DNA of 64,000 bases, from assembly GCF_028369105.1 (NCBI RefSeq), contig NZ_JAQNDO010000001.1, positions 9,828,501-9,892,500 on the forward strand, written 5' to 3'. Within the stretch, counting starts at the first letter, position 1. Each line of letters opens with the position of its first letter. Shown in pieces: positions 1-64,000 of the stretch. Made by a program: the position numbers and the translations under genes. The stretch comes from Polyangium mundeleinium. GTDB lineage: Bacteria > Myxococcota_A > Polyangia > Polyangiales > Polyangiaceae. The notes under the pieces are model-generated. The model made no database searches. It was not told the DNA's origin and saw only the letters and a program-made list of their open reading frames with translations.

Positions 1-1096
1 CGCCCGCGCCGACGCGCCTGCGAAGAGCGACACCTTCGTCTTCCACGCATCGCTCGCGGACGGGCTTGGATTCCGCACCGAGCAGGACAAATTCGTCCTC
101 GACGCGGGCGTGCTCAGCCAGATGCGATTCGACGCCATCTCGAACAGCGACGGTCTCGCGAGCGACGGCTTCAACGTCGCCGTCGTCCGCCCGTACATCC
201 GGGCCCGCGCGTTCCACGATCAGGTCCGCTTTTTCGTGCAACCCGAGCTCGCCACGGCCACGCCGAAGCTGCTCGACCTCGAAATCGCGTGGCAGCCGAT
301 ACCGGAGCTCGGCATCAAGGTGGGCCAATTTCTGACGCCGTTCAGCCGCGCGTTCTTCACGCCCGTGCCGATCCTCCAGTTCCCCGACTTCTCGCGCGTG
401 AACGAGAAATTCAGGGCGGGACGCGATACCGGCATGATGCTCTTCGGCTCGACCGGCAAAGGGCGCCTGGAGTATTACGCGGGCGCATTCAATGGAAACG
501 GCATCGACAAAGGCGGCAACGACGACACGTCCGTGATGGGCATCGGCCGCCTCGCCGTGAGCCCGGTCCGCGCCATGACCTACGACGAGACGCCTTCCTT
601 GCGCGGCGCCGTTCCTTTCGGGATCTCCATCGGCGTCAATGGCATCGCCGATCGCGCGCACCCCACGAAGCAGCAGACGGACCCCGCGACGGGCGCGCAG
701 ACGACCGTGACCCTGCCGGCCGAGACGCGCCTCACCGCGGGCGCCGACGTATTCATCGCCTGGGATCGGTTCACGTTCCTCGCCGAGGCGTACGCGCGGC
801 AGGTGCAGCCGGACGAGGGCAAACGAATCCAGGGGTTCGGGGGGTATGCGCAGGCGGGGTATTTCGTGGTGCCGAAGCGCTTCGAGATCGCCGCGCGCGC
901 GGGCGTGATGGATCCGGATACGTCGAAGCCGGACACCGAGCGGAGCGTCGAGGGGCTGCTCAACGGCTACGTCGTGGGCAACCACCTCAAGATGGGCTTG
1001 CGTTACATGTGGCTCCGCACCGACGCGAAGACGGCCGACGGCTACGCGGCCGGCACGAACCACAAGCTGACCTTCCAGGTGCAGCTCTGGATCTAG
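1..1096 (+). CDS. Phosphate-selective porin O/P-like outer membrane protein (5' end missing)
   Basis: The frame is open from the first bases of the window, so the start and any signal peptide lie upstream. The visible part (about 364 residues) is rich in alternating aromatic/polar stretches typical of beta-barrel strands. It contains the pattern of the OprO/OprP family: a segment around GQFLTPFSRAFFTP followed by a DTGMMLFG block, and it ends in a C-terminal strand whose last residues are hydrophobic-aromatic (QLWI), as expected for BAM recognition. Family knowledge: such trimeric porins pass phosphate, polyphosphate or other anions; the substrate cannot be read here. A Fur/Zur-like box begins 46 bp after the stop, so it belongs to the next gene rather than this one. 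Confidence 0.75.
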   Translation, partial: ARADAPAKSDTFVFHASLADGLGFRTEQDKFVLDAGVLSQMRFDAISNSDGLASDGFNVAVVRPYIRARAFHDQVRFFVQPELATATPKLLDLEIAWQPIPELGIKVGQFLTPFSRAFFTPVPILQFPDFSRVNEKFRAGRDTGMMLFGSTGKGRLEYYAGAFNGNGIDKGGNDDTSVMGIGRLAVSPVRAMTYDETPSLRGAVPFGISIGVNGIADRAHPTKQQTDPATGAQTTVTLPAETRLTAGADVFIAWDRFTFLAEAYARQVQPDEGKRIQGFGGYAQAGYFVVPKRFEIAARAGVMDPDTSKPDTERSVEGLLNGYVVGNHLKMGLRYMWLRTDAKTADGYAAGTNHKLTFQVQLWI

Positions 1097-1141
1097 GGAA
1101 CCCCGGGCGACTGCTCACCCCAGCAAGATTCTGACCGTAAT

Positions 1142-1168
1142 TGAAAACGATTTTCATTGTCATTTTCA
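1142..1168 (+). promoter_or_regulatory. Fur-family (Fur or Zur) box upstream of the methyltransferase gene
   Basis: The core TGAAAACGATTTTCA (1142-1156) is a 7-1-7 dyad with one mismatch. It is followed by TTGTCATTTTCA, which supplies a further overlapping half-site ending at 1168. Family knowledge: 7-1-7 dyads of the TGANAATNATTNTCA type bind Fur-family repressors; A/T-rich TGAAAAT-type versions are also used by Zur. The site lies 62 bp before the methyltransferase ATG, a normal operator position. The same 27 bases recur, with one difference, on the other strand at 30938-30964. Confidence 0.75.
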
Positions 1169-1230
1169 TCTACACGAGGTAGAGCTAGGTCGTAGGCTTC
1201 CGGACCACGGGGTCCGAGGGGGACGACACC

Positions 1231-2055
1231 ATGACCGAGCTCGCACCCGTGAACCTGACCGGCATTCCGGAGACGATGCTGTGGACGCTCCACAATCGCG
1301 CCAGCGAGGCCAAGCGGCCCGACGCGATCTTGCGTGATCCGGACGCCATTCGGATCTACGAGAGCGTTCGTTACGACTTCAAACGAAGCTTCGGCAAGCC
1401 CGACGGCTCGCACGCGATGCGGTCGCGTATCTTCGACGACGCGGTCCGGCCGTGGATGGCAAAGCATCCCGGGGGAACCGTGGTGGAGCTCGCCGCGGGG
1501 CTCGAGACGGAATTCCAGCGCTGTGACGACGGCAAGGTGCGCTGGATCTGCGTGGACGTGCCGGAGGCCATCGCGGTGCGCGAGCGGTTCCTGAAGGCGA
1601 ACGATCGTTGCAAATACGTGTCGAAGAGCGCGCTCGACTTCTCATGGATGGATGAAGTCGACGGTTCGCGCGGGGTTTTCGTGACCGCGCAGGGTCTCCT
1701 CATGTACTTCCACGAGAAGGACGTGCGGCGGCTGTTTCGGGCGATCGTGGAGCGGTTTCCCGGGGTCGAGCTGATGTTCGACGTCATTCCTCGGTGGTTC
1801 TCGAAAAAGACGCTCGTGGGGCTGCGCAAGACGAAGCATTACATAGCGCCGCCGATGCCCTGGGGCGTGAACCGGAGCGAGGTGAAGCGGCTGATCGAGA
1901 GCTGGAGCCCGCGCATCACGTCGGTGGAGCAGGTGTCGTTCGGTTATTTCCGCGGCGCGCCTGGCCTGCTGCTGCCGGTGTTCTCGAAGGTGCCGATCGT
2001 GCGCGACGTCATCCCGTCGATCGTGCGGGTCCGGACCTCGCGATGGACATCCTGA
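1231..2055 (+). CDS. Leucine carboxyl methyltransferase/TcmP-like SAM-dependent O-methyltransferase
   Basis: A 274-residue cytoplasmic protein of the LCM (PPM1/TcmP) methyltransferase family. Residues 1-70 hold the family entry region (ETMLWTLHNRASE, then RAxxFDDAVRPW-like), followed by the SAM-binding motif VVELAAGLET, a DVPE acidic loop and the FVTAQGLLMYF segment. Family members methylate carboxyl or hydroxyl groups, often of polyketides; the substrate is unknown. The ATG at 1231 is preceded by GAGGGGGA at good spacing and, just before that, by a hairpin CGGACC-ACGG-GGTCCG (1201-1216) that could modulate access. The Fur/Zur box at 1142-1168 suggests induction under metal limitation. It is a single gene; the next genes are convergent. 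Confidence 0.8.
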   Translation: MTELAPVNLTGIPETMLWTLHNRASEAKRPDAILRDPDAIRIYESVRYDFKRSFGKPDGSHAMRSRIFDDAVRPWMAKHPGGTVVELAAGLETEFQRCDDGKVRWICVDVPEAIAVRERFLKANDRCKYVSKSALDFSWMDEVDGSRGVFVTAQGLLMYFHEKDVRRLFRAIVERFPGVELMFDVIPRWFSKKTLVGLRKTKHYIAPPMPWGVNRSEVKRLIESWSPRITSVEQVSFGYFRGAPGLLLPVFSKVPIVRDVIPSIVRVRTSRWTS

Positions 2056-2090
2056 AGAGCGACGCGGACGCAGGTTCCTCGCAGGAGAGC

Positions 2091-4552
2091 TTATTCGAAG
2101 AAGCTCGTGTAGATGTCAGCGTTCGCGCCGTTCGTGCCCGCCGCGGTGCGGTTGTCGGTCCAAACGGTGATCGCCCGGGCGCCGGCAGCGTTCGTCACGA
2201 CGAACGGACTGCGCGAATCGGCCGCGCCTGCGGCCGAGGGGGCGCCCGCCATGCCGACATCCATGCGCAGGTCGAGCGGCTGGAAGGTCGCGCCGTTGTC
2301 GAAGGAGTGGTTCGCGAAGATGTCGCGTTGACCGCTCCGCGCGTCCTCCCAGGTGACGAACACAAGGCTCGCGCCGCCAAACGCGACGCGCGGGCGGGTC
2401 GAGGCGCTCGTGCCCGGGACGGTGCCGAGATCCGCGCGCGCCGAGGTCGGCTGCCACGTGACGCCGCCGTTCATCGAATGGTTCAGGCGAATGTCGGGCA
2501 AGCCGCTCCGCGTGTCCTCCCACGCGACGACGACGCGGCCGCCGGCCGATACAATCGCCGGCGCGGAGGCGTCGGCGAACGTGGAATCGACGTTCACGAT
2601 GGCCCCGTCGGCCTGGAACGTCATGCCGGCGTTGTTGCTGCGGTTCTGGCGGATGACCTTTTTCGCGCCACGCAGATCGGTCCAGGCGACGTACACGTTC
2701 GGCCCGCCCGAATCGGCGGCGACCGTGATCTGCTCGGCCGGATTGCCGCCCGAAAGCGCGACGTTCGCGCCGAGCGTGCCCGCCTCGGCGTCGTACACCG
2801 CGCCGTAGACCTCGGACTTGCCATTGCGCGCGTCGCGCCACGCGATGAACACCTTTCCATTATCGTTGGTGGCGATCGCGGGGAGCTCGGCCTTGCCCTG
2901 GACGGCATTGACGCGGAGGTCCGCCGCGAGCCACGTCGTCCCGTTGTTCGTCGATCGCTGGAGGAAGACGTCCGTCGTGACGTTCGCGCCGGTGCCGCTC
3001 AAGCTCTGCCAGACCACGACGAGCGTATCCTGCATGCCCGCCTTGGCCACGACGCCGCGCACGAGGAAGGCGTCGGCCGTGCCCGCGTCCTTGTCGACGC
3101 GCACGGGGACCGTGTACGTATTGTAAGGCGCAGGGGCCGAGGCAATGTACACGTCGCGGTGCGCGGCGACCGGGAACTGCGCGAGCGCCACGTAAGCGCG
3201 CGTCGGCGAGAGGAACGCCCAGGGCTCGACCTGCGTGAGTGTGCCGCTCGCGACCCCGGCGTCGGTCGTGAGCCACGTGGAGCCGCCGTTCGTCGAGACA
3301 TTCGCGCGGATGTCGGCATTGCCCGCGCGCCGATCGAGGTAGGCCGCAATCACGACGTCGCCGCGCGACGCGACCGAGAGCTGCGTGCTCGGCGCTTGCC
3401 CGACGGCCGAGTTCGCGCCGAGATCGAGGCGCGTGTCGGTCGCCTTCGCCACGGGGCAAGCCTCGTCCGCGCCGCCCGAGCAATCGTTGTCGAGGCCGTC
3501 GCAGAGCTCGGTGCCGGGGCCGATCGCTCCGACGCACGCGAGCATGCCGCCCTGGCAAGCCTGGGTCCCGAGCGAGCATTCGCCCACGTCGGAGGTGCCG
3601 CAGGAAGCCCCGACGCCCGGGAGCGTGCCGTCGTCGACGAGCCCGTTGCAATCGTTGTCGGCGCCGTCGCACGTCTCCGCGCCCGAGGGCGTGCAGGCAT
3701 ACTCGCAGCCGTTCGCCTCGATGCCGTCGAGATTGTAATGTCCGGGCAAACACGGGCCGAACGCGCAGACGCCCGCCGTGCAGGTGCCGACGGAGTTCGG
3801 GTAGAGCGCGCTGCAGTTCGTCCCGCAGGTGCCGCAGTTCGCCGGGTCCGTCTGGACGTCGAACCCCTCGTCGACGGTCGCGTCGCAGTCGTTGTCCGCG
3901 TAATCGCAGAGCTCGACGCCGCCGTTCGTCTCGGTGCACGCGTACTCGCAGCCGTCGCCGAGCGCGCCATTGACGTCGTGGTACCCGACGAGGCACTCGG
4001 CGAGCTGACAAGCACCCGCCACGCACGAGGGCGAGGCGTTCGCGTACGCGCAGACCGCATTGCAAGCGCCGCAGTTGAAGGGATCCCCTTGCAGATCGGT
4101 GAGCTCGTCGATCGCGCCGTTGCAATCGTTGTCGATCGTGTCGCAGATCTCGTCGCCGTTGTTCGAGACCGTGCACTTGTATTCGCAGCCGTTTGCGACC
4201 TGGTTGTCGAGGTCGACGAAGCCCGACGCGCACGTGTCGACCACGCAAAAGCCGGCCTCGCACGTGGAGAACGCGTTCGGCAGGTTGCAGACGACGCCAC
4301 AAGCGCCGCAGTTCTGCGGGTCGGTGAGGACGTCGGCATTGCAGCCGCCCGAGCCGCCCGAGCCGACGATGATGAGCCCTCCCTCACCGCCGTCGCCGCC
4401 CATGCCGCCCGCGCCGCCGGCGGCGCCCGAGCCGCTGCCCGAGGGCGTGGCGTTGCAATCCCAGCAAAAGGCATCGGTCGTGCAGCCGCTCGTGAACACG
4501 AGCGACGAGAGCGAGAGGCCGAGGATGGATGCGCTGAAGACGACAGACCTTT

Positions 4553-4556
<4 letters not shown>
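2091..4556 (-). CDS. Putative lipoprotein with MopE-like Cys/Asp repeats and Asp-box beta-propeller
   Basis: An 821-residue exported protein. The first 30 residues form a signal peptide ending in SGC (atypical lipobox, T at -3), then a Gly/Ser linker. Residues of about 60-390 carry repeated units of the form DxxxNCGxCxxxC and CDxxDNDCxGxxDE, the MopE-type metal-binding motif widespread in myxobacteria. The C-terminal half has at least five Asp-box turns (NGGSTW, NNGTTW, NNAGMTF, NGGVTW, DNGATF) of a sialidase-like propeller, without evidence for catalytic residues. The GTG start overlaps the stop of the upstream gene (GTGA, 4553-4556) and has GGAGGA in front, so the two are coupled. A surface binding or adhesion role is inferred. 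Longer forms of the frame upstream are shadows of the neighbouring gene. Confidence 0.75.
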
Positions 4557-6448
<1,892 letters not shown>

Positions 6449-6490
6449 GATGGCACGATAAGCGATCGCCGGGTTCTGCCACAAGGGACT

Positions 6491-9400
6491 TCAGGGGGCG
6501 CGACGAAGAGCAGCGCGTCGATCCTGGAAGCGCCGCGGCAAGAGGGGGTTCGTCGCGATCGCCTTGTCGAGCCATTCCACCGCCAGCCGAATGTCGTCCG
6601 CGCGGGCGGCGTCCTTTGCGGCGTGGGCGCGCTCAGCGAGGAGGGCGCCCTTGGCGGCCATGGCGAGGGCCCATTTCGGGTTGTGTTGGAGGGCCTCGTC
6701 GGCGACGGCGAGGCCCTCCGCGAGGAGTTTTTCGCGCGCCTCGCCGCGCGTGATCCGTTGCTCGGCCCGGAGCGCGAGCAGCTCGGCGAGCGTGGCGTGG
6801 AGCGGGGCGTGGCGGGTGTTGATGCGCAATCCCTCCCGAAGGACACGCTCGGCCTCGTCGAGCAGGGCCGCCGGCGCCTCGCCGCGGAGCGCCGCGCGTC
6901 GGGCCATGGTCATCGTGAGCAGGCCGAGCTCGAGGCGAATGAGGGGCTCCCGCGCGTCGAGCAGGGCAGCGCGGCGAAGCTCGGCGTGGGCCGCGTCGAG
7001 GACCTTTTGCGGATCGGCGTTCGTGCGGAGGAGGTAGAGCGCGCGGACGTGCTTCGCGGCGCCCATGCCGAAATGGGTATCGGCCTCATCCTTGTTGAGG
7101 TCGAGCGAGGCCTGGAAGCTCGCCTCGACACGATCGAGCGTCGCCGTGGGATCGACGCCGGTGGCCTCCTCGTATTGCGCGGCGACGAGCTCGGCCCAGC
7201 CGCGGTTGTTCAGCATGGGGAGCCATTTCGGGTTGATCTCCGCGCCACGCGCGCAAGCCTCGACGGCGCGCTGCACGGAAGGGCGCGGGTCCTGTCCGAT
7301 CGAGAGCTCGTAGCCCGCGCGGATCGCGAGGACGAGCGCCATGTTCGAAAACGCCGAGTTGTAGGTGCGGTCTTCCTTCCCCGCCCGCTCGTACCGCGCG
7401 ACGGATTCGTCGAGCGTCTTGCGAGGATCGAGCCCGTGGTCGGCCTCGTATTCCGCCCGGCTCTGGAGGGCGATGCCCGCGTCGTTCCAGGCCCACGCGA
7501 AGCTCGGCTGAATGCGGTTCGCTTCGTCGAAGCTCTTCATGGCGCGCTCGAGCGAGGGCACGGGGTCGAGCCCGATCCTGCGCTCGTACTTCGCGATGTA
7601 GACGTGGGCGATCCCGACGCCGTCCATCGAAATCGCGTCGCCCGGCGCGATCTGGATGGCCGCGCGCCCGCTCTCGACCGCCTTTTCGAGCGTCGGGCGA
7701 GGGTCGCCCCCGCTGCGGAGCTGGTGGTCGCCCAGGTGGTAATAGGCGCGCCCCTGCTTGCTGTACGTATTGGCGCTCCGCGGGTTCACCGCGAGCGCGT
7801 CGTTACACGCGGCGAGCGCGGCGTCGAACGCGACGCGGCCGTCGCGCCCCTCCCATTTGTCGAGGCCGAGGACCTGAATCCAGGATTCGGCGAGCGCCTC
7901 GTGGACGGCCGCGTCACTACGCGCCATGGACGCCGCCTCCCGATACGCCTCGATCGCCCGCATGAAGAGGCGGCGCCCCTCTTCCTGGCGCCCGCTCTCG
8001 CTCGCCGTGATCCCCGCCTCGAATCGCGCGTCCCCTTCGAGCTTCTTCGCCTCGTAGAGCCAGGGGGACTCTTCCGCCGCCCAAAGCGCCTTTGCCGCGG
8101 CGTCGTCGTAACGTTTTTCGTAAAGCGCGACGAGCCCCTCGATGTACGCCCGCGACTCGACTTCGGTCCCGCCGCTCGCTTGGAGGTGTCGCAAGGCCGG
8201 GTCGCGAAAGCTCGCCTCGGCCTTCCGGATCGCGGCCTCGCGCGCCGCCCCGTCTTCGAGGCGACGCGCGCCGTCGAGCTCTTCCTGATAACGACCGCCC
8301 AGCGCGAGCCCGAGCGCGTAATGCACCTCGGGCTTCGTGTACCCGGCCCCGAACGCCCGCGCGAGCTGCGTCCTCGCCGTCTCGTACTCGTGCAGCGCCA
8401 GGTGCCCGCGGCCGAGCGCGTAATGACCAGGGCCCTCGCCGGCGCGCCCAGCCGCGGCCATCCTGCGCTCGATTTCAGCGAGGCGGGCCCGCACGACGCG
8501 CCGCTCGCGCTCGATGTCGTGCGCGGGAAAACCGTATGCACTCCGAAGAAAGAGCTCGACGTATTTCACGTCCTCGCCGAGCTCGCGCGCGAGCCTCGCC
8601 TGCTCGGAGGCGTGCCGCGCGGCGTTCACCCACATGCCCCCGAGGACAAGCGCGACGCTGAGGCCGATGCCCGCGACGAGGACCACGGCCCGGTTTTTCC
8701 GCGTCTTCGCCCACAGGACATAAGCGAGCGAGGCGCGCTTGGCCTGGATCGGCTCCCCGTCGAGGAAGCGCTGGAGATCCTCCCCGAGCGCCCGCGCCGA
8801 TTCGTACCGGCGCGAAGGATCTCGCTGCAGGCACGTCATCACGATGGTCTCGAGCTCGGTGGGCACGCCCCGCCGGATGCTCCCGAGCCCCGGCGCGTCC
8901 TCGAGGATCACCTGCGTCAGGATCGACATCGCGTTTGACCCAACAAACGGCGGCCGGCCTGCGATGATCTCGTAGAGCGTGGCGCCCAGGCTGTAGACGT
9001 CCGTGCGCCGGTCGAGGAGGGTCGTATTCCCCTCCGCCTGCTCGGGGGACATGTACGACGGCGTGCCCGCAATGGCGTTCTGGAGCGTCTCGCCGCTGCC
9101 CGAGACTTCGCGGGCCAGCCCAAAATCGACGACGTAGGGCTTGAAGGAGCCGTCCTCGGCCGTCGTCACCATGATGTTGCCGGGTTTGACGTCGCGGTGA
9201 ACGAGGCCGAGCCGATGCGCCTCGTGCAGCGCCGCAGCAACCTCACGGACGACCTTCACCTTCTGCTCCAGCGTCATCTTCTGGTGCGCGCGATCGAGCG
9301 GCACGCCGTCGATGAGCTCCATCGCAATGTACGGCTGGCCGTCGGCCTCGCCGACCTCGTACACGCGACAAACGTTGTCGTGCTGCACGCGCGCCTGCGC

Positions 9401-9670
9401 CCGGGCCTCGGCCAAGAATCGCCTCGTGCCGTCGGGGTCGTCGCTCTTCAGGAGCTTCAGCGCGACCGCGCGGCCGAGGCGCGGATCCCAGCCGCGAAGC
9501 ACGGTCCCCATCGCGCCTTCGCCGATGAGGCGGAGCTCCTCGTATCGCTCCCGCAACGCGTCGGGCGGGATGCGAGCCTCGCCGGTCCCCCCGGCGCCGA
9601 GGCGCGTGTGGCTCTGCGCCACACCCGCGTCGAGCGTCTCCGCCATATCGTCGCTGCGCGCCAAGGTCAT
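6491..9670 (-). CDS. Hanks-type Ser/Thr protein kinase with transmembrane helix and long TPR region
   Basis: With the ATG at 9670 the product is about 1059 residues. The kinase domain is complete: Gly-loop GEGAMGTV (50-57), Lys72 in VALKLLK, HRD at 158-160, DFG at 182-184, GTPSYMSPEQ activation segment. A single membrane helix follows at about 329-347, then some 700 residues of helical repeats with TPR character (repeated A..L.P....A....G.A). This is the common myxobacterial layout of a cytoplasmic kinase with an extracytoplasmic repeat sensor. Alternative ATGs exist at 9751 and 9646 and none has a strong ribosome-binding site, so the N-terminus is uncertain. The gene lies 42 bp upstream of the DUF4114/MopE gene and may be cotranscribed with it. 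Confidence 0.9.
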   Translation of the reverse strand: MTLARSDDMAETLDAGVAQSHTRLGAGGTGEARIPPDALRERYEELRLIGEGAMGTVLRGWDPRLGRAVALKLLKSDDPDGTRRFLAEARAQARVQHDNVCRVYEVGEADGQPYIAMELIDGVPLDRAHQKMTLEQKVKVVREVAAALHEAHRLGLVHRDVKPGNIMVTTAEDGSFKPYVVDFGLAREVSGSGETLQNAIAGTPSYMSPEQAEGNTTLLDRRTDVYSLGATLYEIIAGRPPFVGSNAMSILTQVILEDAPGLGSIRRGVPTELETIVMTCLQRDPSRRYESARALGEDLQRFLDGEPIQAKRASLAYVLWAKTRKNRAVVLVAGIGLSVALVLGGMWVNAARHASEQARLARELGEDVKYVELFLRSAYGFPAHDIERERRVVRARLAEIERRMAAAGRAGEGPGHYALGRGHLALHEYETARTQLARAFGAGYTKPEVHYALGLALGGRYQEELDGARRLEDGAAREAAIRKAEASFRDPALRHLQASGGTEVESRAYIEGLVALYEKRYDDAAAKALWAAEESPWLYEAKKLEGDARFEAGITASESGRQEEGRRLFMRAIEAYREAASMARSDAAVHEALAESWIQVLGLDKWEGRDGRVAFDAALAACNDALAVNPRSANTYSKQGRAYYHLGDHQLRSGGDPRPTLEKAVESGRAAIQIAPGDAISMDGVGIAHVYIAKYERRIGLDPVPSLERAMKSFDEANRIQPSFAWAWNDAGIALQSRAEYEADHGLDPRKTLDESVARYERAGKEDRTYNSAFSNMALVLAIRAGYELSIGQDPRPSVQRAVEACARGAEINPKWLPMLNNRGWAELVAAQYEEATGVDPTATLDRVEASFQASLDLNKDEADTHFGMGAAKHVRALYLLRTNADPQKVLDAAHAELRRAALLDAREPLIRLELGLLTMTMARRAALRGEAPAALLDEAERVLREGLRINTRHAPLHATLAELLALRAEQRITRGEAREKLLAEGLAVADEALQHNPKWALAMAAKGALLAERAHAAKDAARADDIRLAVEWLDKAIATNPLLPRRFQDRRAALRRAP

Positions 9671-9778
9671 CGGTCGCGAGAGCTCATCATGGCAGCTCGC
9701 AAGGCCGCCACGAACGTTGGAGAAGCATTGCGCACGCGAACGCCCGTCCATCGCCGGGCGTTCGCGGCGAGAATGGAA

Positions 9779-10618
9779 TCACTGCCGATAGACGGTGAGC
9801 ACGTTGTCGAACCCACCACAGGACGCCCAGCCCGCCGACGCGTACGGCTCGTCGAACGCGACGCAGTTGTCCGCGCAGGAGCCGTCCCCGGAGAAGGGAT
9901 TGTTGTATTGTTTCTCCCCGGACGAACCGATGCGCCCCGGGACGGGCGACGTCAAGGCGCCGTCGCTGTTGCAGTAAAAGAACGCCGGCGGGCTCTTGAA
10001 GATGTTGCCGAAGAAGGCGCCCTCCTGCGTCGGATACGTCGCGCTCGTGTCCGGGCCGATGCTGGGGAACGCGGCCTCGTTCCCCACGAGGAAAATGGAG
10101 ATGTGCTCACCGGTCGTGTTGAGGTGCGCGCCGAGGCACGCGGTCATCCTCTCCTGGCAATCCTCGTCACAAGCGCCGGTCTCCCATTCCGGGGCGACGC
10201 CGAGCAGGCCGCTGTAGGTATGAGCCGTGAGGGTCTCGTCGTGCTTCGTGATCGAGCGCCCCGCCGGGAGCGCGCACTTGACGATGTACTCGACGGTCTT
10301 GCGACCTTCCGCCGACGCCATCAAGCCGTTGCCGCTGTTCAGGCCATTGCCGCTGTTCAGGCCATTGCCGCTGTTCAGGCCATTGCCGCTGTTCAGGCCA
10401 TTGCCGCTGTTCAGGCCATTGCCGCTGTTCAGGCCGTTGCCGCTGTTCAGGCCATTACCACTGTTCAGGCCATTCACGATCTCGAAGCCGTTCGTGCTCT
10501 CGATCTCCTGCTCCGCCGCAGCGACGTCCCCCTCGTCCCAGCCGCCACCCTCGCGCCCACCGCATCCTGCCAACGACACGAGGATCGCTGCGCACCCTGC
10601 GATATGACCAAGCTTCAT
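9779..10618 (-). CDS. Lipoprotein with eight NSGNGL hexapeptide repeats
   Basis: A 279-residue lipoprotein. The signal peptide ends LVSLAGC, a good lipobox, and the ATG has AGGAGA at normal spacing. After a short acidic stretch come eight perfect NSGNGL repeats (about residues 52-99), then a 180-residue domain with eight or so Cys (GACDEDCQERMTACLG and later FYCNS, SCADNC, ASCGG), probably disulfide-bonded in the periplasm or on the surface. I do not recognise a functional family; I recall NGL-repeat lipoproteins as recurring in Polyangiales, but this was not checked. The region upstream (10619-10815) has no gene and carries an inverted repeat that might be an operator. Confidence 0.75.
   Translation of the reverse strand: MKLGHIAGCAAILVSLAGCGGREGGGWDEGDVAAAEQEIESTNGFEIVNGLNSGNGLNSGNGLNSGNGLNSGNGLNSGNGLNSGNGLNSGNGLNSGNGLMASAEGRKTVEYIVKCALPAGRSITKHDETLTAHTYSGLLGVAPEWETGACDEDCQERMTACLGAHLNTTGEHISIFLVGNEAAFPSIGPDTSATYPTQEGAFFGNIFKSPPAFFYCNSDGALTSPVPGRIGSSGEKQYNNPFSGDGSCADNCVAFDEPYASAGWASCGGFDNVLTVYRQ
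10322..10465 (-). repeat. 18-bp tandem repeat, 8 units, inside the NGL lipoprotein gene
   Basis: Eight contiguous 18-bp units encode NSGNGL on the minus strand. Most units are identical at DNA level; the first and last encoded units differ only at third positions. High DNA identity points to recent slippage expansion and a likely length-variable locus. Confidence 0.95.
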
Positions 10619-10654
10619 GCGTATCTCCTGCGTGAACGAGCAAAGATCGCCACC

Positions 10655-10718
10655 TTGTTTCAGGATACCGAAACCCCGCAACACGGTCAATCGCTCATTC
10701 ACACGTTCCGCTGAAACA
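10655..10718. promoter_or_regulatory. Inverted repeat upstream of the NGL lipoprotein gene
   Basis: TGTTTCAG at 10656-10663 is repeated inverted as CTGAAACA at 10711-10718, with partly matching flanks (CACC outside each arm). It lies 37-100 bp upstream of the lipoprotein start. It could be a paired operator or a cruciform; no regulator is implied by the sequence. Confidence 0.3.
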
Positions 10719-10815
10719 GGAGGGTGAAACGAATCCAGTCTCAGCGGTCCTTTTCGCCGTGGGACGGAGTTGCGGCCTACAGGTATCCTCCGGGGCTTGT
10801 CCTCACGTCGCGCGG

Positions 10816-12267
10816 CTAACCCCTCGGCAAAATGACTTTGACCGTGGTGCCTTCGCCTTTTTTCGTATCGACGACGACACGGCCGCCGTGCTGATCGACG
10901 ATTTTTCGCACAATGGCGAGGCCGAGCCCCGTGCCCGCTGCCTTCGTCGTGAAAAACGGATCGAAGATTTCGGCGAGGATATGGGGATCGACGCCCGGTC
11001 CCGTGTCGCCGATGGAGAGCCACGCCTCGCGCTCGTCCGCGCCCACCCCGGCCCGGAGGACGCCGCCCTGGGGCATCACGTCGAGCGCATTGACCACGAG
11101 GTTCAAGACGACCTGCTTGAGCTTCTCCACGTCGCCGAGCGCCACGACGCCCGCCGCGAGCTCACGCACGAGCTCGAGCCCATGCGCGGCGATGGCCTCG
11201 GCTTCGAGGTCGAGGACCTCGTCGACGACACGCCCGAGATCCAAGGGCTCGCGTTGCGGCGCGCGCGGCCGCGCGAGCTCCAGGAAGTCCGTGAGCAGCC
11301 GTTCGAGGCGCTTGATCTCGCTCTCCACGATGCGCACGCGCGCACGCATCGGATCCCGCGCGGCCGGCGCTTCGAGCCGCTCGATGCCACGCGCGAGCAA
11401 GTGCAGCTCCAGCACGGCAGCGTTCAGCGGGTTGCGGATCTCGTGCGCGAGGCCAAGCGCGAGCGGCGCCATCGCGTTCAAGGCCTCCGCGTCGGCCGCG
11501 CGCCGTTCGAGGGCGCGGCGCTCGGTGACGTCGATGCCGATGCCGTAGACGAGCTCGATGCGCTTGCCCGAGCCGCGCACGGGGCTCAGGTGCCAGCGGA
11601 CGCGGCGGATCGCGCCCATGGCGTCCCGCACGCCGACCTCGATCTCGGTCGCCGCGCCGCCGTCGCGGACCGCGACGAACGCCTGGCAGACCTTCTTTCG
11701 GCTGTCCTCGTCGAGGATGTTGTCGGGCAAGGCGCCGCGGAGCGCGGCCTCGGTGGAGACGCCGGTCATGGCCGCGAGGCGCGGGTTCCAGAGCGTGACG
11801 TCGCCGAAGGCGTCGAGGCCGACGATGAGGACATCCGCCGCATCGACGATGGCGCGGTAGCGGCGCTCGAACTCCTCGCGCTCGCGCTTCAGGGCGATCT
11901 TTTCGAGGGCCTGGGCGACGGTGGAGATGAGCTCGGCGGGGCGGAAGTTCTTCAGGATGAACGCGAAGGCGCCGGCGCGGAGGGCGGCGATGGCCGTGTT
12001 GACCGTGGCGTTGCCCGTGACGAGGACGATCTCGCCGTGGGGGCAAGCCTCGCGCAGGGGGCCGATGAGGTCGACGCCGCTGCCGTCGGGCAGCTTGACG
12101 TCGACGACCGCGACCTCGAAGCCGTCCTTCTGAGCCCGCTCGAGCGCCTCGGCGCCGGTCTCGGCGAGCGAAACCTCCACGTCGAGCTCGGGATCCCCCG
12201 AGAGGACGTCCCGGAGGTTCTTCGCGAGGCTCTGGTTGTCGTCGACGATCAGGATCCGTGCCGGCAA
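10816..12267 (-). CDS. Hybrid receiver-PAS-histidine kinase
   Basis: A 483-residue soluble signalling protein. Domains in order: response-regulator receiver (1-120; acidic DD9-10, phospho-acceptor Asp56 in VVDVKLP, T84, K106), PAS (about 137-250, followed by a GIDVTERRALERR linker), HisKA dimerisation domain with H-box His275 in LGLAHEIRNP, then HATPase_c with N-box NLVVNALDVMPQGG, G1 DTGPGV, F-box DPFFTTK and GTGLGL. There is no membrane segment and no output DNA-binding domain, so it probably acts inside a phosphorelay. The start is TTG at 12267, supported by GGAGGAGA six bases upstream and by homology starting at residue 3. It is divergent from obg with 53 bp between. Confidence 0.9.
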   Translation of the reverse strand: MPARILIVDDNQSLAKNLRDVLSGDPELDVEVSLAETGAEALERAQKDGFEVAVVDVKLPDGSGVDLIGPLREACPHGEIVLVTGNATVNTAIAALRAGAFAFILKNFRPAELISTVAQALEKIALKREREEFERRYRAIVDAADVLIVGLDAFGDVTLWNPRLAAMTGVSTEAALRGALPDNILDEDSRKKVCQAFVAVRDGGAATEIEVGVRDAMGAIRRVRWHLSPVRGSGKRIELVYGIGIDVTERRALERRAADAEALNAMAPLALGLAHEIRNPLNAAVLELHLLARGIERLEAPAARDPMRARVRIVESEIKRLERLLTDFLELARPRAPQREPLDLGRVVDEVLDLEAEAIAAHGLELVRELAAGVVALGDVEKLKQVVLNLVVNALDVMPQGGVLRAGVGADEREAWLSIGDTGPGVDPHILAEIFDPFFTTKAAGTGLGLAIVRKIVDQHGGRVVVDTKKGEGTTVKVILPRG

Positions 12268-12320
12268 TTTCGTCTCCTCCGCTGTCGTATCCGTATCATT
12301 GTGGTAGAAGCCGCGCCGCC

Positions 12321-13346
12321 ATGCGGTTCGTCGACGAGTGTAAGGTCAAGGTGGTAGCAGGCAGCGGCGGCAACGGGTCCGTTGCCTTCCGCCGGGAAAA
12401 GTACGTGCCCTTCGGGGGCCCCTCGGGGGGCGACGGAGGCCGCGGCGGAGACGTCGTGCTCGTCGGCGACGAAGGGATGAGCACGCTGCTCGACTTCGTC
12501 TACGCGCGGACGATCGAGGCGGAACGAGGCGAGCACGGTCAAGGTTCGGACTGTCATGGGCGCGGGGGCGAAGACCGCGTGGAGCGCGTGCCGCTCGGTA
12601 CGCAGATCTACGACGGCGAGACGGGCGAGCTCCTCGCGGACGTGACGGCGCACGAGCAGCGTGTGGTCGTGGCGCGCGGGGGCAAGGGGGGTCGAGGCAA
12701 CATCCACTTCAAGAGCGCGGAGGAGCGGGCGCCGCGGCGGGCCGAGAAGGGAGACCCGGGCGAGGAGCGCGAGCTCCGGCTCGAGCTCAAGGTGCTGGCG
12801 GACGTGGGGCTCGTGGGCTTCCCGAACGCGGGCAAGAGCACGTTCGTCGCGGCGGTGTCGAAGGCGCGGCCGAAGATCGCGGACTACCCGTTCACGACGC
12901 TGACGCCGTCGCTCGGGGTGGTGGAGATCGGCGGAGGGAGGCGGGCGGGCGGCACGCATTTCGTGGTCGCCGACATCCCAGGCCTCGTGCCGGGCGCGAG
13001 CGAAGGCGTGGGCCTCGGGACGCGATTCTTGAAGCACCTCGAACGCACGGGGGCGCTCTTGCACCTCGTGACGATCGATCCGGGTGAGGGGCGGGATCCG
13101 TTGAAGGATTATCGGGCGATCCGAAAGGAAATCGCCAAGTACAGCGAGGAGCTCGCGGCGCGGCCGGAGATCGTGGCGCTTTCGAAGGCAGACCTGACCG
13201 AGGTGAAAGAGGCGTACCCGGCGATCCGGAAGCGCTTCAAGCGGGCAAAGATCGATCTGCACCTCGTGAGCGCAGCGACGGGCGAGGGCATGCCGGAGCT
13301 GATCGCCGCGTTGTGGCAGATGGTGACCGAGGGGCGTCGGTCCTGA
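12321..13346 (+). CDS. obg: Obg-family GTPase (ribosome assembly/stress)
   Basis: A 341-residue protein with the Gly-rich Obg fold (1-158; FVDECKVKVVAGSGGNGS, GPSGGDGGRGG) followed by the G domain: G1 GFPNAGKST (166-174), G2 YPFTTLTP, G3 DIPG, G4 SKAD in place of the commoner NKxD. It lacks the C-terminal OCT domain, which is usual for many Obg proteins of this length. Family knowledge: Obg binds 50S particles and acts in late large-subunit assembly and the stringent response. rplU and rpmA, which often precede obg, are not present here. The start at ATG 12321 opens directly into the conserved MRFVDE N-terminus. Confidence 0.95.
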   Translation: MRFVDECKVKVVAGSGGNGSVAFRREKYVPFGGPSGGDGGRGGDVVLVGDEGMSTLLDFVYARTIEAERGEHGQGSDCHGRGGEDRVERVPLGTQIYDGETGELLADVTAHEQRVVVARGGKGGRGNIHFKSAEERAPRRAEKGDPGEERELRLELKVLADVGLVGFPNAGKSTFVAAVSKARPKIADYPFTTLTPSLGVVEIGGGRRAGGTHFVVADIPGLVPGASEGVGLGTRFLKHLERTGALLHLVTIDPGEGRDPLKDYRAIRKEIAKYSEELAARPEIVALSKADLTEVKEAYPAIRKRFKRAKIDLHLVSAATGEGMPELIAALWQMVTEGRRS

Positions 13347-13352
13347 ACGAGC

Positions 13353-13369
13353 GGCGCGTTTTTCGCGCC
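13353..13369. terminator. Hairpin between obg and the guanine deaminase gene
   Basis: GGCGCG-TTTTT-CGCGCC, a perfect 6-bp GC stem with a 5-base loop, six bases after the obg stop and 19 bases before the convergent gene ends. A bidirectional terminator is plausible although there is no clear U tract. Confidence 0.5.
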
Positions 13370-13388
13370 ACGACATTCCGCATCCTCG

Positions 13389-14633
13389 TCACCCACCCAC
13401 GACGCGCTTCCCCCGCACGTACGTCTCGCGCACGGGCGTCGTATCGCTGCTGAACACGATCCGGGCGAGCACGTCGTTCGCCTCCTGCACGTAAGCCGGG
13501 AGCTCGATCACGCAGAAGTCAGCGTCCTTGCCCGCCTCCAGGCTGCCGGTCTCGCGCGCAATACCGAGCACCTCCGCGCCGCCGAGCGTGCCGAGACGGA
13601 AGAGGTCCTCGGGGGTGATCGGATCACCGAGGCACATCGCATTGTCGTACGTGGAGGACATCATGCGGCGCACGTCGAAGGTGCGGCCCGCGGCGACGTC
13701 GGTGCCGAGCGCGACGGGGATCGAGCGGGCGCGGGCGTCGGCGAGGCGCATGCGGCCGCTGCCGAGGAAAAAGTTAGAATCGGAGCAATGCGCGATGCGC
13801 GCGCCGCGTTCGCGGATCCGATCCCATTCGTCCGGCGACAAGTGAATGGCGTGCGCGAGGAGCGTGCGCTCGCCGAGGAGGCCCGTGCGGTCGTAGATGT
13901 CGAGGTAATCCTTGGCGAACGGGTGCACGGCGAGCGCCGCGCGGCACTCGTCCGGGTTCTCCGAGACGTGCGTCTGGACGAACAGGCCGTGATCCTGGGC
14001 GAGCCGGCCCGCGCCTTCGAGCAAGGCGCGCGAGCAGGTGGGCGCGAAGCGCGGGGTGATCACGAAGGAGAGGCGACCGCGATCATGGCCATGGTAGGCG
14101 CGGACGAGCTCGGCGCACGCGGCGAGCGCGTGATCCGCGTCGACGCGGAGAGGCTCGGGGCAATGCTGATCCATGAGGGTCAGGCCTGCGAAGGCGCGAT
14201 GGCCGCTCCGCGCGAGGGCCTCGAAGAGGACACGCGTGGCCGTGGGGTTCGAGCTCGAATAAAGGACAGCGGTGGTGGTGCCTGCCGCCGCGAGCCGCTG
14301 CGTGAGCTCGGCGGCGACAGCCGAGGCGTGGCGCTCGTCGAGGAAGCGCGCTTCCTCGGGGAAGACGGTGCGTTCGAGCCACGGCAAGAGCGGGCCCGTG
14401 GCGCTGCCGATGACGCGGGTCTGCGGGTAATGCAGGTGCGCGTCGACGAACCCGGGCACGAGGAGCGACGGACGAACGTCGCGCACGAGGACGCCGTTCG
14501 GAGGTCCGGTCCAGGGCTCGACGGCCTCGATGCGGCCATCTTCGCCGAGCACGAGGATGCCGTCGTCGAGGTACCGGAGGCCCTCGCCGCCCGAACACGC
14601 GGTCATGATCCTGCCGCGAAATGCTCGCTTCAT
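13389..14633 (-). CDS. guaD: Guanine deaminase
   Basis: A 414-residue amidohydrolase. Zinc-ligand and substrate motifs are all present: HxH in PGFVDAHLHYPQ, QTHVSEN, LLAHAIHL, and the guanine-deaminase signature HCSDSNFFLGSG followed by ALGTDVAAG. The HYPQ after HxH and the SNFFLGSG motif separate it from chlorohydrolases and cytosine deaminases. It converts guanine to xanthine in purine salvage or catabolism. The ATG at 14633 is preceded by GAGAGGGG; an upstream in-frame ATG would overlap the intergenic region and is less likely. It is last in a minus-strand run and ends 42 bp from obg. Confidence 0.9.
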   Translation of the reverse strand: MKRAFRGRIMTACSGGEGLRYLDDGILVLGEDGRIEAVEPWTGPPNGVLVRDVRPSLLVPGFVDAHLHYPQTRVIGSATGPLLPWLERTVFPEEARFLDERHASAVAAELTQRLAAAGTTTAVLYSSSNPTATRVLFEALARSGHRAFAGLTLMDQHCPEPLRVDADHALAACAELVRAYHGHDRGRLSFVITPRFAPTCSRALLEGAGRLAQDHGLFVQTHVSENPDECRAALAVHPFAKDYLDIYDRTGLLGERTLLAHAIHLSPDEWDRIRERGARIAHCSDSNFFLGSGRMRLADARARSIPVALGTDVAAGRTFDVRRMMSSTYDNAMCLGDPITPEDLFRLGTLGGAEVLGIARETGSLEAGKDADFCVIELPAYVQEANDVLARIVFSSDTTPVRETYVRGKRVVGG

Positions 14634-14678
14634 GCTCGCGCCCCTCTCGCGCCGCGTGGGGTGGAAAGCCGACAATCT

Positions 14679-15269
14679 TCAACGAATCGCAAGCTGGCTC
14701 CTCTGCGTCCAGCCCATGAGGACACCCTCGGCGCCGGTTTGCAAGACAAGGACCCACTCGCCCTGCTCCCGGACGACGAAGACCGAGTCCCCGACGTTGA
14801 CCTCCCCCGTGGGATCGGCTTCTTCCGAGGCCGAGAGGCGCAAGGTCGCCTTGCGACGCACGATCGCAGGACGCATGCGCCCGCGAGGCGCGCCCTCGTC
14901 GGGCTCGGCCGTGTCCGCGCTCGAGCCCGACGCGCGAGGAGCGTCGCGGGAGGGGTCGAAGCGCGGGGCGAGGAGCGGGTCGCCGCCATGATCGTCGTCC
15001 TCGTCGTCCTCGGCGAGCCCGGCCCCGATCGGGTGCGGATCCGCGGGGCCTCGCAAGGGCGAGCGAAACGTGCCCGAAGGCCCGAACGGCGCGAGGCCCG
15101 CGGCGCGGAGGAGCGCCGGCGCCGCGGAGACGGTGACGAAGCAAGCGGTCGCGACGAGCAGGAGTGTGGTGAGCGTGTCGATCCAGCGCCCTGGACGCGG
15201 CGCGGGGCCTTGTCCTTCGGGAGCACGGCCTTCGGGCGAAGGAGGCGGGGGCGCAGAGGAGGTCGTCAC
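14679..15269 (-). CDS. Single-pass membrane protein with SH3-like domain
   Basis: A 196-residue protein with a Pro-rich N-terminus (1-27), one membrane helix (about 30-55), a long acidic and Pro/Ser linker (DDEDDD), and a C-terminal 60-residue SH3-like domain (KATLRLSASEEADPTGEVNVGDSV... EGWTQRSQL type). Bacterial SH3-like domains of this kind often bind peptidoglycan or serve as periplasmic modules. The start is GTG and has no strong ribosome-binding site. It lies between the SUMF1-domain gene (46 bp upstream) and guanine deaminase (45 bp downstream) in one orientation. Confidence 0.65.
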   Translation of the reverse strand: MTTSSAPPPPSPEGRAPEGQGPAPRPGRWIDTLTTLLLVATACFVTVSAAPALLRAAGLAPFGPSGTFRSPLRGPADPHPIGAGLAEDDEDDDHGGDPLLAPRFDPSRDAPRASGSSADTAEPDEGAPRGRMRPAIVRRKATLRLSASEEADPTGEVNVGDSVFVVREQGEWVLVLQTGAEGVLMGWTQRSQLAIR

Positions 15270-15315
15270 GAGGTCGAGGATAAAGCAGCGCGGGCGGCGC
15301 GACAGGCCCCGCGGC

Positions 15316-16419
15316 TCACTTGAGCTCCCGCGGCAGGGGCGCGACGGCGGGATCCGCGTTGAAGCTCTTGGCTTCGAGGGTGGTCCCGACAGCGGCGCAG
15401 CAGCGGAAGCCCTGCTGGTAGAACGTGTGGTTCTCGTCGTGCGAGCGCGTGGAGGGCCGGCACCGCGTGCGCACCGGGCCCCAGTAGCCGCCCTTCAGGA
15501 TGGAGGCGTGGGCCTCCCAGGTCCGGACGTTCCGGGTCCACTCGTCGACGTTGCCGGTCATGTCGTAGAGGCCGAACGGGCTCTTGCACCGCGGACGCGA
15601 GCCCGAGGGGACGCCCTGCCAGAGGCGGTCGAGCTCGTTCATGGCGGCGAGGCCGTCGCGGGGCTGCATGGCGCGCTCGTTGTAGGGGCGCCACTTGTTG
15701 TCGATGACGCACGCCTCGGTGTCGCGCACGTAGCCGTACGGATAGGGCTGCGCCTCTTCACCCTCGCAGGCGAACGTCCATTCGTTCTCGTCGCAGAGGC
15801 GCTTGCCCTGCTCGGCGCAGAGCTCGGTCGCCTCGTGGAAGTTCACCATGATGACCGGATAGTCGCCCTTCCGGTTCGGGTACTCGAAGCGATCCATGCA
15901 AAAATGCATGGGCTTCGTGGGCAGCTCCTTCGAGAGCGTGAGCCACTGGTCCCGGTCGAACTCGGCGCAGCGCTCGGGGTAGTCGCGGTTGATCCACTTC
16001 GTGCAGGTCTTCTTCTGCAGCTCCTCGACCGACTTGCCGTCGTAGGCGGCCGTCGCCGAGGGGTCGACCTTCATCGTGCCCTTCACCTCGACCATGCCGC
16101 CCGGACAGGCGCCGCGGTTCGCTTCGAGCATGTCTGTGGTCTCGGTCGGCTCGGCGGAAGGCGCGACGATCTGCCAGTGCTTGCCCCCGACGAGGCGCCA
16201 CTCGTGCGTGGGCTTGCGCGGGACGATGCCGCGGATCGCGCCGAACGCGAGCGAGAGCGGCAGCTCCTGCTTGGCGGCGAACTTGACGACGCCCACGGCG
16301 GAAGCGACGACGCACGCGAGCACGCTCGCGCCCACGAGGGCATGAACCGTGCGTGATCCGCGCGGGGTCGGCTCCGGAGGGGGGGCGGCAGGCGGCGGGG
16401 ACGAGGTTTCTGCGGGCAT
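15316..16419 (-). CDS. SUMF1/FGE-sulfatase-domain membrane-anchored protein (probably non-catalytic)
   Basis: A 367-residue protein with a short Pro-rich N-terminus, one membrane helix (about 28-48) and an extracytoplasmic SUMF1 domain: CMDRFEYPN, VMVNFHEATELCAEQGKRLCDENEWTFACEG, FGLYDMTGNVDEWT, LKGGYWGPVRTRCRPSTR and GFRCC. The fold signature is clear, but the Cys pair that binds copper in true formylglycine-generating enzymes (in the MCHxSYC region) is missing where GYWGPV stands. It is therefore more likely a binding or regulatory paralogue, a very common class in myxobacteria. It follows the sulfatase-fold gene by 19 bp if the ATG at 16419 is used. Confidence 0.8.
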   Translation of the reverse strand: MPAETSSPPPAAPPPEPTPRGSRTVHALVGASVLACVVASAVGVVKFAAKQELPLSLAFGAIRGIVPRKPTHEWRLVGGKHWQIVAPSAEPTETTDMLEANRGACPGGMVEVKGTMKVDPSATAAYDGKSVEELQKKTCTKWINRDYPERCAEFDRDQWLTLSKELPTKPMHFCMDRFEYPNRKGDYPVIMVNFHEATELCAEQGKRLCDENEWTFACEGEEAQPYPYGYVRDTEACVIDNKWRPYNERAMQPRDGLAAMNELDRLWQGVPSGSRPRCKSPFGLYDMTGNVDEWTRNVRTWEAHASILKGGYWGPVRTRCRPSTRSHDENHTFYQQGFRCCAAVGTTLEAKSFNADPAVAPLPRELK

Positions 16420-16438
16420 GACGATTCGACGCGCCTCG

Positions 16439-18565
16439 CTAGGGGGATGGTGCAATCTCGGAGGCGAGCTTCACGAGCTTGGCCACATCGTCCGGACGGT
16501 CGGCCGAGAGGTCTTTCGTCTCGCGCGGGTCGGCCCCGAGATCGAAGAGGAAGTTGCGGTTCTGTTTCTTGCGCTCGATCACAATGAGCTTCAGCGGCCA
16601 ATCGATCAAGGCGACCCGCTTCGAGGCATACGCGAGCACAGGAGGACGACGCGGCGCATCCGCTTCGAGGCGCGCGTGGGGCAGGAGCGAGATGCCCGAA
16701 ACGCCATCCAGCGGGGCATTGCCCAGGGCGAGCACCGTGGGAGCGACGTCGAGCATGCTGACCGCGCCTTCGGAATATCGACCAGGACGTCCTCCCGGCA
16801 AGGCGACGACGAGGGGCACGCGGATCATCTCTTCGTAGAGCTCGGAGCCGTGCCCCTTCTCGCCGTGCTCGTCGAAGCCCTCGCCGTGGGAGCCGTGGAC
16901 GACCCACGCGACGCGCGAGGCGCGGCTCCACTTCGAGACGAACGCCGCGATCTGCCCGATCTGCTTGTCGACGAAGGCGATCTCGCCGTCGTAGAGGCCC
17001 GGTTGGCCCCGGCCGAAGCGCAGGCCCGCGTGTTCGAGGTACCGCTCGTGCGCGTCGAAGAGGTGGATCCAGAGGAAGATCGGCGCGTCCTTCTTGCCGA
17101 GGTCTTCGAGGACGGAGAGGGCCGCGCGCGTGGCGAGCGCGCCGGTGACGCTGCGCTCAGGGTGCTCTTCGCGATAGACGGGCTCGAACCGATCGAAGCC
17201 CTGCGCGAAGCCACGATCCTCGCTGAGCCACGTGAACGAGACGACCGCGGCCGTCGCGTACCCCGCCCGCTTCATGCGCTCGGCGACCGTGTCGATTTCA
17301 TCGGCCAGCGTGGGCCACTCGCGGCGGTTGTGCGGGGTCTGCGAGAGGGGTTTTCCCGAGACGAGCGGCGCGAGCGCGCGCTGGGTGTCGCTGCCCGTGG
17401 CATACGCGTGCTCGAAGACGACGCCCTTCGCGGCGAGCTCTTCGAGGTGCGGCGTGGTCTTCTGGTCGTACCCGTACATGCTCGTATGATCGGCGCGCAC
17501 GGTGTCGAGCGTGATGAGCAGGATGTCCGGGCGTGAAGGATCGAGGTTTTTTCCCGCCGCGGGCGCGGACGGTGCCGGCGCAGGCGCAAGCGCGGGCGAT
17601 GCCGAGGACGGGGGCTGTGCGGAGGCGGGTGCCTTCGTCGGCGGCTCGGCGCGCGGCGTGTCGGCGCCGCTGCAGTCCTGATCGATGCCGTCGCCGGGCA
17701 CGTCCTCGGCGCCGGGGTGGCGGCGCGGATCCCCTTCGTCGCAATCGCCGCCGCCGAAATGCGCGCCCATGCCGTCGCCGTCGCGATCGGTCCAGCGCTC
17801 GAGGGCCGAGAGCATCGTCGCCGCGAGGCCGCCGCCCGCCTGCACCGCGCGACCGAGCGGCGGGGACGATTCGAGGCGCGCCGAGGCCGCGATCATGACG
17901 ACCGCCGCGAACGGGACGCCGAACGCGGAGGCGAGCTTGAGGAGTTTGTCGCTGAGCTCGATCGAGGCGACGAGCGCGGTCGCGAGGACGGCGATCGCGA
18001 GGTCGACGAGCGCCGCGCTCACGGACGCCGTGCCGGCGCCGCCCGACGCGCGGTAGAGCCAAGCCGCGACGACGAGGAGCGGCAGGACCGAAACGACGGC
18101 GCCGCCTGCCGCGACGTAGAGCGGGCGAACGCCGCGCGCGACGAGCCCCTGGCCGGCCTCGACCATGCGACGCGCGACGAGGGCGCAGGCGACGACGACG
18201 AACGCGCCGAGCACGCCGAACGTGGCGCCGCCGAGGCCACGATGGTGCGTGAGGGCCTTCAGCAGCCCCGCGAGGACCGCGAGCGCCGGGAGCGCGAGGC
18301 CGACCCATAACGCGATCCCGAGCGCCGCCGTGGGCCCGGCGCCCGCGCCGATCACGCCCCGCAGGCCGCGCCCCGCGGCGCGCAGGAGCACGATGGAGAG
18401 CGTGACGACGGGCAGGAGCGCCGCCGTTCCCACGAGCAAGCCATCGAGGAGCGTCCCGCCCGCGCCGCTCGTCCGGAGCGCGGTGGGCACGGCCGAGAAA
18501 GCCGCGACCGCGAGCGCGAGCACGCACGCCTCCCCGAGGCGCATCGTCCAGCCGGTTTTCGTCAT
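16439..18565 (-). CDS. Membrane sulfatase/alkaline phosphatase-fold protein with MopE-like insert
   Basis: A 708-residue protein with about six membrane helices (10-230), a DRDGDGMG...GDCDEGDP...DGIDQDCSG calcium/metal-binding stretch (260-302), a Pro/Ala linker, and a sulfatase domain from about 345. The metal site DTVRADH (D354) is present. Where sulfatases carry the CxPxR nucleophile motif the protein has S392-D-T-Q-R396, so formylglycine formation by an FGE is impossible and a Ser or Thr nucleophile, as in phosphonate monoesterase or phosphoethanolamine-transferase relatives, is more likely. The membrane layout resembles LTA-synthase-like lipid head-group transferases. Substrate unknown. 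The ATG at 18565 starts the first helix. Confidence 0.75.
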   Translation of the reverse strand: MTKTGWTMRLGEACVLALAVAAFSAVPTALRTSGAGGTLLDGLLVGTAALLPVVTLSIVLLRAAGRGLRGVIGAGAGPTAALGIALWVGLALPALAVLAGLLKALTHHRGLGGATFGVLGAFVVVACALVARRMVEAGQGLVARGVRPLYVAAGGAVVSVLPLLVVAAWLYRASGGAGTASVSAALVDLAIAVLATALVASIELSDKLLKLASAFGVPFAAVVMIAASARLESSPPLGRAVQAGGGLAATMLSALERWTDRDGDGMGAHFGGGDCDEGDPRRHPGAEDVPGDGIDQDCSGADTPRAEPPTKAPASAQPPSSASPALAPAPAPSAPAAGKNLDPSRPDILLITLDTVRADHTSMYGYDQKTTPHLEELAAKGVVFEHAYATGSDTQRALAPLVSGKPLSQTPHNRREWPTLADEIDTVAERMKRAGYATAAVVSFTWLSEDRGFAQGFDRFEPVYREEHPERSVTGALATRAALSVLEDLGKKDAPIFLWIHLFDAHERYLEHAGLRFGRGQPGLYDGEIAFVDKQIGQIAAFVSKWSRASRVAWVVHGSHGEGFDEHGEKGHGSELYEEMIRVPLVVALPGGRPGRYSEGAVSMLDVAPTVLALGNAPLDGVSGISLLPHARLEADAPRRPPVLAYASKRVALIDWPLKLIVIERKKQNRNFLFDLGADPRETKDLSADRPDDVAKLVKLASEIAPSP

Positions 18566-18689
18566 GCGAGGCGGAGGTGGGTGCGGGTGGGGCCCATGAC
18601 GCCGAGGGCGTAGCACCAGGCCACGGAGCCGAAAAGACGAAACCGGCGCGGCGCGGGAAGGCCGAGGTCCAGCGGGCGGCCGGAAAAAC

Positions 18690-19949
18690 TCAAGGCCCCG
18701 CGGGGCACGAAAGACCACACACCGCGGCGACCTGCCCGACGCAGTTGTCGTCCCAGGTCGCGCAGCAGCAATACGGATCGTTCGCGCAGATCGCCCGGAT
18801 GCACTGGATCTCGACCGCGCTCTCGTTGCAGCTCGTCGGGGTCAGCGCCTCGCCGGGCTGGCAGATGCTGTGGTTGCAGCCGGAGTTCTTGCAGCACGCG
18901 CCGGCGTTGCAGATGCCCGCGCAGCACTCCGTGGCCTTCGAGCAAGGGCTGCCCTCCTGCCTGCACTGCCCGCACTGGCCGTTGATGCACACGCCGCTGC
19001 AGCAGGTGTAGCTCTCGTAGCAGCCCTCGCCGTCGTTCGCGCACTGGCACGTGCCCTGGCAGTGCAGGGTGCAGCACTCGTCGTCGAAGCCGCAGTTCTG
19101 GCCGGTCTCGGTGCACGACGAGGGCTCCACGCAGCGCTCGAGGCCGGGCTTGCAGAAGAGGTCGCCGCAGCACGGATCGGGCCCCGTCGGGGAGCAAGGC
19201 GCCGAGAGCGGGAGGCAGCCCGCGTCACCGCAGATGCCGAGCGTCTCGTCGCAGCCGGCGGCGTTGCAGCACTCGCTGTCCCCGAGGCAAGGCGCGTCGT
19301 TCTGCGTGCACGCGGGCTGGGTGCACATGCCTTGGGTGCAGAGGCCCGAGCAACAATCGACGTCGGCCATGCAGCTGAACCCGTCGGGGAAACAGGTGTC
19401 CTCGCTGCACACGCCCGAGGCGAGGCACACACCGCTGCAACACTCGAAGCTCTCGGTGCAGGGCTCTCCGGACACGACGCACGGGGTGCCGCCGCAGGTC
19501 GGCGGATCGCCTTCGCACTTGCCGGTGCAGCAGTCGACGTCGGACTTGCAGGACGTGCCCGTCGTCTGGCAACAGCTCTGCCGGCTGCAGACGGCGAGGC
19601 CGCCCGAGAAGCCGCAGCACTGCTCGTTCGTCGTGCAGCTCTGCCGGGGGTCGCGGCAGATCGGGGGCATGTCGAGGCAACGGCGCGCGGACTTGCAATC
19701 CACGAGGCATTTGGGGAGCCCCTCGAGGAAGCTCTCCTTGCCCTCGGCGGTCGCCACCGCGAGCTGCGAGCTCACGTGGCCCTGGCACTTGGCGAAGCCC
19801 GCCTCGCCGTAACAACGCTCGAGCAGATCGCAGAGCACCACGGGCGCAGAGGCGTACCCGTCGAGGTCGAGGACGCCGAGGCAGCTCGCGGCGCCGAACG
19901 AGAAGAGCGCGGCGAAGAGCACGCCGAGCGCGCGGCGAGGCCGGATCAT
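18690..19949 (-). CDS. Cys-rich repeat lipoprotein
   Basis: A 419-residue lipoprotein (signal peptide ending GAASC). The mature part starts with a Leu/Cys helical region of about 100 residues, then at least eight knottin-like units of the form CxxxxxxCxxDxDCCxGxC, and ends in a NSGC...C-rich domain with CCC. This is the disulfide-rich secreted type often annotated as hypothetical or Dickkopf-like in Polyangiales. Repeats are divergent, so not a recent expansion. Functional assignment is not possible; surface adhesion or inhibitor binding are guesses. The N-terminal 70 residues after the lipobox (LDLDGY...LCDLLERCYGEAGF) resemble those of the next upstream gene (LDLEGY...LCTCPGFEQVAS), suggesting a paralogous pair. 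Confidence 0.75.
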   Translation of the reverse strand: MIRPRRALGVLFAALFSFGAASCLGVLDLDGYASAPVVLCDLLERCYGEAGFAKCQGHVSSQLAVATAEGKESFLEGLPKCLVDCKSARRCLDMPPICRDPRQSCTTNEQCCGFSGGLAVCSRQSCCQTTGTSCKSDVDCCTGKCEGDPPTCGGTPCVVSGEPCTESFECCSGVCLASGVCSEDTCFPDGFSCMADVDCCSGLCTQGMCTQPACTQNDAPCLGDSECCNAAGCDETLGICGDAGCLPLSAPCSPTGPDPCCGDLFCKPGLERCVEPSSCTETGQNCGFDDECCTLHCQGTCQCANDGEGCYESYTCCSGVCINGQCGQCRQEGSPCSKATECCAGICNAGACCKNSGCNHSICQPGEALTPTSCNESAVEIQCIRAICANDPYCCCATWDDNCVGQVAAVCGLSCPAGP

Positions 19950-20009
19950 GGCGCTTCGAGAGGGCGAAGGTTCGCGGCGAGGCGATCCGGCATGCACGTG
20001 CGGGTCCCC

Positions 20010-20615
20010 CTAAGGTTTGTCGCTGAAGCACGCGTCGAGCGATGGCTTGCAGCTCTTTTCGAGGCAGGAGTGGCACGTGTCCTGCGGATCGGCCGTGAGC
20101 AGCTCGATGTTCTGGCAGAACCCGGTGCAGTCGTCGGTGCACACGGAGCACGCGCAGTCGCGCAGCTCCTTGAGGCGCCCCCGGCCAAGCGCGCACTCGT
20201 ACGTCATGCCGTCGCCCTGCGCGGTGGCGAGCTCGAAGCACGTGCGGCACGTCTGGCAGGTGTCCGAGCTCGAGCAGGCGAGCACCGAATTGTTCCACGG
20301 GCAGCACTCGCACCCGGGCTTCTCGCCCTTGCAGCCGGGGATCGCGGCGTAGCACTCGGCGGCGTGCTCGCAGATCGTTCCGCACTGCTTCTTTTCGAAG
20401 GTGTCGAGGAACGCCGTGCGCTCCACCTCCGAAGCGGCCGAGATGCGCGCCTGCGCGCGCGTCGCGCACGACGCGACTTGCTCGAAGCCGGGGCACGTGC
20501 AGAGCGAGCCCGCGGCGTCCTGGTAGCCCTCCAGATCGAGGATGGTCGCGCACCCGCCGGCGAGGCCAAACACGACGAGGATCGCACCGATCCTCGCGCC
20601 GAGGGGTCGCTTCAC
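20010..20615 (-). CDS. Cys-rich lipoprotein, paralogue of the neighbouring gene
   Basis: A 201-residue lipoprotein (lipobox LAGGC) with 26 or so Cys, many as CxxC (CQTCRTC, CSVCTDDC, CHSCLEKSC). The start of the mature protein, ATILDLEGYQDAAGSLC, parallels the next gene downstream. The GTG start overlaps the upstream stop as GTGA (20612-20615) and has a GGGGGG-type ribosome-binding site, so it is translationally coupled to the TPR-like gene. I do not recognise a family; the CxxC density suggests disulfides or metal binding outside the cytoplasm. Confidence 0.7.
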   Translation of the reverse strand: MKRPLGARIGAILVVFGLAGGCATILDLEGYQDAAGSLCTCPGFEQVASCATRAQARISAASEVERTAFLDTFEKKQCGTICEHAAECYAAIPGCKGEKPGCECCPWNNSVLACSSSDTCQTCRTCFELATAQGDGMTYECALGRGRLKELRDCACSVCTDDCTGFCQNIELLTADPQDTCHSCLEKSCKPSLDACFSDKP

Positions 20616-21682
20616 AACGCGCCCCCCACGACGAGGCCGCCGCCGTTCGGCCCGGCCCACGGGGCCACCCACATCGGGCGCGGGACGACGACGCCCGTCG
20701 CGGGGCGCGGCGACGGAGCCGCCGGGGGCGCCGTGATGAGGAGCGTGATGCCGACGGCCGCAGCGACGATGCCGCCGAGGCCGATCCACTGTCCGGCCTC
20801 GGCGAACGTCTGCGCCGAGGAGATCGCGGCGAGCCCGTCGGGCGTGCAGAACTTGTTCACGCAGGCCGACCTGTCGCTCGCGGCGCCACGCTTGGCGAGC
20901 GCCACGCCTTCGAGCGCGCCGGCGGCGATGAGCGCCGCGGCGCCGAAGCCGCCGACGACGAGCCCCGCGACGCGCTGCTTGCTCGACCCCGGCGGCGGAG
21001 GAGGCGGCGGCTCGACGACCTTCACCTTGCGCGGGTTCGCCTTGTCGAGCGCCTCGATGTCGAGCGTGAGCTCGGTGCGGGCGCCTTCCTGGGTGATGCG
21101 CACGCGCTCTTCCTTGAGCTTCATGCCGTCGTCACGCAGGACGAGCAGGTCGTGCTCGGCCGGATCCGCGGGCAGCTCCACGCCGAAGACCGCGGGCGCG
21201 AGCTTCACCTGGTCCCACAGGATGTCCACGCCCGGGACCTCGTTCTGCACGTTGATGACGACCTTCGGCAGCTTCGGGAAGAGCGCGTCGCGGCGGCTCC
21301 GGGCGAAGTCGGCGCGTTTGTCCCCGTCGCGCAGCGCCTTCTCCATGGCCTCGCCCCACGTCGACCACGCCGTCGCGGTGCGGCCGAACTTCTCGTAACA
21401 GTCGGCGAGGTTGAGCAGCGTGCCGAGCGTCGGATCGAGCTTGTAGCTTGCGTCGAACTTGGGGCACGCCTCCGCGAAGTTCTTCTCGCTCATGAGCTTC
21501 TTCGCGGCCTGGAACAGGGCGTCCGCGGCGGCCGGATCGTTCGCCTGCGCGACGGTCGAAACGAGCACAAGCCCGAGGCCGAGGGCTGCGGCCAAGCCCC
21601 CGCGCAGCGCGGCACCGCGCGCTCGTGACGCGCGTGGCGTTGTCCGACCAGGCAGTGGGCCCTGCATGCGAGAGTGTTCCAT
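20612..21682 (-). CDS. Exported TPR-like protein with PEGA-like region and two C-terminal helices
   Basis: About 356 residues. N-terminal signal sequence (ALGLGLVLVSTVAQA), then a TPR-like helical segment (DPAAADALFQAAKKLMSEKNFAEACPKFDASYKLDPTLG and onward, residues of about 45-120), a beta-rich segment (VVINVQNEVPGVDILWD), a Pro-rich linker and two hydrophobic helices (AGLVVGGFGAAALIAAG; IGLGGIVAAAVGITLLIT). This layout is typical of a large myxobacterial family that accompanies Ser/Thr kinase genes. The start is uncertain: ATG at 21682 or 21667, or GTG at 21721, none with a strong ribosome-binding site. It follows the kinase gene by about 96 bp and is coupled to the Cys-rich lipoprotein. 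Confidence 0.75.
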   Translation of the reverse strand: MEHSRMQGPLPGRTTPRASRARGAALRGGLAAALGLGLVLVSTVAQANDPAAADALFQAAKKLMSEKNFAEACPKFDASYKLDPTLGTLLNLADCYEKFGRTATAWSTWGEAMEKALRDGDKRADFARSRRDALFPKLPKVVINVQNEVPGVDILWDQVKLAPAVFGVELPADPAEHDLLVLRDDGMKLKEERVRITQEGARTELTLDIEALDKANPRKVKVVEPPPPPPPGSSKQRVAGLVVGGFGAAALIAAGALEGVALAKRGAASDRSACVNKFCTPDGLAAISSAQTFAEAGQWIGLGGIVAAAVGITLLITAPPAAPSPRPATGVVVPRPMWVAPWAGPNGGGLVVGGAL

Positions 21683-21778
21683 CCGAGAAGACCGCCCCCG
21701 AGGGAGCAGGATCGTTCGCACTTCAGCGTACCCTATACCCCAGCTCCCCGGGGAAGCCGAAGAAACGGTAGGCGCGCC

Positions 21779-23314
21779 TCAGTGCCGCCCCGAGAGCGGA
21801 TCGAACGGCTTGTTGTTGCGCGGACCCACGGTTCCCTTGAACGGGTAGGTCGTCGTCGCGGTAGGGTGGGGAAATGGCGGTCTCGTGGTCGCCGTGGGCG
21901 CAGCGTCCCCCACCCCCGCGTCCGCGATCTGCGTGTGCGCCGACGTGGACGAGGGCGACGGCGTCGGGTTCATGACAGTGTGCTGCGTGTCGTTGATCGG
22001 CACGACCGTGACCAGCAGCGGAGGCGCGGTCGACTTCCCGTCGGGCGAGGCGGGCCGCATGCTCGGGTCGTCCGCGCTCATCATCGGAGGACGCAGGAAC
22101 CAGAGCACCGCGCCTCCAAACGACGCGCCCACGAGGAGCGCGACGGCCGCGGCGCGAAGAACCCTGGTTTTCCGCGACGGCGCGGTGCCGAGCTTCATGC
22201 CCGTGAGCGTGAGCGGCCCCGCGGAGCTCTTCCGCTGCGTCTCCTGCGGCGTGAGCATGGGCGGCGCGGGATCGGTGGGCGGAGGATCGCCGAGCAGGGT
22301 GAGCTGCGAAGCGCTGAGCGTCGAGGCTGCTGCCGTGGACGCGGGCGGGGTGAGGAGCTTCGAGTCGATGATGAAGCGCCCGGTGATCCGATCCGGCCCG
22401 CTTCCCGGGCCCGGGAACGTCTCGATCACGCCGAGCGACTTCGCGAGCGCGGTGACCGCCTCGCCGGCCGAGGCGTAACGTTTCTTCACGTCGCGCGCGC
22501 AGCACACGGCGAACCAGTCGTCGTAGTCGTGGCCGAAGGGCGCGCCGTGCTCGCTCGGCACGGGCATCGGCTCGTACGCGATCTGCGCGATCAAGTGGGT
22601 GATCGTCTCGGCCGTCCAGATGTCGCGGGCCGTGAGGAGGCGGTGCGCGATGAGCCCGAGAGCCCACACATCCGTTTGACCACAAATCTTCGACGACTCG
22701 CCTTTCGCTTGCTCGGGCGACATGAAGAGCGGCGTGCCGAAGATCTGGCCCGTCGTGGTCGCGGCCGCGCGGACGAGCTCGCGCGAGGCCTCGCCCGTGA
22801 GTTTGGCGATGCCGAAGTCGAGGATCTTGATGCAGGGCGTGCCGTCCTCGCGCGTCGTGAGAAACAGGTTCTCGGGCTTGAGATCGCGGTGGACGATGCC
22901 GAGGGCGTGGGCTTTGTCGAGCGCGCGGGCCGCCTGCCGGAGGTAGAGGACCACGTCGGTCGGCGGGATCGGACCCACGCGCTCGATGCGCTGATCGAGG
23001 TCCTCGCCGCGCAGGTACTCCATCACGAGGAAGGGCGCGCCGTTCAGGTTCGCCGCGATGTCCGCGTCGGTCACGCGAACCACGTGATCGCTGTTGATCC
23101 GCGCCGGCGTACGCGCCTCGCGGCGGAAGCGCTCGAGCGCCACGGCGTCCGAGATCACGGCCGAGTGCAGGATCTTGAGGGCGAGCTGTTCGTCCGTGTG
23201 GACGTGCTCAACGAGAAACACCGAGCCCATGCCGCCGCGCCCGAGCTGGCGCACGACGCGGTACCGATCGGCGATCACGGTGCCGGGCTTGATGTTCTCG
23301 GCGGGGTTACTCAC
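21779..23314 (-). CDS. Hanks-type Ser/Thr protein kinase with C-terminal membrane helix
   Basis: A 511-residue kinase: Gly-loop GRGGMGSV (25-32), Lys47, HRD at 142-144, DFG at 166-168, [11 protein letters not shown] activation segment. After the domain comes a Pro/Ser/Thr-rich juxtamembrane region, one helix ([23 protein letters not shown]) and a short Ser/Pro-rich extracytoplasmic tail without a recognisable sensor. The GTG at 23314 has GGAGGA 12 bases upstream. It heads the kinase, TPR-like and Cys-rich lipoprotein gene set, which suggests that these products belong to one envelope signalling unit. Confidence 0.9.
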
Positions 23315-23443
23315 TTGGGCCTTGGTTCCTCCGCTCCCTGCCTCCTCTGAAATTACACGGATCGAAGGGCCACCGCTACCGCGCGGTGCGTGCCCTGCGG
23401 AGGAGCCTCCGTCCCGGGCTTAGGACACCCGAAAAAGCAGCGA

Positions 23444-25975
23444 TCACTTGCACTTGGACGTCGCTTCGAGGGCCGCCCGCGCGAGCTCCCGCACGTTGCG
23501 CGGGACCTTCGGATCGAGGAGCGGCGCGAGCCTGGCGCGGAGATCCTGCGGTTTTATGTCCCCGAGCGCCGCGATCGCCGCCGCGCCGAGGGTGCGCTCC
23601 CTTTCGCTCATGGCGAACGGCGTGCTCCGCGCGAGCTTCGTCCACGTGTCCACCTCGGAACGATCACACATCGCCGCGAGCGCCAGCATCGCCCGCGCGC
23701 GCACGTCGACAAACTCCTCGTCGTTCGCGGCAAGCTCACGGATCGGGCCGAGGTAAGCCATCGCCTGATGTGCGCCGAGGCCATCGAGCGCGCGGCCACG
23801 GACCTCCGGCGAGGCGTCACGGAGCGCCGCCGCGAGCGCCGCGTCCCCGGCCTTCGTGCTCGGCATTTCGCCAAGACTGCGTGCCGCGTTCGTCCGTACG
23901 AACGTGAACGGATCCTGCGCGAGGCGCTTGCCGAGCGTGGTCACGAGCGCCGCGGGCGGAGCCTCGTCCGATCGTCCACGCGCGCCGAGCGAAAGGACCG
24001 CGGCGTCGCGCACGCGCACCTCCGGATCCTCGGACGCTTCGAGCAGCAAAGGCAAGAGCTGCGGCGCGCGGAACGCGACCTCGGCGGCGCGCGTGCGCAC
24101 GTGCCGATCGGGATCCTTGCGCAGCGCCGCCACGAGGAACCCCTCGGCGCCCTTGTCCCCGGCGCGCGCGAGATCGGCCGCGGGGCCGAGCAGCAGGTAA
24201 CGCGTGCGGAACGACGCACCATCCGTCGCCAGCGAAGCAAACACTTCCCGCGCGCCCGGCACGAGGCCGATGCGCGCCCCGAGCGCGCGAAGCAGATCGA
24301 TCCGCACGACCTCGCTACGCCCCGCGAACCGCTCCTTTTCGAGCTCCACGCCGAGCGCCGCGAGCGCCCGCTCACTCTTGGCCGCGTGCGCGAGCGAGCC
24401 GCGAAATTCGCGGCGAAGCGCGTCATCCGGAGTGGCGAGCGCATCCACGAGGAGAGGGATCGCCTCGGCCGGCGCGATGAGCGAGAGCTCGGACGCGGCC
24501 TCGATCCGGACCTTGCCTTCGCCCTTCTCCACGAGCTCCGCGAGCGATGCGGCCGACGCGCGCCCGCAGCGGCGCAGGCGATCGCGCGCGTGCACGAGCG
24601 CCTGCTCCTCGGGGGCGTGCTTCGGGCGCTTCTTTTCGAGCTCGGCTTGCATCACGCGTGTCCAGAACGGCGCCTGGTCGGCGCACGGGGCCGCGTCGAT
24701 CACGCCCTCGGCGAGCTGCTTGCCGGCGTCGTCGAGCTTGTCGTAGCCCTGGATCGTCGCCTTCACCGCGGCGTTGCCGCCCCGCGCAAGCAACGCCGCC
24801 GCGCCCTTCGACCGCTCGCTCCCGCCCGCGAGCGCGCCCACGAGCGCCTCGGGTGAGCTCTCGTCGAACGCGGTGCGCGCCGTGATCTCGGCAATCGTCA
24901 CGCGCGCGTCCGCCGCGCTCGCCGGCGCGTACGCCGCGTCGAGCACGAGCGACAAGCACGTGGCCGTGATCGGCTCGGGAAGCTTCACCTCGTACCGCAC
25001 GCCCGCCTTCTTGAACGCGTCCTCCGGGAAGCTCACCTCGTAGAGTTTTTCCGGCGTGGCGAGGTAAATCGTCTTCGGCGCGGCGCCTCCGGGCACCTCG
25101 GCCTTGGGCGGGCGCACGACGATGTCGAGCGACGTGATCGGCACCTCGCTCGCCGACGAGAACGTCACGAACTCCCCTCGCCCCGGCCCTGTTTTCGCCT
25201 CGGACCACGTCGTCTCCAGATCCCCGTCCGTGAGCGTCGCGAACGATTTTCCCACGGCGCTCGACGCCGTGCGCGCCACGAGGAGCGGCACGAGCGGCCG
25301 TGGTTTGTCCCCGGACGCGGAGGTCGCCGCGAGCTTCACCGCCTCGGCGCGCTCCTTGCCGGAGAGGTTCTGCACGCTCGCGCCGCGCTTCAGCGTCATC
25401 GTCTGCGGATCGACCTCACGCGCCGAGACGAGCGCGGGCCGGCCGCACACCGTGACGTCATCGCGCTCTTCGCCCACCACGATCCGGACGCCTTTCTCCA
25501 GCGGCTCCTCGACGAGCACGGACACACGCTCCTCGCCGTGCTCGCCCTTCGCGAGGCCCGTGAAGCCGGTCCACAACGTGATCGGCGCGTCGCCTGTGCC
25601 GGCAAGCGGCGCGGCGAGCAGCGCCACGAAGCTCGCGCCGCCGGAGCCTCCGCCGGCGACGACACGCACGATCTGCCGCCCGCCCGCGAGCGTCCTCGTT
25701 TCGACCTTCGCGCCCTTCGCGATGAGATCGAGGGCCCCGCCGGGAAGCTCGATCGTCGCGCCCGACGCCGCGTCGCAGTCGGCCTCTTTCGCGCAAACGC
25801 GCGCGACGATGCCCGCCTTCGACGCGCGCACGGCGAGCGCTTGCTGACCGGCCACAGCCGGGGCGACGATCGAATCCTTGGAGGTGCTCGGTTCGGGCGC
25901 AGCTTCGGACGTCGCGAGGACGAGCGTGCCTGTGGCGAGCGTGACGAGGGCGGGGAGCGCTGTGCGGAGCCGCAT
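23444..25975 (-). CDS. Exported HEAT-repeat protein
   Basis: An 843-residue protein with a signal peptide (ALVTLATGTLVLATSEA). The first half contains beta-rich segments and a discoidin-like stretch (SFATLTDGDLETTWSEAKTGPGRGEFVTF ... ITSLDIVVRP). The second half, about residues 400-840, is a solenoid of HEAT-like repeats (EVRVRDAAVLSLGARG, DRHVRTRAAEVAFRA, FVRTNAARSLGEMP, EVRGRALDGLGAH). Such proteins usually serve as binding scaffolds; no catalytic motif is visible. The ATG at 25975 has AAGGA at good spacing. The gene follows the next exported protein gene by 45 bp, so the two are probably cotranscribed. Confidence 0.75.
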   Translation of the reverse strand: MRLRTALPALVTLATGTLVLATSEAAPEPSTSKDSIVAPAVAGQQALAVRASKAGIVARVCAKEADCDAASGATIELPGGALDLIAKGAKVETRTLAGGRQIVRVVAGGGSGGASFVALLAAPLAGTGDAPITLWTGFTGLAKGEHGEERVSVLVEEPLEKGVRIVVGEERDDVTVCGRPALVSAREVDPQTMTLKRGASVQNLSGKERAEAVKLAATSASGDKPRPLVPLLVARTASSAVGKSFATLTDGDLETTWSEAKTGPGRGEFVTFSSASEVPITSLDIVVRPPKAEVPGGAAPKTIYLATPEKLYEVSFPEDAFKKAGVRYEVKLPEPITATCLSLVLDAAYAPASAADARVTIAEITARTAFDESSPEALVGALAGGSERSKGAAALLARGGNAAVKATIQGYDKLDDAGKQLAEGVIDAAPCADQAPFWTRVMQAELEKKRPKHAPEEQALVHARDRLRRCGRASAASLAELVEKGEGKVRIEAASELSLIAPAEAIPLLVDALATPDDALRREFRGSLAHAAKSERALAALGVELEKERFAGRSEVVRIDLLRALGARIGLVPGAREVFASLATDGASFRTRYLLLGPAADLARAGDKGAEGFLVAALRKDPDRHVRTRAAEVAFRAPQLLPLLLEASEDPEVRVRDAAVLSLGARGRSDEAPPAALVTTLGKRLAQDPFTFVRTNAARSLGEMPSTKAGDAALAAALRDASPEVRGRALDGLGAHQAMAYLGPIRELAANDEEFVDVRARAMLALAAMCDRSEVDTWTKLARSTPFAMSERERTLGAAAIAALGDIKPQDLRARLAPLLDPKVPRNVRELARAALEATSKCK

Positions 25976-26020
25976 GCCCGCATCCTTGCCGCGGTGGGGC
26001 CAGCGCTGCAACGGCCGTGG

Positions 26021-27064
26021 TTATTTCGGGACTTCGCTCGACGGGATCCAGAAGCCGCCGTCGTCGGGCGGGACAATCCCGAGGTGCTTCGGCAGGATGT
26101 TCGTCCAGCCTGCGACGGTCTCGAGCACGTAGATATCGGTATCCGCCTCGATCACGCCGATCGGCTTCGCCTTGTCGTCGCGCTTGGCGCGGATCGGGAT
26201 CTCCTTGGCGGCGCGCACGAGGGGCGGGGGCTTGTCGAACGTGAGCTGCGCGCCGGCGATCTGCGTCGTGGGCGGGATGTACTGATCCTGCATCTCGCCC
26301 TTCTTCAGCGGGTCGAGGTCACGCAGGCGCGCCCACGCGTCGATGGTCAGATCGCTGCGCGACATCACGTGCACGAAGCCAAGCTTCATCTCCGTGCTCC
26401 AGAAGAGCTGCCCGGCGCCCTCCATCATGTCGAGCGAGAGAACGATGTCGCCGTTCGGCTTGTCGAAGAGCTCGATCTTCTGCTTCTTCGTCATGTACCC
26501 GCGGCCATTGCCGGGGACCTCGAACGGCTGCACGGTGCCCTTCGCGAGCGCGAACGCGTCGCAAGACGCCGTCGCTCGCACGGTCTGGTTCAGCGTGCCG
26601 CCGATCGGGATCTCCACGGTGAGCGAGTTGTGGCTGGCCTTGACGAGCTTCACCTTCTGCGCGCTCGCGATCCAGACGTGCCCGCCGTAGACGGAGATGT
26701 CGCGCGTCGTGAAGAGCGAGATGTCCGCGGGCGCGACGTACCCTTCGAGCCGCATCGCGCCGCTGCCTGCGGAGGTCGCGAGCCGCGCTCGACCGGCCGC
26801 GGGGTCGAACGGGATCTCGCTGAGCGTCATCGGGATGTACGCGCCGGTCAGGGTGGCGATGAGGTTGCCGCCGCTCGACGCGTCGAAGAGCTTGGTGTTC
26901 TTGGAGGGAGGGTAGGTGCCTTTGATCGAGCAGGTGGGCGCTGTGACCGTGGGCTCCGCCGCGGCCGATGCCTCGTCCGCGTGGGCCACGGGCGCGCCGC
27001 CGGCCCCGGCGAACAGCCAGAGACCGACGAGAGCCCCACCCCATGCTAAGAATCCACGCTTCAT
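26021..27064 (-). CDS. Exported protein of unknown function with SH3-like C-terminus
   Basis: A 347-residue protein with a clear signal peptide (GLWLFAGAGGAPVAHA) and GGGGAGA-type ribosome-binding site (GGGGAGA before ATG 27064). The body is beta-rich with three similar segments containing DASSGG..., LFDKPNGD... and IRAKRDDKAKPIGVIEAD, each looking like an SH3-type barrel (the last followed by IYVLETVAGWTNI). No enzyme motif seen. It is the first gene of a two-gene minus-strand unit with the HEAT protein and is divergent from the DHH-like gene, whose start is about 75 bp away. Confidence 0.65.
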   Translation of the reverse strand: MKRGFLAWGGALVGLWLFAGAGGAPVAHADEASAAAEPTVTAPTCSIKGTYPPSKNTKLFDASSGGNLIATLTGAYIPMTLSEIPFDPAAGRARLATSAGSGAMRLEGYVAPADISLFTTRDISVYGGHVWIASAQKVKLVKASHNSLTVEIPIGGTLNQTVRATASCDAFALAKGTVQPFEVPGNGRGYMTKKQKIELFDKPNGDIVLSLDMMEGAGQLFWSTEMKLGFVHVMSRSDLTIDAWARLRDLDPLKKGEMQDQYIPPTTQIAGAQLTFDKPPPLVRAAKEIPIRAKRDDKAKPIGVIEADTDIYVLETVAGWTNILPKHLGIVPPDDGGFWIPSSEVPK

Positions 27065-27138
27065 GTCCGTCTCCCCAGTGCGAGTTTCATCCGAGTCGGA
27101 TGCAGGGAAATGACACGAAGGACGCAACCGAGCGAAGG

Positions 27139-28043
27139 ATGATGCAACCCGTCGAGCTTTCGTTTGCTTCCCCACGGAAGCTGCCCAAACCCAAGGATCT
27201 CTGCGGAAATGTGGTGGTCCTGGACATCGCCTTCGCCTCGGAGGCGGGGGGCAAGAGCTTCGAGACGGTGACGTTGCCTTTCATCGAAGCGCTCGGATCG
27301 CGGCTCCGCGCGTGGGTCGATCACCACGACAGCCTGCATCACGCGCGGTACGCCGAGGACGCTCGATTCGTGCTTTCCACGAAGGCGGAGCACGGCGCCT
27401 GCCCGGAGATGATCACGCCCGCGATCGTGGCGCGCGCCGGGCGCATCGACACGCTCGTCTGCCACGTGGATTTCGACGGCCTGGCGAGCGGGGCCAAGTG
27501 GCTGCGTGGCGGCGAGGAGCCGTATCCGGGCTGCGACGCGGACGCGCGGGCGATCGACACGCGCATCGGCACGCCAGGCCCGATCGCGCAGCGCATCGAT
27601 CGGGCGCTCCGTGCGCGGCCGCGGGATCATGCGCTCTTCGGGCTCATCGTGCGGCACCTCGCGACGGGCCTCACGGACGCGTCACTCTGGCAGCCGATCG
27701 ACGCCGCCGGCGCAGAGCTCGCGCCACTCGAAGCCGAGTCGCGCAGGCTCGCGAAGTCGTTCGCGCGCGTCGAGCCCGGGATCGTGATCGTCGACGCGAC
27801 GACACGGAGAGGCCCGTACGACAAGACGTTGCTCCTCCTCGTCGGTCAGGAGCGGGCGACCGTGTCGGCCGTGATCGACGGGGACAATGTGACGTTCGCA
27901 GCCGCGTTCGACAGCGGGATCAACTTCCTGGAGAAGTTCGGGATCTCCGGCGGCATGCCGACGGTCGTGTCGATCCACCGATCAAAGCTCACCTCGGCAC
28001 TCGAAGCGCTCGGCGTGAAGCCGACGGAAGCGTCGCGCTTCGC

Positions 28044-28047
<4 letters not shown>
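27139..28047 (+). CDS. DHH-phosphoesterase-like protein with unusual motif order
   Basis: A 302-residue cytoplasmic protein if started at ATG 27139 (alternatives 27100 and 27142). It shows D29 at the end of a beta strand (VVVLDIAFA), DHHD at 61-64 and H-V-D-F-D-G-L-A-S-G at 109-118, all familiar metal-binding motifs of DHH/NrnA-type phosphoesterases. In that family the HxDxDG motif normally comes first and DHH later, so the order here looks permuted. A C-terminal Gly-rich segment near GISGGMPTVVSIHR could bind substrate. Function is not assigned. It ends by overlapping the convergent ROK kinase gene by four bases. Confidence 0.6.
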
Positions 28048-34148
<6,101 letters not shown>

Positions 34149-34177
34149 TCACGTTCCAACACGAAACGGCTGGGGGC

Positions 34178-35782
34178 ATGTTCGAAGACGTCGACGTCGC
34201 GATCGTGGGTGCGGGTCCCGTGGGCACGCTGATGGCCAACCTGCTCGGCAGGCACGGGCTCCGCGTGGTCGTGCTCGAACGCGAGAGCACGCCCCACGGC
34301 ACCCCACGCGCCTTCTCCTGCGACGACGAGGCCATGCGCGTCTATCAGCAGGCCGGGCTCGACCACGAGCTCTCCGCGACCACCTACGCCTGCCCGGAGG
34401 CCGCGTTCACCGATGCAAGCGGACGTGCCTTCGCGAAGCTCGTCTTCCGCGGGCTCGATTTCGGCCATGGGTTTCCCGCGCTGAACTTCTTTCACCAGCC
34501 CACGCTGGAGGCCATCCTGCGGCGCGGGCTCGCTCGATTCGAAGGCGTGTCGTTGCGGCTCGGGCACGAGGTCCTCGCGATGGACGAGGATGCGGAGCGA
34601 GCGCGGCTGACGATGCGGGATCCGAACGGAGAAACGCGTGACCTGCGCGCGCGTTACGTGCTCGGGTGCGACGGGCGCAAGAGCACGATCCGCAAGCTCG
34701 CGGGCATCGCCTACGAGGGCCGCCGGTACGAGGAGCCGTGGATCGCCATCTCCGGCGTGATGGACGAAATCCCCGAGACGATGCCGCTCGCGCGTTTCGT
34801 CTGTGATCCGGCGCGGCCCGGCTTCGTGGCGCGCGGGACCGAGAACCAGTGCCGCATGGAATTCATGATGCAGCCGGGCGAAACGCGCGAATCGATCGAG
34901 AAGCCCACGTCGATCGCGCGGCTGATCGCGCCGTACGTGGATCCCGACAAAATCCGCATTCAGCGAGCGAGCGTGTACACGTTCGAGGCGAAGACGGCCA
35001 CGCAATGGCGCAAGGGCCGTTTTTTTCTGCTGGGCGACGCGGCGCACACGATGCCGCCGTTCATGGGGCAAGGGCTCGTGTCGGGGCTCCGGGACGCGGC
35101 GAACCTCGCGTGGAAACTCGCGCTTTGCATCACGGGGCGCGCGAGCGAGCGGTTGCTCGATACGTACGAACGGGAGCGACGGCCGCACCTGCTCGCGATG
35201 ACGGAGATCAGCATCCGGCTCGGGCATGTCTTTCTCGTGCGCGACGCGCGCGCGGCGGCGGTGCGCGACGTGGTCTTTCGCGGGCTCGATCGGGTGAGCC
35301 GTGTACGCAAGTTCATTCGGGACATGGAGTTCAAGCCGAAGCCGACGTGCGACGAGGGAATGATGCGGGGCGGGCGGCGTCGGCGCGGGCGCTTCGACGG
35401 GGCGCCAGGCGTGGTCCCGCGGTATCCGGAAGGTACGTATTTCCCGCAGCCGTTCGTGCGTGACGCCTCGGGCGCGCGCATGCGGCTCGACGATACATTC
35501 GGGGCGGGATTTGCCGTGCTCGGCTTCGGGCTCGATCCACGCGAGAGGATCCAGGACGAACCGTTCTGGAAAGGGCTCGGCACGCAATTTTTCCGGGTCC
35601 TCCCGGCGGGGAGCGGAGCGCGGGAAGGCGCGCTCGTCGACGAGGACGGCGCGCTCGAACGGTGGTTTGTCCGGTATGGCGCGGCGCTCGTGATCGTGCG
35701 GCCGGATCGTTATGTCTTCGGAGGCTTTTCCCGCACGGAGGCGGCGCAGGCGGAGGGCGCGTTACGCCGAGCCCTCGGCTAA
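34178..35782 (+). CDS. FAD-dependent aromatic hydroxylase (MhpA/PheA-like)
   Basis: A 534-residue flavoprotein monooxygenase: N-terminal dinucleotide motif VAIVGAGPVGTLMANLLGRHG, central YVLGCDGRKSTIRK (DG motif) and FFLLGDAAHTMPPFMGQGLVSGLRDAANLAWKL (GD motif). Best general match is 3-(3-hydroxyphenyl)propionate hydroxylase, but polyketide hydroxylases share this architecture, including a C-terminal thioredoxin-like region, so the substrate is not fixed. The ATG at 34178 starts just before the dinucleotide motif with GGGGG in front. It follows the aminotransferase by 29 bp and ends at a strong hairpin. Confidence 0.85.
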   Translation: MFEDVDVAIVGAGPVGTLMANLLGRHGLRVVVLERESTPHGTPRAFSCDDEAMRVYQQAGLDHELSATTYACPEAAFTDASGRAFAKLVFRGLDFGHGFPALNFFHQPTLEAILRRGLARFEGVSLRLGHEVLAMDEDAERARLTMRDPNGETRDLRARYVLGCDGRKSTIRKLAGIAYEGRRYEEPWIAISGVMDEIPETMPLARFVCDPARPGFVARGTENQCRMEFMMQPGETRESIEKPTSIARLIAPYVDPDKIRIQRASVYTFEAKTATQWRKGRFFLLGDAAHTMPPFMGQGLVSGLRDAANLAWKLALCITGRASERLLDTYERERRPHLLAMTEISIRLGHVFLVRDARAAAVRDVVFRGLDRVSRVRKFIRDMEFKPKPTCDEGMMRGGRRRRGRFDGAPGVVPRYPEGTYFPQPFVRDASGARMRLDDTFGAGFAVLGFGLDPRERIQDEPFWKGLGTQFFRVLPAGSGAREGALVDEDGALERWFVRYGAALVIVRPDRYVFGGFSRTEAAQAEGALRRALG

Positions 35783-35866
35783 CGCGCTCGACGAGCCCCA
35801 GCGGCGCGTGATCGTAAGCATCGGCTGCGCGTTCGGCCGCATGAAATCGTCGGGAGACAACGTAGA

Positions 35867-35899
35867 AAGCCCCCTCCTCCGATCCGGAAGAGGGGGCTT
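35867..35899. terminator. Bidirectional terminator between the FAD hydroxylase and icd
   Basis: AAGCCCCCTC (35867-35876) pairs perfectly with GAGGGGGCTT (35890-35899) around a 13-base loop. It lies between two convergent genes, with AAA/TT-rich ends on both sides, fitting a factor-independent terminator for both. Confidence 0.85.
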
Positions 35900-35922
35900 C
35901 CACACGTCACGTAGAAAAGCGC

Positions 35923-37317
35923 TCAGCCCATGTGCGCGATGATCGCGTCACCGAACTCGGAGCACTTCACCTCTTTCGCGCCCTCCATGAGGCGCGCGAA
36001 ATCGTAGGTCACGGTCTTCGCGCCGATCGCGCCGTCCATGCCCTTGTTGATGAGCTCCGCGGCCTCGACCCAGCCCATGTGCCGCAGCATCATCTCGCCC
36101 GACAGGATGACCGAGCCGGGGTTCACCTTGTCGAGGTTCGCGTACTTCGGCGCCGTGCCGTGCGTGGCCTCGAAGACCGCGTGGCCCGTCACGTAGTTGA
36201 TGTTGCCGCCCGGCGCGATGCCGATGCCGCCGATCTGCGCCGCGAGCGCGTCCGAGAGGTAATCGCCGTTGAGGTTCAACGTCGCGATCACGTCGAAATC
36301 ACGCGGCCGCGTCAGCACCTGCTGGAGCGTGATGTCCGCGATCGAGTCCTTGACGCGGAGCATCTTCTTCCACTTGCCGCCGCCGTGCGTGTCCCAGAGC
36401 TTGAGCGCCTCCTCGACCTCGGCGCGGAACTCCGCCTGCATGTCCGGCGGCGCCATGTCGTAGCCAGGCTCGATCTCCTTGGCGTTCTGCTCGACCGTGA
36501 TCTCCGGGTTCTTCTCCTTGTTCCCGAGGATCCACGTCTCGCGCTCCGTCACCACCTTGTCCCGGAAATCGTGCTGCGCGAGCGAATAGCCCCACGCCTT
36601 GAACGCGCCTTCCGTGAACTTCATGATGTTGCCCTTGTGCACGAACGTGACGCTCTTCCGGTTGTACCGGAGGGCGTAGTCGATCGCCCCGCGCACCAGG
36701 CGCTCCGTGCCCTCGCGGCTCACCGGCTTGATGCCGATGCCGCTCGTCTCCGGGAAGCGGATCTTCTTCACGCCCATCTCGTTCTGGAGGAAGGCGATCA
36801 CCTTCTTCGCCTCCGGGCTCTCCGCCTCCCACTCGATGCCGGCGTAGATGTCCTCCGTGTTCTCACGGAAGATCACCATGTCGACCGCGCCCGGATCCTT
36901 CACCGGCGAAGGAACGCCCTTGTACCAGCGCACCGGGCGCAGGCAGACGTAGAGGTCGAGCATCTGCCGCAGCGCCACGTTGAGCGAACGGATGCCCTTG
37001 CCGATCGGGGTCGTCAGCGGGCCTTTGATGCCCACGAGGTACTGGCGATACGCCTCCACCGTGCCCTGGGGCAGCCACTCGCCGAACGTGTTGAACGCCT
37101 TCTCGCCCGCGTACACCTCGTACCAGGCGATCTTCTTCTTGCCGCCGTACGCCTTCTCCACGGCCGCATCGAGCACGCGCTGGCTCGCCCGCCAGATGTC
37201 GGGCCCGGTGCCGTCGCCTTCGATGAACGGGATGATGGGTTGGTCCGGCACCTGGAGCTGGCCGGACGAGGACATCGTGATCGCTTCGCCCGCAGAGGGC
37301 TTCGGGAACTCGCGCAT
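35923..37317 (-). CDS. icd: NADP-dependent isocitrate dehydrogenase
   Basis: A 464-residue enzyme of the bacterial icd type: [35 protein letters not shown] (substrate Ser loop), [48 protein letters not shown] (metal Asp), [17 protein letters not shown] and [10 protein letters not shown] (NADP loop). It converts isocitrate to 2-oxoglutarate. The ATG at 37317 gives the same N-terminal length before IIPFIEGDG as the E. coli enzyme; an inner ATG at 37275 is less likely. It is divergent from the SurA-like gene. Confidence 0.95.
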
Positions 37318-37421
37318 GGCGGCGCAATAAACCAGGGCGACGGCTGCCGCAACGGGGACGGACGATCTCGGGTGATTCGCTCGCGGACCCACGGCCGCAA
37401 TTGTGCTACGTCGTGCCCGGC

Positions 37422-38438
37422 ATGCGCTCTCGTCAAAGGCTCGTCGCTCTGGGTCTCGTCCTCGCCGCCGCGCTCGCCCAGCAGCCGGCCGAAGCCATCA
37501 TCGTCGAGCGAATCGTCGCCGTCGTGGGCGACGACCCCATCCTGCTCTCGGAGCTCCGCGCCCGCGCCAAGCCCTTCCTCCTGCAGGTTCAGCAACGCGT
37601 GCGCCCCGGCGCCGAGCAGGCCGCCGCGGAGTCGCAGGTGTTCAAGGACATGCTCGAGACGATGATCGATCAACGCCTCGAATCGCAGGCCGCCGAGCGC
37701 GCGGGCATCACGGTCACGCCCGACGAAGTTGAAAACGCCTTCCGCAACATCGCGAACGCCCAGGGCATCTCGACGGCCGATCTCTTCCGCGAGGCGAAGG
37801 CGCGCTCCGGCCTGACGGAGCAGGAATACCGCGACGAGATCCGGCGGCAGATCCTCGAAGGCAAGATGCTGCAGCTCCGCGTGAAGGGGCGCGTGCGCAT
37901 CACCGAGGACGACGTGAAGGCGACGTACGAACGCACGCTGCGCGAGGAGCGCAAGCGCCGGGACTACCGCCCCTCGTGGATCGTGCTGCAAATCATGCCG
38001 GGATCGAGCCCCGAGGCGATCGCCGAGCGGAAGAAGCTCGCGGCCGAGATCGTGACGCGCGCTCGCGCCGGGGAGGACTTCGCGGCGCTCGCGCGCGCCT
38101 ACTCGGACGAGGCGAACACGCGCGACACGGGCGGCGACCTCGGGATCCGCGCTCCGATCGGCTCGCCCCAGACCCAGCAGGGCCAGCGCCCGGCGCTCTC
38201 GCCCGAGTTCGAGAACGCGGTGATGCCGCTCGAACCGGGGCAGGTCAGCGACGTGGTCGAGATGGAGAAGGGCCTCGTGATCATGAAGCTCGTCTCGCGC
38301 CAGCCCTCCCGATACACGACGTACGATGCGGCCAAGGGCGAGATGGTGCAGCGCCTTCAGACGGAGATCCTCGAGAAGGCGAAGCGCAAGTGGCTCGACG
38401 AGCTGAAGAAGCGCACGCACCTCGACGTGCGCTTGTGA
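37422..38438 (+). CDS. SurA-like periplasmic peptidyl-prolyl isomerase/chaperone
   Basis: A 338-residue exported protein. The signal peptide ends near AEA, followed by the SurA N-terminal chaperone domain ([26 protein letters not shown], residues of about 25-170, with the typical LDxxIDxxL helix pattern) and one parvulin PPIase domain (PSWIVLQIM ... [28 protein letters not shown] ... [21 protein letters not shown]). It helps fold outer-membrane barrel proteins. E. coli SurA has two parvulin domains; here there is one, as in many deltaproteobacterial homologues. A GTG 21 bases upstream is an alternative start. Confidence 0.85.
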
Positions 38439-38457
38439 TCGACTCCCTCACCCCCAA

Positions 38458-38481
38458 CCCCTCTCCCTCGCGGGAGAGGGG
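38458..38481. terminator. Extragenic palindrome/terminator with CCCTCACCCCCAACC lead-in
   Basis: CCCCTCTCCC-TCGC-GGGAGAGGGG, a perfect 10-bp stem with a 4-base loop, 19 bases after the SurA-like stop and just before the convergent SPFH gene ends. The lead-in CCTCACCCCCAACCCC plus this stem is a widespread repetitive extragenic element in many phyla (recalled, not checked). Here it probably ends transcription from both sides. Confidence 0.75.
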
Positions 38482-38490
38482 AGAAGAGAC

Positions 38491-39624
38491 TCACTTCTTC
38501 GGTTGTTCGGCGGGCGCGGCGGGAGCGGGAGGCGCCGCGCCATCGGGCGCCTTCGCCGCGTCGGCCTTGCCGTCCTTCTCGTCCTTCGCGCGCTCGGCCT
38601 CCTTGCGCTCCATCTCCTCTTCCTGACCGAGCAGCTCGAGCAGCTTCTTCTCGTCGTCGTCGCCGCCCTTGCCGAGCTTCGAGGCGTCGAACGTGAGCAT
38701 CGGCATCGCGCCGCCGCCGTTCATCACGGGCAGCCGGCCGTTCCAGCGCTCGAGCGCGCGGTACTGAAGCACCGACGGCGTCATCGAGTACTTGAGGATC
38801 AGGTTCGACCTCGCCTCGGCCTTGGCCGTGATGAGCTTCGCGTCCGCCTCGCCCTGCGCGCGCGCCCGCGCCGCCTTCGCCTGCCCCTCGGCCTGCGTGA
38901 CGGCCTGCTCCGCCTCCGCCCGTACCTGACGCACCCGGTTCTCCGCCTGGATCGCCTGCTGCGTCGCCTCCATCGCCCGGTTGATCGCGTTCGCCACGTT
39001 CTCCGGCAGCCGAAGCGCGCCGTTGATCGTGAGCTGATCGATCACGAACCCGTCCTTGCCGAGCTGCTCCTGCATGCGCTGCGCGACGTTCTCCACGAGC
39101 TTGCCCTTGCCCGCGCCGTAGATCTCCTGCACCGGCATCTGCGAGGCCTGCATGTTGAAGCTCTCGCGCATCGCGTTGCGCACGTAGCCGTTCGCGAGAT
39201 CCATCAGGTCCGACTTGCGGAACCGACCGTAGAGCTTCGGCGCGAGCGAGGGCTCGATGTGGAACGAGAGCCCGACGTCGGCGTTGATGTTCACGCCTTC
39301 CTGCGAGGAGAACGTGATCGAGCTGTCGCGCGCGTTGCTCTCGTGAGGATCCTTCGTCCAGACGATGTTCTGCACGCTCGTCGGGAACAGGATGATCTGC
39401 TCCGTCAGCGGATTGAAGAACACCCAGCCCTGCACCGTGGGGCTCTTGTCGACGCCGCGTTCGTCGCCCGCGAGCTTGACCTTGATGCCGACGTGCCCCG
39501 CGTCGACACGCGTGACACACGACGAGAGGGCGATCGCCAGGATCGCGAGCCCGACGGCCGCGAGGGCGATGCGTTTGACGAGGTTTGCAGGAGGCGGGGT
39601 CGAGAAGGGGCGGACGGTTGCCAT
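38491..39624 (-). CDS. SPFH/band-7 (prohibitin-like) membrane protein
   Basis: A 377-residue protein with one N-terminal membrane helix (about 15-37, ending SSC, which could also be a lipobox), an SPFH domain (VDAGHVGIKVKLAGDERGVDKSPTVQGWVFFNP ... about 40-230) and a long Ala/Glu/Gln-rich coiled coil (AENRVRQVRAEAEQAVTQAEGQAKAARARAQGEADAKL), then a charged and Ala/Pro tail. Family knowledge: such proteins form rings in membrane microdomains and control protease or envelope quality. The ATG at 39624 is the first in frame before the helix. No NfeD or FtsH partner is next to it. Confidence 0.85.
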   Translation of the reverse strand: MATVRPFSTPPPANLVKRIALAAVGLAILAIALSSCVTRVDAGHVGIKVKLAGDERGVDKSPTVQGWVFFNPLTEQIILFPTSVQNIVWTKDPHESNARDSSITFSSQEGVNINADVGLSFHIEPSLAPKLYGRFRKSDLMDLANGYVRNAMRESFNMQASQMPVQEIYGAGKGKLVENVAQRMQEQLGKDGFVIDQLTINGALRLPENVANAINRAMEATQQAIQAENRVRQVRAEAEQAVTQAEGQAKAARARAQGEADAKLITAKAEARSNLILKYSMTPSVLQYRALERWNGRLPVMNGGGAMPMLTFDASKLGKGGDDDEKKLLELLGQEEEMERKEAERAKDEKDGKADAAKAPDGAAPPAPAAPAEQPKK

Positions 39625-39661
39625 GGCGCTCTCGCGCCTAGCATATCGAGAAGAAGAAGGC

Positions 39662-41164
39662 TCAGGCCCTCGTGGCGCCGAGCCGCCGGCGCGCCGCCAC
39701 GGCGATCGCGGCGAGCGCCATGCCGAAGCCGACGACGAGCGGGCCGCGTCCGTCGCCGCCGGTCTTCTTGCCAGCGCCCGGGACAGGAGCGGCCGAGCCG
39801 TCGCCGCAGAAGACGTCCACGTTCGTGCCGATGCGCGCCTGATGCATGTTGTCGACGGTCTCTTGCAAGGCCGCGGGCTCGAGGACGAGATCATTGTCGA
39901 GCGCCGCGCGCGGCAGGTTCGCTTCGAGCCGCGTGAGCCAAACGTCCTTCGGATGCAGGCCGTTCATCGCGACCGCGAGGTCGTCGAGCGGGCCGCACGA
40001 AAGCGTGCGCGCGTCGATCTCGCCTGACCCGACCTCGCCGCAGGAGGGATCGTCGAGCGGCACGCCCGCGGGGCACGGGTTCGAGACCATGACGCCGCTC
40101 TTGCTGACGTTCGCGAAGGACGCCGAGCACGCGCCGTCCGTCGTCTCGCCGTTCGCGAGGCCTTGCTGCACGTACGCCGCCGCGATCGAGTCGGCGAAGG
40201 ACCCGTTGCCGCCGGTCGTGTACGTGCGGAACCCCTGGAAGCTGAAGAGACCAGGGAGCTGCGAGAACAAGCCGCCCTGGAACGCGAACGCCGTGAGCCA
40301 CGACGCGCCGCCGTTCTGTTCGAGCACCTTCGTGCGGAGCTCGCCGTAGTTCGACGCCTGCGTCTTGAAGTCCCACGAGAGCAGATCGACCGGCGCCACG
40401 ACGTTGTTGAAGTTCTTCGCCTCCCAGCGGCCCTCGGTGATCATGAAGAGCGTGATCGCGACGTTCGCGCCGGTCCCGATCGCCACCATGCGCAGGGGCA
40501 ACGTGGCGCTCGCGCCCGGCTGCACGACGCGCACGGGCGTCATCGCCGCCACGTCCTTGTCCGGCAGGAGCTTGATCGCGATGAAGTCGAACTTCTCCGC
40601 GGCGTAGGCGTCGATCACCGGCTGCGTCGAGGGATCGATCGTGTACCCCGCGCTGTCGAGCCATCCATTCAGCGCGCCGGGCGTGTCCGTGCTGAGCGTG
40701 ACGGTCTGATAGGGACCCACGGTGCCGCGGTGGACGACCGTGACGCTCGGTCCGCCGCCGCCGTTGCTGCCATCCTCCGCGGCCGAGAACGCGCGACCCG
40801 CGAGCGCGTCGCTACAGCCGAAGCCGCTGCCACCGCTGTTGCCGCAGTCGACGCTCGCCTGGAAGATCTGCGTGGTCGTCGCGGCGTCGAGCGTGTCGAA
40901 CCAGGCGTCGGTGGAGGTCTCGATCACCGCGCCCGGCTTGACCGGCAAGACCCACGCGAAGCTCTTCGGGTCGCCGTTGTACTGGATCTGATCCCAGAGC
41001 ACCGTTTGCTTCGGCGAGATCGAGAGCGCCATGCGATGCGCCGAGACAACGGTGCTCTGGCTCGGCGGAACGAAACATCCCCCACACGCCGCGGCGTCCT
41101 CGGTCGCAGTGAGAGAAGCGAGAAGCGTGGCGGCGAGGACCGGGACGACGAAGCCGAGTCGCAT
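39662..41164 (-). CDS. DUF2330 exported protein with C-terminal membrane anchor
   Basis: A 500-residue protein: signal peptide, then the family hallmark ACGGCFVPP near residue 26, a beta-rich domain (MALSISPKQTVLWDQIQYNGDPKSFAWVLPVKPGAVIETSTDAWF), several Cys, and a C-terminal helix followed by ARRRLG, like a MYXO-CTERM or simple anchor. DUF2330 proteins are frequent in myxobacteria and have no assigned role. ATG 41164 has GAGGAGA at good spacing, which decides the start against in-frame upstream codons. Confidence 0.8.
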   Translation of the reverse strand: MRLGFVVPVLAATLLASLTATEDAAACGGCFVPPSQSTVVSAHRMALSISPKQTVLWDQIQYNGDPKSFAWVLPVKPGAVIETSTDAWFDTLDAATTTQIFQASVDCGNSGGSGFGCSDALAGRAFSAAEDGSNGGGGPSVTVVHRGTVGPYQTVTLSTDTPGALNGWLDSAGYTIDPSTQPVIDAYAAEKFDFIAIKLLPDKDVAAMTPVRVVQPGASATLPLRMVAIGTGANVAITLFMITEGRWEAKNFNNVVAPVDLLSWDFKTQASNYGELRTKVLEQNGGASWLTAFAFQGGLFSQLPGLFSFQGFRTYTTGGNGSFADSIAAAYVQQGLANGETTDGACSASFANVSKSGVMVSNPCPAGVPLDDPSCGEVGSGEIDARTLSCGPLDDLAVAMNGLHPKDVWLTRLEANLPRAALDNDLVLEPAALQETVDNMHQARIGTNVDVFCGDGSAAPVPGAGKKTGGDGRGPLVVGFGMALAAIAVAARRRLGATRA

Positions 41165-41317
41165 GGGGAAGGTCTCCTCTCGGGCGAGAGCCTTAAGGAA
41201 GATAAGCCAAGGAGCGGGCGGAATCAGCAAAAGCGATGCCGACCCAAATGCGGGCGTTTGCGGTGAAATGCTGCGCCAGAGTGCGCCATGCAGGGCGAAG
41301 GCGCCGCGGGGTCCGCT

Positions 41318-42118
41318 TCAGCGGGAAAGCGGGGCCACGTCGATGCGGCAGGAGACGGGGAGCGCGAGGCCGACCTGCTCCAGGGAGATGGGCGTCTGCG
41401 TGATGGCGCTCGGCGGCTCACACGAGACGAGGTGGAGCGGCGCGGTTTGGGACTCGGCGACGCGGGCAAAGGCGCGCGCGCGCTCGACCCAGCGCTTGAC
41501 GAGCTCGGCCCGGTGCGACTCGGGGTCGCGGAGCTTGATCTCGGGCGAGCCAAAGGCGACCTCGATCTCGGGGGCGCCCTCGCCGGTGGAAGGCACGAGC
41601 GCGTCTTGCTTGCGTGAGGCCTCGACGAGCCCCGCGACGAGCCTCGCGCGCGCCCAGTAGCCCGCCTCCGCGGCGAGCGGGACCTCGACCGCGCCGTCCA
41701 CGGTCACGATGAAGCGCGCCGGCGGCGGCTTGTCGTCCTTCACCTTCGTGTACTCCGGCGCCGCCGTGGTGTTCGCGCCGAGCATGGCGATCGTGGCCGC
41801 GCCGCCCGTGGACGCGCCGAAGCGCTCCTTGATGGCGAGCGTGGCCTTCTCCAGAAGGTCGAGCCCGGCCTTCGGATCACCGAGCTCGACGCGCAGGACG
41901 AAAGGAACACACGCGAGGTCCGGGCGCACGACGAGCGCGCCGCGCGCGTCGCCGTGGCTCGGGATCGAGGGCCCGCTCGGCGCGGAGAACGCGGACGACG
42001 CGCCGCTGTACGACGAGCTCGCGAGGAGCGACGAGGGCGTGCTCGGCTCGGGGACGGCCGAGCCGCACGCGGTGGCGAGGAGACCGAGCAGAAGCGGGAC
42101 AAGCCGGAGTTTCTCCAT
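41318..42118 (-). CDS. Putative lipoprotein with SIMPL-like domain
   Basis: A 266-residue lipoprotein (lipobox ATAC after a short hydrophobic core). After a Ser/Pro-rich linker of about 35 residues comes a 190-residue domain that resembles an oxidative-stress-related SIMPL/DUF541 fold in pattern only (repeated V.V.... and ARAFARVAESQTAPLHLVSCEP). The family call is weak. It is divergent from dus with 87 bp between, and 153 bp without features separates it from the DUF2330 gene. Confidence 0.55.
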   Translation of the reverse strand: MEKLRLVPLLLGLLATACGSAVPEPSTPSSLLASSSYSGASSAFSAPSGPSIPSHGDARGALVVRPDLACVPFVLRVELGDPKAGLDLLEKATLAIKERFGASTGGAATIAMLGANTTAAPEYTKVKDDKPPPARFIVTVDGAVEVPLAAEAGYWARARLVAGLVEASRKQDALVPSTGEGAPEIEVAFGSPEIKLRDPESHRAELVKRWVERARAFARVAESQTAPLHLVSCEPPSAITQTPISLEQVGLALPVSCRIDVAPLSR

Positions 42119-42205
42119 GGGTGGGCGAGTCTACCCGCAATCACGCCGGGATCGCTGGCGCGTCCGTCTGCCGCATGCTCTAACCTCTCCCCTTCGAGAA
42201 CCGCC

Positions 42206-43192
42206 GTGCCCTCCGACCGAACGCTTTTTCAGAAGCTCTTCTCCTCTCGGCCCGTGATCCTCGCGCCGATGGAGGACGTCTCCGACGCCGTCTTCCGCAA
42301 GCTCTGCCGCGAGCTCGACGCCGGGCTCTGCGTGACGGAGTTCGTGAACGTCGAGGGCCTCTTGCGCGGCTGCCGCAACGCGCGCCGAAAGATCACGCTC
42401 GCCCCCGACGATCAGCCGACCGCCATCCAGATCTACGGCTCGGATCCCGACCGCCTCGCCGAGGCCGCCGAGATCGCCGCGGCCGCGGGCCCCTCGTTCC
42501 TCGACATCAACTGCGGCTGCTGGGTGCCGAAGATCGCGGGCCGCGGCGCGGGCGCGGGCTGGCTCCGGAACCCGACCGCGATGGTCGAGATGGCGGCGAT
42601 GGTCGTGCAACGCGTGTCCATGCCGGTGACGGTGAAGACGCGGATCGGCTGGGGCCCCGAGTCGGAGATGCCGATCGTGGAGCTCGCGAAGCGGCTCGAA
42701 GGCGCGGGCGTCTCGGCGTTGACCATCCATTGCCGGACGGCGCAGATGGGCCACTCGGGGGCGGCGGACTGGTCCTGGGCGGCGCGCGCGCGGAGCGTGG
42801 TCAGCATTCCGGTGATCGTGAACGGCGACATCAAGAGCGCGGAGGACGCACAGCGCGCGCTCGCGGAGACGGGCTGCGAGGGCGTGATGGTGGGCCGGCG
42901 GGCGATCGAGCACCCGTGGATCTTCCGCGAGGCGAAGGCGCTGCTCGAAGAGGGCCGGTTGATCGATCCGCCGACGCCGGAGGAGCGGATCGCGCTCTGC
43001 AAGAAGCACCTCGTGATGAACACGGAGGAGCGCGGCGAGCCGCACGGCGTACGCGTGACCCGGCGGCACCTCGCGGGGTACCTGCACGGGCTGCCGGGCG
43101 CGGCGGCGCTCCGGCGCGCGCTGAATGCGTGCGACTCGCTGGAAGGGTGCCTCGCAATCCTGGACGAGGCGCTCTCGCGACGAGCGGCCTGA
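42206..43192 (+). CDS. dus: tRNA-dihydrouridine synthase
   Basis: A 328-residue flavin enzyme: N-terminal VILAPMEDVSDAVFRKLCRELDAGLCVTEFV, PTAIQIYGSDP, DINCGCWVPKIAGRGAGAGWLRNP (active-site Cys in the position of the usual GCP; here followed by Trp instead of Pro), VTVKTRIGW, LTIHCRTAQMGHSG, VIVNGDIKSAEDA, GVMVGRRAIEHPWIF. It reduces uridines in tRNA. The GTG at 42206 is the in-frame start nearest the conserved region. The next 54 bp lead into the repeat array and mobile element. Confidence 0.9.
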   Translation: MPSDRTLFQKLFSSRPVILAPMEDVSDAVFRKLCRELDAGLCVTEFVNVEGLLRGCRNARRKITLAPDDQPTAIQIYGSDPDRLAEAAEIAAAAGPSFLDINCGCWVPKIAGRGAGAGWLRNPTAMVEMAAMVVQRVSMPVTVKTRIGWGPESEMPIVELAKRLEGAGVSALTIHCRTAQMGHSGAADWSWAARARSVVSIPVIVNGDIKSAEDAQRALAETGCEGVMVGRRAIEHPWIFREAKALLEEGRLIDPPTPEERIALCKKHLVMNTEERGEPHGVRVTRRHLAGYLHGLPGAAALRRALNACDSLEGCLAILDEALSRRAA

Positions 43193-43246
43193 CCGACCCG
43201 ACGGGGTGGTGACGGCGCGCGTTCGAGCGGTCTAAGTTACGAATAG

Positions 43247-43312
43247 GCGCGCCTCCAAGTCGCCTGCGCGCGTCTCCAAGTCGCCTGCGCGCGTCTCCAA
43301 GTCGCCTGCGCG
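43247..43312. repeat. Left part (3 units) of a 21-bp direct-repeat array
   Basis: Three units of GCGYCTCCAAGTCGCCTGC spacing 21 bp, the same unit as in the 19-copy array at 46251-46645. The sequence stops inside a unit, at CCTGCGCG (43305-43312), exactly where the mobile element begins. Confidence 0.9.
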
Positions 43313-43354
43313 GGTAGTGCGGTCATTTGGCCGAAACTGCGGTCATTCGGCCGA
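43313..43354 (+). repeat. Left terminal repeat with two 16-bp dyads
   Basis: After GGTAG come GCGGTCATTTGGCCGA (43319-43334) and GCGGTCATTCGGCCGA (43339-43354), two similar imperfect dyads exactly 20 bp apart. The right end has two better dyads with the same spacing, so these are probably transposase-binding sites. Confidence 0.7.
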
Positions 43355-43465
43355 ATCGTGATCGGGAACGCGTAGGATGTGCGTCGTCCGAAAGACGCCC
43401 GCCTCGGAGGGCTACCGACCTCCGAGGCGGACTTGACGCAACCACGCTCGCACGAGGTCACGCCC

Positions 43466-43819
43466 ATGCACGATCTGTCATGGCCCGGCTCATACGGCCA
43501 AGAGAACGATCCGCCCTGCCCGCCCGAACCCGAGACGCCGCGCCGGCGCAAGTCGGGCGCGCTCATGCTCTCCGCGGAGGAGGCGCGCCACGTGCGCGTC
43601 GCGGTCCGGAAGCTCCGTCGCGCGTTCGGTAGCTTCAACGCGCTCGCCGCGAGGCTGAACATGCCCGCGAACACCGTCCGTCGCATCGCGAACCCGAAGG
43701 GCACGCCGCCCACGGGGACCTTCGCCATCCGCCTGGCCGCCATCGCGGGCGTCTCGGTCGAGGTGCTTCTCGGCGGCAAGCTCGTCGTGACGACGCCGAT
43801 CATCGGGAGGGCAGCATGA
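43466..43819 (+). CDS. Small helix-turn-helix protein, passenger gene
   Basis: A 117-residue protein. A Pro-rich N-terminus (residues 1-30) precedes a helical domain (MLSAEEARHVRVAVRKLRRAFGSFNALAARLNMPANTVRRIANPKGTPPTGTFAIRLAAIAGVSVEVLLGG) with XRE/lambda-repressor-like helix-turn-helix spacing. It may autoregulate the element or bind the terminal dyads. ATG 43466 has GAGG eight bases upstream. Its stop overlaps the next ATG as ATGA (43816-43819), so the two products are coupled. Confidence 0.7.
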   Translation: MHDLSWPGSYGQENDPPCPPEPETPRRRKSGALMLSAEEARHVRVAVRKLRRAFGSFNALAARLNMPANTVRRIANPKGTPPTGTFAIRLAAIAGVSVEVLLGGKLVVTTPIIGRAA

Positions 43820-44064
43820 GCCGGTCGCGCGTCAGGGAACGCGAGCGCGTCCGCGCCACCGTCCATACGACCGACCCGGCCGCGCTGGCGGCCTACGCGG
43901 GCGCGCTGCGTCCCGTCGTCGCGAGCCTTCGGACGCTGGTCGAGGACGCGACCGCTGCGCCGTCGAAGCGCGTCCACGCCCGCGCCTTCCTGCGTCGGGA
44001 GATCCTCCGCGGCATCCGTGAGCTTGAAGCCCGGATCGACGCCGCCGCGCCGCCTGCGCCCTAG
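43816..44064 (+). CDS. 82-residue basic helical protein, passenger gene
   Basis: An 82-residue protein, Arg- and Ala-rich, predicted to be mostly two long helices (PAALAAYAGALRPVVASLRTLVEDA; RVHARAFLRREILRGIRELEARID). No family recognised. Coding is supported by the ATGA overlap with the helix-turn-helix gene and by codon third-position G/C. It converges with the reverse passenger operon, 77 bp away. Confidence 0.6.
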   Translation: MSRSRVRERERVRATVHTTDPAALAAYAGALRPVVASLRTLVEDATAAPSKRVHARAFLRREILRGIRELEARIDAAAPPAP

Positions 44065-44141
44065 CCTGCTCCTCACCCAAAGGACCGGAAGAGGACCCGC
44101 TGGCCGTATAGGCCTCCGCTGCGTTTCCTCATTGTCGACCA

Positions 44142-44594
44142 TCACGACGACGGCCCTCCCTTCTCGTTCTTCTCTACTGCGAGCAACGAGTTTACGTACC
44201 TTCGCGCTATCTCGTGAAATGGTTCGCTGGTTTTGACCTTGTCTCGTTTTACGAGATAGACCACGGTCTGCGCTATCAATGCGGACGTTCCGACAACCAG
44301 AATGGCCACATCGAACCCGTTACCCGGAGTCATCACAATATCCTTTATTGCTTTTGCGATGAGTCCCAGCGCGCTCGCGCCTCCGACAAGCGCCGCCCAC
44401 CCGTCTGGACGCTTCGGAGGATTATCAAGGGCTGCCTTTACGACGTCCAATTCAGTGTCCTTGATGCGCGGCGCTCGCGTCGCCAACATGCCATCGCGCC
44501 CGTGATCTACTGGCGCACTCAGTGCTTCGCGCAATCGAGGATCCATGCTCGCCCGCTTGGCTACCTTCGCTGCCAAATCGTCTTGCGAGCTCAT
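44142..44594 (-). CDS. Two-helix membrane protein, passenger gene
   Basis: A 150-residue protein. A cytosolic N-terminal part (about 1-65, charged) precedes two hydrophobic helices (GWAALVGGASALGLIAKAIKDIV; FDVAILVVGTSALIAQTVVYLV), then a basic stretch and a helical tail. It has an AGGAGG ribosome-binding site with perfect spacing. The ATG overlaps the upstream gene's stop (ATGA, 44591-44594). Local G+C is low (two sampled 60-base lines 47% and 55%) against about 70% or more in the flanks, so this pair came from elsewhere. No family recognised. Confidence 0.75.
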   Translation of the reverse strand: MSSQDDLAAKVAKRASMDPRLREALSAPVDHGRDGMLATRAPRIKDTELDVVKAALDNPPKRPDGWAALVGGASALGLIAKAIKDIVMTPGNGFDVAILVVGTSALIAQTVVYLVKRDKVKTSEPFHEIARRYVNSLLAVEKNEKGGPSS

Positions 44595-44875
44595 CGTGAA
44601 CCTCCTGGCCAAACGCCAGGAGCAATGACGCTCGCCGCGTACATCTCCACGTAGCCGCATAGCTGGCATACATATGGACGCACAGGAAACAGTGGGCCGC
44701 CCGGTGTGAACGTCGCAAGCTTGCCGTCCCTTGTAGGAGGAGCGACGCTGTCAAGCGCATACCATACCGTTGAATCCGAAACCATCGTCGTGTCTTGGTT
44801 AACGGCTGTATGCGTAGGGTGTTCGTGACTGACGCACACGAGCACGTGCTTGTTTCCCTTGAGGACAATGGGCAT
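44591..44875 (-). CDS. Zinc-ribbon-like small protein, passenger gene
   Basis: A 94-residue protein with a C-terminal half zinc-ribbon (VRPYVCQLCGYVEMYAA, about residues 65-81), a motif common in small nucleic-acid-binding or adaptor proteins, and a His/Cys-containing N-terminal segment (VCVSHEHPTHT). It is the first gene of a two-gene coupled operon with the two-helix membrane protein and shares its low G+C. The ribosome-binding site is weak; start ATG 44875 is the first in frame. A toxin-antitoxin or defence pair is possible but cannot be shown. Confidence 0.7.
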   Translation of the reverse strand: MPIVLKGNKHVLVCVSHEHPTHTAVNQDTTMVSDSTVWYALDSVAPPTRDGKLATFTPGGPLFPVRPYVCQLCGYVEMYAASVIAPGVWPGGSR

Positions 44876-45072
44876 GCGTCTTGCGTACTACACGTTCCGC
44901 AAAGTGGGAAAGTTCGCGGCTCCGTAGCCATCACACTAGGACAATTCGTGTCCGACCATTGCGTCGATTCTCCGCATTTTCGGCGAGTTTCGTGGTACTT
45001 TCGGTTCGTCAACGGCGACGCGGCGATGGCGCAGAGGGGCGCCTGATAGACCGTCGCCGGGGCAAGGGCCCG

Positions 45073-46206
45073 ATGGCGAACTTCCTTTCCGAAGAGAAGC
45101 GTCTCCGCGTGCTTGCGGCGCTCGTAGAGGGCAACTCCGAGCGGGCGATCGAGCGCATGACCGGCGTCCAGCAGAAGACGATCGGACGGTTCGCGCTCTC
45201 CCTTGGCGAGGGCGCGGTGAACCTGCACAACCGGCTCGCGCGGGGCCTGCATTGCCCCCTCGTGACCGTCGATGAGATTTGGAGCTACGTCGCGAAGAAG
45301 CAGGCGCGCGTCACGCCCGAAGACGGCCCTGACGTCGGGGAGGCGTACACGTTCGTTGCCCTCGATGCGTCGAGCCGCTTCGTCATCGGCTGGCACGTCG
45401 GGAAGCGCGACCAGGCATCGACCGACATCTTCATGCAGGACATCCGCGCTCGGCTGGTCGTGATGCCCGCCATGACCTCGGACGGCTTCGCGCCCTACAT
45501 CAGCGCGATCGGCGCGTCCTTCGGACTGGGCGTCGATTACGCGCAGACCGTCAAGAACTACTCGAAACGCGGGCGGCGCGACGACGACCATCGTTATGAA
45601 CCGCCGCGCCTGGACGGCGGCGGGTTCATCACGAAGCGGGCGATCTTCGGGGCCCCGAACCTGGATCGCGCGAGCACGGCCTACGTGGAGCGCAACAACG
45701 CCACGATGCGCCACCACATCGGCCGCATGCGTCGGCTCTGCCTCGCGTTCAGCAAGCGCCTCGACCGCCACCGGGCCGCCGTCGCGCTCAATTACGCCTG
45801 GTACAACCTCGGGACGGTCGTGAAGACCCTCCGCGTGACGCCAGCGATGCAGCTCGGCTTGACCGACCACGTGTGGACGCTCGAAGAGTTCCAGGCCGCG
45901 CTCCTCACCGCCGGCCTGTGTGAGCCTCCGGAGCGTCAGCCCCTCGCGCCGCGCGTGCCTGAAGGGCCGGCCCGGGAGCTTCCGAACGGCCGTGGCTTCC
46001 TTCGCGTCGTGGGGGGCGGGAAGGCATCGGCAGAGCGTCACCACGTCGAACCCCCTCCGGTCACGCCCGCGCCCGTTGTGGTACCTGTCGAGCCCGTCGC
46101 CGATCCGACCGGGCAGCTTGACCTGTTCGCGTGGCGCCCGAAGGCTCCCCCGATAGGACAGCTCCCCCTGTTCCCCGGGTTCGATGACCCGAAAGGAGGG
46201 GAGTAG
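45073..46206 (+). CDS. IS1-like DDE transposase with C-terminal extension
   Basis: A 377-residue protein. N-terminal helix-turn-helix (LVEGNSERAIERMTGVQQKTIGRF, residues of about 17-40) and a DDE core: VDEIWSYVAKKQ (first Asp), MTSDGFAPYISAI (second Asp), YVERNNATMRHHIGRMRRL (Glu), then LNYAWYNLG. The DEIWSYV and SDG/VERNN motifs match IS1-family transposases; IS1 itself uses a frameshifted InsAB', whereas this is one frame. Residues from about 300 form a Pro-rich extension ending QLPLFPGFDDPKGGE, not part of known IS1 cores. ATG 45073 is chosen because conserved sequence starts there; the frame is open further upstream. Confidence 0.85.
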   Translation: MANFLSEEKRLRVLAALVEGNSERAIERMTGVQQKTIGRFALSLGEGAVNLHNRLARGLHCPLVTVDEIWSYVAKKQARVTPEDGPDVGEAYTFVALDASSRFVIGWHVGKRDQASTDIFMQDIRARLVVMPAMTSDGFAPYISAIGASFGLGVDYAQTVKNYSKRGRRDDDHRYEPPRLDGGGFITKRAIFGAPNLDRASTAYVERNNATMRHHIGRMRRLCLAFSKRLDRHRAAVALNYAWYNLGTVVKTLRVTPAMQLGLTDHVWTLEEFQAALLTAGLCEPPERQPLAPRVPEGPARELPNGRGFLRVVGGGKASAERHHVEPPPVTPAPVVVPVEPVADPTGQLDLFAWRPKAPPIGQLPLFPGFDDPKGGE

Positions 46207-46250
46207 ACTGCGGTCATTTGACCGCCGACTGCGGTAATTACCGCACCACC
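46207..46250 (-). repeat. Right terminal repeat with two 16-bp dyads
   Basis: GCGGTCATTTGACCGC (46210-46225) and TGCGGTAATTACCGCA (46230-46245; a perfect palindrome) are dyads 20 bp centre to centre. Read inverted from 46250 the end begins GGTGGTGCGGTAATT, pairing with the left end. Confidence 0.8.
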
Positions 46251-46645
46251 CCTGCGCGCGCCTCCAAGTCGCCTGCGCGCGTCTCCAAGTCGCCTGCGCA
46301 CGTCTCCAAGTCGCCTGCGCGCGTCTCCAAGTCGCCTGCGCACGTCTCCAAGTCGCCTGCGCGCGTCTCCAAGACGCCTGCGCGCGTCTCCAAGTCGCCT
46401 GCGCACGTCTCCAAGTCGCCTGCGCGCGTCTCCAAGTCGCCTGCGCGCGTCTCCAAGTCGCCTGCGCGCGTCTCCAAGACGCCTGCGCGCGTCTCCAAGT
46501 CGCCTGCGCGCGTCTCCAAGTCGCCTGCGCGCGTCTCCAAGACGCCTGCGCGCGTCTCCAAGTCGCCTGCGCGCGTCTCCAAGACGCCTGCGCGCGTCTC
46601 CAAGACGCGTCCGCGCGTCTCCAAGTCGCGCGCACGCGTCTCCAA
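46251..46645. repeat. Right part (19 units) of the 21-bp direct-repeat array
   Basis: Nineteen units of GCGTCTCCAAGTCGCCTGCGC with 21-bp period and few substitutions; five units have AAGACGC in place of AAGTCGC, which turns GCGTCT-CCA-AGACGC into a perfect 6-bp hairpin. The last two units are more divergent, as in ageing array ends. There are no spacers, so it is not CRISPR. All frames are open across the array, but no start, ribosome-binding site or codon evidence supports a protein. The rest of 46646-46795 holds a hairpin and a direct repeat (see below) and no gene. Confidence 0.9.
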
Positions 46646-46657
46646 CATGCATCCTTT

Positions 46658-46672
46658 GGGCGTGATCCGCCC
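46658..46672. other. Hairpin GGGCG-TGATC-CGCCC upstream of the dynamin-like gene
   Basis: A 5-bp stem with a 5-base loop, 123 bp before the GTPase start. A near-identical hairpin (TGGGCG-TGTTC-CGCCCA) lies eight bases after the helicase stop at 51987-52003. Confidence 0.5.
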
Positions 46673-46685
46673 TCCGGAAGGGTAC

Positions 46686-46697
46686 CTGGTATCCGAC
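46686..46697 (+). repeat. Left copy of a 12-bp direct repeat flanking the GTPase-helicase module
   Basis: CTGGTATCCGAC, identical to 52130-52141. A second shared word, CATGCGTYCTG, follows it here (46710-46720) and precedes it on the right (52116-52126). Confidence 0.45.
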
Positions 46698-46795
46698 AGA
46701 ACACGTGAACATGCGTCCTGTAAAACTACGGCAGGCCTTGGTAGCCTCGCCGTCAGTTCTCCTGGTCTTGTGCTCATCCCCCGAAAGGACGCTTC

Positions 46796-49225
46796 ATGTC
46801 GGATCTCGAGCCGCACATCGATCGACTCCTCGCCTGGTACACGACGAAGGCTCGGCCCTTCCTCGAGCAGCACGCACCGCTGAGCCTCGAGTCCATCGAC
46901 AAGCGCAAATCCGACGTCGAGAAGCTCTCACGCTCCGTCGACGACGAGGTTGCCGTCTGCTTCCTCGGCGACGCGGGCGTTGGCAAGAGCACGCTCCTCA
47001 ACGCCATCGTGTCGCCGGACGTCAACGTCCTTCCTCACGGGGGTATCGGTCCTCTCACCGCCCAAGCGACCGCTGTACGCTACGCGGAAAACCCCTACTT
47101 CCGCGCCACCTACCTCTCGAAGTCCGCGCTGAACCGCATCCTCTTCGCCCTCGCCCGCACGCACGAGCTCGCGCAGAAGCGCGCCGAACGTGCGAGCCTC
47201 TCTGCGGAGCTCGGGCAAGAGCTCGACGAGGAAGACCGACGGGAGGCCGAGTCCGCCCTGCCCGTCCAGGAGGCCGACGCCCCCGCGGAGAACGGCAAGC
47301 TCGACGCGTACAAGAAGCAGGTCCGCCTGCTCATCCAGGGCAGGCAGGAGGGCGAGCTCGATCTGCCCTACCTCATCGAGGGCCTGTGCGCGGCTCTCGG
47401 GCAGAAGCCACGCTTCGGGCTCACGATCGCGGACGCGGACGCGACACGCATCGAGCGGATCCGGCAGTGCCTCCGGGTCGCGACGGGGGACGGCGTCCAC
47501 CGCGAACGGCGCGCCGACGGCGACCGGAAGGGTTTTCTCGCCGAGCTGCGCGAACACGCCTCCGGCTTCCTCGCTCCCCTCATCAAGAGCCTCGAGGTCG
47601 GCTGGAACAGCGAGGCCCTCCGGGGCGGGCTCGTGCTCGTCGATCTGCCGGGCGTGGGGGTGGCGAACGACGAGTACCGCAAGGTGACGTCGGAGTGGGT
47701 CCGCACGCACGCGCAGGCCGTGGTCCTGGTCGTCGGCAACCGCGGTGTGACGGAGGCCAGCGCCGAGCTGCTGCGCTCGACGGGTTTTCTCGCGCGCATG
47801 CTGCACGACAGCCACGACCCGAGCGCGAAGCTCGCCTCGCTCTCCGTGGCCGTGGTGAAGGTCGACGAGATCGCCGAAAGCGACTGGCTGCAAGAGAAGT
47901 CCGTCGACCCGGAGACGGCTCGCAAATGGAACGTGCATTTCCGCGAGAACTGCGAGCGCGCGGTGCACCTCGCGCAGCAGCAGATGCGGGCGCAGCTCGA
48001 CAAGCTCGTCGCCGACGGTCCGCAGGCGACCATCGACGAGCGACGTGAGGCCGTGGCCCGGATCCTCGAGACGATGCAGGTGCACGCCGTCTCGGCCCCG
48101 CAGTACCGGCTCTTCAAGAAGGACGACGACGAGGCGCCGCCCCGCATCAAGAGCGCAGAAGAGTCGCGGATGCCGGAGCTCGTGACGTCGCTGCAGAAGG
48201 TGGCCAAGGACCATCGGGGTCTCCGCAAGGAGCGCGCGAAGGCCGCCGCGGCCGACTTCCAGAAGCGCGTGTTCACGGTGATCGACCTCGTGCGGGCGCA
48301 ATGGGAGGAGAACGCGCGTGCGGAGAAGGAGGCGCAGGAGCTCCGCGAGGAGCTCGAGACGTTTCTCGCGCCCAAGCAGCGCGAGCTCGACGCGCGCCAA
48401 GGCGCGTTCCGCGAGTTCCTCCGCGAGAGCATCCCGAAGGAGATCGAAGCGCGGATAGCGGAGGCGGCCTTGGCTGCGCAGGTCGACATAGGAAAGCAAC
48501 TCCGCACGCTCGGGGACATGCATTGGGCCACGCTTCGGGCGACGGTGCGTAAAGGCGGCGCCCACGAGACCCGGAGCGGCAAGCACGTCGACCTGCCGAA
48601 TCATCTGGCCACGCGATTCGAAGAACCCGTGGCGTCGGTATGGTCGAAACACATCCTCACGGAGCTGCGGAAGCGCACCAAGGAGCTCGGCGCGGATTAC
48701 GTGGGGATGGTCGGCGAGGTGGTCGCGTGGGCACGCGGACAAGAGGCCCGCGTGAAGCCGCGTATCGTCGAGGCGCTGCACGAGAGCCTCGACGCGCAGA
48801 CGAAGGAGCTCGCCACGGTCGGCAAGGACGCGGTGGACGACCTGAAGAACAAGGTGCGCAACGAGCTCCACGGGAAGCTCATCAAGAAGGTGCGCCAGAG
48901 TTGCGAGAAGTTCGTCGAGGAAAAGAAGGACGTCGGGCCCGGCGTCAAGCAGCGAATCCTGGACCATTTCCGCGACGAGCTGGCCGAGACCGTCGTGGAG
49001 GGGGCGCGGCCCGTCGCCACGAAGGTCCTCTTGAGCAACTACAAGGAGGTCCAGCAGGAGATCGGCGAGCGGCTCTCCGTGTATCGAAACCCGCTGGAGG
49101 CTGCGCGTGACGCGATCGTGCAATCGCACGAGGACGGCGTCCGCAGGAGCGACGCGCAGAAGCGCCGCCGTGTTCTCGAAGAAATCGAGGCGATCCTCGC
49201 CGAGGTCCCCCGGGGGGACGCGTGA
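46796..49225 (+). CDS. Dynamin-like large GTPase
   Basis: An 809-residue soluble GTPase. Walker A GDAGVGKST at 58-66 (G1), G3 DLPGVG at 283-288, G4 VKVD at 354-357 (N/T of the usual N/TKxD replaced by V). The G domain is expanded by an insert of about 150 residues (90-240) and followed by some 400 residues of predominantly helical coiled coil, as in bacterial dynamin-like proteins. No membrane helix or paddle is obvious. ATG 46796 has AAAGGA upstream. The stop overlaps the helicase start as GTGA, so the two are made together. Bacterial dynamins act in membrane surveillance, fission or antiphage defence (for example LeoA/Eleos); this partner combination differs. Confidence 0.85.
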   Translation: MSDLEPHIDRLLAWYTTKARPFLEQHAPLSLESIDKRKSDVEKLSRSVDDEVAVCFLGDAGVGKSTLLNAIVSPDVNVLPHGGIGPLTAQATAVRYAENPYFRATYLSKSALNRILFALARTHELAQKRAERASLSAELGQELDEEDRREAESALPVQEADAPAENGKLDAYKKQVRLLIQGRQEGELDLPYLIEGLCAALGQKPRFGLTIADADATRIERIRQCLRVATGDGVHRERRADGDRKGFLAELREHASGFLAPLIKSLEVGWNSEALRGGLVLVDLPGVGVANDEYRKVTSEWVRTHAQAVVLVVGNRGVTEASAELLRSTGFLARMLHDSHDPSAKLASLSVAVVKVDEIAESDWLQEKSVDPETARKWNVHFRENCERAVHLAQQQMRAQLDKLVADGPQATIDERREAVARILETMQVHAVSAPQYRLFKKDDDEAPPRIKSAEESRMPELVTSLQKVAKDHRGLRKERAKAAAADFQKRVFTVIDLVRAQWEENARAEKEAQELREELETFLAPKQRELDARQGAFREFLRESIPKEIEARIAEAALAAQVDIGKQLRTLGDMHWATLRATVRKGGAHETRSGKHVDLPNHLATRFEEPVASVWSKHILTELRKRTKELGADYVGMVGEVVAWARGQEARVKPRIVEALHESLDAQTKELATVGKDAVDDLKNKVRNELHGKLIKKVRQSCEKFVEEKKDVGPGVKQRILDHFRDELAETVVEGARPVATKVLLSNYKEVQQEIGERLSVYRNPLEAARDAIVQSHEDGVRRSDAQKRRRVLEEIEAILAEVPRGDA

Positions 49226-51978
49226 CGGGCCTGCGCGTTCTCTTCCGCAGGCAGGAGGAAGGCCAGACCTGGGCCCTGCTCAGCCGGCGCGACGAGTTCG
49301 GCTTCGAGGACCTCGACCTCCTGCGCCCGCCGGGCCGGTTCTGGGCGGACGGCGATCTTTCTCGGGCCGACCGTTTCGACCCGGTTTTGCAGATCGAGTC
49401 GCGGCGCGTTCGTGCCGTTCCCACGCCCGCGGCGCTGCTCGCCGAAAAACCGGACGATAGCTGGATGGCGATGACCCGACGCAGCCTGGCCCGGCTGCTC
49501 GCGTGGTTCCTCATCGTCGAGGATCCGCAACGAAGGCTCGAGGCGCAGGCGATCGTGACGCTCGCGCACCAGGCGAGCGTCGTGCAGCACATCCTGCAAC
49601 AACCTTCGCTCCGGCGTGTGCTGCTCGCCGACGAGGTAGGCCTCGGCAAGACGGTGGAGGCAGGGCTGCTCATCAAGCAGGTCCTCGCCCAGAACCCCGG
49701 CGCTCGTGTCCTCTACCTTTCTCCCGCGCGCCTCGTGCGCAACGTGCGGAGCGAGTTTGAAAAGCTTGGCCTCTCCTCCTTCCGCCTCTGGATCGCCAGC
49801 GCGGACCGGGACGCCAAGCTCACGGACCCTCATGTCGTCGCCAGCATCCACCGCGCATGCCACAAAGGCCGCATCGACGAGGTCCTCGCTGCACCCCCCT
49901 GGGACATGATCGTGGTCGACGAGTGTCACCACCTCTCGGATTGGGCGCCCGGCGGCGGAAGTCCGGTGGCGCAATACAAGCTCGTGGAGAGGCTGGCCGA
50001 GCGGCTCAGCGAGAAGGGTCGCCTTCTGCTCATGAGTGGCACGCCTCACCAGGGGCACGGCGACCGCTTCCAGAACCTCCTGCGATTGCTGCGCGCGAAA
50101 AAGGAGCCCGAGTCGCAGCTCGCCGGGCGCGTCATTTACCGGACCAAAGAGGACGTGCGCGACTGGGACGACCAGCCGCTCTTCCCGAGCCGGCAGGTGA
50201 ACCCTGTGTGCGTCGTGGATCTCGGCCGCGACCACCAGCATTGGCTCACGGAGATCCACCGGTTCTTCGAGCCCGGCCGCGCGGAGCGAGGAGACAACTC
50301 GGCGCAGCGCCGCGCGGCGGGCTGGCGCGCGGGGCAAGCGCTGCAATGGGCCACGTCGAGCGTGCAGGCGGGCCTCGGGTATCTGGTGCGTCAGGCCGTA
50401 CGCGCGAACTGCAAGCCCGAGACGCTCCCCGGGCTCGAAGCGGCGCTCGCAGCCATCCGGCCCTATCGCCGGGGCTCCGCTTCCGAGCCCACGCGCGAGC
50501 TCTTCGCCCGCATCGCTGGGGAGGTGCGGCAACAGATCGAGGACGCAGACGTCGAGGACATCGAAGACCTCTCGGACGAGGCGAAATGGCGCCCGGACCT
50601 CGGGCACCTGAGCGAGCTGCTCGAGGACGGCGTGAGGCTGCTCCGCGCCACGGGCGACGCCAAATGGAATCGCTTGTACGAGAAAATCCTCGCGCCTGCG
50701 GGCGACGAGAAGGTCGTCCTTTTCGCGCAGCCGATCGAGACCGTGACCGCCGTGGCGGCCTATCTCGAGCGGCGCACCGGCGAGCGCCCCGCGCTCATCC
50801 TCGGTGGCCAGTCCGAAGAAGAGCGCGCCGCCGAGGTCGAACGATTCTGTCAGGAGAGCGGCCCGCAATACCTGGTCTCGTCGCGCGCGGGCGGCGAGGG
50901 CTTGAACCTGCAGGTCGCGCGCCGGCTGGTGCACCTCGACGTGCCCTGGAACCCGATGGAGCTCGAGCAGCGCATCGGCCGCGTTCACCGATTCCTTTCC
51001 AGGCGGACCATCCTCGTCGATACGCTGGTCGTGAAGGACAGCCGGGAGGTGGATACCTACGATTACGCCCGCCAGAAGCTGCGCATCATCGCGAAAACGA
51101 TGGGCACCGAGGACCGCTTCGAGGCGCTCTTCGGGCGGGTGATGTCACTTGTGCCCCCGGAGGAGCTATCGGACATCCTCGGCCAGGGTCCGGTGGGCCC
51201 TCTCTCTCCGGACGAGCAGGCGCGCCTCACGACGCTCGTGACCGAGGGATATCACCAGTGGAAACGATTCCACGATCGTTATTCACAACAGCAAAAGCAG
51301 ATTCGTGCGCTCGATCCCGGGGAGGCGACGTGGAGTGACCTCGCGACATTCTCCCGGACGTATCTCGGCGCGACGACAGCCGAGGGGTTCTCGTCGCTCC
51401 GGTTCCTCAGGCAGGACGAGGAGGTGGTCGAGGCGTCGCAAACGGCCGAGGTGTTATCGATCGAGGGGACGCTCTACGCGTGTGGTGACCACGGCGGGAT
51501 GCCGGTGACGCGGGACGACGGGACCAAAGCCGAGCGGTTCGGCCTGAACGTGGCCGCGGTAGCGAAGGCGCTGCGCGCACAGGCGTTCCCGACGGCGCTC
51601 ACGGGAGCGGCGCACGTGCGCTGGCCCGAAGACGAACCGAGGCCCCACGAGGGTACGTTCGGGGTGCTCGTCCTGGTTCGGCAATCGGTGCGCAGGGAGC
51701 AGGGCGCGACCGCGGAGCAAGGGGCGACGCTGCACTGCGTGGTGGTGAGCGGGGCGGGCGATGTTCGGACGGTGGAGCCGGGAGCCAAAGGCACGCTGCT
51801 GCGAGCCCTCGGACGCGGGACGGTGCGACGCGAACCTGAAGAGGCGCCGGCACTCGTCGCGGCCATGCAGAGGGCCGAGGCGGCGCTGTTCCAGGAGCTG
51901 CGGCCGCCGAACGAAGCGGATCTCGAAGCCAACATCCGGCACGCCGTGACGCCCCTCCTGGCGGCCATCGTCTCCTAA
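49222..51978 (+). CDS. RapA-like SNF2-family helicase/ATPase
   Basis: A 918-residue SF2 ATPase of the SNF2/RapA type. Motif I LLADEVGLGKTVEAGLLIKQ (DEVGLGKT 137-144), motif II VVDECHH (233-236; DECH in place of the usual DEAH), motif III LLMSGTPHQG, motif V SRAGGEGLNLQ, motif VI QRIGRVHR (583-590). N-terminal 100 residues are a beta-rich region not matching known domains; after the helicase core there are about 250 C-terminal residues of unknown fold. RapA relatives act on RNA polymerase, and similar DrmD-like helicases occur in DISARM-type defence. The GTG start overlaps the dynamin gene's stop. A hairpin follows the stop after eight bases. Confidence 0.85.
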   Translation: MTGLRVLFRRQEEGQTWALLSRRDEFGFEDLDLLRPPGRFWADGDLSRADRFDPVLQIESRRVRAVPTPAALLAEKPDDSWMAMTRRSLARLLAWFLIVEDPQRRLEAQAIVTLAHQASVVQHILQQPSLRRVLLADEVGLGKTVEAGLLIKQVLAQNPGARVLYLSPARLVRNVRSEFEKLGLSSFRLWIASADRDAKLTDPHVVASIHRACHKGRIDEVLAAPPWDMIVVDECHHLSDWAPGGGSPVAQYKLVERLAERLSEKGRLLLMSGTPHQGHGDRFQNLLRLLRAKKEPESQLAGRVIYRTKEDVRDWDDQPLFPSRQVNPVCVVDLGRDHQHWLTEIHRFFEPGRAERGDNSAQRRAAGWRAGQALQWATSSVQAGLGYLVRQAVRANCKPETLPGLEAALAAIRPYRRGSASEPTRELFARIAGEVRQQIEDADVEDIEDLSDEAKWRPDLGHLSELLEDGVRLLRATGDAKWNRLYEKILAPAGDEKVVLFAQPIETVTAVAAYLERRTGERPALILGGQSEEERAAEVERFCQESGPQYLVSSRAGGEGLNLQVARRLVHLDVPWNPMELEQRIGRVHRFLSRRTILVDTLVVKDSREVDTYDYARQKLRIIAKTMGTEDRFEALFGRVMSLVPPEELSDILGQGPVGPLSPDEQARLTTLVTEGYHQWKRFHDRYSQQQKQIRALDPGEATWSDLATFSRTYLGATTAEGFSSLRFLRQDEEVVEASQTAEVLSIEGTLYACGDHGGMPVTRDDGTKAERFGLNVAAVAKALRAQAFPTALTGAAHVRWPEDEPRPHEGTFGVLVLVRQSVRREQGATAEQGATLHCVVVSGAGDVRTVEPGAKGTLLRALGRGTVRREPEEAPALVAAMQRAEAALFQELRPPNEADLEANIRHAVTPLLAAIVS

Positions 51979-51986
51979 ATGCAGTA

Positions 51987-52003
51987 TGGGCGTGTTCCGC
52001 CCA
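51987..52003. other. Hairpin TGGGCG-TGTTC-CGCCCA after the helicase gene
   Basis: A perfect 6-bp stem with a 5-base loop. Its sequence matches the hairpin upstream of the GTPase gene (46658-46672) in stem and in four of five loop bases. Confidence 0.55.
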
Positions 52004-52049
52004 ATCACCGTCCTAGCCACTCGGGCTCGCCCCGACCTCCCTTGACCGT

Positions 52050-52070
52050 GCCCCCTGATGGCAAGGGGGC
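52050..52070. terminator. Likely terminator hairpin after the GTPase-helicase operon
   Basis: GCCCCCT (52050-52056) and AGGGGGC (52064-52070) form a perfect 7-bp stem around GATGGCA. It lies between the helicase stop and the receiver gene start, suggesting that the receiver gene has its own promoter or is only partly cotranscribed. Confidence 0.6.
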
Positions 52071-52116
52071 CTGGTACGTGGCGTACTCGGCCTCCGGCAA
52101 GCTCGCAGGGGGGGCC

Positions 52117-52608
52117 ATGCGTTCTGCTTCTGGTATCCGACCGGGACTTTCCAAGAACCGCGAAGGCTCGACAAAAGACGTGCGGCGTATCCTCGTGGCC
52201 GACGACGACGCGACACGCAGGCGCCTCATCGGCGCGCTCCTCGTCGAGAAATACGCGCCCGCGGTCGCCCTCGAAGCCACCTGCGTACCCACCGCGCTCG
52301 AAGCCCTCCTCGTGCGGCACCCCGATCTCGTCGTCGCCGACCTGGGGTTGTCCGGGCATTCTCAGGGTGGCTTTCGCCTGATCCTCGACGCGGCCTCGCT
52401 CGGCGTGCCGGCCGTGGTCACGAGCGGGCCCATTTCACGCGCCCTCGAGGAGCGGCTCGCCCAGCTCGGCGTGGGGTGGGTGCCCAAGGGTTCGTCGGAA
52501 CAAGCGCTCCTCTCCGCGATCGATCGCGCCCTCGAAAAGCCGCGCGGGGCCGAGCGCGGAGGCGAGCCCCGGAAGGTGCCCTCAGGGCCCAGGATGCATA
52601 CGGCGTGA
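52117..52608 (+). CDS. Stand-alone response-regulator receiver protein
   Basis: A 163-residue protein: after about 25 N-terminal residues comes a receiver domain (RRILVADDDATRRRLIGALL, acidic cluster; phospho-acceptor Asp in VVADLGL; Thr/Ser in VVTSG; conserved Lys in VPKGSS). No output domain; 25-residue charged tail. ATG 52117 has GGGGGGG two bases upstream. It lies 40 bp before the TPR-Lon gene and is probably cotranscribed with it. Its sensor kinase is not next to it. Confidence 0.8.
   Translation: MRSASGIRPGLSKNREGSTKDVRRILVADDDATRRRLIGALLVEKYAPAVALEATCVPTALEALLVRHPDLVVADLGLSGHSQGGFRLILDAASLGVPAVVTSGPISRALEERLAQLGVGWVPKGSSEQALLSAIDRALEKPRGAERGGEPRKVPSGPRMHTA
52130..52141 (+). repeat. 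Right copy of a 12-bp direct repeat flanking the GTPase-helicase module
   Basis: CTGGTATCCGAC, the same as 46686-46697, here inside the first codons of the receiver gene. Confidence 0.45.
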
Positions 52609-52647
52609 GCGGCGCGTCCGTGGCGAGCCGCGAGCGCTGAAAGCGGG

Positions 52648-54759
52648 ATGTCGCGCGACAAACACCAGGCAGCCGGGCCCCCTTCGGAGACCGGCGAGCG
52701 AGGAGAGCTCGACGCCGCCCTGGCCGCCGAAGGCCTCGACGACGAGCTGTTGCGCCAGCTCGGCCATCTGCTCGAAATGGAGCTCGTGGATCCGCCGCGG
52801 CGCACACGCAACGAGCTGCGGCGGCGCGCCGAGGCGCATATCGTGGTGGCGCGCCTGTCGTTCGAGGCGCGCCTGTCGGATCGCGCCGAGGTGGAGGCGC
52901 ACGCGGCGCTCGCGCTCGCGCCGGACGACGAGGCGGCCCTGGGGCTGCTCGCGGCGATTCACCACGCGCGCGGCGAGCTCGGCGCGGCCATCACGCTGCA
53001 CACCGAAATGGCGGCCCGCGCCGGCGGTGAACCCTCGGCGCTGGCCACGCTCGGGCGGCTCTTCGAAGCGAGCATGCGAGAAGAATCGCCATCGGCCCGC
53101 GCGCCGCACGTCGCGCCCGAGGCGGGGCCCTTCACGGGTCTGTCCGAGCTCGAGCACGCGTTTCGTGTGGCCTTCGGGGGCAATTTGCAGGGGGCGCTGC
53201 GCATCGTGGATCGTGTGGCGGCGCGCGCGCGCACCGAGGCGCGCGGCGTGTACAAGCTCGCGATGCTGGAGCGCGCTTTTTTGCTGGAACAGGCGCAGGA
53301 CGTGCGGGGCGCGATCACCACGCTGGAGCGCCTCGCCGACGAGCCGGGGCTCGCGAGCGACGTGGAGCGATTGCTCTGCCTATCGCTCCTCTACGAACGA
53401 GAGGGAACCCCCGAGCGAATCCGCCGCGCGCTAAGGGCCGTGCGATATGCCTACCTCGTCACGCGACGCCCGACGCTTCTCCGGCGTATCGCGCGGCTCG
53501 TGGGCAAGCTCGGCCATACGCGCCTCGCCGAGCTGTTCGAGGCGCGCTACCTGGAAGTCTTTCGCCGCCGCATGCACGTGCTCTCGCTCCGGGAGGCCGC
53601 GCGCGCGCTGCCGGCCGTGTACGTGCCGCCGGAGGGTTTGTCCGTTTTGCCTTTCGGGCATCGGGCCGTGCAACACCTCTTCGATCGGATCCGGAATCGC
53701 AAGCGCCCCGAGCACCGCAGGCGCGCCGCCGCGCTGGCACTCTGGACCGGCGATGCGGCACGCGCGGAGGCGATGTACGCGGAGCTCGACAAAGAAGGAC
53801 AAACCACCGCGGTCGATTTGCTTTACCTCGCGGATGCGCTCGAAGCGCTCGGGGAGCACGCGCGCGCGCGTTTGGCGCGGCGGCGCGGGGTCGCGGGGCT
53901 CGATCGGCCGGATGCCGCGGCGCTCGCACGGCTGCTCGGGCACGACGATGCGAGCGCAGAAGACGCGCGGGAGGCTCTGGGGTCCCCGGAGCGGCTCGCG
54001 GAGGCGGTGTCGGTGCTGCAGGCGCGGCGCAAAGCGCATCCGGTGGATCGCGCGGCCGTGCTCTCGCTCGCGCGCGTGGCCGAGGCGCGAGACGAGCTCG
54101 ACGCGAAAGCACGATACGAGTCCCACGCGCACGCCCTCACGGAAGCCGCGCGCACGCCGCGCCCCTACGTGCTCGCCGCCGCCGCATGGCGACGCGGCGG
54201 CGACGTGCGCGGCGTGATTCACGAATTATGGGCCGATAGCCGTCGCACGAAGCGGGGCCACGGTGGCCTCGACGAAAAGGACGTCCTCGGCTCGGTCGCG
54301 CCGGACCTCCGCACCCGCGCGGTCTCCATCTTCCAGGCCGTGCGCGCCTTCGTCCGATCTCGGTATCCCCACCGTGTCGATCCCGAGCTCGACGACCGCC
54401 GCTTTCTCCTCCGTTTCACGAAAGACGACGAGCCCTCGTCCGGCGACAGCGCCGGCCTGCCCATCGCCGTCGCCTTCGCGAGCGTGATGCTCGGGCTCTC
54501 GGCGCCGAGCGACGTCGCCTTCTCCGGCGCCGTCATCTGCGACGCGCACGACGTCCTGTCGCTCGCCCGCATCGGCGATGTCGACGCGAAAATCGAGGGC
54601 GCCTACGAGCGTCGCCTCTCGCGAATCGTGCTCCCCGCGCAGAATCGGGACGACGTGACGCACGCCGAGCGGGTACCGCGCAAGATCGCCGAGCACATGG
54701 TCGTCTTCGCGCGGACGCTCGACGAGGTCCTCGAAGCGATGTTTCCCGAGCTGGTTTGA
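52648..54759 (+). CDS. TPR protein with C-terminal Lon-type (S16) protease domain
   Basis: A 703-residue soluble protein. Residues of about 20-520 are TPR-like helical repeats (AEAHAALALAPDDEAALGLLAAIHHARGE and similar). The last 180 residues match the Lon proteolytic domain: GDSAGLPIAVAFASVMLG with Ser601 in the place of the catalytic Ser, DVAFSGAVI, IGDVDAKIEGA with Lys648 as general base (spacing 47 against 43 in E. coli Lon), RIVLPAQNRDDV. There is no AAA+ ATPase, so TPRs probably select substrates instead. ATG 52648 has GCGGG upstream, a weak site. It follows the receiver gene by 39 bp and may be controlled by it. Confidence 0.8.
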   Translation: MSRDKHQAAGPPSETGERGELDAALAAEGLDDELLRQLGHLLEMELVDPPRRTRNELRRRAEAHIVVARLSFEARLSDRAEVEAHAALALAPDDEAALGLLAAIHHARGELGAAITLHTEMAARAGGEPSALATLGRLFEASMREESPSARAPHVAPEAGPFTGLSELEHAFRVAFGGNLQGALRIVDRVAARARTEARGVYKLAMLERAFLLEQAQDVRGAITTLERLADEPGLASDVERLLCLSLLYEREGTPERIRRALRAVRYAYLVTRRPTLLRRIARLVGKLGHTRLAELFEARYLEVFRRRMHVLSLREAARALPAVYVPPEGLSVLPFGHRAVQHLFDRIRNRKRPEHRRRAAALALWTGDAARAEAMYAELDKEGQTTAVDLLYLADALEALGEHARARLARRRGVAGLDRPDAAALARLLGHDDASAEDAREALGSPERLAEAVSVLQARRKAHPVDRAAVLSLARVAEARDELDAKARYESHAHALTEAARTPRPYVLAAAAWRRGGDVRGVIHELWADSRRTKRGHGGLDEKDVLGSVAPDLRTRAVSIFQAVRAFVRSRYPHRVDPELDDRRFLLRFTKDDEPSSGDSAGLPIAVAFASVMLGLSAPSDVAFSGAVICDAHDVLSLARIGDVDAKIEGAYERRLSRIVLPAQNRDDVTHAERVPRKIAEHMVVFARTLDEVLEAMFPELV

Positions 54760-54934
54760 GGGATTTCGCCCCGGGGCGTGCGGCGACGCAAAGGCGCGAT
54801 CGCGGCGACAAAGCCAAAATGGGCCTCGGCCGCCGTCCCGCGAACGGTGACGGCGACCCAGACCCAGCTGCGCGTGGAGGCGCGCCGGGAGACCGGCCGG
54901 CGAGCGGCCCGTCTCCCGCTTCAATGGCTTCCGA

Positions 54935-55399
54935 TCAGAAGCCGCAAGCGCGGCACATCGCCTCGTACTGTTGACGAGCGATCTCGCGCTGACGCACGAT
55001 CTCGGCCGTGAAGGGGTTCCACCCCGTCCACGGCGTGGCTGTCGAGTGGCTCAGGCCGCTTCGCTGCGCGAAGAACGGGTCGATGCTCGTCGGCAGGCCG
55101 CCGAGGTGCTGCTGGCTCGTCCACGCCGGGACCGACTGCATGGCGTAGTTGTACGACGGATACACGCCGTACGGCGAGTGCCCGAGGCCGCCCGTGTAAT
55201 CCACGGTCCGCGGATCGATTCCCTGCACGGGCACGCCGAAGGGGGTCGCGCCGAACTGGGTATGCGAGAGACCGGGCATGTCGCGGTTGAAGTCGCGGTT
55301 CAGGCCGATCCGCTGCGTGCGCGCCAGCACCTCGATCGTCTGGGCGAGGTAATCGTTGAGGACGCGGAGGTTGTTGATCTCGTAGGTCTTGGAATCCAT
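54935..55399 (-). CDS. Conserved-looking protein of unknown function
   Basis: A 154-residue protein. The first 50 residues (YEINNLRVLNDYLAQTIEVLARTQRIGLNRDF) are helical; the rest is rich in Gly, Pro, Tyr and Ser, low in charge, and probably disordered or extended, ending in a Cys pair (AMCRACGF). No family recognised. AGGGGGG lies seven bases before ATG 55399, which decides the start over ATG 55405. Same strand as the Hsp20 gene (140 bp upstream); a common stress role is possible. Confidence 0.65.
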   Translation of the reverse strand: MDSKTYEINNLRVLNDYLAQTIEVLARTQRIGLNRDFNRDMPGLSHTQFGATPFGVPVQGIDPRTVDYTGGLGHSPYGVYPSYNYAMQSVPAWTSQQHLGGLPTSIDPFFAQRSGLSHSTATPWTGWNPFTAEIVRQREIARQQYEAMCRACGF

Positions 55400-55539
55400 G
55401 GTCATACCCCCCTGAATCAGGGCTCGTGCACTATCACCGCCTCGGGGCCCTATGCCCCGACGCGGCACTACCTTTCCAGCGCGGAGCGCCAGAAATCCTT
55501 ACCGGGTGCGGGAACCGCACATGCGCCGCACCCGAAAAC

Positions 55540-56073
55540 TCATTTCACGTCGATCGGGATCTCGGTCGCGTCGTTCCCCTGGCCGTCCGTGGGAATCACG
55601 ATCGTGAGGACGCCGTCGCGCAGCGTCGCCTCGATCCCCTCGCGCCGCGCCCGCGGCGGCAGCGCGATCGTCCGGAGGATCGGCCCCTTGCGCCGCTCTT
55701 CCAGCCGCATCATTCCCGCCACGGAACGCGGAGCCCCGCGCTCGCCGCGAATCGTGAGTGCGTCGCCGGTCACCGACACGGCGATCTGCTCGCGCGCGCA
55801 TCCGGGGACGTCCACCATCACGCGCACCTCGCGCTCGAGCTCGACGACGTCGACCGGAGGCGGGAGCGGTGGCTCCGCCCCCTTGCCGCGCGGGTCCGTC
55901 GAGACGCGCGCCTTCTGCTCGAGGAGCGCCTTGAACTGCCGATAATGGCTCTCGGCATGGGAGGCCGGATCCACCTCCGGCGGAAGCTCGTAACGACCCG
56001 GCTTGATGGCGCGACCGGTGAGCGATTGATACACGCTCGCGACCTCGGCAATCGCCTGCTCCACGTTCAACAT
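55540..56073 (-). CDS. Hsp20/alpha-crystallin small heat-shock protein
   Basis: A 177-residue protein. After an N-terminal arm of about 80 residues with a helical MLNVEQAIAEVASVYQSLTG start, the alpha-crystallin domain runs from VDVVELEREVRVMVDVPGCAREQIAVSVTGDALTIRGERG to GVLTIVIPTD, and ends in IPIDVK, the I-x-I-type C-terminal anchor. It is an ATP-independent holdase. ATG 56073 has GGAGGGG at good spacing. The 407-bp region upstream (to trmFO) has no gene; it holds a TGTCG-GTCG-CGACA dyad (56229-56242) and a repeat array. Confidence 0.9.
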   Translation of the reverse strand: MLNVEQAIAEVASVYQSLTGRAIKPGRYELPPEVDPASHAESHYRQFKALLEQKARVSTDPRGKGAEPPLPPPVDVVELEREVRVMVDVPGCAREQIAVSVTGDALTIRGERGAPRSVAGMMRLEERRKGPILRTIALPPRARREGIEATLRDGVLTIVIPTDGQGNDATEIPIDVK

Positions 56074-56391
56074 CGATGTCCCCTCCAGGAAAATGCCGCG
56101 ATGGCCGTCCGGGGCGATGAATGCCCGCCAAGACGCGCCGAAGTGCGCAGAAACGCGCCACCTCGCGCATTTCCTGTTCGCCGCAACCGCGACGAGAGAG
56201 GACATTACGCGGCTCGTCGCCGCCTGTCTGTCGGTCGCGACAGTGTTATCGATTCAGGAGCTTCCGGATCGCCGGACGTAGAATGCCAGAGCCCCGACGG
56301 TATTTCCCGGATGAACCCGCGACTCTTCGGAAATCCCTTGGTTTTTCGGCTAGGGGATCGATGCGCGGTTCGCCCCTGTCGAAGGGCGCGA

Positions 56392-56475
56392 ATATGCCCA
56401 GGAAAAACGATGATATGCCCGGACGATACACGCATACGCCCACGCCAAACGCGCGTATGCCCGGACGCGACGCGC
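56392..56475. repeat. Degenerate 21-bp direct repeat, 4 units
   Basis: The words ATATGCCCAGG, ATATGCCCGGA, ATACGCCCACG and GTATGCCCGGA start at 56392, 56413, 56434 and 56455, exactly 21 bp apart, followed by less conserved A/C/G-rich spacers. A CGCCC-N8-GGGCG hairpin (56371-56388) sits just before it. It lies in the 407-bp gap 56074-56481 between Hsp20 and trmFO; no gene is seen in the gap. Confidence 0.75.
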
Positions 56476-56481
56476 GCGTGA

Positions 56482-57870
56482 TCAGAGGGCCGAGTTTTTC
56501 CAGGGATCGAGATCGGCGAGCGCGCGCTCGGCCATCGCCTCGTACCGCGCGCGCTTCGTGAGCCTCGACTTCGTGCCTTCGAGCGGCGGCAGGTGCGCCC
56601 ACGTGATGTTCGAAGGCTGATACGAGGGCTGTTCGCGGCCGAGATGCGTGAGGATGCCGCCGAGCGCCGTCGTCTTCGGCGGCGGCGCGAGAGGTTTGCC
56701 CGCGAGCCGTTGCGCGAGGAGCACCGCGCAGACAAACCCCGCCGCCGCGCTCTCCACGTAGCCCTCGACGCCCGCGACCTGCCCCGCGAGGAAGACGCCC
56801 GGCATCCGCTGCATCTCCATCCCCGGGCCGAGCACGCGCGGCGCGTCGACGAACGTGTTGCGATGCACCGAGCCGAACCGCAGAAACTCCGCCTCTTCGA
56901 GGCCCGGGACCATCCGGAAGACACGGAGCTGCTCGGGGTACTTCATGCGGGTCTGAAAACCCACCATGTTGTACGCCGTCGCGGCCACGTCCTCGGCCCG
57001 GAGCTGGATCACGGCGTGCGGCCGCCTTCCCGTGCGCGGATCGACGAGCCCGACGGGCTTCATCGGCCCGTACGCGAGCGTGCGCTCGCCGCGCTCGGCC
57101 ATGACCTCACAAGGCAAGCATCCCTCGAAGTAACGCACGTCCTCGAACTCGCGCGGCGCGACCTTCTCCGCCGCAACGAGCGCCGCGACGAACGCGCGGT
57201 ACTGCTCCTCGTCGAACGGGCAGTTGACGTACGCCTCGTCGCCGCTCTCCTCGGCGTCCTCGGCCATCAGCTTGCGGCCGGGCTCCTGGGCGCGCTCGGA
57301 CGTGCCCTTGCCCCAGCGCGACTGCTTCCACACCTTCGACCAGTTGATCGAGTCGGCGCTCAGGATGGGCGCGATCGCGTCGTAGTAGGCGAGGTGCTTC
57401 GTGCCGACGGCCTCGGCGATCGACGAGGCGAGCGCGTCCGCCGTCAGCGGACCCGTCGCGAGGATGACGGGACGCTCGCGAGGGATCTCGGTGACCTCGC
57501 CCGTCTCGACCGTGATGCGCGGGTGCTCGCGCATGGTCGACGTCATCTCGGCGCCGAAGCGCTCACGGTCCACGGCGAGCGCGCCGCCCGCGGGCACGGA
57601 CGTTCGATCGGCGACGCGCATGAGGAGCGAACCGGCCCGGCGGAGCTCCTCCTTGAGCAAGCCGACGGCGTTCGCGAGCGCGGCGCCGCGCAGTGAGTTC
57701 GAGCAGACGAGCTCGGCGAAAAAATCGCTCGTCTGCGCGGGCGTGCGGCGCGCGGGCTTCATTTCGAGCAAGCGCACGTGGTGGCCGCGTTCGGCGAGCT
57801 GGAAGGCGGCTTCACAGCCGGCAAGTCCGGCGCCGACGATGGTGACGTCGTGGGAGCGAGCTTCGGTCAT
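56482..57870 (-). CDS. trmFO: Methylenetetrahydrofolate-tRNA-(uracil-5-)-methyltransferase
   Basis: A 462-residue FAD protein: [156 protein letters not shown]. All blocks of TrmFO are present, including the Cys pair. It makes m5U54 in tRNA with folate. It lies 71 bp after topA; dprA-topA-trmFO is a conserved order (as in Bacillus smf-topA-gid). Confidence 0.95.
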
Positions 57871-57941
57871 GGTGTCGGGGGCGGAGGCGCACCTGGACGA
57901 GCAGGCGCGCCTTTGGGGAGGGAGGATCGAGGGGGGGGTGA

Positions 57942-60521
57942 TTAGGCCGAGGCTCGGCCGTTGCTCTTCGACTTCGACGGCGTCTTGGTGGCGCCCTTCT
58001 TCTCGGCCGTCTTTGCCGCGGCCTTGGGCTTCGCCTCGGCTTTCGGCGCGGGCTTCGGCTCGACCTTGGCCTTCGGCGCGGGCTTCGGCTCGGGCGCCGC
58101 GCCGGCTTCCGCCGACCCGCCTTCGCCCTCGTCACCGGCGGCGCCGTCCGGCGCGGCGCCGGCGAGGCCCGCCTCGTCCTCCTCGGGCACCTCTTGCTTG
58201 AAGCCGCAGTCCTTCGTCGCGCAGACGAGCATCGGCTTCTTGCCGGCCGTGCGCGTCAGGAACTTGGCGCCGCAGGTGGGGCACGGGGTGGCGATGGGCT
58301 TCGCCCAGAGCTTGAAGTCGCACTTCTGCTCGGCGTTGAAGTTCGAGCAGCCGTAGAACGTGCGCCCGCCCTTCTTGCGCGGCCGGACCTCGATGAGGTC
58401 GCCGCCGCACTGCGGACAGGCGACGCCGAGGGGCACGGGGCGCGCGTTCTTGCAGCCCGGATACCCCGTGCAGGAGAGGAAATCACCGAACCGTCCGGTG
58501 CGGATCACCATGGGCTTGCTGCACTTGTCGCAGGTGATGTCCGTCTCGCGCACGGCCTGCGCGGTGTTCGACAGGTCGCGCGTGGCCTTGCACTTGGGGT
58601 AACGGCTGCAGCTCAAGAAGTAGCCGTTCTTGCCCCACTTCTTGATCATCTCCCCTTCGCCGCACTCCTCGCAGGGGATGCCCGTCTTCTCCGACGGCGG
58701 CTTCCACGAGGCGAGCTTCTTCGCCGGCTCGAGCTGCTGGCGGAAGCGCTTGTAGAAGCGCTTGAGGAGCTGCTCGCGCTTGATCTTGCCGGCGCCGACC
58801 TCGTCGAGCTCCTCCTCCATCTGCGCGGTGAAGTTCGGATCCATGAAGTCGAGGTTCGAGCGCACGAGGCCCTCGACCACGAACTTGCCGAGCTGCGTCG
58901 GCTGGAACGCGCCGCCGGGCAGCTTCTCCACGTACGCGCGCTGCTGCACCTTGCTGATGATCTCGGCGTACGTCGACGGCCGACCGATGCCGCGCTTCTC
59001 GAGCTCACGCACGAGCGAGCCTTCGTTGTAACGCGGCGGCGGCTGCGTGAACTTCTGCTCCGTCAGCACGCCGGGCGGCGTGACCATGCGGATCACGTCC
59101 CCCTCGTTCATCTCGGGCAGGAGCGCGTCGCTGTCCTCCTCGACCGGCGCGGCCTTCGCCGCTGCCGTGGGCTCCGGGGCCTCGCCGCCGTCCGCCGCGG
59201 CCTCTTCCTCGCCCGCGAAATCACGCTGCCCCTCGGTGACCTCGAGCCAGCCCTTGTCCTTGAGCACGCGCCCCGTCGAGCGGAGCATGTACGAGGCGCG
59301 CGACGCATCGCCGCGCGTCGGCTGGGCCTGGATCTCGACCGTCGTGCGGTCGTAGACGGCGGGCGTCATCTGCGAGGCGACGAAGCGGTTCCAGATGAGC
59401 TTGTACAGCTTGTACTGCTCGTCCTTGAGGTGCTTCTTGACGGAATCCGGGTGGATGTTGACGTCCGTCGGCCGGATCGCTTCGTGCGCGTCCTGCGCGT
59501 TCTTCTTGGACTTGTAGACGTTCGGTTTGTCGGGGACGAACGACTTGCCGTACCGCTTCTCGATCGCCTGGCGCACCTCGGTGATGGCGTCGTCGCTGAC
59601 GCGCGTCGAGTCGGTACGGATGTAGGTGATGAGGCCGACCGGGCCGCCGTCCTGCTTGAGGTCGACGCCCTCGTAGAGCCCCTGCGCGACCTGCATCGTG
59701 CGCTTCGTGCCGAAGTGCAGGCTGTTCGTCGCGTCCTGCTGGAGCTTCGAGGTCGTGTACGGCGCGGGCGGGTTGCGCTTCTGCTCGCGGCGCGTGACCT
59801 TCGCAACCTTGCAGTTCGCGCTCTCCAGATCGGCGCGCACGAGGGCCGCCGTCTCGCCGTTCGTCACCTCGATCTTCTCGCCCTCGGCCGCGGCGAGCTT
59901 CGCCACGAAGGGCGCGCCGCTCGGCGCCGAGAGGCCGACCGAGACGTTCCAGTACTCCTCGGGGACGAACGCGTCGACCTCGCGCTCACGGTCGACGATC
60001 AGGCGCAGCGCGACCGACTGCACGCGGCCGGCCGAAAGGCCGAACGCGAGCTTCGACCAGACGAGCGCCGAGACGTCGTAGCCCACGATGCGATCGAGCA
60101 CGCGGCGAGCGCGCTGGGCGTCGTAGAGGTTGATGTCGAGCGGCCGCGGGTGCTGGACGCCGTGGTCGACGCCCTTCTTCGTGATCTCGTGGAACTCCAC
60201 GCGCTCGACCCGGAGCTTGTCGTCCTGGATCTCCTCGAGGATGTGCCAAGCGATCGCCTCGCCCTCGCGATCAGGGTCGGTCGCCAGGAGCACCGCGTCC
60301 ACCTTCTTGGCGGCGTCCTTCAGCTCCTGGAGGACTTTCTCCTTCCCGACGATGACCTCGTACTTCTCGGTGAAGTCGTTCGCGACGTCGACGGCGTTCT
60401 GGTTCTTGGGCAAATCCTTCAAATGCCCCTTGGAGGCGACGACGTCGTACCCCGAGCCGAGGTACTTCTTGATCGTCTTCGCCTTGGCCGGCGACTCCAC
60501 GATGACGAGCGTCTTGGCCAT
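57942..60521 (-). CDS. topA: DNA topoisomerase I with four zinc ribbons and H1-like tail
   Basis: An 859-residue type IA topoisomerase. Toprim [13 protein letters not shown] start and DPDRE (D82, D84, E86), active-site Tyr300 in [14 protein letters not shown], then four C-terminal zinc ribbons ([49 protein letters not shown]). An acidic Ala/Glu insert lies near residues 455-490. The last 60 residues are Lys/Ala/Pro-rich ([20 protein letters not shown] type), like histone H1 or AlgP tails, probably for non-specific DNA binding. ATG 60521 has AGAAGG. It relaxes negative supercoils. Confidence 0.95.
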
Positions 60522-60609
60522 CACCACCTTCTGATCGAGCAAAATTGCGTGAGGACGAGGGGAAAACCCAGGGGGCCCGCTCGGCTCAACAACGAGCAGG
60601 TGGGCCCAT

Positions 60610-61524
60610 CTAGCGCTTACCCCGCCGGTAGGAGCCGGCGGGGCCCTCTACTACTACGGCCTGTAGTGTCAACGTCAAGAGCGCCCCAGCGACCGCAGGA
60701 AGAGGTGCTCCGACCGTATCGCAGATCACGTCAAGGTGCGTAGGGGTGTCCCTCAAAGCACCAAAAACGGCCTTTTCGAGAGGGTCGAAGCTCCCCTCGA
60801 AGGGGAGGGGGAGGTCCCGAGCGGAGGGCCTCGGCTCCGTCTCCGCGCGTCGTTTGCGAGGAGAAGGGCCGTGACCCACGACGCCGAGGACGTCCGCCAT
60901 GCAAGTGACGGCGCGGGCCCCCATGGCTAGCTCCTCGGCGCAGCCCGCGCCAGCCTCGGACCACGGAGGATGCGGAACGACGCCGAGCGGACGACCGAGC
61001 TTGCGCGCCGCCGCAGCCGCCGAACGAGCGCCGCTCTTGAGGCCCGCCTCGACGACGACGGTCGCGAGCGTGAGCGCCACAAGGACGTGGTTTCGCGCGA
61101 GGAAATGCTGAGGGCGCGGGGGGCTCGTATCGGGCAAGCGCGAGAGCAACGCGCCGCCCGCGGCGAGGACACGATCGAAGAGAGGCACGTGTTCGAGCGG
61201 ATACGGGCAGTCGAGCCCGGCGCCCGTGACGACGACGGTGCGCCCGCTGGCCTCGAGCGCAGCTTCGTGTGCAGCCGCATCGATGCCGAACGCGCCGCCG
61301 GACCAGATGGCGAAACCGGCGGAGACGAGGTCGCGAACGAGCACGCGTGTGAAAGCGCGCGCCTCGGCGCTGGCTGCGCGACGGCCGACGACGGCGACGC
61401 CGGGCAAGGAGGGAAGGACGCCGCGCAGGTACAAGGTCGGCGGGGCGCGCTCGGGGGTGGCGAGGGCGCGGAGGACGGCGGGATAGGTGAGCGCGTCGGG
61501 CGCGAGGACGATCGAGGGAGACAC
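60610..61524 (-). CDS. dprA: DNA-processing protein DprA
   Basis: A 304-residue protein with the DprA Rossmann core: VAVVGRRAASAEARAFTRVLVRDLVSAGFAIWSGGAFGIDAAAHEAAL, TVVVTGAGLDCPYPLEH, FLARNHVLVALTLATVVVEAGLKSGARSAAAAA, GRPLGVVPHP; and a C-terminal winged-helix (PLEKAVFGALRDTPTHLDVICDTVGAPLPAVAGALLTLTLQAVV). It loads RecA on incoming single-stranded DNA in transformation. The start is GTG 61524, because the frame further up overlaps the lipoprotein gene; the N-terminus is short compared with the common 350-380 residues, lacking the SAM domain. The last codons form a 9-bp GC hairpin (60620-60643). Confidence 0.9.
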   Translation of the reverse strand: MSPSIVLAPDALTYPAVLRALATPERAPPTLYLRGVLPSLPGVAVVGRRAASAEARAFTRVLVRDLVSAGFAIWSGGAFGIDAAAHEAALEASGRTVVVTGAGLDCPYPLEHVPLFDRVLAAGGALLSRLPDTSPPRPQHFLARNHVLVALTLATVVVEAGLKSGARSAAAAARKLGRPLGVVPHPPWSEAGAGCAEELAMGARAVTCMADVLGVVGHGPSPRKRRAETEPRPSARDLPLPFEGSFDPLEKAVFGALRDTPTHLDVICDTVGAPLPAVAGALLTLTLQAVVVEGPAGSYRRGKR

Positions 61525-61573
61525 ACGCGTCCATCGACAGCGCGCGGCGCGAGTTGCGTGAAATCGTCTCGTC

Positions 61574-62227
61574 TCAACGCTCGCGGGTGACCGGTCGGAA
61601 CTGCTGCACGAGCACCATGCCGGAGCCCTTGCGCACGGTGACCGAGAGGTTGCCGATGAAGGGCTCGAAGAAGGAGAAGCAGTCGTCCTTGCCGCCGATG
61701 ACGGCGGTCGGCCCCGTGCGCGCGTCCTGTGCAACGATACGCATGGGCGCGGGCTCGCCCGTGGTGAGGAAGACGTCGACCTCGACGACGCCGAGGCCGC
61801 CCTGCGCGACGACGGTGACGCACGCGCCGACCGGATACGAGACGGGCACCCACGCGCGTTGTCCCTCGGCGAGCGTCGCGCCGAACCGCGCTCCTTCCGC
61901 GGACATGCCCGCCGTCTCGCCGCGCACCGACCCCTCGAAGGCGAGCCCGAGGACACGCGAGGGACGAACGTCGGGGAGGAGCGGGAGCGCAGGCGCGGCG
62001 TAGTGTTCGAGGAAGAGGCGCGCGGCCTCGGGATCGGGCACGGGCGCGGGCTCCGCGTCCGCGGCGGAGGCAGGCGCGGATGCGGATGCGGATGCGGCCA
62101 CGGTCGCGGAGGAGCGACCGCGGCGCGGGGGGAGCGGGTCGATGACGAGAGGCTGGGAATCGGCGCGGGAGCCGCACGCGGGGAGGAGAAGGGCGAGGCA
62201 TGCGAGCGCAGGGGACGCGAAGCGCAT
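61574..62227 (-). CDS. Putative lipoprotein
   Basis: A 217-residue lipoprotein (signal peptide with lipobox LPAC; ATG 62227). An Ala/Ser/Pro-rich linker (30-70) is followed by a beta-rich domain with DCFSFFEPFIGNLSVTVRKGSGMVLVQQF, reminiscent of pre-peptidase/beta-sandwich proteins in spacing only. No family recognised. It stands between the HMA-like membrane protein (10 bp upstream) and dprA (49 bp downstream) on the same strand. Confidence 0.65.
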   Translation of the reverse strand: MRFASPALACLALLLPACGSRADSQPLVIDPLPPRRGRSSATVAASASASAPASAADAEPAPVPDPEAARLFLEHYAAPALPLLPDVRPSRVLGLAFEGSVRGETAGMSAEGARFGATLAEGQRAWVPVSYPVGACVTVVAQGGLGVVEVDVFLTTGEPAPMRIVAQDARTGPTAVIGGKDDCFSFFEPFIGNLSVTVRKGSGMVLVQQFRPVTRER

Positions 62228-62237
62228 GCCCTAGCCG

Positions 62238-62810
62238 CTAGTCCAGCCCTCCGTCGGCGGCCACCGCCTTCCCCTCCTGCTCCACCGCTCCGGCGTTGAA
62301 CGTCATGAACGACCGGATCGACCACCAGACCAGGTTGAACCAGGCCGGCGCGGGCAGCTTCCGCGTCACGCCGATCTCGACCAGGCCGAGCGAGAAGAAC
62401 AGCACCGGCATCAGCGTCCCGAGATCCGCGCGGTGATCGAGCGCGCTCCGCACGTCGCTGTTGATCTCCGCGAACGCGTGCGCCACGGCCTTCGCCACGC
62501 GCGTCGGGCCCGGCAGCGCGTCGTGGCCGAGGTCGGTCAGCTTGCGGCCCTGCTCGTCGCGCTCCTCGGCCACGAGCCGCTCCAGCATCAAGCGCACCGC
62601 CTCGGCGTCGAGCGTCCCGTCCTCGCGCTCCACGATCACCGAGCCCGTCCACGGCCGCACCTCCACGCGCTCGCAGCTCGGATCCATCATCGCGAGCTTC
62701 TCCGCGACCCGCAGGCACGCGTCGCGCTGGCCCACGATCGCACGGGATCGCAGCCGCACGCGGCGCGGAAGGTGATGCACGAGCTCACTCCACTGCTCGC
62801 TGGGTATCAC
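62238..62810 (-). CDS. HMA-like domain protein with C-terminal membrane hairpin
   Basis: A 190-residue protein. Residues of about 10-85 fit a metal-associated ferredoxin-like fold (VHHLPRRVRLRSRAIVGQRDACLRVAEKLAMMDPSCERVEVRPWTGSVIVE) without the CxxC metal motif. Then a helix and a hydrophobic stretch (LGTLMPVLFFSLGLVEIGV ... WFNLVWWSIRSFMTF). The GTG start has GGAGGAGA, a strong site. It resembles the HMA2-type partner proteins found with P-type ATPases, and a P-type ATPase gene lies just upstream. Confidence 0.7.
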   Translation of the reverse strand: MIPSEQWSELVHHLPRRVRLRSRAIVGQRDACLRVAEKLAMMDPSCERVEVRPWTGSVIVEREDGTLDAEAVRLMLERLVAEERDEQGRKLTDLGHDALPGPTRVAKAVAHAFAEINSDVRSALDHRADLGTLMPVLFFSLGLVEIGVTRKLPAPAWFNLVWWSIRSFMTFNAGAVEQEGKAVAADGGLD

Positions 62811-62844
62811 GTCTCTCCTCCCCTTCCCTCTCGCTCGATGACGC

Positions 62845-63147
62845 TCAGTGCGCCGCGGATCCGGCCTGCGTAGCCGCCGCGCTCGGCACGTGTTTTCCGT
62901 TGCCCGTCGTCGCGCCTGCGCGACGGCGGCGCGGCACCTCGCGCAGGTGACGCGCGCGCTCCTCCACCTCGGCCCACAGATCCTCCGCGTGCTCGCGTTG
63001 CCGCTCCACGACGGCGCGGCCGAGCCGCGCGAGGTGCAGGCCGAGCGCCCCGATCTCCACGACCGCGGGCTTGAGCCGGCGCGCGGTCCCCATCACGACG
63101 ACCGCGCTGCCGAAACCGAGAATGAACGATGGCGTATGAAATTTCAT
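62845..63147 (-). CDS. DUF5132-like small membrane protein
   Basis: A 100-residue protein with an N-terminal hydrophobic helix (FILGFGSAVVVMGT), a short amphipathic helix (LKPAVVEIGALGLHLARLGRAVVERQREHAEDLWAEVEERARHL) and a basic tail. The pattern fits the DUF5132 family, seen next to heavy-metal-type P-type ATPases (recalled, not checked). GGAGGAGG precedes ATG 63147, and this ATG overlaps the ATPase stop as ATGA (63144-63147). Confidence 0.65.
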   Translation of the reverse strand: MKFHTPSFILGFGSAVVVMGTARRLKPAVVEIGALGLHLARLGRAVVERQREHAEDLWAEVEERARHLREVPRRRRAGATTGNGKHVPSAAATQAGSAAH

Positions 63148-64000
63148 CGACGAGCCTCCTCCTCGAACATCACGGGCGACGACGCCCAGTCCACCGGCGC
63201 GTGCCGATCGTCCCCTCGGATCAGGGTCGATCCCGCCGGCATGCCGCGTCGATCCACCACGATCGGAGCCTCCGGCTCGAACAGCGATTTCCCTTCCCGC
63301 GCGAGCGTCGGGAGCAGGCCGAGCAGCACCGCGATCGAGAGATCGATCGGGCCGAGCGGCGTCGTGCTGAGCACGCGGCGTAGGCCGGGCAAGCCGAGGG
63401 CCGCCGCCTGCAGGCCGAGGCTCACCACGAGCGCGCGGCGGAGCTCCGGGTTCGACTGCGCTCCGCTCGATCGACACGAGCGCGCGTGAAGGAGCTGCGC
63501 CACGACGAGCGACGCGAACGACATCGTACGCGCCCGCGGCAAGCTCGCGCCGGGCCCGAGCGCTCCGATGCCGTACGCGGCGAGCGAGATCGCCGCCATC
63601 TTCGAGGCCTCGCGCGCGAGCTTCTTTCCCCGCGCCGGCCCGAAGAGCGGCGCCTGCGGGTCCCGCGGGGGCCTGCGCATCACGTCCGCGTCCGCGGGCT
63701 CGATCGCCAGCGCGAGCGCGGGCGCGACGTCCGTCAGCATGTTGATCCAGAGGAGCTGCAGCGGCCCGAGCGGCTCGGCGCCGACGACCGAGCCGGCGAG
63801 CATGACCATCACCTCGCTCGCGTTCGTCGCGACGAGGTACTCGATCGCGCGCCGCACGTTGTCGTAGAGCCTCCGGCCCTCGCTCACCGCATCCGCGAGG
63901 CTGCCGAGCTCGTCGTGCGCGAGCACCACGTCCGCGACCGCGCGCGCGATGTCCGTCCCGCGCTCGCCCATCGCCACGCCGACGTCCGCGGCCTTGAGCG
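63144..64000 (-). CDS. P-type cation-transporting ATPase, C-terminal part (truncated by window end)
   Basis: About 285 residues are visible and the frame continues beyond base 64000. It opens with LKAADVGVAMGERGTDIARAVADVVL, the end of the P-domain hinge (GDGxNDxxALKxADxGxAMG), then membrane helices M5-M10 (IEYLVATNASEVMVMLAGSVVG; LGPLQLLWINMLTDVAPALALAIEP). The WINMLTDxxPALALAxEP motif is that of P2-type cation ATPases (calcium or other divalent ions). It is coupled to the DUF5132-like gene and followed by an HMA-like gene, so the three probably form one transporter unit. Confidence 0.85.
   Translation of the reverse strand, partial: LKAADVGVAMGERGTDIARAVADVVLAHDELGSLADAVSEGRRLYDNVRRAIEYLVATNASEVMVMLAGSVVGAEPLGPLQLLWINMLTDVAPALALAIEPADADVMRRPPRDPQAPLFGPARGKKLAREASKMAAISLAAYGIGALGPGASLPRARTMSFASLVVAQLLHARSCRSSGAQSNPELRRALVVSLGLQAAALGLPGLRRVLSTTPLGPIDLSIAVLLGLLPTLAREGKSLFEPEAPIVVDRRGMPAGSTLIRGDDRHAPVDWASSPVMFEEEARR

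Follow-up and report, generated by a model that had tools for sequence, protein, structure and literature searches.

An IS1-like element of the transporter-IS type in Polyangium mundeleinium, with an exchangeable cargo slot, from a group that lies mostly in tandem arrays of the 21-bp series

Among insertion sequences, IS1 is the textbook example of a minimal element, and its target duplications measure 8-9 bp. The 64,000-nucleotide stretch of the Polyangium mundeleinium genome analyzed here (hereafter, the window) holds a 2938-bp segment with IS1-type features, four genes besides its transposase and tandem repeats on both sides, raising the question of what kind of element it is and how it came to lie in such a place. 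At a probability of roughly 0.8, we read it as a mobile transposon that is IS1-like, belongs to the transporter-IS type and has a cargo slot and array targeting, acting through the putative steps proposed below (Table 1).

Table 1 Features of the element and of the surrounding array (positions within the window).
Feature	Position	Strand	Basis or remark
Element, 2938 bp	43313..46250		Terminal inverted repeats and exact 8-bp duplication; empty site in congener
Target-site duplication CCTGCGCG	43305..43312 (left copy), 46251..46258 (right copy)		
21-bp tandem target array, left part	43247..43312		TRF
21-bp tandem target array, right part	46251..46645		TRF; 18.8 copies
Left end	43313..43355	+	Terminal inverted repeat and two 20-bp subterminal direct repeats (43318-43355)
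Backbone gene 1	43466..43819	+	117-aa Cro/CI-type HTH protein; start 154 bp inside the end
Backbone gene 2	43816..44064	+	82-aa protein; 4-bp overlap with gene 1
Cargo slot	44055..44935		No DNA match to closest relative L137; both flanks 87-88% identical
Cargo gene, 150 aa	44142..44594	-	Probably two membrane segments (by eye); no family
Cargo gene, 94 aa	44591..44875	-	Conserved H and C pairs; upstream of the 150-aa gene
Hyphenated palindrome GGACA-N5-TGTCC	44939..44953	+	Junction of slot and transposase module; conserved in a seven-element alignment
Transposase, 377 aa	45073..46206	+	Single frame (ATG 45073, stop at 46206); D67, D137, E206
Clamp-binding-like motif 1, QLDLF	46114..46128	+	Residues 348-352
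Clamp-binding-like motif 2, QLPLF	46159..46173	+	Residues 363-367
Right terminal inverted repeat	46227..46250	-	Perfect palindrome TGCGGTAATTACCGCA (46230-46245)

Sequence comparison confirmed that 43313-46250 is an element with real boundaries. It begins with GGTAGTGCGGTCATT... and, inverted, ends with GGTGGTGCGGTAATT..., both of the GGTRGTG type, so that the IS1-type ends and flanking octamer described in an initial annotation of this DNA were both recovered, with an exact duplication. In the same scan, ends of this kind with a duplication were found for 49 of 102 transposase hits, against 0-2 in the shifted-position control. An empty site with an uninterrupted array, which that annotation had proposed looking for, is present in the congener G003, whose dus-array-dynamin locus lacks the element; its DNA is 96% identical to the window up to base 43312, and the match picks up again in the array. 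When the flanks are joined without the element and one octamer, the 21-bp array stays in phase (TRF: period 21, 21.6 copies). IS1A measures just 768 bp, and an archaeal relative of 1200 bp (L066) has little room beyond its transposase, which would suit a common small relative of IS1 with unrelated host genes as neighbours, or such genes caught between two solo ends; however, the duplication encloses all 2938 bp, this whole length is absent from the congener, and backbone genes and ends recur jointly in relatives. Because of the empty site, we regard this reading as refuted, its probability being practically nil.

The transposase frame is uninterrupted, as had been reported. Its D67, D137 and E206 align with the D-D-E residues of IS1A InsB and are invariant across 58 aligned transposases (of 66 called), and DExW, DG, ERxN and FSK residues are likewise shared with IS1A, in agreement with the IS1-like motifs noted earlier. 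The Pfam DDE_Tnp_IS1 match (25.3 bits) lies above its cut-off of 24.1, whereas the NCBIfam equivalog transpos_IS1 scores 54.9 bits, below its cut-off of 100, which none of the six copies in this genome reaches. The predicted structure (pLDDT 82.9) has a transposase as its top PDB match, at a TM-score of only about 0.3. IS1A of E. coli MG1655 has ends that also start with GGT (GGTGATG/GGTAATG), but it carries insA and insB where the window element has a single transposase frame, and it lacks the helical N-terminal transposase part, the C-terminal tail, the HTH operon and the cargo. The window element thus does not have the classical IS1 layout (insA/insB frames, about 0.7-0.8 kb); the IS1 family also has single-frame members, such as ISMhu11. 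Since size, one-frame layout and NCBIfam score all depart from classical IS1, we class the element as IS1-like and of the transporter-IS type. In our tree, the placing of IS1A is unsafe owing to long branches.

The large size relative to IS1, remarked on previously, is due to the extra genes, which fall into two groups. Of the four genes initially annotated as passengers, the pair on the minus strand is exchanged between elements and merits the name; the pair on the plus strand (43466-43819/43816-44064) is common to close relatives and belongs to the backbone. The conserved HTH gene lies near the end opposite the transposase and reads inward, and a homologue sits inside one end in 39/39 elements of the Polyangium/Sorangium group, with Pfam matches below the curated cut-off in the window copy; other branches carry a sigma-factor-like gene in addition. 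Profile searches, Pfam and NCBIfam among them, found no family for backbone gene 2. The palindrome at 44939-44953 is a possible operator, and the HTH protein would repress the element's promoters by way of this site and of the end palindromes. Each of the five frames is open, with dN/dS of 0.12-0.57 (dS being high or saturated for both cargo genes), which supports the five genes being real.

Slot contents were swapped between elements whose flanks are still 87-95% identical, as seen among L142, L143 and L144_12998 of one genome and between the window element and its closest relative, L137; we propose that homologous recombination between backbones would bring about the swap. The slots of some relatives hold defence-like or toxin-antitoxin genes. 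The two cargo genes of the window, which overlap by 4 bp, match nothing in NCBIfam, PHROGs or PADLOC and have just weak sub-threshold zinc-ribbon and DUF matches in Pfam, so that the suggestion of an own addiction or defence cargo is not supported for this pair, although genes in the slots of some relatives do match such families. The conserved residues of the 94-aa protein make it a possible zinc ribbon; its structural model, for which two sequences served as input, reached a pLDDT of just 39.5 and could not be used. Neither cargo protein has a homologue in the plasmid collection, and the 150-aa protein has a match in 2 of the 39 relatives' genomes (this genome and G001). RES and Xre genes in Acidiphilium were considered as a relative's cargo and rejected, as they lie outside its right end apart from ~18 bp of RES. 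The slot, closely delimited by similar flanks, is a place to seek uncharacterized defence genes, the window pair included.

In total, 68 elements were delimited; the Polyangium/Sorangium group accounts for 39 of them, and the other 29 lie elsewhere. Hits shorter than 150 aa did not enter this step, and the counts exclude L033, whose ends are weak, L140_6817, an additional transposase within one composite element, and L016-L020 (same contigs as L138, L139, L147, L146 and L150). Five more copies lie in the same genome, each with both ends and four with duplications (L013, 8/8; L014, 8 bp; L012, 9 bp; L010, 7/8), the duplication being absent in L011. The initial end scan required GGTRGYG and missed a branch with GGTNCTGATCAA ends; L012 and L014 were placed by eye. 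Ends were sought and not found in the Deinococcus and Sphingomonas plasmid relatives. As other copies have the same kind of ends and their boundaries recur among relatives, the outcome named beforehand as telling against the element, namely ends without a second copy and boundaries that shift, is not what we observed. An immobile remnant, with a fixed copy and degenerate cargo, could account for terminal repeats that agree at 14 of their first 20 positions and for a next copy in the genome whose transposase is only 71% identical, but the five open frames and their dN/dS values, together with the absence of the element from a congener with a nearly identical left flank, make this improbable.

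Among known systems, transporter ISs (tIS) are IS family members with passenger genes, as described in the sections of PMC7986276 considered here, and the window element resembles them in combining IS-type ends and a transposase with other genes. The transporter-like organization proposed earlier therefore holds, as ends and duplication enclose non-transposase genes; the duplication and the empty site imply that the whole moved as a single unit. Compared with the tIS in those sections, where IS1 is not named among the families, an entire clade bears cargo here, and it combines a regulatory gene that is conserved with a slot whose content is exchangeable. Carriage of defence and toxin-antitoxin genes by a transposon is also reminiscent of Tn7-like transposons with defence cargo (PMC8649781) and of Tn3 transposons with toxin-antitoxin pairs (PMC7157771). 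An IS1-related lineage with exchangeable, partly defence-related cargo, its own regulators and a preference for tandem repeats with many unrelated sequences would represent another small carrier of defence genes beside them. The transposition machinery of Tn7-like and Tn3 transposons differs from that of the IS1-like element.

The initial annotation missed where these elements settle. The window element sits in register inside a 21-bp tandem array, and the insertion sites indicate that tandem arrays are a preferred target of the Polyangium/Sorangium group, whose hosts are soil myxobacteria: TRF placed 30 of its 39 insertions inside arrays with a period of the 21-bp series, although arrays make up 5.8% of the noncoding flank, and nine outside any detected array. 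All 30 target periods belong to the 21 series, against 25/77 background arrays. No insertion in an array was seen among 28 relatives outside the group or for the single one in G015. Nine insertions into the commonest array family share one register, as judged by eye. Across 13.25 Mb, the window's array family turns up at six places, of which three hold an element; at the other three (≤2 mismatches) there is no transposase of the element's family. This last observation, the array without an element in the congener and the mismatch between a 21-bp unit and an 8-bp duplication leave very little room for arrays being by-products, that is, duplicated targets that expanded, even though each insertion does duplicate 8 bp.

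Wide insertion followed by selection, under which insertions in intergenic repeats alone survive, could mimic an array preference by passive tolerance. Arrays do look dispensable, with about half of the background array bases noncoding (4241/8362, a share resting on simple gene calls). As a control, two genomes of the group supplied 26 loci from five other multi-copy ISs; 3 of these had no match, and 4 of the 23 listed (rve491) showed no boundary within their locus. None of the remaining 19 copies lies inside an array, 6 have one within 400 bp and 2 abut one, with boundaries that are BLAST extents without a recognized duplication and exact to a few bases only. As two of 19 abut arrays, in one case (L223) with arrays flanking both sides, other ISs are not wholly kept out of them. 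Nevertheless, the concentration of insertions in so small a share of the noncoding flank, the shared register, the empty control and the lack of array insertions outside the group argue against passive tolerance, which we consider unlikely while still giving it some weight.

No sequence consensus emerged at the target sites (38 sites, no position above 0.45 bits). The target centre shows a weak, imperfect dyad (0.477, versus a mean of 0.283, s.d. 0.037 and maximum of 0.436 at other centres); given this imperfection and a weaker signal in other relatives (z 2.0), it may reflect ordinary symmetry of transposase targets. The proline-rich C-terminal extension noted earlier is indeed present, and it contains two clamp-binding-like motifs that had gone unnoticed. 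Such tail motifs occur in 38/39 (loose) and 26/39 (strict) transposases of the group, versus means of 0.31 and 0.02 in shuffled sequences; the 35 other rows contain no strict motif and one loose motif, outside the tail. IS1634 transposases bind the beta sliding clamp, some having a second motif, and the same paper (PMC4549789) states, with its reference 21, that nine IS families bind it; the term 'IS1 family' is absent from its main text. The C-terminal QLxLF-type motif of IS1634 resembles that of the window transposase by sequence, while here the motifs lie on a proline-rich tail in the array-targeting branch only and clamp binding is predicted from the sequence match. Against a clamp-based explanation, L022 is an array insertion whose transposase has no such motif.

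Taking these observations together, the tail with its two QLxLF motifs may be a tether by which the transposase binds the beta sliding clamp and thereby reaches replicating DNA, where a dyad within a phased repeat would serve as the target. Arrays would then be safe havens for the element, and its cargo, including defence or toxin-antitoxin genes in some elements, may pay for its upkeep. With this lineage, a connection of the replication clamp with the choice of target sites could be put to the test. A stronger version, to which we give somewhat less than even odds, is that this Polyangiaceae IS1-like lineage undergoes programmed, register-specific insertion into ~21-bp phased repeats through a replisome tether provided by the tandem clamp-motif tail, using sequence-unrelated minisatellites as safe havens and shuttling a swappable defence cassette under its own HTH or sigma-like regulator. 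Settling in arrays looks like a route to spread defence-type genes without breaking host genes. At one orthologous locus, two species carry different elements with different duplications.

The boundaries that the initial annotation assigned to the IS1-like element are supported by its ends and its flanks: GGTAGTGCGGTCATT at the left and, inverted, GGTGGTGCGGTAATT at the right agree at 14 of their first 20 positions, and CCTGCGCG occurs as an exact duplicate on both sides. When the element is removed and the flanks are joined, a single in-phase array of 21.6 copies results. An empty site, which had been asked for beforehand, exists at the same locus of a congener (G003), where the upstream gene (dus, by our reading), the array and the downstream dynamin-like gene occur without the element, with 96% identity to the window as far as base 43312.

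Coordinates of the element, its genes and target, and of features at three loci carrying relatives of the transposase (L plus number)
Feature	Position	Strand	Description
Element	43313-46250		2938 bp
HTH gene	43466-43816		
Cargo pair	44142-44594, 44591-44875	-	
Transposase	45073-46206		single frame, 377 aa
21-bp tandem array	43247-43312, 46251-46645		split by the element
Three elements	L144:5723-15031		in one 21-bp array
Composite element	L140:4284-10940		6657 bp
Cargo gene pair	L122:4767-6235		4-bp overlap

The transposase is IS1-like, not a classical IS1 transposase. Its predicted uninterrupted frame was confirmed, and its proposed IS1 type held in part: the alignment with InsB of IS1A shows common D67, D137 and E206 and common neighbouring DExW, DG, ERxN and FSK residues, and Pfam DDE_Tnp_IS1 matches at 25.3 bits (slightly above the cut-off of 24.1), but NCBIfam transpos_IS1, at 54.9 bits, remains below its cut-off of 100. 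The three acidic residues are invariant in 58 aligned transposases, out of 66 called. In the AlphaFold model (mean pLDDT 82.9), a helical N-terminal part precedes a mixed core, and confidence is low beyond about residue 310; Foldseek matches to the core are transposases and integrases, the best being ISCth4 (E 3.3e-6, TM-score about 0.3).

Other copies with the same kind of ends, which the initial annotation proposed as a check, are present. Under a GGTRGYG end rule, 49 of 102 transposase hits had ends with a duplication matching at 7 or more of 8 bp (shifted controls, 0-2), and a wider GGT...ACC rule, applied to hits of at least 150 aa, gave ends for 68 of 89 (controls, 3-8); the final set is 68 elements, after two were dropped and two added by eye. 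The host genome (13.25 Mb) encodes six family transposases; the one in the window shares 50-71% identity with the remaining five. Scanning one genome per species yielded 73 loci. A match is present in 11 of 39 relatives' genomes (host's own counted), and an evenly drawn sample of the phylum contained a relative at E 1e-10 in 21 of 282 genomes. In the tree, a branch with support 96/97 sets the 39-row group apart, and one with 98/100 does so for 30 other rows. The 39 group elements come from Polyangium, Sorangium and two further host-family genomes (median 4140 bp, 2730-6657), while the 29 others have a median of 2904 bp (1200-4276); one of these, L133, is also from the host family, and two (1200 and 1476 bp) are close to plain IS size.

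We show that group elements are concentrated in tandem arrays: with the element taken out and its flanks joined, the insertion point lay inside an array in 30 of 39 cases, the smallest period being 21 or 22 in 20 of them, 41-43 in nine and 85 in one. By our own gene calls, arrays make up 5.8% of noncoding flank at the same loci, and, of 77 background arrays, 25 fall in the 21-bp period series. Among 19 copies of five other multi-copy ISs from two group genomes, none was inside an array, two abutted one (in one case with arrays to either side) and six had one within 400 bp; Fisher tests of group against control ISs, which ignore relatedness, gave 7e-9 for inside and 2e-6 for abutting. None of the 28 elements outside the group was in an array, nor was the single one in genome G015. 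Other multi-copy ISs not inside arrays include a 375-aa rve transposase present six times in G000, and one IS type in G023 abuts arrays in two of three delimited copies.

Our clustering sorts the targets into 23 sequence families, the largest holding nine insertions in one register, as judged by eye. With at most two mismatches allowed, the window's array family is present at six sites of the host genome, three of them with an element (window, L010 and L014). Three different family elements share one array at L144, each duplicating CTACGACG, and two species have distinct elements, L126 and L148, at an orthologous locus, with duplications that differ. No other cross-species pair in the flank comparison matched this closely, in order, over both flanks; ambiguous matches of 77-84% connect L145 with L147 and, inside a single genome, L144 with L145 and L123 with L137. 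Of the sites not inside arrays, classified partly by eye, three are in a single dispersed palindromic repeat and two in other sequence resembling hairpins; one lies between two 43-bp copies, one at a contig end and one 60 bp from an array, and L012 had none of these settings. The dyad score at the target centre was 0.477 vs 0.283 (sd 0.037) over 37 sites and 0.449 vs 0.285 over 28 distinct target sites, and dyads in phased repeats may be the preferred targets.

A Q-hydrophobic-x-hydrophobic-aromatic (or Leu) motif is found in the last 70 residues of 38 of 39 group transposases, at least twice in 23 of the 38, and 26 group transposases have the strict QLxLF type; shuffled tails gave means of 0.31 (loose), 0 (two or more) and 0.02 (strict). 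Among 35 other rows, IS1A included, the strict motif was absent and the loose one occurred once, outside the tail. QLxLF at transposase C-termini is a published beta-clamp-binding consensus, as PMC4549789 and PMC5371812 describe, and the tail motifs could tether the transposase to the sliding clamp. Tail and array choice are associated, with cause and effect not proved, because the sole group transposase lacking the motif (L022, which ends early) is nevertheless in an array.

At the level of sequence, the boundaries, recurrence, slot exchange, array preference and tail motifs can be regarded as demonstrated. Among the papers listed by literature searches, titles and abstract starts contained no description of this clade and none of array-directed insertion in bacteria, which is weak evidence of absence because most subscription papers and ISfinder lay outside the search scope.

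All 39 group elements carry, inside one end and reading inward, an HTH gene of one family, whose match begins 34-185 bp in from the end (nearly all of the 25 query proteins were taken from group elements themselves). In 13 of these elements the transposase gene points outward, in the other 26 inward. The HTH protein is Cro/CI-like, judging by sub-threshold Pfam hits and PDB matches, and may act as a repressor; in the window, an 82-aa gene is coupled to it. When the HTH proteins of L137, L140, L142 and L148 are aligned with the window's, the HTH region, of about 35 residues, comes in two alternating versions while the rest of the protein stays very similar, as if binding specificities had been swapped. 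Within one pair of ends and one duplication, the L140 composite combines two HTH modules with two related transposases that face opposite ways. A sigma-factor-like protein (PDB match CnrH, 5.5e-16) is encoded by 24 of 39 group elements, not by the window's; among 15 members, Pfam found Sigma70_r2 in eight and r4_2 in five. Outside the group, 22 of 29 elements have a small KGG-type protein within 400 bp of an end. It sits just inside one end, where a Mesorhizobium plasmid has a gene annotated histone H1, and one member matches PHROG 2384 (function unknown).

Several IS families are known to include passenger-bearing members (tIS; PMC7986276). Here the middle of the element is exchanged: compared with L137 of another species (transposase 91%), element bases 1-742 and 1624-2938 match at 87-88% DNA identity with no common DNA between, and three elements of one genome (L142, L143, L144_12998) match at 87-95% on both flanks around a middle of 0.9-1.9 kb without match. 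The slot's right junction is sharp, at a palindrome conserved in seven aligned elements, and cargo might be swapped by recombination within the backbone. The window's pair recurs in one further fetched element, L144 (52% and 41% identity), with dN/dS of 0.27 and 0.20 that are only rough because dS is 1.5 and 3.1. The initial annotation had suggested addiction or defence cargo; this was not borne out for the window's copy, whose pair matched no family in Pfam, NCBIfam, PHROGs or PADLOC profile searches.

For relatives' cargo, we surveyed 58 of 280 called non-transposase frames, chosen by us and mostly singletons of at least 140 aa. Pfam matched 20 families, including SocA/Panacea (two members), PIN, RadC, ParB, Bro-N, dCTP deaminase-like and AAA. 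PADLOC returned 154 families at 1e-3 (25 listed; strongest 1.5e-111), a count of families, not proteins, inflated by ATPase models, many probably hitting one AAA protein; 58 flank host proteins gave 12 (strongest 9e-28). Per protein, seven of 20 chosen cargo proteins had a PADLOC match and 13, the window pair among them, had none. The matches, which as family matches point to putative defence functions, are PD-T4-10_B (L122), PD-Lambda-2_B (L027, L032, L044) and the candidate systems PDC-S42 (L140), PDC-M32A (L021) and PDC-M14B (L148). Additionally, L032 has a HigB-type toxin, L010 and L049 have P63C proteins, and L030 and L056 have HTH-M78 peptidase proteins. In L122, a 5.3-kb group element, the overlapping genes encode 144 and 346 aa; the second is the PD-T4-10_B match, and the first is presumably the one member of the cargo set that matches PD-T4-10_A.
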